Shown here one piece after another: positions 1 through 21,876 of a stretch of DNA of 21,876 bases (the first letter of the stretch is position 1; each line of letters starts with the position of its first letter). The notes beneath the pieces are model-generated. The model was not told the DNA's origin and made no database searches. It worked only from the letters and a program-made list of their open reading frames with translations. The translations under genes were made by a program, and so were the position numbers. The DNA is from a virus: positions 1 through 21,876 of the IMG/VR virus record IMGVR_UViG_3300006789_000210; one strand, 5' to 3'.

Positions 1-543
1 GACGGTGTACGCTCCGCATTCAGCGTCTGGCAAGTAGATGAGAAAATGGGGCGTCAGCGGTGTAAAGACCTTGGCGTTACATATACTCGTAATTCTGTCT
101 TTGATGGTGCTGTGGTTAAATCTAATGGCCCTGCAAACCGAGAAATCAGACACTTTATAAGGAATCAAAGCAGTGGCCTTCTTGAAGATAGGTCTGTGGA
201 CATTAGAAACTTAGCTCTATCTACAGCAGTGCGACTAAGGCTTGAGCATATGTATGAGTTTATTTCTATGTGCGAGGAACATGGAATGGCAGTAACCAAA
301 GGCGGTAGTGATGATGGAGCCTATGAAGCAATACGTGTTAGCTCTTCCTCAGAGCCATGCGTTTTAGCGCTCAAAGAAGTTAGTTCATCTACCATAAAGA
401 ATACGATCACAACGTTACAAGAAGAAGGTCGTATTGATGTTTACAGACTTTCTCAAGGTGGTGTTAAAAAGTGGTTAGGAACCATGAATGGCGTTATGTC
501 TCAAGGTATCTATGAGGCTAGAACTGCAAGAGAAAATCATTGA
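1..543 (+). CDS. Hypothetical protein, 5' end outside the window
   Basis: The reading frame is open from base 1, so the gene starts upstream. An ATG at 46 is available but has no clear Shine-Dalgarno (SD) sequence. At least 180 codons are visible, ending in TGA at 541-543. The product is soluble with no membrane segment. Its C-terminal third (around SSTIKNTITTLQEEGRIDVY) reads like a small helix-strand winged-helix unit, so DNA binding is possible but unproven. I do not recognise the family. It lies at the head of a short rightward group and is followed after 52 nt by a gene with a very strong SD. Confidence 0.7.
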   Translation, partial: DGVRSAFSVWQVDEKMGRQRCKDLGVTYTRNSVFDGAVVKSNGPANREIRHFIRNQSSGLLEDRSVDIRNLALSTAVRLRLEHMYEFISMCEEHGMAVTKGGSDDGAYEAIRVSSSSEPCVLALKEVSSSTIKNTITTLQEEGRIDVYRLSQGGVKKWLGTMNGVMSQGIYEARTARENH

Positions 544-595
544 CAACAATGGGAGTATATGTTAAAAATCCCACATTAAATGAAAGGAGGTAAAG

Positions 596-829
596 ATGTT
601 AAAAGTATTTGACACATTAGAAACAAAACCAACGCTGCAACAAGCTCAAGAGATTGTTGGCGGTCTTGTTGAAATGGTACATTCTCCAAGTGACCCAGAT
701 ATTCAAGTCTTGGTCAATGAGGAAGGTATGTTGCTTAATCTACCCTGGAACAAAGAAGCCACAAGATACGCTGAAACTGGTATTGTAGGTAACGCCATTG
801 TTCTAAAGGGTGATGCAAAATGGGACTAA
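596..829 (+). CDS. Hypothetical protein, 77 aa
   Basis: The ATG at 596 is preceded by a near-perfect SD, AAAGGAGGT, about 6 nt upstream. This fixes the start and predicts strong translation. The product is a small acidic soluble protein with no cysteines or membrane segment. It contains a short hydrophobic strand-like stretch (IQVLVNEEGMLLNLPWN) that suggests a small alpha/beta fold. Its 3' end overlaps the next gene by 10 nt, which implies translational coupling. Family and function are not recognised. Confidence 0.75.
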   Translation: MLKVFDTLETKPTLQQAQEIVGGLVEMVHSPSDPDIQVLVNEEGMLLNLPWNKEATRYAETGIVGNAIVLKGDAKWD

Positions 830-1008
830 AATCATTACACCCGGCGCAAAATGCAGAGTTAGACTTTTTGCGTCGGGCAGTAGATAGATTACAAGAAGAT
901 AAAAACAGAAATAATGAAGCTCATAATGTAAGATTACGCCTTTGGGAAGCCAGGGAAGAATTAGATAAATTTGTTAAAAACCTTAGAAAAGAAGGTTATA
1001 ACATATAA
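820..1008 (+). CDS. Hypothetical small coiled-coil protein, 62 aa
   Basis: The gene starts inside the end of the previous one, with ATG at 820 ahead of the upstream stop at 827-829. The product is almost entirely charged helix (residues about 10-57, rich in E, K, R and L), predicting a short coiled coil or helical hairpin. Its TAA at 1006-1008 directly abuts the TAA of the leftward gene (1009-1011), so two convergent genes meet with no bases between them and no terminator. Function is unknown. Confidence 0.65.
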   Translation: MGLKSLHPAQNAELDFLRRAVDRLQEDKNRNNEAHNVRLRLWEAREELDKFVKNLRKEGYNI

Positions 1009-2700
1009 TTACCTAATTGAATTAGCAAATGGGGACGCATAAGAGCTATATTGCGTTGGATATTGCGGCTGAACACTTCCATAAGATTGATATGCTGGTT
1101 GTTGCTGGTATTGTTGCGCCATTTGATAAGGTTGTTGATAAGGCTGCTGATAACTCGAATAATTGTTCGGGTAACCATAAGAGCTTCCGCCCATAATACC
1201 ACCACCATAATACAATTGTTGTTGCATTGGCGGTTGATAATAAGGCTGTTGATAAGACGGTTGTTGGTACCCTCCATAACCACCTCCATAACCACCAAAG
1301 CCTCCTTGAAAACCACCACCATAACCACTGCCGTAGCCTCCACCATAACCTCCGCCGTAGCCAAGTGGCTGCATATAATTTCTTCTTTGCTGTCTTTGCT
1401 GGTTAAACTGACCGTAAGCATCAGTGCCTTCGAAAGCTGATTGCAATCTTTGAAGCTCCGCTCTTTGTTCTTCAGTTGGACCTAAACTTTGTGCATATTG
1501 ATTATATGCCTTATATTCATCCGTATCAGTAACTGCTGTTCTGTACTGATCCATAGGTCTAACAAGAGGTCTTGAATAATTGTTCGGGTATTGCTGTCTG
1601 CTGCCCATGTATTGCTGAAACAACTGTCTTAACTGAGCGCCAAGTCCATCTCCCAAACTTCTGACGCCCGGAGTTGGCGTTGCGGGAGCTGAGTTTGTTG
1701 GAGGGGCAGTAGGATTAGCTGGCACTACTTCTGTGCCTGGAACTGTAGGATTTTCTTGTGGAGGTACAAATTCTGGCGCACCACTGTTATAAAAATCTAC
1801 ATATTTTTTGTATCTTTCACGGTATGCTTCATCTGATTCAGGCCCAAGTCCAGACACTGGTTGGCTCATTTTATAATCTTCAAAAGACATAACTTCAGAA
1901 GGACCTTCTTGCACCAAAGGTAGATCTACTTGCGTAGGGTCCATATCAGCGACTGGATCGGTAACAACTGGAGCAGCATCAGCAGATTTTATTCGGTCTA
2001 AATAAGCCTCGTATGCTCTATCTTGCGCTTTACCAATACTACCAGAACCGCCCATACCAAAGTAAGGGCTGTTATACATATCCATAGTTCCAATACCATT
2101 ACCTGCCGATAAATAATCTTGAAACTCTGGAGCGTCAAAAAAACCTGGATCAAGATCAGAATATTCTTCTTTAAGTTTTTGTGGATCTGGAGGCTCAGGA
2201 TTGAAAATTGGATTAACAATTGCTGGCTCAATTAGTGGGTTAATATATCCTGGGTCAGTTACTGGATCGGGCAATCCTCCATCTTTTTTAAGCTTCTCTA
2301 AAATTGAAAGACCAGGTGGTTCTATTGGAATACCCTGTTCTGATACAGCTGCAGATCCAATTCCTTGATCTATTGGGTCTTGAGTTGTAACCGGGTTTGC
2401 AGCTTCTTGTTGTGCTTGAACCTTCAAAGCTAAAGCCTCACGCATAGCGCTCATATAGTCACCGCCAGAAGCCATAAGCTCTTTAGCCTCTACCTCCTTG
2501 TCCAACGCTTGTTGCAATAAACTAGGTTGCGTTGTCGTTACAGGATCGGGATCGCTTTCTTTACTTAATGCTTCCTGATTAGCTAAAAAATCAGCCTTGT
2601 AGCCTTTGTACTTACGTTTTGCGTTCATTGCTGTTTGATTAGGATTTCTCCTTAATTCATCTTCAACAAAAGCTTGAAAACTAAGAGGTTCTTCAGCCAT
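1009..2700 (-). CDS. Large Pro-rich protein with a Gly/Tyr/Gln-rich prion-like C-terminus
   Basis: About 563 residues. I start it at the ATG at 2700 (MAEEPLSFQAF), which has SD GGAG 7 nt upstream; a farther in-frame ATG at 2760 has no SD and would add an implausible hydrophobic leader. Residues 1-70 are charged helix. A middle part is rich in Asp-Pro-Val repeats and prolines. The last 110-120 residues are low complexity: GGY/GGG repeats, then QQPY, YQQP and QQQ runs. I see no enzyme motif. Isolated phage genes with such composition are often virion or internal structural proteins, but that is inference. It runs opposite to the genes at 46-1008. Confidence 0.8.
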   Translation of the reverse strand: MAEEPLSFQAFVEDELRRNPNQTAMNAKRKYKGYKADFLANQEALSKESDPDPVTTTQPSLLQQALDKEVEAKELMASGGDYMSAMREALALKVQAQQEAANPVTTQDPIDQGIGSAAVSEQGIPIEPPGLSILEKLKKDGGLPDPVTDPGYINPLIEPAIVNPIFNPEPPDPQKLKEEYSDLDPGFFDAPEFQDYLSAGNGIGTMDMYNSPYFGMGGSGSIGKAQDRAYEAYLDRIKSADAAPVVTDPVADMDPTQVDLPLVQEGPSEVMSFEDYKMSQPVSGLGPESDEAYRERYKKYVDFYNSGAPEFVPPQENPTVPGTEVVPANPTAPPTNSAPATPTPGVRSLGDGLGAQLRQLFQQYMGSRQQYPNNYSRPLVRPMDQYRTAVTDTDEYKAYNQYAQSLGPTEEQRAELQRLQSAFEGTDAYGQFNQQRQQRRNYMQPLGYGGGYGGGYGSGYGGGFQGGFGGYGGGYGGYQQPSYQQPYYQPPMQQQLYYGGGIMGGSSYGYPNNYSSYQQPYQQPYQMAQQYQQQPAYQSYGSVQPQYPTQYSSYASPFANSIR

Positions 2701-2732
2701 AGTAGCGCTCCATAGTGATTTAACACCGACGA

Positions 2733-2760
2733 TATATAAAAAAATCCCGTAAATCAACAA
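2733..2760 (-). promoter_or_regulatory. Candidate promoter for the 1009-2700 gene
   Basis: On the minus strand there is TTGTTG, a 16-nt spacer containing a T-run, then TATATA, about 32 nt before the ATG at 2700. The position fits and nothing else in the 2701-2812 gap looks like a start signal, but the match to sigma-70 consensus is only fair. Confidence 0.35.
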
Positions 2761-2812
2761 AATAAGCCGAATATTTGTTCGGGTTTGCCCGCAGCGTTCC
2801 AGCTAAAATGCA

Positions 2813-2853
2813 AAAAGACGCCCCGCGAAAGAAATAAATTCAGGGCGTCTTTT
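2813..2853 (-). terminator. Intrinsic terminator of the long leftward operon
   Basis: Perfect 11-bp inverted repeat, AAAAGACGCCC and GGGCGTCTTTT, with a 19-nt loop. Read leftward it is a GC-rich stem followed by a T-run, 70 nt after the last gene of the operon (stop at 2922). The other strand also carries T's, so it may work in both directions. The rest of 2761-2921 holds only the candidate promoter and a short CCGAA/TTCGG inverted repeat near 2766-2780. Confidence 0.8.
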
Positions 2854-2921
2854 CTAAAGATGCAAATTTTTACAGGCCATCACCACAACAAGCCTTGGAG
2901 CGTAAAAATTAAATCATCTTG

Positions 2922-3116
2922 TCACTTTGTGTTGAAATCAACACTAACTACGTTATCTAACTCTTTGTTCTCAGTCACAATAATCGTTCTGTGACCAGTT
3001 CCCTGGCAGTAATAACAACGATCTGTAATGTAAGCACCGATCCTATCATCGTACTCGGTATACAAACCTTTGCCCATACAGGAATGGCAGTTCTCACTTT
3101 CATCAACTACATTCAT
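2922..3116 (-). CDS. Small zinc-ribbon protein with two CxxCxGxG motifs
   Basis: 64 residues. Two DnaJ-type knuckles are visible, CHSCMGKG (Cys10, Cys13) and CYYCQGTG (Cys34, Cys37). Together they supply the four cysteines for one zinc ion, as in the DnaJ cysteine-rich domain and many small phage zinc fingers. There is no J-domain, so it is not a DnaJ; binding to protein or nucleic acid is the reasonable guess. The ATG overlaps the stop of the preceding gene as ATGA (3113-3116). It is the last gene of the leftward operon, ahead of the terminator at 2813-2853. Confidence 0.8.
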   Translation of the reverse strand: MNVVDESENCHSCMGKGLYTEYDDRIGAYITDRCYYCQGTGHRTIIVTENKELDNVVSVDFNTK

Positions 3117-3382
3117 TTAAAGCTCTCAGAGATAAAAAAGTTTAAAAAACTTTCTGTAATTGTTATTTTCTTTGGCTCAACAGGTTTTGAAGCTTTCTTC
3201 ATAACCTTCTTCATATCCTTAACCCAAGCACCACTATCTTTTAATTTATAAATAATATAATGCAACTGATTAGGCTCTAAACCTAGCTTCTTAGCTATGG
3301 CTTTGTTTGAAAGCTCACCTCGAAACGCAAGATCGTGCGCCTTATCAATTAACTTCTGGGGGTATTTAGATTTTATTTTCAT
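3113..3382 (-). CDS. Helix-turn-helix protein, paralogue 1
   Basis: 89 residues with strong SD AAAGGAGG 6 nt before the ATG at 3382; the start lies inside the end of the methyltransferase gene (17-nt overlap). Residues 8-47 form a homeodomain-like HTH (LAFRGELSNKAIAKKLGLEP, then a recognition helix). The C-terminus has a separate conserved tail, TITESFLNFFISESFK. Both parts recur in the protein at 4698-4952, so the two are paralogues. Such proteins usually bind DNA as small regulators or transposase-like HTH modules. Here a regulator of the operon or a partner of the methyltransferase is possible. Confidence 0.75.
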   Translation of the reverse strand: MKIKSKYPQKLIDKAHDLAFRGELSNKAIAKKLGLEPNQLHYIIYKLKDSGAWVKDMKKVMKKASKPVEPKKITITESFLNFFISESFK

Positions 3383-4496
3383 TGTCTTCCTCCTTTATTG
3401 CCAAGCCAATATTCATGGCAATTTGTGGCACAATTGCGTTGCCTAATCCTTTAATTCTGTCCACCCTTTTGGGTATCCCATGAGCCACTCTACGAACATT
3501 GGGTTCAACTGCCCACCAGTCTTCTCCTGATTGTCCGTATGTTGAACTGCCACGTCCAGACTGTCCCATGAAACTTTGCCGTTCCGAACCCGACCGCCCT
3601 GATAACCGCCCTTGTGATCCCTCGCCACTGGAGTTGGCCACATCTGCACTGCTTTGGTTAACCCAGCGCCTTTTCCCGTCTGTGGGTTGATTCCGCTCCT
3701 TTCCGTTGCCGTTGGTGTCGGCCACATTCTCTCTACATGGTTCACTGCGTCTCTCAGTTTCACGCCCCACCGAACTCCGTCCTTGTTCTTCCGACTGAAC
3801 GTTCCGTTCTCCAGTTCCACGTTCTGAACTATTCCGCCCTCCACGTCCGATGCTCTGGGTGTCGGCCATGTCTTGATGTAAAGATCCATCGTCTTTTCGT
3901 CCACTTGCTCCCGAAGATTGCTTGGTTTGGATCTGCCCTTGCGATGCCCCTCTTGCATCTTGCGTGTTGCTTCCTCGGATCTTTGAGGTAGATGATCCAT
4001 CGTGTTCGGCGTAGCCCACAATCCAGAGTCTGTCTCTTCTGTGGGGAGCGTTGACACCGCAAGCTGGAACAATAAACGTCCGTGTGGCGTAGCCTTCGCT
4101 TTCCAAGTCAGCGAGCACTTGGTCGAGACCCATTGCGATGTGACCATAAACGTTTTCGAAAACGCACCAAGTGGGTCTTTTGTGTGCAACAATTTTAAAG
4201 ATGTACGGCCAGATGTGGCGGTCATCTTCTGTGCCTTTTTGTAATCCAGCGACGGAGAATGGTTGGCACGGATATCCTGCTGTGAGGATGTCACAGTCTG
4301 GAACAAGTCTTTCTGGGTCATTAGCTAACTCCTTTACATCTGTAGCTATGGGTACATTTGGAAAATTCTTTGCGAGTATCTTACGACACCAAGGCTCGGT
4401 GTCGCAAAATAATATGGGGGTGGACAACTGTGCGCACTCAAAACCGAGGCTGAAGCCCCCGATCCCCGAACATAGATCAACGTGTCTGAGCATCAT
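3366..4496 (-). CDS. dcm: DNA (cytosine-5-)-methyltransferase
   Basis: 376 residues. It transfers a methyl group from S-adenosylmethionine to C5 of cytosine in DNA; in phages this usually protects the genome from host restriction. Family motifs in order: I DLCSGIGGFSLG (7-18), IV GYPCQPFS with catalytic Cys77, VI FENV (113-116), VIII PHRRDRLWIVG (151-161), X GLGNAIVPQIA (350-360). Residues about 166-326, where the target-recognition domain should lie, are instead low-complexity Gly/Ser/Arg/Gln with repeated ADT-x-GxG pieces. That stretch is read in another frame by the gene at 3443-4321. The start may be ATG 4496 or the adjacent ATG 4493, which has better SD spacing. It overlaps the upstream gene by 20 nt. 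Target sequence unknown. Confidence 0.92.
   Translation of the reverse strand: MMLRHVDLCSGIGGFSLGFECAQLSTPILFCDTEPWCRKILAKNFPNVPIATDVKELANDPERLVPDCDILTAGYPCQPFSVAGLQKGTEDDRHIWPYIFKIVAHKRPTWCVFENVYGHIAMGLDQVLADLESEGYATRTFIVPACGVNAPHRRDRLWIVGYAEHDGSSTSKIRGSNTQDARGASQGQIQTKQSSGASGRKDDGSLHQDMADTQSIGRGGRNSSERGTGERNVQSEEQGRSSVGRETERRSEPCRENVADTNGNGKERNQPTDGKRRWVNQSSADVANSSGEGSQGRLSGRSGSERQSFMGQSGRGSSTYGQSGEDWWAVEPNVRRVAHGIPKRVDRIKGLGNAIVPQIAMNIGLAIKEEDNENKI
3443..4321 (-). CDS. Overlapping gene inside the methyltransferase gene (WPTP-repeat protein)
   Basis: 292 codons on the same strand, shifted +1 and lying wholly inside the methyltransferase gene. It has its own SD, AAAGGAG, 7 nt before ATG 4321. 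The product looks like a real protein: four repeats of the type (L/T/M)W(A/P)TPxAxD (LWATPNTMD 101-109, TWPTPRASD 151-159, MWPTPTATE 199-207, MWPTPVARD 227-235), a segment LTWKAKATPHGRLLFQL (71-87), and a closing block GGQLNPMFVEWLMGYPKGWT (269-288). I recall these blocks from many phage proteins of unknown function, usually annotated near or within dcm genes. Where this frame is well patterned, the methyltransferase frame is low complexity, so selection seems to act here in the middle. Function unknown; a role in modification or target recognition is inference. Confidence 0.65.
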   Translation of the reverse strand: MTQKDLFQTVTSSQQDIRANHSPSLDYKKAQKMTATSGRTSLKLLHTKDPLGAFSKTFMVTSQWVSTKCSLTWKAKATPHGRLLFQLAVSTLPTEETDSGLWATPNTMDHLPQRSEEATRKMQEGHRKGRSKPSNLREQVDEKTMDLYIKTWPTPRASDVEGGIVQNVELENGTFSRKNKDGVRWGVKLRDAVNHVERMWPTPTATERSGINPQTGKGAGLTKAVQMWPTPVARDHKGGYQGGRVRNGKVSWDSLDVAVQHTDNQEKTGGQLNPMFVEWLMGYPKGWTELKD

Positions 4497-4701
4497 AATC
4501 CTCTGGAGTAATATCCATCCAATAAGGTTTGGTTATAAACTCTCTGGTGACAATACTGTTCTCAAGCGTATCTATAAACCTATGGTACGCAATCTCTTCA
4601 GCTTGCTCCAAGGTCTCCGCTTCAATCCCATCGTAATACCGAGAAACTAAATGCTCACAACAATTCTGGTTCATCTCTACTTTAATGTTCCACTCAGTCA
4701 T
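4477..4701 (-). CDS. Hypothetical protein, 74 aa
   Basis: A small acidic protein. A strand-like N-terminus (TEWNIKVEMNQNC) is followed by a Glu-rich helix (AETLEQAEEIAYHRFIDTLEN) and another short strand (EFITKPYWMDITPEDY). This order resembles the many small phage proteins of DpdA/DUF-like alpha/beta fold that I cannot name. The start ATG overlaps the previous gene as ATGA (4698-4701), and the end overlaps the methyltransferase start by 20 nt, so it sits between the HTH paralogue and the methyltransferase in one coupled group. Confidence 0.75.
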   Translation of the reverse strand: MTEWNIKVEMNQNCCEHLVSRYYDGIEAETLEQAEEIAYHRFIDTLENSIVTREFITKPYWMDITPEDYDAQTR

Positions 4702-4952
4702 CTAAAGTCCTCCGAAATAAAGAAGTCCAAGAAACTCTCCGTAATGGTAGGTTCTTTCTTGAGCTTCAATCCAGATGTCAAAACTGCGTGTAAGGATACA
4801 AAGGGATCAGAGTTTTTCTGTGTTCTTTGATAAAGAATATAATTCAACTGATTAGCCGTTAGCTTTAACTTCTTGGCTATAGCCTTGTTTGAAAGCTCAC
4901 CGTTAAACGCTAGGTCGTGAGCCTGATCAACTAATTTTTGTGAATGTTTCAT
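4698..4952 (-). CDS. Helix-turn-helix protein, paralogue 2
   Basis: 84 residues, a clear paralogue of 3113-3382. The HTH region is nearly the same (QKLVDQAHDLAFNGELSN and AIAKKLKLTANQLNYILY, residues 5-42) and it ends in the same tail type, TITESFLDFFISEDFR. The linker between the two conserved parts differs in length and sequence. ATGA overlap with the upstream gene (4949-4952) and with the downstream gene (4698-4701). The two copies flank the methyltransferase and the 74-residue gene, suggesting duplication around them. A DNA-binding role follows from the HTH; target unknown. Confidence 0.75.
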   Translation of the reverse strand: MKHSQKLVDQAHDLAFNGELSNKAIAKKLKLTANQLNYILYQRTQKNSDPFVSLHAVLTSGLKLKKEPTITESFLDFFISEDFR

Positions 4953-5365
4953 CTTATCCCCTCAATATCATCATCTAAATAACCGCAAAAATTATCGCTC
5001 TCATCTCGGTAAAACCAACGAAAAGTAATGCCTTTAAACATACGCTTTAGCTTCACGGCAATTGGAGTAGGAGCTGACCACGCCGTTAAAAAAGAAAAAC
5101 ATACATAGTTTTCTTCCTCATAATTAACGTGTGCCTTGGAACTGTTCCATTTAGTTCCCCAGTTCTCGCAACTCCAATCGTACCAATTAGGTTGTTCTCT
5201 GTCTTTATAACTTAACGAACCTCTGGGATTAATCTCCTTTGGCATCGGAACAATGTTATTAAAGTCAAACGGATTGTCGTCTGACGTTACTAGCTTCATG
5301 AACCTATCCTTATCGTGGCTCATATCGAAGTTAAACACCACTTCATTTGTAACAAAATTAGGCAT
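4949..5365 (-). CDS. Api92/DUF1281-like ferredoxin-fold protein
   Basis: 138 residues, with SD AAAGGAG 6-7 nt before ATG 5365. The layout matches the Api92/DUF1281 (YubB-like) family as I remember it: an MPNxVTNxVxF opening strand, then NPFDFNNIVPMPKEI (31-45), the family hallmark WYDWSCENWGTKWN (61-74), and a FLTAWSAPTP block (92-101). Members are common in phages and plasmids and have a ferredoxin-like fold; no biochemical function is established to my knowledge. It is the first gene after a short spacer with a hairpin and a TATAAT, so it may have its own promoter. Confidence 0.75.
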   Translation of the reverse strand: MPNFVTNEVVFNFDMSHDKDRFMKLVTSDDNPFDFNNIVPMPKEINPRGSLSYKDREQPNWYDWSCENWGTKWNSSKAHVNYEEENYVCFSFLTAWSAPTPIAVKLKRMFKGITFRWFYRDESDNFCGYLDDDIEGIR

Positions 5366-5386
5366 AGCTTTCTCCTTTCAATTTAA

Positions 5387-5421
5387 ATTATACCTACACG
5401 ACACCCCAAAAAGGGATGCCG
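5387..5421 (-). promoter_or_regulatory. Hairpin followed by a TATAAT box, possible internal promoter
   Basis: Between two leftward genes lies a 9-bp stem (5399-5407 with 5413-5421, two G-T pairs on the minus strand) with a 5-nt loop. It is followed 6 nt later by a perfect TATAAT (5387-5392, minus strand), about 22 nt before ATG 5365. No good -35 is visible. The hairpin has no T-run, so it is a weak terminator at most. It could be an activator site or an mRNA end. Confidence 0.35.
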
Positions 5422-5434
5422 ACTAGAGATAACT

Positions 5435-5866
5435 TTACCAAGACGCCCGATACCAGACATCTCGCCATTGTTCATCATCCTCAAGGAACTCCATCGCTAA
5501 CTCAAAACTTTCAACAGTCTCGGCTTTGCTTTCCTCAGAATAACTACCATTTTCTGTAGAGTTGCCGAAAAAGAAACCATTGTGATCCTTGACCAATTTA
5601 TCAGATTTAACCGCATCAATAATCAACCGCAATCTATCCTTGGTCAGATTAATTCTTTGACACTCATCCACACCATCGGCAAATGTCTCCACAATCATTC
5701 CATGAAGATCAGGATGTTTTCTCCAATATCCCAACAAAATATCGTGAGACTCAATAGGATATTTATCCTCAAGAAGAGGGCGATCTACTTCCTCATATGA
5801 GCCGTCCTTCTTCTTTATTAAAGTTGCATTAAAATGACTTCCACTCAAATACATATCTAATCCCAT
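5435..5866 (-). CDS. Conserved phage protein of unknown function (MGLDMYL family)
   Basis: 143 residues. It carries the blocks I know from a widespread phage family: the MGLDMYL start, GYWRKHPDLHG (46-56), DxCQxINL (68-74), GFFFGNS (97-103) and a final WYRASW. Some databases label relatives phosphoglycerate kinase, which I consider an error because no kinase motif is present. The conserved His, Trp and Cys residues hint at a ligand or metal site, but no activity is known to me. Its ATG closely follows an upstream gene, sharing one base (TAATG at 5864-5868). Confidence 0.75.
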   Translation of the reverse strand: MGLDMYLSGSHFNATLIKKKDGSYEEVDRPLLEDKYPIESHDILLGYWRKHPDLHGMIVETFADGVDECQRINLTKDRLRLIIDAVKSDKLVKDHNGFFFGNSTENGSYSEESKAETVESFELAMEFLEDDEQWRDVWYRASW

Positions 5867-6057
5867 TACAGTTCCTCCACGGCTTCTTTAAGCAACTTCG
5901 TTTGCACCATGTTGTATATTTTATGAATAAACTCTTGGTCATAGTTTATAAAAGTCTTTTCAAAATCACGTCTTTTCATGACAGAAGCCTTTAAAACCAT
6001 AGATTTTATAGCTTTTTTTCTGTATTCTAAACGCTTCATAAGACCATCATCAAGCAT
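5866..6057 (-). CDS. Hypothetical protein, 63 aa
   Basis: A basic, helical small protein with the segment RLEYRKKAIKSMVLKASVMKR near the start and a Glu-containing C-terminus. It has no cysteines and no membrane segment. It is linked on both sides by one-base TAATG overlaps, so it depends on translation of its neighbours. Function unknown; the basic helix could bind nucleic acid, but nothing proves it. Confidence 0.65.
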   Translation of the reverse strand: MLDDGLMKRLEYRKKAIKSMVLKASVMKRRDFEKTFINYDQEFIHKIYNMVQTKLLKEAVEEL

Positions 6058-6239
6058 TATAACTCCTCCATTTGTTTTTGGATTGAATGAACAACTCTTT
6101 GAACTGTCCTCTCTTCTTCAATCGTTTTTGAAGTTTCAAGAAAAGCGTCCAACGTCTTTTCAGCGATATCTTTGCAATCATCCAAGGCTTCCGTGTAGCC
6201 CTCAATCATCGCATCTCTTGGATCTGGTCTATACATCAT
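6057..6239 (-). CDS. Hypothetical protein, about 60 aa
   Basis: A mostly helical acidic protein (GYTEALDDCKDIAEKTLDAF, then EEERTVQRVVHSIQKQMEEL) with a CDxAE-like heptad pattern that may form a coiled coil. Several starts are possible. A GGAGG at 6241-6245 points to the ATG pair at 6239/6236, while a GTG at 6260 would lengthen it inside the upstream gene. I prefer the ATG pair, although the spacing (1 or 4 nt) is short. It overlaps the end of the upstream gene (stop at 6229). Function unknown. Confidence 0.6.
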   Translation of the reverse strand: MMYRPDPRDAMIEGYTEALDDCKDIAEKTLDAFLETSKTIEEERTVQRVVHSIQKQMEEL

Positions 6240-6462
6240 TCCTCCAATCATCTTCATCACGCTTGTATTTCAAACCGCTATCCGTAATCGCATCTAGCAT
6301 CATTAAAATGCCAGACATTTCATTAGGTGCACAGTCCATGCACATTCTCGCAATAAAGCTCGTAACAAAATGAGCAAAATCTGGAACACCCATCTCATCA
6401 GAATGTTTCTCACACAAATCCAAAAGATCCATGTACAACTTCTCTTCTATATCATCAGTCAT
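6229..6462 (-). CDS. Hypothetical protein, 77 aa
   Basis: A small acidic helical protein with SD AAAGGAG 8 nt before ATG 6462. The central part (FVTSFIARMCMDCAPNEMSG, then a hydrophobic ILMMLDAI helix) has a CxxC pair but no second pair, so a zinc site would need another partner. The 18-nt leader in front of it (TCATGCCTTAATCTCCTT on the + strand) is repeated exactly in front of the 46-residue gene at 6476-6616. Function unknown. Confidence 0.65.
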   Translation of the reverse strand: MTDDIEEKLYMDLLDLCEKHSDEMGVPDFAHFVTSFIARMCMDCAPNEMSGILMMLDAITDSGLKYKRDEDDWRNDV

Positions 6463-6475
6463 GCCTTAATCTCCT

Positions 6476-6616
6476 TTACTCTGTAGACTCAACTACTATT
6501 AATTTATATCCACTCATCATTTCTTTTACTTGTTCAGTACTTTTAGCCATTACATAAACGTATGTATTTATATAATCATGCCAATGATCTTCATATTCGA
6601 CGTAATATCTGTTCAT
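6476..6616 (-). CDS. Small hypothetical protein, 46 aa
   Basis: A short gene between 6462 and 6613 that is easy to miss. Its ATG at 6616 overlaps the upstream stop as ATGA (6613-6616) and its stop is TAA at 6476-6478. SD AAGGAG precedes the ATG by 8 nt in a leader identical to that of the next gene. The product begins MNRYYVEYEDHWHDYINTYV and ends in a strand-like KLIVVESTE. The form (strand, helix containing TEQVKEMM, strand) is typical of a small alpha/beta fold. Without it there would be an unexplained 150-nt gap in an otherwise gapless operon. Confidence 0.7.
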   Translation of the reverse strand: MNRYYVEYEDHWHDYINTYVYVMAKSTEQVKEMMSGYKLIVVESTE

Positions 6617-6804
6617 GCCTTAATCTCCTTCTTGCACTCATACATTTTCTGTAACGCATTCTCTATCTCATGCTCGTACATATCCATTTGTACGTTATGA
6701 AATATATCCACGTTCGATGAACCATGCTTCTCTTCCCACGAACCTCTGTCCATGTGAGTAGCATCTTCTTCCATGTCCATTAACCATGCTTTCATTCTAC
6801 CCAT
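6613..6804 (-). CDS. Hypothetical protein, 63 aa
   Basis: A small protein rich in Met, His, Glu and Asp (for example KAWLMDMEEDATHMDRGSWE), with a C-terminal helix ending in YECKKEIKA. The His/Met/Asp richness could bind metal, but this is composition only. The start overlaps the upstream gene by 8 nt and the stop is in ATGA with the next gene. No family recognised. Confidence 0.6.
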   Translation of the reverse strand: MGRMKAWLMDMEEDATHMDRGSWEEKHGSSNVDIFHNVQMDMYEHEIENALQKMYECKKEIKA

Positions 6805-6991
6805 AATCTTGATCCTCCAATCCTAAACGTTCTTTAATCCTCGCCATCGCAAAACAAATATCGTCCCACTCAGAGTCATACATTACATCACCCTCTGGAA
6901 TACTGTCCTCACGATATGTCCACAAAGCGTTCCAAAGCGTGTCTAACCACCTACGCTCATCAGGCGTTTTTATTACTGTTATCTTGACCAT
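6797..6991 (-). CDS. Hypothetical protein, 64 aa
   Basis: SD GGGAG lies 7 nt before ATG 6991, inside the 3' end of the upstream gene (32-nt overlap). The product is acidic and Trp-rich (RRWLDTLWNALWTYREDSIP), ending in a helix ARIKERLGLEDQDYG. No domain recognised. The clear SD and the tidy 8-nt overlap with the next gene support it as real despite the long upstream overlap. Confidence 0.6.
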   Translation of the reverse strand: MVKITVIKTPDERRWLDTLWNALWTYREDSIPEGDVMYDSEWDDICFAMARIKERLGLEDQDYG

Positions 6992-7304
6992 TATACTTCT
7001 CCCTTCTCGCTTTTACACAATCCCAATAGTACGCATCGCAAGCATTCCGTGATGCATGATTATACATCACTTCAATGGCGTCCTTGAAATTGTTGGTTTT
7101 AAATTCTTCTTTATCCTCGTTCATAATAATAAAACGAGGTGTGCCAGAGGGCAATTTGCCCTCCGTGTTGTAGCCGTCTGGGTGATTGACGAACAACTCT
7201 AGTTCCCCAAAAACCCACGATGGAGCGGTGTTGTGATGAAAAGCATTACACTCCCACTCTTTAGGAATAGTTAAATCTTCCCAATATCCTTTGAAAAGAT
7301 CCAT
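6960..7304 (-). CDS. Hypothetical protein, 114 aa
   Basis: A soluble protein with many aromatic residues (KGYWEDLTIPKEWECNAFHH near the start). A middle strand region (FGELELFVNHPDGYN, PRFIIMNEDKEEF) is followed by a helix (FKDAIEVMYNHASRNACDAY). The order suggests a compact alpha+beta domain. It starts in a one-base TAATG overlap with the preceding gene (7302-7306). I do not recognise the family and give no function. Confidence 0.7.
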   Translation of the reverse strand: MDLFKGYWEDLTIPKEWECNAFHHNTAPSWVFGELELFVNHPDGYNTEGKLPSGTPRFIIMNEDKEEFKTNNFKDAIEVMYNHASRNACDAYYWDCVKARREKYNGQDNSNKNA

Positions 7305-7525
7305 TATGCTTCTCCCATTATTATTCTGGTAAATTTAACAGTTCCAGATGGATCAGTGTAAATAAAAATCTCCCGATCACTTTCTTCAAAATCATTAATC
7401 GGTAGATAATCTGCGTTCCACTCATCTTTGGTTTTAATGTCATGTAAGGTGACAACTTTTGGTGAAGCATCACCGTAACCCGAAACCCACTCCACTAAAA
7501 ACTTAATGTTTTTATCTTGATCCAT
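7304..7525 (-). CDS. Hypothetical protein, 73 aa
   Basis: I start it at ATG 7525 (MDQDKNIKFLVEWVSGYG), one base after the upstream stop and with SD GAGGT 5 nt upstream. A longer in-frame start at 7579 would overlap the upstream gene by 53 nt and lacks support. The product is an acidic beta-rich protein (VKFTRIIMGEA at the end). Its stop and the next start share one base. Function unknown. Confidence 0.65.
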   Translation of the reverse strand: MDQDKNIKFLVEWVSGYGDASPKVVTLHDIKTKDEWNADYLPINDFEESDREIFIYTDPSGTVKFTRIIMGEA

Positions 7526-7526
7526 C

Positions 7527-8024
7527 TTACACCTCAACCGATTTAATCTTGGATACCGCATCATCGAACGATAGCTCATTTAAAAATGTCACGTTCTTTA
7601 GATCATCACGAGCTTCTCGTATCGTGTCATAGATACTAGGCTCTGGCTTCACTCTCTTAGGAAAAGACAACAACTCACCCTCTTCCGTAAGAAAACAAAC
7701 TTGACGCAATAACTTCTTATAATGCTTGCGATCAAGATGAGCACCTAACAATGCTCCACACGCAATCTCCAAATTGCCATTGTGCCAAGTGCCTTTGTAA
7801 CCCTTAAACTTGTACGCTTCACGGCAATATTGCTCCGCTTCTTCTAGCGTCTCTGACCAAATGCCCTTGAACCTTGGATCACGATCAACACGATCTGCTC
7901 CGCCATGACCGTCATTTGAGACAAAGGCAAAAGGTTGGCCACCTACATATAAGTTAGCATCGTAACAAGCGGTCTCTTGAGACGCCCATTCAGCGTATTT
8001 AATGTTTTTTAGTTCTAGCTTCAT
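7527..8024 (-). CDS. Conserved phage protein of unknown function, 165 aa
   Basis: The opening MKLELKNIKYAEWASQET, then CYDANLYVGGQPFAFVSNDG and HGGADR (about 19-45), matches a family I have seen in many phages, in which a strand pair is followed by a Gly/His/Asp turn. The rest is helical with two cysteines and a charged C-terminus. No catalytic motif can be named with confidence. It is coupled to the gene on each side (TAATG upstream, a one-base gap downstream). Confidence 0.7.
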   Translation of the reverse strand: MKLELKNIKYAEWASQETACYDANLYVGGQPFAFVSNDGHGGADRVDRDPRFKGIWSETLEEAEQYCREAYKFKGYKGTWHNGNLEIACGALLGAHLDRKHYKKLLRQVCFLTEEGELLSFPKRVKPEPSIYDTIREARDDLKNVTFLNELSFDDAVSKIKSVEV

Positions 8025-8431
8025 TAGTTTATCCCTTCATTCATTAAGTCGTGATGTACATTTGCAACCGTATCTTCTGACCTAAGAATTATGTCCGCAA
8101 CAAAAACACTTTGAACATAAGCATTGTCATGCTCTCCATCCTTATCGTCACCCCAAGGTAACTCGTTCCAAGTGTCATACGCATTTATTTTCGCCGTATC
8201 ACTAGCATATTCTGAATATTCTTTTGTATATCTAACCAAAGCCTTTTCAGATTCCTCAATCATTGAACTTAGCTTATGACTGGCTTCACTTTCTATTTTA
8301 ACTAGTGATTCATATTTATCCCCTACATCTGGATCGTTATCATAATCCAACTCGTCTATGCTCTTTTCTGTGTCTAAATAAACAAACAGATCTGGTAGCC
8401 ATTCCCTTAATTCTTTTTCTACTTCTGTCAT
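8024..8431 (-). CDS. Hypothetical acidic protein, 135 aa, first gene of the long leftward operon
   Basis: A very acidic protein with long helices (TEVEKELREWLPDLFVYLD, EASHKLSSMIEESEKALVRY) and a WNELPWGDDKDGEHD loop. A strongly acidic small early phage protein can be a DNA mimic or inhibitor, but this is only a thought. SD GAAAGGAT precedes ATG 8431 in a leader (CTATCCTTTCAAAA on the + strand) that recurs before the genes of unit A. It is first after the divergent control region and probably transcribed from the promoter at 8483-8510. Confidence 0.7.
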   Translation of the reverse strand: MTEVEKELREWLPDLFVYLDTEKSIDELDYDNDPDVGDKYESLVKIESEASHKLSSMIEESEKALVRYTKEYSEYASDTAKINAYDTWNELPWGDDKDGEHDNAYVQSVFVADIILRSEDTVANVHHDLMNEGIN

Positions 8432-8482
8432 TTGTTCTATCCTTTCAAAAATCTAAACAAATTTGTCTTCATTAACACGTTT

Positions 8483-8510
8483 ATTATACACAAATCCTTG
8501 CAGAGTACAA
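8483..8510 (-). promoter_or_regulatory. Candidate promoter of the long leftward operon
   Basis: On the minus strand there is a perfect TATAAT (8483-8488) and, 16 nt upstream, TTGTAC (8505-8510), giving a leader of about 45 nt before ATG 8431. The -35 overlaps a copy of the iteron core (ACAAGTGTTA, 8507-8516), so a protein bound to the iterons would cover this promoter. Confidence 0.55.
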
Positions 8511-8685
8511 GTGTTAAGTGCGTTATCCGTGTAGAACAGAGCAGAACAGAGAAAGTGGCTGATATCGAGGAAACAGGTAAATTGTACCATTTGTCCCACG
8601 AGTTGCATTATAACACTTCTAGCTGAAAAAAAAAAAATAAAAAAAAATAAAATATGAAGTGTTACAAGTGTTACAAGTGTTACAA
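8507..8685. repeat. Iteron-like repeats with an A-tract, candidate origin or operator
   Basis: Three exact tandem copies of GTGTTACAA lie at 8659-8667, 8668-8676 and 8677-8685. The core ACAAGTGTTA recurs at 8507-8516, and an inverted half copy (AACACTTC) lies at 8612-8619. Between the inverted and direct copies is an almost pure A stretch (8626-8653). A 10-nt spaced repeat of AGAACAGAG lies at 8533-8541 and 8543-8551. Tandem iterons beside an A/T-rich stretch in a divergent spacer are typical of replication origins or autoregulated operators. No initiator gene is identified. Confidence 0.6.
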
Positions 8686-8826
8686 AACAAGGGTTTTGCT
8701 ATATATAGTTAAAAACTAATTTGTCCCACTTCTATGCCATTTGTCCCATTTGTCCCACTTCTTTTGCATATTAGAACATTTTAAACACCCAAGAAATTTT
8801 GTTTTTGCCTTATTTGTCCCACTTCT
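8590..8826. repeat. Five TTTGTCCCA boxes
   Basis: TTTGTCCCA occurs at 8590-8598, 8720-8728, 8740-8748, 8749-8757 and 8813-8821. Three of the copies extend to TTTGTCCCACTTCT (8720, 8749, 8813). All face the same way in the 410-bp spacer between the divergent operons. The last copy lies between the -35 and -10 of the candidate rightward promoter, as an operator would. The binding protein is unknown; the HTH paralogues of the leftward operon are candidates. Confidence 0.6.
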
Positions 8827-8833
8827 ATATATA
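8805..8833 (+). promoter_or_regulatory. Candidate promoter of the small terminase gene
   Basis: TTGCCT (8805-8810), a 17-nt spacer made mainly of a TTTGTCCCACTTCT box, and TATATA (8828-8833). Only 7 nt separate the -10 from ATG 8841, so the transcript would be leaderless or nearly so. This agrees with the poor SD (AGGAA) of that gene. Confidence 0.4.
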
Positions 8834-8840
8834 GGAACTC

Positions 8841-9398
8841 ATGGTTACAAAGACTTCAAATACCATTTCTAGGGATGTCGAGGAACAACACGGCCGAAAA
8901 CTAACGAACCGCCAAAAGGAGTTCGCTAGGTATTATGTTGAGGGTATCTATTCTAATGCGGAATGTGCCAGAAAGTCTGGATATAGCCCAAAAGTAGCTA
9001 AAGTATCTGCAAGCATTTTATTAAGTGGTAAAAAGTATCCGCACGTTGTTGAGTACATTACTGAACTTCGACAGGAAAGAGAGCGTAGATATGGTGTCAC
9101 AATTATTGGTCAATTAAAACGTTTACATGAACTGTCTGTTGGAGCTGAAGCAGAGGGACAATTTTCGTCTGCAATTAATGCGGAAAAGATACGATCTGCT
9201 CTTGGCGGTCTAACTGTAGATAGACGTGAAAATATCCATTCATTAGACGATCTTACTCGTGAAGATATCACCGCAAGATTAGCCCAACTTCAAAAACAAT
9301 ATCCCCAAGCATTTATCGAGGGCGAATATACTGAGGTAAAAGATGTCAACACCAGAAGCGAACTTTTGGAAAACAATCAAGAAAAATCTACCGCCTAA
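8841..9398 (+). CDS. terS: Terminase small subunit
   Basis: 185 residues. The small terminase binds the packaging site on concatemeric phage DNA and directs the large subunit to it. The N-terminal domain shows the family pattern LTNRQKEFARYYV, then NAECARKSGYS (residues 21-47), an HTH of the Terminase_2 type in which RQxxFxxxY is the hallmark. The centre is helical for oligomer formation, and residues about 110-165 hold a second conserved block (AEKIRSALGGLTVDRRENIH). Length is normal. The start ATG has only a weak SD. It overlaps the nuclease gene by 56 nt. The large subunit lies 7.4 kb downstream, beyond a block of leftward genes. Confidence 0.8.
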   Translation: MVTKTSNTISRDVEEQHGRKLTNRQKEFARYYVEGIYSNAECARKSGYSPKVAKVSASILLSGKKYPHVVEYITELRQERERRYGVTIIGQLKRLHELSVGAEAEGQFSSAINAEKIRSALGGLTVDRRENIHSLDDLTREDITARLAQLQKQYPQAFIEGEYTEVKDVNTRSELLENNQEKSTA

Positions 9399-9738
9399 AA
9401 CTTTTGCAACACGCATAGAAAATCGTCATGGTGGCGGAATACCTGATGTTCATATTATATGGGATAATGTGCCTTTTTGGTTAGAACTAAAAATAACCAA
9501 AGCTAACGCCGTAAATCTATCTCCGCATCAAATTGCGTGGAATACTGCATATTCTCACAGGGGAGGGTTAAATTTCATCTTAGTAAAGAGGGTCGGGGAG
9601 CGAGGTCTATTTTTATTTGAGGGTAGTCGGGCGTCCGAGCTTAAAGAACAAGGACTAAAGCTAAAACCGTTGTTTTCGGGTTCGGGCTTCGGGGATCTCT
9701 GGTCTCGGATCAGGGATCACGCCCCTATGGTCCTATAA
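9343..9738 (+). CDS. VRR-NUC/PD-(D/E)xK family nuclease
   Basis: 131 residues. A PD-(D/E)xK nuclease core is visible: Glu26 in ENRHGGGIPDVHI, Asp35 in PDV, then WLELK (Glu48, Lys50), followed by SPHQIAW (60-66), which fits the Q-motif of the VRR-NUC family. Such small nucleases in phages cut branched DNA or act as endonucleases in replication and packaging. SD GAGGT lies 5 nt before ATG 9343, within the end of terS. The C-terminal residues 90-131 fall in DNA containing TTCGGG repeats (FSGSGFG), and the stop TAA is part of the following hexamer repeat, so the tail is probably variable. Confidence 0.75.
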   Translation: MSTPEANFWKTIKKNLPPKTFATRIENRHGGGIPDVHIIWDNVPFWLELKITKANAVNLSPHQIAWNTAYSHRGGLNFILVKRVGERGLFLFEGSRASELKEQGLKLKPLFSGSGFGDLWSRIRDHAPMVL

Positions 9739-9830
9739 CCATAACCATAACCATAACTATAACTATAACTATTCGGGTTTCGGGTTTCGGGCTTTTCGGG
9801 TTCGGGATAATTCGGGTTTCGGGGTTGGGG
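9735..9830. repeat. Composite repeat 1: ATAACC/ATAACT hexamers plus TTCGGG array
   Basis: Six tandem hexamers (three ATAACC, three ATAACT) at 9735-9770 are followed by G-runs every 6-10 nt from 9775 to 9830 in TTCGGG or TTTCGGG context. The first four runs (9775-9777, 9782-9784, 9789-9791, 9798-9800) fit the G-quadruplex pattern on the + strand. Similar G-runs occur at 9678-9694 inside the nuclease gene. The rest of 9831-9930 holds only TAACCAGAACC (9842-9852), which is also found in part next to repeat 3. Confidence 0.8.
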
Positions 9831-9930
9831 TCTTGGAGCGTTAACCAGAACCATAACTAGAAAGGATAGTATTGTGGAAATGTTATGATCCTGGTAACGC
9901 TGCTAGGCTCATCAACCTGGGATCAGTATA

Positions 9931-9950
9931 CCCCGGCGCGAACGCCGGGG
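9931..9950. terminator. GC-rich terminator between convergent genes
   Basis: Perfect 8-bp stem CCCCGGCG/CGCCGGGG with a 4-nt CGAA loop. It is followed on the + strand by TTTTATTCTTT, and lies 7 nt past the stop of leftward unit C. It probably stops both the rightward transcript of terS and the nuclease gene and the leftward unit; read leftward it lacks a T-run. Confidence 0.65.
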
Positions 9951-9957
9951 CAAGGTT

Positions 9958-10329
9958 TTATTCTTTAATAAAGATCCAATCTCCCCCGTCACAATAAACC
10001 GCCCATTTTCCTCGGTCTAATGTGGCAACAAAAGGTTCTTGATTAATCTTTCCATAAAAGCTTTTTATAAATTCCTCCTCTAATGGATTAAAACAATCTG
10101 ACCAACAAATTCTCGCTTCATTAGCAACATAAAGATTTTGTTTGAACGTATCAAATCCATACCAATCTTTCTCATCCATATTTAAATTTTTAACGGTTTC
10201 TTTTTTTGTGTAGATAGTGACGAAGAACCCCCCGTCACTACCGATATTATTTGGAATTGTGAAAACAGTTCCCGAGCTCTCGATTGCAATGCTTGCGATA
10301 TCGGAACAAATTTCTTTTTTCTTCATCAT
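9958..10329 (-). CDS. Hypothetical protein, 123 aa
   Basis: The last gene of leftward unit C. A soluble protein with several strand-like segments (GTVFTIPNNIGSDGGFFVTIY and KWAVYCDGGDWIFIKE at the C-terminus), suggesting an antiparallel beta fold. Three cysteines are scattered and form no motif. The start is an ATGATG pair, with SD GAGG in the preceding gene and a one-base TAATG overlap. Family unknown. Confidence 0.7.
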   Translation of the reverse strand: MMKKKEICSDIASIAIESSGTVFTIPNNIGSDGGFFVTIYTKKETVKNLNMDEKDWYGFDTFKQNLYVANEARICWSDCFNPLEEEFIKSFYGKINQEPFVATLDRGKWAVYCDGGDWIFIKE

Positions 10330-10685
10330 TATTTGCCTCGCCTTGGAGAATAGGTAAAATCATCTAGCTCACCCGTGCAAAAAGCGGTGCCCGTTGTTGC
10401 TAGTTTTCTGACTTTCTCCGCATTGTAAACAAGCCATTGTTCGCCCTTGCGTTGTGATACGCCAAAACAACTGTACCCTAAAACATCAAGAAGACCGTTA
10501 ATGCGATCCCTAGTAGTTACAGTAGGCCAATTTCTAAAGGAGAATTGCACGTCATCATTTCCTCCTTTCCACGCTATACAATGGCCATGCAATAAAACGT
10601 TTTCACCGTCAGTTGACGTTCTAGCACCGTGAGCCTTTTCACCACGCAAGAACGCTTTTGCGATTTTTAAAGTTTCTTTTCTCAT
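10329..10685 (-). CDS. Hypothetical protein, 118 aa
   Basis: A basic protein opening with a helix (RKETLKIAKAFLRGEKAHG). A strand pair follows (ENVLLHGHCIAWKGGNDDVQ), then RNWPTVTTRDRINGLLDVLG, which resembles a small DNA-binding or anti-restriction fold without a clear family match. I recall similar proteins from other phages but no function. It sits one base after the preceding gene and overlaps the next by one base. Confidence 0.7.
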   Translation of the reverse strand: MRKETLKIAKAFLRGEKAHGARTSTDGENVLLHGHCIAWKGGNDDVQFSFRNWPTVTTRDRINGLLDVLGYSCFGVSQRKGEQWLVYNAEKVRKLATTGTAFCTGELDDFTYSPRRGK

Positions 10686-10686
10686 A

Positions 10687-10875
10687 TCAAAAATCCCATT
10701 CTATGTGATCTCGCACGGCATCAAGATTGCCTATTGCGTAGTTAAATTCAATATTGGGGTTTTCCATAGCAATTGACGGCTCAATGCACGACTCGCCACA
10801 TATTGCGAGAAATTCCAATCTTTTCTCTATTTCACGCCTAGTAGCGCTTTTGTGATCTAGTTCTAAAGTATCCAT
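10687..10875 (-). CDS. Hypothetical protein, 62 aa
   Basis: The first gene of leftward unit C. SD AAAGGAT precedes ATG 10875, and the transcript leader from the promoter at 10907-10935 is about 25 nt. A small acidic helical protein (SATRREIEKRLEFLAICGE) with two cysteines. No known domain. Confidence 0.65.
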   Translation of the reverse strand: MDTLELDHKSATRREIEKRLEFLAICGESCIEPSIAMENPNIEFNYAIGNLDAVRDHIEWDF

Positions 10876-10906
10876 TTTCTATCCTTTTCTGATAAATACT
10901 AAGTAC

Positions 10907-10935
10907 AGTCTGCAATATTTTGCACGGGAACGCAA
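10907..10935 (-). promoter_or_regulatory. Promoter of unit C, CAGACT type
   Basis: On the minus strand there is TTGCGT (10930-10935), a 17-nt spacer, then CAGACT (10907-10912), followed by GTACTTAG. A 19-nt stretch, AAATATTGCAGACTGTACT (10902-10920), is identical to one before unit B, at the same distance from the start codon. A -10 this far from TATAAT suggests a phage activator or a special sigma factor. Confidence 0.55.
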
Positions 10936-10945
10936 GTAAATAATC

Positions 10946-11093
10946 GGGTTATTTTAAAGATTTTTTCGGGTTATCCCGGGGCATTTTAACACCCGGAACT
11001 TCGGGTTTTCGGGGTTCGGGTTTTCGGGTTCCAAGCACTCCAGGCCTGGCGGCCTCTTATAGTTATAACTATAACTATATAATATATTATGTA
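10946..11093. repeat. Composite repeat 2: TTCGGG array plus ATAGTTATAACTAT palindrome
   Basis: G-runs at 10946, 10968, 10978, 11003, 11011, 11018 and 11026; those from 11003 to 11028 (loops of 5, 3 and 5) form a canonical G-quadruplex motif on the + strand. Then come a perfect CCAGGCCTGG palindrome (11040-11049), a 14-nt perfect palindrome ATAGTTATAACTAT (11059-11072) and TATAATATATT. The element fills the spacer between the terminators of unit B and the promoter of unit C. I see no gene in 10876-11157. Confidence 0.75.
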
Positions 11094-11113
11094 AATATCG
11101 AGGGAATAAAAAA

Positions 11114-11131
11114 GCGTTGGGCAACCAACGC
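11114..11131 (-). terminator. Second intrinsic terminator of unit B
   Basis: Read leftward: stem GCGTTGG/CCAACGC with a 4-nt loop, followed directly by six T's. It lies about 20 nt beyond the first terminator, so the two work in tandem. Confidence 0.8.
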
Positions 11132-11149
11132 CTGATTGATTTTAAAAAA

Positions 11150-11171
11150 GTGATGGCTTAAAAGCCATCAC
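11150..11171 (-). terminator. First intrinsic terminator of unit B, containing the stop codon
   Basis: Read leftward: 9-bp perfect stem GTGATGGCT/AGCCATCAC with a TTTA loop, followed by six T's (11144-11149). The stop codon TAA (11158-11160) of the last gene lies in the end of the stem and the loop, so a terminating ribosome would cover the hairpin. Confidence 0.8.
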
Positions 11172-11385
11172 CACCAAATATATCATCAGCATCAGCTTCA
11201 CCCATATTTGCTAATCTAGATAACTGTTGATTTACTTTATGTATCCTAACTTCTTCTTTAATTTGTGCCATTAGCTCTGGATTGTCTCGTTGTATTTCAT
11301 CAATACCTCGTTTTGCGACGAGCTCAAACAAATCCTTGTACTTAGGATTAAGCATTTTTAAAAGTGTGTTTTCATCAATATTCAT
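11158..11385 (-). CDS. Hypothetical protein, 75 aa
   Basis: The last gene of unit B. A helical, charged protein; the central helix (RDNPELMAQIKEEVRIHKVN) and a final acidic Gly-rich tail (GEADADDIFGGDGF) are the only features. The acidic tail is like the C-termini of phage single-strand-binding proteins, but there is no OB-fold here. SD GAAAGGA lies upstream, within the end of the preceding gene, whose stop abuts this ATG. The last codons form the terminator stem, so the tail sequence is shaped by that stem. Confidence 0.65.
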   Translation of the reverse strand: MNIDENTLLKMLNPKYKDLFELVAKRGIDEIQRDNPELMAQIKEEVRIHKVNQQLSRLANMGEADADDIFGGDGF

Positions 11386-11646
11386 TTATATATTTCCTTT
11401 CTCAATGCTGTTTAGCGTGCAAGTATTATAGTGCGTGCCAATTGTAACAGTAACATCTACATCACGATCAATATAATTTTGTATCTCATATCCAAGCATA
11501 CTGTCTTTTGGTGTTCTAAACGTCCATCCTAGACCTTTTTCTGGATAGTCGAAAACTCCTAAAATAAACTGTGGATTGCCACATCTAGAGTTTTCTAATC
11601 GTTCGATTAATTTGATCTTGCCCGTATGTCTTGTTATATTTTTCAT
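11386..11646 (-). CDS. Hypothetical protein, 86 aa
   Basis: I start it at ATG 11646 (MKNITRHTGKIKLIERLENS), with SD GGAGGG 5 nt upstream. An in-frame ATG 12 codons earlier (11682) lies in the terminator stem at 11668-11689 and is unlikely. The product is a small basic beta-rich protein with a GNPQFILGVFDYPEKGLGWT segment and a VDVTVTIGTHYNTCTL strand, possibly an OB-like or SH3-like barrel. The length and the small aromatic residues fit a nucleic-acid-binding barrel, but this is inference. Confidence 0.65.
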   Translation of the reverse strand: MKNITRHTGKIKLIERLENSRCGNPQFILGVFDYPEKGLGWTFRTPKDSMLGYEIQNYIDRDVDVTVTIGTHYNTCTLNSIEKGNI

Positions 11647-11667
11647 ATTATCCCTCCAATAATGAAA

Positions 11668-11689
11668 AGGGACGGCTTTCACCGTCCCT
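11668..11689 (-). terminator. Intrinsic terminator after the first gene of unit B
   Basis: Perfect 8-bp stem AGGGACGG/CCGTCCCT with a 6-nt loop, followed leftward by TTTCATTATT. It lies 6 nt past the stop of the 11695-11913 gene and before the start at 11646, so it probably attenuates expression of the two downstream genes. Confidence 0.65.
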
Positions 11690-11694
11690 AAGTT

Positions 11695-11913
11695 TTACTT
11701 TTCGTTAGCAATTTTTAACTCTGGTTCATAGATCCTACCATGATCATTATTGTTAAACGCTTGCACAATATCATTAAGTAGTTTCTGATACCTCGGACGC
11801 CTATAGTTTTCACCGTGCTCATATGCAATTGAAAGCGCATCAACTAATAAAGCACCGTCTGTTTGGTCTAACTCAACCTCTACTACTACCTCTGTTGTAT
11901 ATTTGTATTTCAT
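11695..11913 (-). CDS. Hypothetical protein, 72 aa
   Basis: The first gene of unit B, SD GAAAGGA. A strand (YTTEVVVEVELDQTDGALLV) is followed by a helix (DALSIAYEHGENYRRPRYQK) and a second helix (LLNDIVQAFNNNDHGRIYEP). The small alpha/beta arrangement is common among phage accessory proteins. No recognised family. It is followed by a terminator and may be expressed more strongly than the rest of the unit. Confidence 0.65.
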   Translation of the reverse strand: MKYKYTTEVVVEVELDQTDGALLVDALSIAYEHGENYRRPRYQKLLNDIVQAFNNNDHGRIYEPELKIANEK

Positions 11914-11949
11914 GATAAAATCCTTTCTATGTGTTAATCATGTGAGTAC

Positions 11950-11978
11950 AGTCTGCAATATTTACGTGCAGAATGCAA
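11950..11978 (-). promoter_or_regulatory. Promoter of unit B, CAGACT type
   Basis: On the minus strand there is TTGCAT (11973-11978), a 17-nt spacer and CAGACT (11950-11955), followed by GTACTCAC. It shares 19 identical bases with the unit C promoter and lies about 30 nt before the ATG, as in that unit. Confidence 0.55.
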
Positions 11979-12006
11979 CAATTAATTGCAATAAATATCA
12001 TTTATT

Positions 12007-12115
12007 TTCGGGTGGATTTTTGGTGGTTCGGGTTCGGGTTTCGGGTTTCGGGCTTCTATTCTAACCAGAACTTGACCCGCTCTTTATAGTAATAACTATT
12101 ACTATAATATATTGT
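12007..12115. repeat. Composite repeat 3: TTCGGG array plus A/T palindrome
   Basis: G-runs at 12030-12032, 12036-12038, 12043-12045 and 12050-12052 (loops of 3, 4 and 4) form a canonical G-quadruplex motif on the + strand. TAACCAGAAC (12062-12071) and an inverted repeat with 10-nt arms, TATAGTAATA and TATTACTATA (12085-12106), follow, then TATAATATATT. The order is the same as in repeat 2. The rest of 11979-12204 holds the hairpins described next and no gene. Confidence 0.75.
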
Positions 12116-12132
12116 GTTATCTATTGTATTAT

Positions 12133-12185
12133 CAAGTTGGATGGCCAACTTGGATTAGTGGACACCGACCTGCAGCCGATGTCCA
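12133..12185 (-). other. Two hairpins at the end of unit A
   Basis: Stem CAAGTTGG/CCAACTTG (12133-12152, 4-nt loop) and stem TGGACA/TGTCCA (12159-12185, 15-nt loop). They follow the stop of the last gene of unit A (12205) in the leftward sense, but neither has a T-run. Termination here would need a factor; they may also protect the 3' end of the transcript. Confidence 0.4.
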
Positions 12186-12204
12186 TTTAAGATTTAGTTT
12201 TTGA

Positions 12205-12447
12205 TTAACCTTTTGAGATACTGTTGATAACTCTTTTTTTAAGGTCTGCAATTTCCTCCGATTTTTTTGCGTGCCATGAGTTGTTCTTTTCTTCGATCTT
12301 TAGTCTAGCGACTAAGAGACTGGCTTCGTCCTTGGTTAATGGTAGCGAGAAATCATTGCTATCAAAAATACCTGACGTTGTCACTCCAAGCTCTGTAGCC
12401 AGTTTGTTAATGACCCATAATTGTTTTGATGTTGCTAGTTCTGACAT
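12205..12447 (-). CDS. Hypothetical protein, 80 aa (ATSKQLWVINKL type)
   Basis: The last gene of unit A. The start MSELATSKQLWVINKLATEL resembles the short ATxKQ-xxI/L-xxLA motif found in small phage and bacterial proteins (DUF3072-like). The rest is charged helix with coiled-coil pattern (KIEEKNNSWHAKKSEEIADL). SD GAAAGGAT precedes ATG 12447, in the repeated leader that also carries the structured RNA element 1. Function unknown. Confidence 0.65.
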   Translation of the reverse strand: MSELATSKQLWVINKLATELGVTTSGIFDSNDFSLPLTKDEASLLVARLKIEEKNNSWHAKKSEEIADLKKRVINSISKG

Positions 12448-12470
12448 TTTTCTATCCTTTCAAAATAGAG

Positions 12471-12522
12471 AGTTAATATCAAGGTAGACACTTGCAGCAA
12501 GTGTCTACTCAGCCTATTAACT
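12471..12522 (-). ncRNA. Structured RNA element 1 in the leader of the 12205-12447 gene
   Basis: Outer stem AGTTAATA (12471-12478) with TATTAACT (12515-12522). Inside is an 11-bp stem, GTAGACACTTG (12484-12494) with CAAGTGTCTAC (12498-12508), and a 3-nt loop. The surrounding bases from 12440 to 12523 are almost the same as 12781-12862. There is no T-run, so it is not an intrinsic terminator. It holds part of the stop codon of the upstream gene and sits before an SD, so a role in translational coupling or mRNA processing is likely. Confidence 0.6.
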
Positions 12523-12788
12523 TAATCTTCGTACCAAACTAAACCGCACTCAACAAATATATCGTGCATTCCACGCATCGGATCAGGTTTAGGAGCTTTC
12601 TTAACAATCAACCGATCAACAAGGTTTCTGTTTAGATAATCTTGTGCTCTGGCAACGGCAGCACGTTTGGTTTTATACTTGGTCTTTATTGCCATGACCA
12701 TGCCGTCACAGTCGGCACTATCTGGAGTGTATTGAATAAACCACCAAGAGCTCTTACTCTTTTCTACTTTTCCTATTCGTTCTGACAT
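12522..12788 (-). CDS. Hypothetical protein, 88 aa
   Basis: A basic protein; the N-terminus (MSERIGKVEKSKSSWWFIQY) and the segment IKTKYKTKRAAVARAQDYLN suggest a strand followed by a Lys/Arg-rich helix, as in AP2-like or integrase arm-type DNA-binding folds. I cannot confirm that. SD GAAAGGAT lies in the repeated leader (copy 2). The TAA (12522-12524) overlaps the outer arm of RNA element 1. Confidence 0.65.
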   Translation of the reverse strand: MSERIGKVEKSKSSWWFIQYTPDSADCDGMVMAIKTKYKTKRAAVARAQDYLNRNLVDRLIVKKAPKPDPMRGMHDIFVECGLVWYED

Positions 12789-12810
12789 TTTCTATCCTTT
12801 CAAAATAGAG

Positions 12811-12861
12811 AGTTAATATCAAGGTAGACACTCTTGCGAGTGTCTACTCAGCCTATTAACT
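12811..12861 (-). ncRNA. Structured RNA element 2 in the leader of the 12522-12788 gene
   Basis: Outer stem AGTTAATA (12811-12818) with TATTAACT (12854-12861). Inside is a 10-bp stem, GTAGACACTC (12824-12833) with GAGTGTCTAC (12838-12847), and a TTGC loop. Compared with element 1, the inner stem tip differs on both arms (TTG/CAA becomes TC/GA), yet pairing is kept. The TAA of the upstream gene lies in the outer arm. Confidence 0.6.
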
Positions 12862-13182
12862 TTGGTTTATTTTACCCCATGTGATTTGAAATTGTGCTCG
12901 CATATGCTCTTTAACTAAATGCTCACCAGTTTTTTCTTTAATTGCTAGACCGTCGTCAATCGCTGTTTCCATCATATCTCTAGCTTGTTTTAAATAAAAA
13001 TTGCCAATTGCCTTTAAATTTTCTTGGTTTTCTTGGCAAACTTTAACCGTATATATTGAGGCCATTTCAGTGATAACTTCTTTTGCGTTCTCTTCTTCTG
13101 ACTTTCGCTTCTCTACAATTTTATGGCCTGACTGAATTAAGTCATCTAATGCTTGTAATGTTTGTTGTTCAAATATACTCAT
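12856..13182 (-). CDS. Hypothetical helical protein, 108 aa
   Basis: The first gene of unit A. I start it at ATG 13182 (MSIFEQQTLQALDDLIQSGH) with SD GAAAGGAT. An ATG at 13209 would lie in the operator and has no SD. The protein is nearly all helix, charged, with heptads (VEKRKSEEENAKEVITEMAS, then QENQENLKAIGNFYLKQARD), so an extended coiled coil is likely. Function unknown. As the promoter-proximal gene next to palindromic operators it may regulate the region, but no HTH is seen. Confidence 0.7.
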   Translation of the reverse strand: MSIFEQQTLQALDDLIQSGHKIVEKRKSEEENAKEVITEMASIYTVKVCQENQENLKAIGNFYLKQARDMMETAIDDGLAIKEKTGEHLVKEHMRAQFQITWGKINQS

Positions 13183-13205
13183 GGATCTATCCTTTCTAAT
13201 GATTT

Positions 13206-13244
13206 CCATACTACAGTATGGTCACAAGCTGCGACGAATGTCAA
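13206..13244 (-). promoter_or_regulatory. Promoter of unit A with an overlapping operator
   Basis: A consensus TTGACA (13239-13244, minus strand), 18 nt, then CATACT (13215-13220). The -10 lies in an inverted repeat, CCATACT/AGTATGG with a 2-nt centre (13206-13221). The sequence CATACTGTA matches CAGACTGTA of the unit B and C promoters at the same place. The start codon is about 30 nt downstream. Confidence 0.65.
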
Positions 13245-13275
13245 CAAGTATTTGTTGATTAATGCAATTAATCTA

Positions 13276-13386
13276 TGTCAAGTGTGACGTTACGTAACGT
13301 TCACCTTATGTTCCAAAACCCTGTGTCAAGTGTGACGTTACGTAACTTATTATTATGACGTAACGTAACGTTCACCTTATGTTCCA
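13276..13386. repeat. Direct repeats with GTTACGTAAC palindromes
   Basis: A 23-nt exact repeat lies at 13276-13298 and 13324-13346 (starting TGTCAAGTGTGAC and ending GTTACGTAAC). A 24-nt exact repeat lies at 13292-13315 and 13363-13386 (ACGTAACG, then TTCACCTTATGTTCCA). A 14-nt perfect palindrome, ACGTTACGTAACGT, lies at 13287-13300, and a related ACGTAACGTAACGT follows near 13359. This looks like a group of operators for a dimeric repressor, or an origin. 13387-13537 is a GC-rich stretch with CACAGCCTCACAGCC and poly-C runs and no gene. Confidence 0.65.
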
Positions 13387-13537
13387 CAGCCTCACAGCCT
13401 CTCAGATCCTTGCAGATGTCCACAGGCTAGGGGTTACTTGGGGCAAGTGGGTCGGGTCATGGCTGCGGGCAGGCCCCTACACCCCCCTTAAAATCGGGCG
13501 CCCGCTTCCGTCCCGCCCTCCCACCCTAGATGAATAA

Positions 13538-13674
13538 ATTCATTTGGAGATATTTTCATTTGACCCCCCGCCCCTGTTCCCAGGATCGAGGTCCAGGAGT
13601 CCCTACCCCCAAAAATTATTGCAAATATATTTTCATTTGGGTATATATTGTTATAGGAGGATATTTTCATTTGG
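13538..13674 (+). repeat. Repeated ATATTTTCATTTG leader and candidate promoter before the PP-loop gene
   Basis: ATATTTTCATTTG occurs at 13550-13562, 13627-13639 and 13661-13673, with a shorter ATTCATTTGG at 13538-13547. The last copy contains the TTG start codon of the next gene, with AGGAGG before it; the first copy is preceded by GGAG. A candidate promoter, TTGCAA (13619-13624), 17 nt, TATATA, spans the second copy. Confidence 0.55.
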
Positions 13675-14468
13675 CCTATGAACTTCCAAAGGGAAATGTG
13701 TTGCTCTCGGTTAGTGGAGGGCGCACCAGCGGATATATGTTGCATAAGGTATTGGAGGCGAATGGTGGTTTACCAGATCGTTGTAAGGTTCTTTTTGCGA
13801 ACACGGGGCGCGAGATGCCAGAGACATTGGACTTTGTTCAACGGATCTCGGACACTTGGTCTGTTCCTATTACTTGGGTGGAATATACGCGGCGCGATAA
13901 CAAGGTTGGCTTTAATATTGTTAATCATAATTCTGCCAGTCGATCTGGTGAGCCTTTTGATACTTTGATCTATAAGCCTTATTTACCTAATGTTGCCAAG
14001 AGGTTTTGTACTGAGGAGCTAAAGGTACGCACGATGAAGCGTTATTTAGTGTCTTGTGGTTGGAAACGTTGGATTAATACGATTGGTATTCGAGCGGACG
14101 AGCGGCACAGGGTCAAAGAATCAAGGGACAACCGTTGGGTAAACTGGTATCCTTTGTACGAGGGCGGAGATACGAATGAAGATGTTATGTCTTTTTGGAA
14201 GCGTCATTCTTTTGATTTAGAGATTATGAAGGGTGCTGGTAATTGTGATGGTTGTTTTTTAAAGAGCGAGGCGACATTAGCTGCTATGTTCCGGGAGCAT
14301 CCTGATCGTATGGCGTGGTGGACGGCGATGGAGAAGAAGATTGGGACGACATTTCACAAGAGCCGTAGTTACTCGGACATTGGATCTTTTGTCGAGCGTC
14401 AAGGTTCTTTTATCTTTGACGATGAGTCTTTTCTTTGTCAGGCAGATGATGGGGAGTGCACGGGTTAA
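13671..14468 (+). CDS. PP-loop ATP pyrophosphatase, PAPS-reductase-like
   Basis: 265 residues from a TTG at 13671, with AGGAGG 10 nt upstream. An upstream ATG (13530) would add an implausible stretch translated from the repeats. The PP-loop SVSGGRTSG (residues 13-21) binds and cleaves ATP to an adenylate, as in PAPS reductases, DndC and tRNA-modifying enzymes. Further marks are Cys113 in KRFCTEELKVR, GIRADERHR (139-147), CDGC (Cys192, Cys195) and LFANTGRE. The two Cys sites fit the iron-sulfur or zinc-bearing phage relatives. Phage copies are common; their roles (sulfur metabolism, DNA or RNA thiolation) are uncertain. It starts the rightward morphogenesis operon and overlaps the next gene by one base. 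Confidence 0.75.
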   Translation: MAYELPKGNVLLSVSGGRTSGYMLHKVLEANGGLPDRCKVLFANTGREMPETLDFVQRISDTWSVPITWVEYTRRDNKVGFNIVNHNSASRSGEPFDTLIYKPYLPNVAKRFCTEELKVRTMKRYLVSCGWKRWINTIGIRADERHRVKESRDNRWVNWYPLYEGGDTNEDVMSFWKRHSFDLEIMKGAGNCDGCFLKSEATLAAMFREHPDRMAWWTAMEKKIGTTFHKSRSYSDIGSFVERQGSFIFDDESFLCQADDGECTG

Positions 14469-14887
14469 TGGATTATAGTTTATTGGGAGAGGTTTGCGAG
14501 TTAGTTGCGGATCGTGATTATTATCACAACCGTGGGATATTTTTGTTTTACAATTCTATTGTTCCTTCGATCCGTGAGAAGAAGTTTTTTATTCTCAGGC
14601 GCGATGGTAAATTAATTGGGTTTTGCAATTATGCGTTTATGACGCGAGAGGAGATAGACGAGGCGACATATGAAGGTTCTGAGATTTTTTGTCGAAATGA
14701 CGGAAAGATCTTGCATTTTTGTACGTTTGTGTGTGACTCTGGGCCCAAGGATGTTTTGAAATTCACGCGCTATATACAAGAACAGATTTCTAAGTTATAT
14801 AGGGATGAGGATTTAGAAATTAGTGCGACAAGATTTTATGCACGGGGATCAAGACGTTTAGCGCGTTGGAACTATAGGAGATTATGA
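14468..14887 (+). CDS. HlyC-like toxin-activating lysine acyltransferase (putative)
   Basis: 139 residues from ATG 14468, which shares one base with the upstream stop. From memory of E. coli HlyC, the order of conserved parts agrees: LGxVxxL (5-12), a His (His20) before Asn as in the catalytic LHRN, LFxxxxxPxIR (26-36), RRDGKLIGFCNYAFM (44-58) matching RDNYPVAYCSWANL, then a helix after an SG turn and a basic tail FYARGSRRLARW. HlyC uses acyl-ACP to acylate lysines of RTX toxins. In an ungapped comparison the catalytic Asp column holds Cys85, with Asp90 nearby, so activity is uncertain. ATGA overlap with the next, Gly-rich gene recalls the hlyC-hlyA order. Confidence 0.55.
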   Translation: MDYSLLGEVCELVADRDYYHNRGIFLFYNSIVPSIREKKFFILRRDGKLIGFCNYAFMTREEIDEATYEGSEIFCRNDGKILHFCTFVCDSGPKDVLKFTRYIQEQISKLYRDEDLEISATRFYARGSRRLARWNYRRL

Positions 14888-16776
14888 TGCAAAGCATTGG
14901 TGTTAATCTAATTGGATTTCGTAAATTTGAACTTCTTCGAGGTGAGAGCGAGGGACCAGGAGGAGGTGGCGGCCCAGGAGATGCTGGTGGCACTGTTGGT
15001 TTTGCTGAAGCGGGTCGAGGCGGTTCTCCAAGTTCTGCTCCGGGTGTTGATGCTGGATTTGGTGTTTCAGGCACTGCTGCTGGTGGCCCTGGTCAAGGCG
15101 GCGGATATATGAGCGGATCGCAAGGCGCGATTTCCGATAGCCTAGATAATTACACTGGTGCAGGGGATGGCACTATGGGTGTTTCTCCCGGAGATGCATT
15201 GGCTCAAGTAGGGATAACAAGTTTTGGAGACATAGCGGATGAGACTAATGTTGATATAGCTGGTTTTTCGCCTAGTTCTTTAGCTTATGCTACTGAATTG
15301 GGTATAGGCACTGCTCCTGGCGCAGCTGCAGTGGCACAGGCGGAAGATGCACAAGCACAAGAAGATGCACAAGCAGCTTCTATAAGTTTTACTCCTAGTA
15401 TAAATGATCTTGAAGCGTTGAGCACTTCTCCAGTTGATCTTGGTGCGGGTAGTGGTACGGGTATTGACTTTACTCCTGGTATACAAGGATTAACAAGCCC
15501 AAGCGGAAATCTTAGTATTGACGCAATAGCTTCGTTTAACGAGGCTATGAGCAATCAAAACCCTAACAACCCAGCAGCCGCAGAGTCTTTAATAGGTGCT
15601 CCAGTTGGCACGGGCACTCCTAGCTTTGTTTCAGGAATGGATGCGGTAGATGCTACTATATCGCCTGTATCTGAAACCGATGCTTTTCTTGGTAATTTAA
15701 CTACGGGCGCAAAGGTTGACACCGATACTTTAGATGCGATGTACGATTCATCCCTTGGCACTCTTCCATCATCAGATAGTCTTTACGGCACAAGTCCTCT
15801 TACGGGCCAGCAAGTAACCGCAATGTCTCCAGCAAAAGCAGCCGCGATGACGGGCGGCGTACCTGGAACTATGACGGGCATGAACTTGGCCCAAGATCAA
15901 AATTCTCTTGAAGCAAGCAAACAAGCTGCGGCGATGGATGTCCTTGGTGCACAGATCGGTGCTGGAAATCTTACAGGTAATGAGGACATTGATCAGGTTA
16001 ACATAGAGTTGGCTAAACAAGGTGTTCAAATAGACACTTCTGGTCTTCCCGGTATATTAGGATTAGGAACGGGCGTTAATGCTTTAAATCAAAACTATCA
16101 ATTGAGCCAGAACCAAGACATATTAACACAGTTGGCTCAAGGAACAGGTAACGACGATGCAACAAACACGGGCATTCTTGGAACTGGGATTGGTGCTGTA
16201 AAAGGTGTTAATACATATAAACCTGCTTATAATGCTCAAGGTCAGATAGTTGGTTCTGTTGCAACGGACGCAGCTGGAAATGCTGTGGGCGGTCCAGCTG
16301 GAATTACAACGAATGTTGTTGGCGGACTTAAAGCTACTCCTGATTTATACTCTGATGCAGCTGGTACGCAACTTTACACGGGTGCCAATGAAGCTGTTGG
16401 TGATTTCAAAGAAATGGCGGCAGCAAGTCAAAGCAGCGATGAGGGTCCACCAGAAGATGTAACATCTGTTGATGCAAATGGTTGCAAAATTGGATCTGAG
16501 TTTTTCAATGGTCAAAGATGCCAGCCTATAGAAACAAATACTGGAGACGGCACTGGCGGTGCAACTGGTGGCGCATATACGCCTTATAAATATCAGACTG
16601 GACAAGGAACCATGTTAAATCCAGACTTTTCTGATATGTACACTTCCAATGTTAAGTTTAACACTCTTAATCCTAACGCAGGCAACATGAATTTCTTACG
16701 ACCAGCGGTTAATCCTTACGGAAACTTTGCTGGTGGTGGAATTGTACCGATGATGAGGAACTACTCTGTTAGATGA
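14884..16776 (+). CDS. Large Gly/Ala/Thr-rich protein between acyltransferase and terminase
   Basis: 630 residues of low complexity, rich in Gly, Ala, Thr, Ser, Asp and Asn, with few Lys or aromatics. The N-terminus has GPGGGGGPGDAGGTVGFAEA; Ala-rich helices, often with Gln (AQAEDAQAQEDAQAA), and TGxxxG turns follow. One Cys pair (CKIGSEFFNGQRC) lies near residue 540, and the end is NPYGNFAGGGIVPMMRNYSV, an ending I have seen in phage structural proteins. No signal peptide and no RTX nonapeptide. The start is one of two adjacent ATGs (14884, 14887); SD AGGAG fits the second better. It overlaps both neighbours as ATGA. A structural or internal virion protein is likely, and it could be a substrate of the acyltransferase, but both are inference. 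Confidence 0.75.
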   Translation: MMQSIGVNLIGFRKFELLRGESEGPGGGGGPGDAGGTVGFAEAGRGGSPSSAPGVDAGFGVSGTAAGGPGQGGGYMSGSQGAISDSLDNYTGAGDGTMGVSPGDALAQVGITSFGDIADETNVDIAGFSPSSLAYATELGIGTAPGAAAVAQAEDAQAQEDAQAASISFTPSINDLEALSTSPVDLGAGSGTGIDFTPGIQGLTSPSGNLSIDAIASFNEAMSNQNPNNPAAAESLIGAPVGTGTPSFVSGMDAVDATISPVSETDAFLGNLTTGAKVDTDTLDAMYDSSLGTLPSSDSLYGTSPLTGQQVTAMSPAKAAAMTGGVPGTMTGMNLAQDQNSLEASKQAAAMDVLGAQIGAGNLTGNEDIDQVNIELAKQGVQIDTSGLPGILGLGTGVNALNQNYQLSQNQDILTQLAQGTGNDDATNTGILGTGIGAVKGVNTYKPAYNAQGQIVGSVATDAAGNAVGGPAGITTNVVGGLKATPDLYSDAAGTQLYTGANEAVGDFKEMAAASQSSDEGPPEDVTSVDANGCKIGSEFFNGQRCQPIETNTGDGTGGATGGAYTPYKYQTGQGTMLNPDFSDMYTSNVKFNTLNPNAGNMNFLRPAVNPYGNFAGGGIVPMMRNYSVR

Positions 16777-18236
16777 GCCTAGAAACAGTACCCGAAGAAG
16801 CTCTTCGTGAGATACTTTCCCTAAAGCAGGCGCAAGTACGGCTCTCTGTACGAGAAGAAGCTAAAGATAAGTTCATGCCGTTTGTTCATCATGTCTATGA
16901 CGGCTTTATCGAGGGGCGGCATCACCGAGTTATTGCTGAAAAACTGGAGTTAATTGCTCAAGGTAAGCTAAAAAGGCTTATTGTTAATATGCCTCCGCGT
17001 CATTCCAAGTCAGAATTTGCCTCTTATCTCATGCCTGCGTGGTTTTTGGGTCGAAATCCGAAGTTAAAGATCATTCAGGCCACGCATAACACCGAGTTGG
17101 CCGTTAGATTTGGCCGAAAAGTGCGAGATTTGATAGATGACCCCCAATATAAGGACGTTTTTCCTAATTCCGAGCTAAAAGCGGACAGTAAAGCGGCTGG
17201 AAGATGGGAAACGGAGCAAGGTGGCGAGTATTTTGCGGCTGGTGTGGGTGCTGCGGTGACTGGGCGTGGTGCTGACCTCTTTATTATTGACGATCCGCAC
17301 TCGGAACAAGACGCATTGAGCGAATCTGCGTTTGATAACGCTTTTGAGTGGTATACTTCTGGTCCAAGACAGCGTTTACAGCCTGGCGGAGCGATTATTG
17401 TGGTTATGACGCGCTGGGGCATGAAGGATTTGACTGGTCGCCTGTTAAAAGCGCAAGGATCTGACGTTCTTTCCGATAATTGGGAGATTATTGAATTTCC
17501 AGCGATTATGCCCTCAAATGAGCCATTATGGCCCGAATTTTGGGGAAAAGATGACCTTTTAGCGGTAAAAGCGTCCCTTCCTGTAGGTAAATGGAATGCT
17601 CAGTGGCAACAACAACCAACCGCTGCAGAGGGTGCAATCGTTAAAAAGGAGTGGTGGAACGAGTGGGAGAAGGAAGAGACCCCATCTATCAAGTACATTA
17701 TACAAAGTTACGATACAGCGTTCTCCAAGAAAGAGACTGCTGACTACAGTGCGATCACGACTTGGGGTGTCTTTAATCCTAATGAGGGCGGCGCAGACCA
17801 TATTATCTTACTTGATGGTAGAAGAGGGCGTTGGAACTTCCCAGAGTTAAAAGAGGTTGCGGGTGAGGAGTACGAATACTGGGAGCCAGACATGGTGATT
17901 ATTGAGGCCAAGGCATCAGGTACACCGTTGACGGACGAGCTGCGTCGAGCGGGCATTCCTGTCATGAACTATACACCGGGCAAAGGACGTGATAAGGTGA
18001 CGAGAATGCACATGGTTGCACCCTTGTTCGAGGCGGGTATGGTATGGGCACCAGAGAAGAAGTTTGCAGATGAAGTCATAGATGAATGCGCTGCATTTCC
18101 CAATGGTGATCATGACGATTATGTAGACAGCATGACGATGGCTCTGATAAGGTTTAGACAAGGCGGATTTATTACGCTAGAAGGAGAAGACGACATGAAC
18201 GGCGAATGGTATCCGAAACAAAGGGAGTACTACTAA
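16773..18236 (+). CDS. terL: Terminase large subunit
   Basis: 487 residues, the packaging motor with an N-terminal ATPase and a C-terminal RNase H-like nuclease. ATPase: Walker A MPPRHSKS (73-80), Walker B LFIIDD (169-174), motif III VVMTRW (210-215). Nuclease: Asp314 in QSYDTAF, Glu378 in MVIIEAKASG, and the Asp cluster HDDYVDSM (447-454), which give the metal-binding acids. Length is normal and it appears intact. It overlaps the 630-residue gene as ATGA (16773-16776), and its stop shares a base with the portal ATG. The small subunit is not next to it but 7.4 kb upstream at 8841-9398. Confidence 0.95.
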   Translation: MSLETVPEEALREILSLKQAQVRLSVREEAKDKFMPFVHHVYDGFIEGRHHRVIAEKLELIAQGKLKRLIVNMPPRHSKSEFASYLMPAWFLGRNPKLKIIQATHNTELAVRFGRKVRDLIDDPQYKDVFPNSELKADSKAAGRWETEQGGEYFAAGVGAAVTGRGADLFIIDDPHSEQDALSESAFDNAFEWYTSGPRQRLQPGGAIIVVMTRWGMKDLTGRLLKAQGSDVLSDNWEIIEFPAIMPSNEPLWPEFWGKDDLLAVKASLPVGKWNAQWQQQPTAAEGAIVKKEWWNEWEKEETPSIKYIIQSYDTAFSKKETADYSAITTWGVFNPNEGGADHIILLDGRRGRWNFPELKEVAGEEYEYWEPDMVIIEAKASGTPLTDELRRAGIPVMNYTPGKGRDKVTRMHMVAPLFEAGMVWAPEKKFADEVIDECAAFPNGDHDDYVDSMTMALIRFRQGGFITLEGEDDMNGEWYPKQREYY

Positions 18237-20725
18237 TGGCTAGAACACCATCACTTGTTGATTCAGGATTTATGCAAGGTGGCGCATCTGAGGATCTTCC
18301 GTCTGTAGATGTTGAAGTTCCTCAAGCGGAGGACTTTGCTGGAGGTGCCGAGATTATCCAAGACGGTATGGGTGGCGCAATTGTTCAGGCGTTAGCTGAA
18401 GACGGTATGCAAGAACAAGAGATGATGGCTCAAGCTTATGATCACGATGCCAACTTAGCTGAAGCATTGCCTGAAGGTGTGTTAGGAGAGATATCCACGG
18501 ATCTTAGAGATAGATACGAGGAAGACTTGGAGTCCAGTTCCGAGTGGCGAGAGGCTTATACTAAAGGTTTAGATTTACTTGGCTTGAATTACTCCGAGCG
18601 CAGTCAACCGTTTCAAGGTGCGTCTGGCGTTACGCATCCATTGATCTCTGAATCTGTAACCCAGTTTCAAGCGCAGGCTTACAAAGAATTATTGCCCTCT
18701 GGCGGACCAGTAAGAACTCAAGTTCTAGGTTCACAGTCAGCGGAGCGTGAAGCGCAGTCAATGCGCGTTAAAGAATTTATGAACTATCAGATTACGGAAG
18801 TAATGGAAGAGTTTGACCCAGACATGGATCAGATGTTATTTTATTTACCGCTATCTGGTTCTACGTTTAAGAAGGTTTACTTTGATGGCCCCAAGGATCG
18901 AGCGGTATCCAAGTTTGTGGGTGCAGAAGATCTAATCATTCCTTATACAGCGTCTGATCTTATGACAGCGCCGCGTGTTACCCATGTTTTACGCATGGAC
19001 GAAAACGAGTTACGCAAGATGCAGGTTGCTCAAGTGTTTCGTGATGTGGAGATTAGTGCATCTGATGATACAGAAGATGATGAAGTTAAGGAAAAGATCC
19101 AAGAGCTCGAGGGCGTTAGCAAATCTTATTCTGATGAGGTTTTCACGCTTTTAGAGATGCACGTTAACTTGGATATAGAGGGTTTTGAAGACATAAGCCC
19201 TGAAGGTGAGCCAACGGGTATTAAGTTACCTTACATTGTGACCTTGGATCATGGATCTGGCGAAGTATTATCAATACGCAGAAATTATGACGAGGACGAC
19301 CCATTTAAGCGCAAACGTCAGTATTTTGTTCATTATAAGTTTTTACCGGGTCTTGGTTTTTATGGCTTTGGCTTAATACATATGATTGGTGGTCTTGGTC
19401 GTGCCGCTACGAGTATTTTACGCCAGCTTATAGATGCTGGAACCTTGGCTAACTTACCTTCTGGCTTTAAGGCTAGGGGTATTCGTATTCGTAATGATGA
19501 TGAGCCGTTGTTGCCTGGTGAGTTTAGGGACATTGATGCTCCCGGAGGCGATATAAGGGGTTCTATTATACCTCTTCCATTTAAAGAGCCTTCAGCGACA
19601 TTAGCCCAGTTGTTGGGATCTTTGGTTGATGGTGGTAGAAGATTTATTTCTATTGCTGATCAACAAATTAGTAACATGAGCCAAGAAATGCCTGTTGGCA
19701 CAACTGTAGCTCTTTTAGAGCGCGGCATGAAAGTAATGTCTGCGATTCACAAAAGGCTACATTATGCACAGAAGACAGAGTTTAGATTATTGGCGAGGAT
19801 ATTCTCGGAGAACTTACCTCCAGTATATCCTTATGAAGTTGTCGGTGCGCCTTCGGAGGTGAAAGCAGAGGACTTTGATAGTAGGGTTGATATCCTCCCT
19901 GTTTCAGACCCTAATATTTTCTCGATGGCCCAGCGTGTAACCTTGGCTCAGACGCAGTTGCAACTTGCACAGTCAAATCCCCAACTGCACAATCTGCAAG
20001 CCGCGTATCGGCGTATGTATCAAGCTTTAGAGGTTCAGAATATTGATGAAATATTACCACCGCCTCAAGAGCCACAGCCTATGGATCCAAGTATTGAGAA
20101 TGCAAGAGCCTTAATGAACGAGTTGCTACAAGCCTTTGCAGAACAGGATCATGACGCACACTTAGCAGCACATATTTCATTTATGGGTTTGCCTATTGTT
20201 CAGACATCACCTCAAGTGTTAGGCACGTTTTTTGCACATATCCTTGAGCATATTTCTATGAAAGCGCGTAATATGGTGGATCAAGAAATGCAGCAGATGC
20301 AACAACAAGCACAACAAGCGCAGATGATGGCGCAGATAGGTGCAATGGATCCAATGATGGCTCAACAGCAGATGCAACAGGCGCAGATGATGGATCAAAA
20401 CCAGATTGAGGCTCGTGTTGCTCAACTAGAAGCACAAATGCAGCAAGAAGTGTTGGCACAGTTAGCACCGCCTCCAGGTCAGGAACAACAAGATCCGTTG
20501 GTCGCTATAAGACAGCAAGAGTTGCAGATTAAAGCAGCTGAGTCTGAGCGACGAGCAATGACAGATCAGATGCAGATGTCACTTGATCAAGAGAAATTGC
20601 GTCAGCAAGCAGTTACGGATGCGGCTCGATTAGAGTTGCAAGAAGAGATTGCGGATGATCGAACAGCCGTAAACAGAGAGCGTATTGCCGCTCAACAACT
20701 AGCAGCAGCGAAGAGGAGTAAGTAA
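18236..20725 (+). CDS. Portal protein
   Basis: 829 residues. The portal is the dodecameric ring through which DNA is packaged and ejected. The start is ATG 18236 with SD GGGAG 8 nt upstream; a GTG or ATG farther upstream has no SD and would cut into terL. The N-terminal and central parts (ERSQPFQGASGVTHPLISES, LFYLPLSGSTFKKVYFDG) match what I know of long portals of HMO-2011-like and other marine podoviruses. After the clip and stem region, residues about 678-745 are Met/Gln-rich coiled coil (QQMQQQAQQAQMM and similar), and the C-terminus is charged helix. This is at the long end for portals, consistent with a podovirus barrel. It lies directly after terL, as in most tailed phages. Confidence 0.9.
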   Translation: MARTPSLVDSGFMQGGASEDLPSVDVEVPQAEDFAGGAEIIQDGMGGAIVQALAEDGMQEQEMMAQAYDHDANLAEALPEGVLGEISTDLRDRYEEDLESSSEWREAYTKGLDLLGLNYSERSQPFQGASGVTHPLISESVTQFQAQAYKELLPSGGPVRTQVLGSQSAEREAQSMRVKEFMNYQITEVMEEFDPDMDQMLFYLPLSGSTFKKVYFDGPKDRAVSKFVGAEDLIIPYTASDLMTAPRVTHVLRMDENELRKMQVAQVFRDVEISASDDTEDDEVKEKIQELEGVSKSYSDEVFTLLEMHVNLDIEGFEDISPEGEPTGIKLPYIVTLDHGSGEVLSIRRNYDEDDPFKRKRQYFVHYKFLPGLGFYGFGLIHMIGGLGRAATSILRQLIDAGTLANLPSGFKARGIRIRNDDEPLLPGEFRDIDAPGGDIRGSIIPLPFKEPSATLAQLLGSLVDGGRRFISIADQQISNMSQEMPVGTTVALLERGMKVMSAIHKRLHYAQKTEFRLLARIFSENLPPVYPYEVVGAPSEVKAEDFDSRVDILPVSDPNIFSMAQRVTLAQTQLQLAQSNPQLHNLQAAYRRMYQALEVQNIDEILPPPQEPQPMDPSIENARALMNELLQAFAEQDHDAHLAAHISFMGLPIVQTSPQVLGTFFAHILEHISMKARNMVDQEMQQMQQQAQQAQMMAQIGAMDPMMAQQQMQQAQMMDQNQIEARVAQLEAQMQQEVLAQLAPPPGQEQQDPLVAIRQQELQIKAAESERRAMTDQMQMSLDQEKLRQQAVTDAARLELQEEIADDRTAVNRERIAAQQLAAAKRSK

Positions 20726-20838
20726 TGCCCCTGAAGAAAGTTGTTGTTATATGTCTTTTACTTACTGGATGCACAGGCTTTACAGCAGACTGTCCGATGA
20801 AATTTGGAGAACCTTTTTGTAGCTGGAGTAAAAAATGA
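20725..20838 (+). CDS. Tiny lipoprotein, 37 aa
   Basis: Starts at ATG 20725, sharing one base with the portal stop (TAATG), with SD AGGAG 6 nt upstream. It reads MPLKKVVVICLLLTGCTGFT: a short basic start, a hydrophobic stretch and a lipobox LTGC, so Cys16 should be lipidated by signal peptidase II. The mature part is about 22 residues with two further cysteines (ADCPMKFGEPFCSWSKK). Overlapping small lipoproteins next to a holin are typical of outer-membrane spanins (Rz1) or envelope-attached entry-exclusion proteins. Which of these applies here is not clear. Confidence 0.75.
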   Translation: MPLKKVVVICLLLTGCTGFTADCPMKFGEPFCSWSKK

Positions 20839-20936
20839 AAAACAAATGGATATGGATAGGGTTGGCACTGGTAATATTCATTGCCATAATATTTTATGGG
20901 GTAGATAAAGCGATGTGTACTCCTCCTTGCGTGTAG
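20835..20936 (+). CDS. Tiny single-span membrane protein, 33 aa
   Basis: Overlaps the lipoprotein stop as ATGA (20835-20838), with SD GGAG 6 nt upstream. It reads KNKWIWIGLALVIFIAIIFY: one transmembrane helix preceded by a basic N-terminus, then a short tail GVDKAMCTPPCV with two cysteines. It is too short for a classical Rz inner-membrane spanin, but lies between a lipoprotein and a holin-like protein, so it may be part of the lysis group, for example an accessory holin or antiholin. The TAG stop abuts the ATG of the next gene. Confidence 0.65.
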   Translation: MKNKWIWIGLALVIFIAIIFYGVDKAMCTPPCV

Positions 20937-21239
20937 ATGAGCAAGGAGCTTACAGCCCAACAAAAAGCCACCATGACTTGGCGTTGGACTGCATTAATAC
21001 TTTATCTCCTAATATGTTTCTATGATTTTATGTTTTGCCCAATTTGGTGGGGATTAAACAGACCAGATATATCTCAATTTATGGAGATTATTAACTCAAC
21101 GGCAGAGCCAATGGTTCAAATGGAATTGATGAAAAAGCTGACCGGGCAGCACGAACCTTTTACGCTTTTGGGGGGAGGATTGTTTCACTTGGCATTTGGT
21201 GCTATATTAACAGGGTCAGCGTTTGCCAGTAAGGATTAA
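20937..21239 (+). CDS. Holin-like protein (GTA_holin_3TM-like)
   Basis: 100 residues with two or three membrane segments: residues about 15-38 (RWTALILYLLICFYDFMFCP and on) and 76-96 (FTLLGGGLFHLAFGAILTGS), separated by an amphipathic helix. The opening MSKELTAQQKATMTWRWTA and the WWGLNRPD turn are reminiscent of the gene-transfer-agent and phage holin family GTA_holin_3TM, as I remember it. Holins form pores that release lysins at the end of infection. It is adjacent to the small membrane protein and the lipoprotein, which fits a lysis cassette. No endolysin is in the window. Confidence 0.65.
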   Translation: MSKELTAQQKATMTWRWTALILYLLICFYDFMFCPIWWGLNRPDISQFMEIINSTAEPMVQMELMKKLTGQHEPFTLLGGGLFHLAFGAILTGSAFASKD

Positions 21240-21240
21240 C

Positions 21241-21849
21241 ATGAAAAAATCTGTGTTATATTTAACTTGGGTGTTTTTAGCGTTGTTATTTTTAATGGTG
21301 TTAGTTCCAATGGTTTATGCAGATGAGGGCTGTGATAGCGCAACAAACAGTAATTGCATTGAGACAAACAGTAATACAAACTCCACAACTAATTCTAACA
21401 TAACCAGTACGACTACTGTAAAGTCTCCACCGCCATCCGCGATGTCTCCTAGTATCAATTCATCAAGCTCAGATACCTGTCACATACCTGCGGGGGGTTC
21501 TGTACAAACGCAGATACTGGGTATTAGTGGCGGTACAACCATCAGAGATTTAAACTGTGAACGGTTAAAAAACGCCAAGGTTATGTACGATATGGGCTTA
21601 AAAATAAGTGCTGTGGCAATAATGTGTGAGGACAAAAGAATTTGGACTGCGATGATTAATTCTGGCACCCCATGCCCAATCAACGGTCTTGTGGGGGATG
21701 CGGCTAAAGCTGAGTGGGAAAACAATCCACATCTAGTGCCGGGATACGTTGCGGGTAAGAAGGAGAAATGGGATGAAGACGATAAGGCAACAGCTCGTGG
21801 GGCTGCTGGCATTGGCGGTCTTTTCTTGGCCTTGTTATTCTTACTCTGA
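21241..21849 (+). CDS. Secreted Ser/Thr/Asn-rich protein with conserved Cys domain, marine-phage type
   Basis: 202 residues from ATG 21241 (MKKSVLYLTWVF), with SD AAGGA. An 18-base-longer start is possible but lacks a good SD. It has a signal peptide (residues 1-27, hydrophobic core, likely cut after VYA), a Thr/Asn/Ser tract (about 40-70, TNSNTNSTTNSN), a PPPSAMSPSINSS linker, then a conserved block with cysteines (IRDLNCERLKNAKVMYDMG, AIMCEDKRIW, GTPCP), and a C-terminal hydrophobic helix (IGGLFLALLFLL). I have seen this arrangement in many marine cyanophages and pelagiphages as a protein of unknown function. Role in the envelope or virion is unknown. Confidence 0.75.
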   Translation: MKKSVLYLTWVFLALLFLMVLVPMVYADEGCDSATNSNCIETNSNTNSTTNSNITSTTTVKSPPPSAMSPSINSSSSDTCHIPAGGSVQTQILGISGGTTIRDLNCERLKNAKVMYDMGLKISAVAIMCEDKRIWTAMINSGTPCPINGLVGDAAKAEWENNPHLVPGYVAGKKEKWDEDDKATARGAAGIGGLFLALLFLL

Positions 21850-21876
21850 GAATATTTACGGTAACACAAAGAACGC

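Follow-up and report, generated by a model that had tools for sequence, protein, structure and literature searches.

Two overlapping reading frames in a viral genome probably encode the two chains of one C5 cytosine methyltransferase

One locus in the virus record analyzed here (21,876 bases, all of which constitute the window) encodes, we conclude with considerable though not complete confidence, a single C5 cytosine methyltransferase composed of two chains that are specified by two overlapping reading frames. The α chain corresponds to an ORF of 376 codons on the minus strand (3366..4496), and the β chain to an ORF of 292 codons in the +1 frame of α (3443..4321, minus strand), the start of which is offset 175 nt downstream of the α start. 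The α chain would provide the catalytic domain, consisting of motifs I to VIII, an unstructured linker and motif X, and β, which has its own ribosome-binding site, would contribute the small domain that α lacks. The exchangeable WPTP cassettes of β, arranged in a row, would serve as target-recognition units, docked on α by the C-terminal motif IX of β. Together the two chains would methylate the phage DNA, which would most likely thereby escape host restriction, and exchange of cassettes would change which sites are protected. Sequence comparison establishes, as far as it can, that both frames are coding and constrained, that motifs IX and X are divided between the chains, and that cassettes are shuffled. 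The production of both chains and their binding to each other, the reading of DNA by the cassettes and the antirestriction role of the enzyme are inferred, without expression, binding or methylation data.

The original prediction held that a complete 292-codon gene lies hidden in the methyltransferase gene, and by every sequence measure applied that gene is real. All 50 representative homologues have an open +1 frame, where 0.0 open frames were expected after synonymous codons were redrawn, a procedure that predicted 11.1 stops per gene in that frame. For the gene in the window, a +1 open stretch of this length arose in none of 5000 codon permutations and in 1 of 5000 synonymous permutations. 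In 113 distinct homologues from viral contigs, retrieved with the α or β protein as query, no stop interrupts the +1 frame within the hidden ORF, and stops are frequent on either side of it. The predicted Shine-Dalgarno sequence AAAGGAG is present (4329..4335, minus strand) and ends 7 nt before the β ATG; a Shine-Dalgarno-like sequence is found at the β start in 95 of the 113 homologues against a background of 15%, and 97 of them have ATG as the first start codon and the others TTG or GTG. Random +1 stops in methyltransferase homologues would have refuted the prediction, and none was found across the hidden ORF in the homologue sets examined; variability of the +1 frame equal to that of noncoding frames would also have done so, and the hidden frame is instead strongly conserved.

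Selection was assessed in both frames by computing ω from 38 independent homologue pairs. In overlap region B (3525..3995, minus strand), where the β cassettes lie over the α linker, ω is 4.79 in the methyltransferase frame and 0.04 in the hidden frame. In region A (4002..4313, minus strand), where α motifs IV to VIII lie over the N-terminal part of β, the values are 0.22 and 0.78, and in region C they are 0.46 and 0.20. Outside the overlap the methyltransferase frame has ω of 0.04 and, beyond the overlap end, 0.02, and the +1 frame has 4.5 to 6.3; values above 1 are here a sign that the other frame is constrained and do not denote positive selection. For the hidden frame in region A, 0.78 does not by itself fall below 1, yet it is far under the 4.5 to 6.3 observed outside the overlap, and both frames appear to be constrained there, to judge from these substitution patterns. 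On either side of the overlap, close homologue pairs show the pattern of a normal gene, codon position 3 of the methyltransferase being the most variable. Within region B (residues 166-326), position 1, which is position 3 of the hidden frame, is the most variable (0.128 versus 0.036 and 0.025), and the skew recurs among more distant relatives (49 pairs; 0.26, 0.133 and 0.139). Codon-position variation and ω thus both support the earlier proposal that two proteins share one segment and are constrained in different parts of it, with the refinement that the hidden frame also overlaps methyltransferase motifs IV to VIII. Residues 166-326 of the methyltransferase, previously singled out as low in complexity and unlike a normal target-recognition domain, are indeed anomalous, and moreover, by ω, are without constraint of their own.

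The α chain meets the membership test for C5 methyltransferases, possessing motifs I, IV (PCQ), VI (ENV), VIII and X, and matches PF00145 (E=4e-39). Residues P76, C77, Q78, E114, N115, V116, G352 and N353 are invariant in 61 homologues. The AF2 model is confident in the core of motifs I to VIII and in the motif X helix and of very low confidence between them, with pLDDT mostly below 50 for residues 171-340; it superposes on M.HhaI, the letters of which were verified against the PDB, with a Z score of 21.5 over 208 aligned residues. The motif X region RIKGLGNAIVPQIA (3417..3458, minus strand) lies at and beyond the overlap end, where α has its ω of 0.02. Neither a recognition domain nor a canonical motif IX was found in α itself: region B is unconstrained by ω and disordered in the model, and VEPNVRRVAHGIPKRVDR stands in place of motif IX. 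The chain models as an M.HhaI-like catalytic domain with motif X and a disordered linker where the recognition domain would be expected. On both sides of the methyltransferase gene are short paralogous ORFs (3113-3382 and 4698-4952, minus strand) that are alike in an ELSNKAIAKKL segment and a TITESFL end, one of which has weak Pfam matches to helix-turn-helix families. Elsewhere, the window contains an ORF with a PAPS-reductase domain (13530-14468, plus strand; PF01507, E=4.5e-7) and a long ORF (1009-2760, minus strand) whose C-terminal part is of low complexity and rich in Gly, Tyr and Gln.

The β chain contains the four WPTP-type repeats and the ending GGQLNPMFVEWLMGYP that had been read from the sequence. 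The cassettes, all on the minus strand, begin with WATPNTMD (3869..4018), WPTPRASD (3725..3868), WPTPTATE (3641..3724) and WPTPVARD (3518..3640), and are followed by the motif IX-like end GGQLNPMFVEWLMGYPKGWTE (3455..3517, minus strand), which aligns with the motif IX stretch of M.HhaI, residues 271-291. A profile of chains that possess both an IX-like end and motif X aligns with M.HhaI 273-308 (P=1.5e-4 for that single comparison). These alignments are short and the hhalign probabilities are low (12.6% for β alone and 51% for the IX-X chains), so the motif IX assignment owes as much to position and pattern as to score. Residues 3-210 of β match phrog_1008 (E=1.2e-35), a family labeled "DNA methyltransferase" that is also matched by relatives of the hidden protein; the label hides the fact that these proteins lack catalytic motifs I to VIII and are mostly encoded in the +1 frame over the catalytic gene. 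No Pfam or NCBIfam family is matched by β, and no Pfam match better than chance was obtained for six further hidden-frame relatives. The AF2 model of β alone is poor (mean pLDDT 55.7) and gave no significant Foldseek match, and a β profile search of solved structures returned only chance matches.

Hidden proteins of the close family contain one to seven cassettes, most commonly three, with a median length of 42 residues and the WPTP-type motif first. The 365 cassettes form 81 clusters and are arranged in 61 architectures. Several clusters recur at differing positions; cassettes have moved between positions and between proteins. By analogy, such shuffling resembles the exchange of recognition domains. 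An equivalence of the WPTP motif with the TL motif of C5 recognition domains, which is given in PMC2413257, was considered and rejected: the strict pattern fails in the 365 cassettes, none of which contains the TL core P[STCA]PT[ILV][TASV]. With the TL motif absent, the designation of the cassettes as recognition units is only inferred, from position and shuffling.

The same arrangement is found in many phages, often with just one of the two frames annotated. The 245 distinct loci compared come from phages, viral contigs, plasmids and draft genomes. In 238 of them the motif IX-like end lies in the +1 frame of the catalytic part, in 7 it shares the catalytic frame, and in none is it in the +2 frame; in two loci (L190 and L290) the in-frame motif IX may reflect indels in draft contigs, and no weight is placed on it. 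Of the 238 +1 loci, 214 have motif X in frame 0 only, 17 in the +1 frame only, 7 in neither and none in both. Most of the 245 loci were retrieved with hidden-frame queries, so the ratio of 238 to 7 is not an unbiased survey of C5 methyltransferases; that bias does not explain the absence of +2 cases or the exclusive placement of motif X. In mycobacteriophages such as Alberto7, motif X is found in the +1 chain, and in Gordonia and Rhodococcus phages both IX and X are in α, with the cassettes still in the +1 frame. The isolated mycobacteriophage Fancypants encodes motifs I to VIII, cassettes, IX and X in one frame as a single chain, which matches both phrog_116 and phrog_1008. These alternative forms indicate that the two frames are complementary parts of one enzyme. 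In Paenibacillus phages both frames are annotated as methyltransferases, and in the E. coli phage K1ind2 as a methylase and an "Mte8-like protein"; the overlap is not discussed in the papers found on these phages, and searches of open-access papers, a scope that leaves out most subscription papers, gave no prior description of it. In the Rhodococcus phage ReT1v-1 (1471-2700), the methyltransferase frame is long and uninterrupted across the region and four cassettes lie in +1, yet the record annotates only a "hypothetical protein" (1763-2437) and a short methyltransferase fragment (2515-2667). Two other loci (L098 and L108) have a second hidden-frame set of cassette and motif IX-like end downstream of the methyltransferase ORF end, as though by partial duplication of the pair.

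Because the +1 ORF overlaps a conserved gene, it might be supposed to be open merely by chance, as a by-product of coding for the methyltransferase. That supposition, to which we attach practically no credence, is already refuted by the openness of all 50 representatives where none was expected, by the contrast in ω between the frames (0.04 against 4.79), and by ordinary phage C5 methyltransferases, those of RB43 and of streptococcal phages, whose +1 frame contains 9 to 21 stops. It is also unlikely that programmed ribosomal frameshifting after motif VIII joins the frames into one fused enzyme rather than two chains. The continuous chain of some relatives, such as Fancypants, is consistent with it, as is the Alberto7 locus, where the first ORF stops just beyond motif VIII and the remainder is encoded by the second, in +1. 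However, the hidden ORF in the clade of the window locus has its own conserved start and Shine-Dalgarno sequence upstream of motif IV and is open through motifs IV to VIII, and a fused product would need neither; in addition, the motif X end of α remains constrained (ω 0.02) after the overlap.

That β is a phage protein in its own right, perhaps an inhibitor or an adaptor, and overlaps the methyltransferase only incidentally is very unlikely. The lack of a predicted known fold for β alone would fit such a protein, and cassette shuffling would also fit a multitarget inhibitor, but the motif IX alignment of β, the exclusive partition of motif X and the single-chain form in Fancypants all argue otherwise, and no β without a methyltransferase was found in loci long enough to show one. 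The two-chain enzyme has points against it as well, namely the poor AF2 model of β, the missing TL motif, the ω of 0.78 for β in region A and the weak hhalign scores. Of the two roles originally suggested for the hidden protein, that of a specificity partner is well supported by the motif IX alignment, the single-chain relative and the occurrence of motif X in one chain or the other but never both, and that of an unrelated phage defense factor is not supported. That the partner sets specificity is still an inference.

The small gene of M.EcoHK31I (YGGCCR) sits in another frame inside the large gene, and by motif layout, without sequence comparison, this enzyme is the closest precedent for the two-chain methyltransferase proposed here. 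Its large chain comprises motifs I to VIII and X, with a predicted recognition domain, and its small chain comprises motif IX (PMC3404938). The same split is seen here in the alignment of the β end with M.HhaI 271-291 and in the 214 of 238 loci with X in frame 0 and the IX-like end in +1, but the candidate recognition units here are cassettes of the small chain rather than a domain of the large one. An EcoHK31I-like restriction-modification locus was sought in E. coli and in plasmids, and the regions inspected were prophage or phage-like. M.AquI (CYCGRG) is a two-subunit C5 enzyme with the catalytic motifs on one side of the split and IX-X on the other (PMC3404938). Mycobacteriophage loci that carry IX and X in the second chain resemble it, whereas the window locus retains motif X in α and its chains overlap over most of their length. 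The multispecific C5 methyltransferases of Bacillus phages have several exchangeable recognition segments in one protein; unlike the cassettes described here, which are in another frame and without a TL motif, those segments belong to a single chain with TL motifs. Multispecific C5 enzymes and domain swaps are cited in PMC2413257. What is new relative to these precedents is the breadth of the arrangement, the evidence from selection and the shuffling of cassettes.

The locus provides a clear example, with selection quantified in each frame, of a long gene overlapping another on the same strand in DNA phages, and it unites two annotation families in a single enzyme. In many of the genomes concerned just one frame is annotated, so methylation specificity predicted from that gene would leave out of account the chain that probably determines it. 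The cassettes make specificity directly testable through swapping. On balance, we lean toward the view that these loci represent a large and mostly unrecognized class of phage methyltransferases with a shuffled cassette array in the +1 frame, in which each cassette would have its own DNA target and recombination between cassettes would change the methylation pattern while leaving the catalytic half unaltered.
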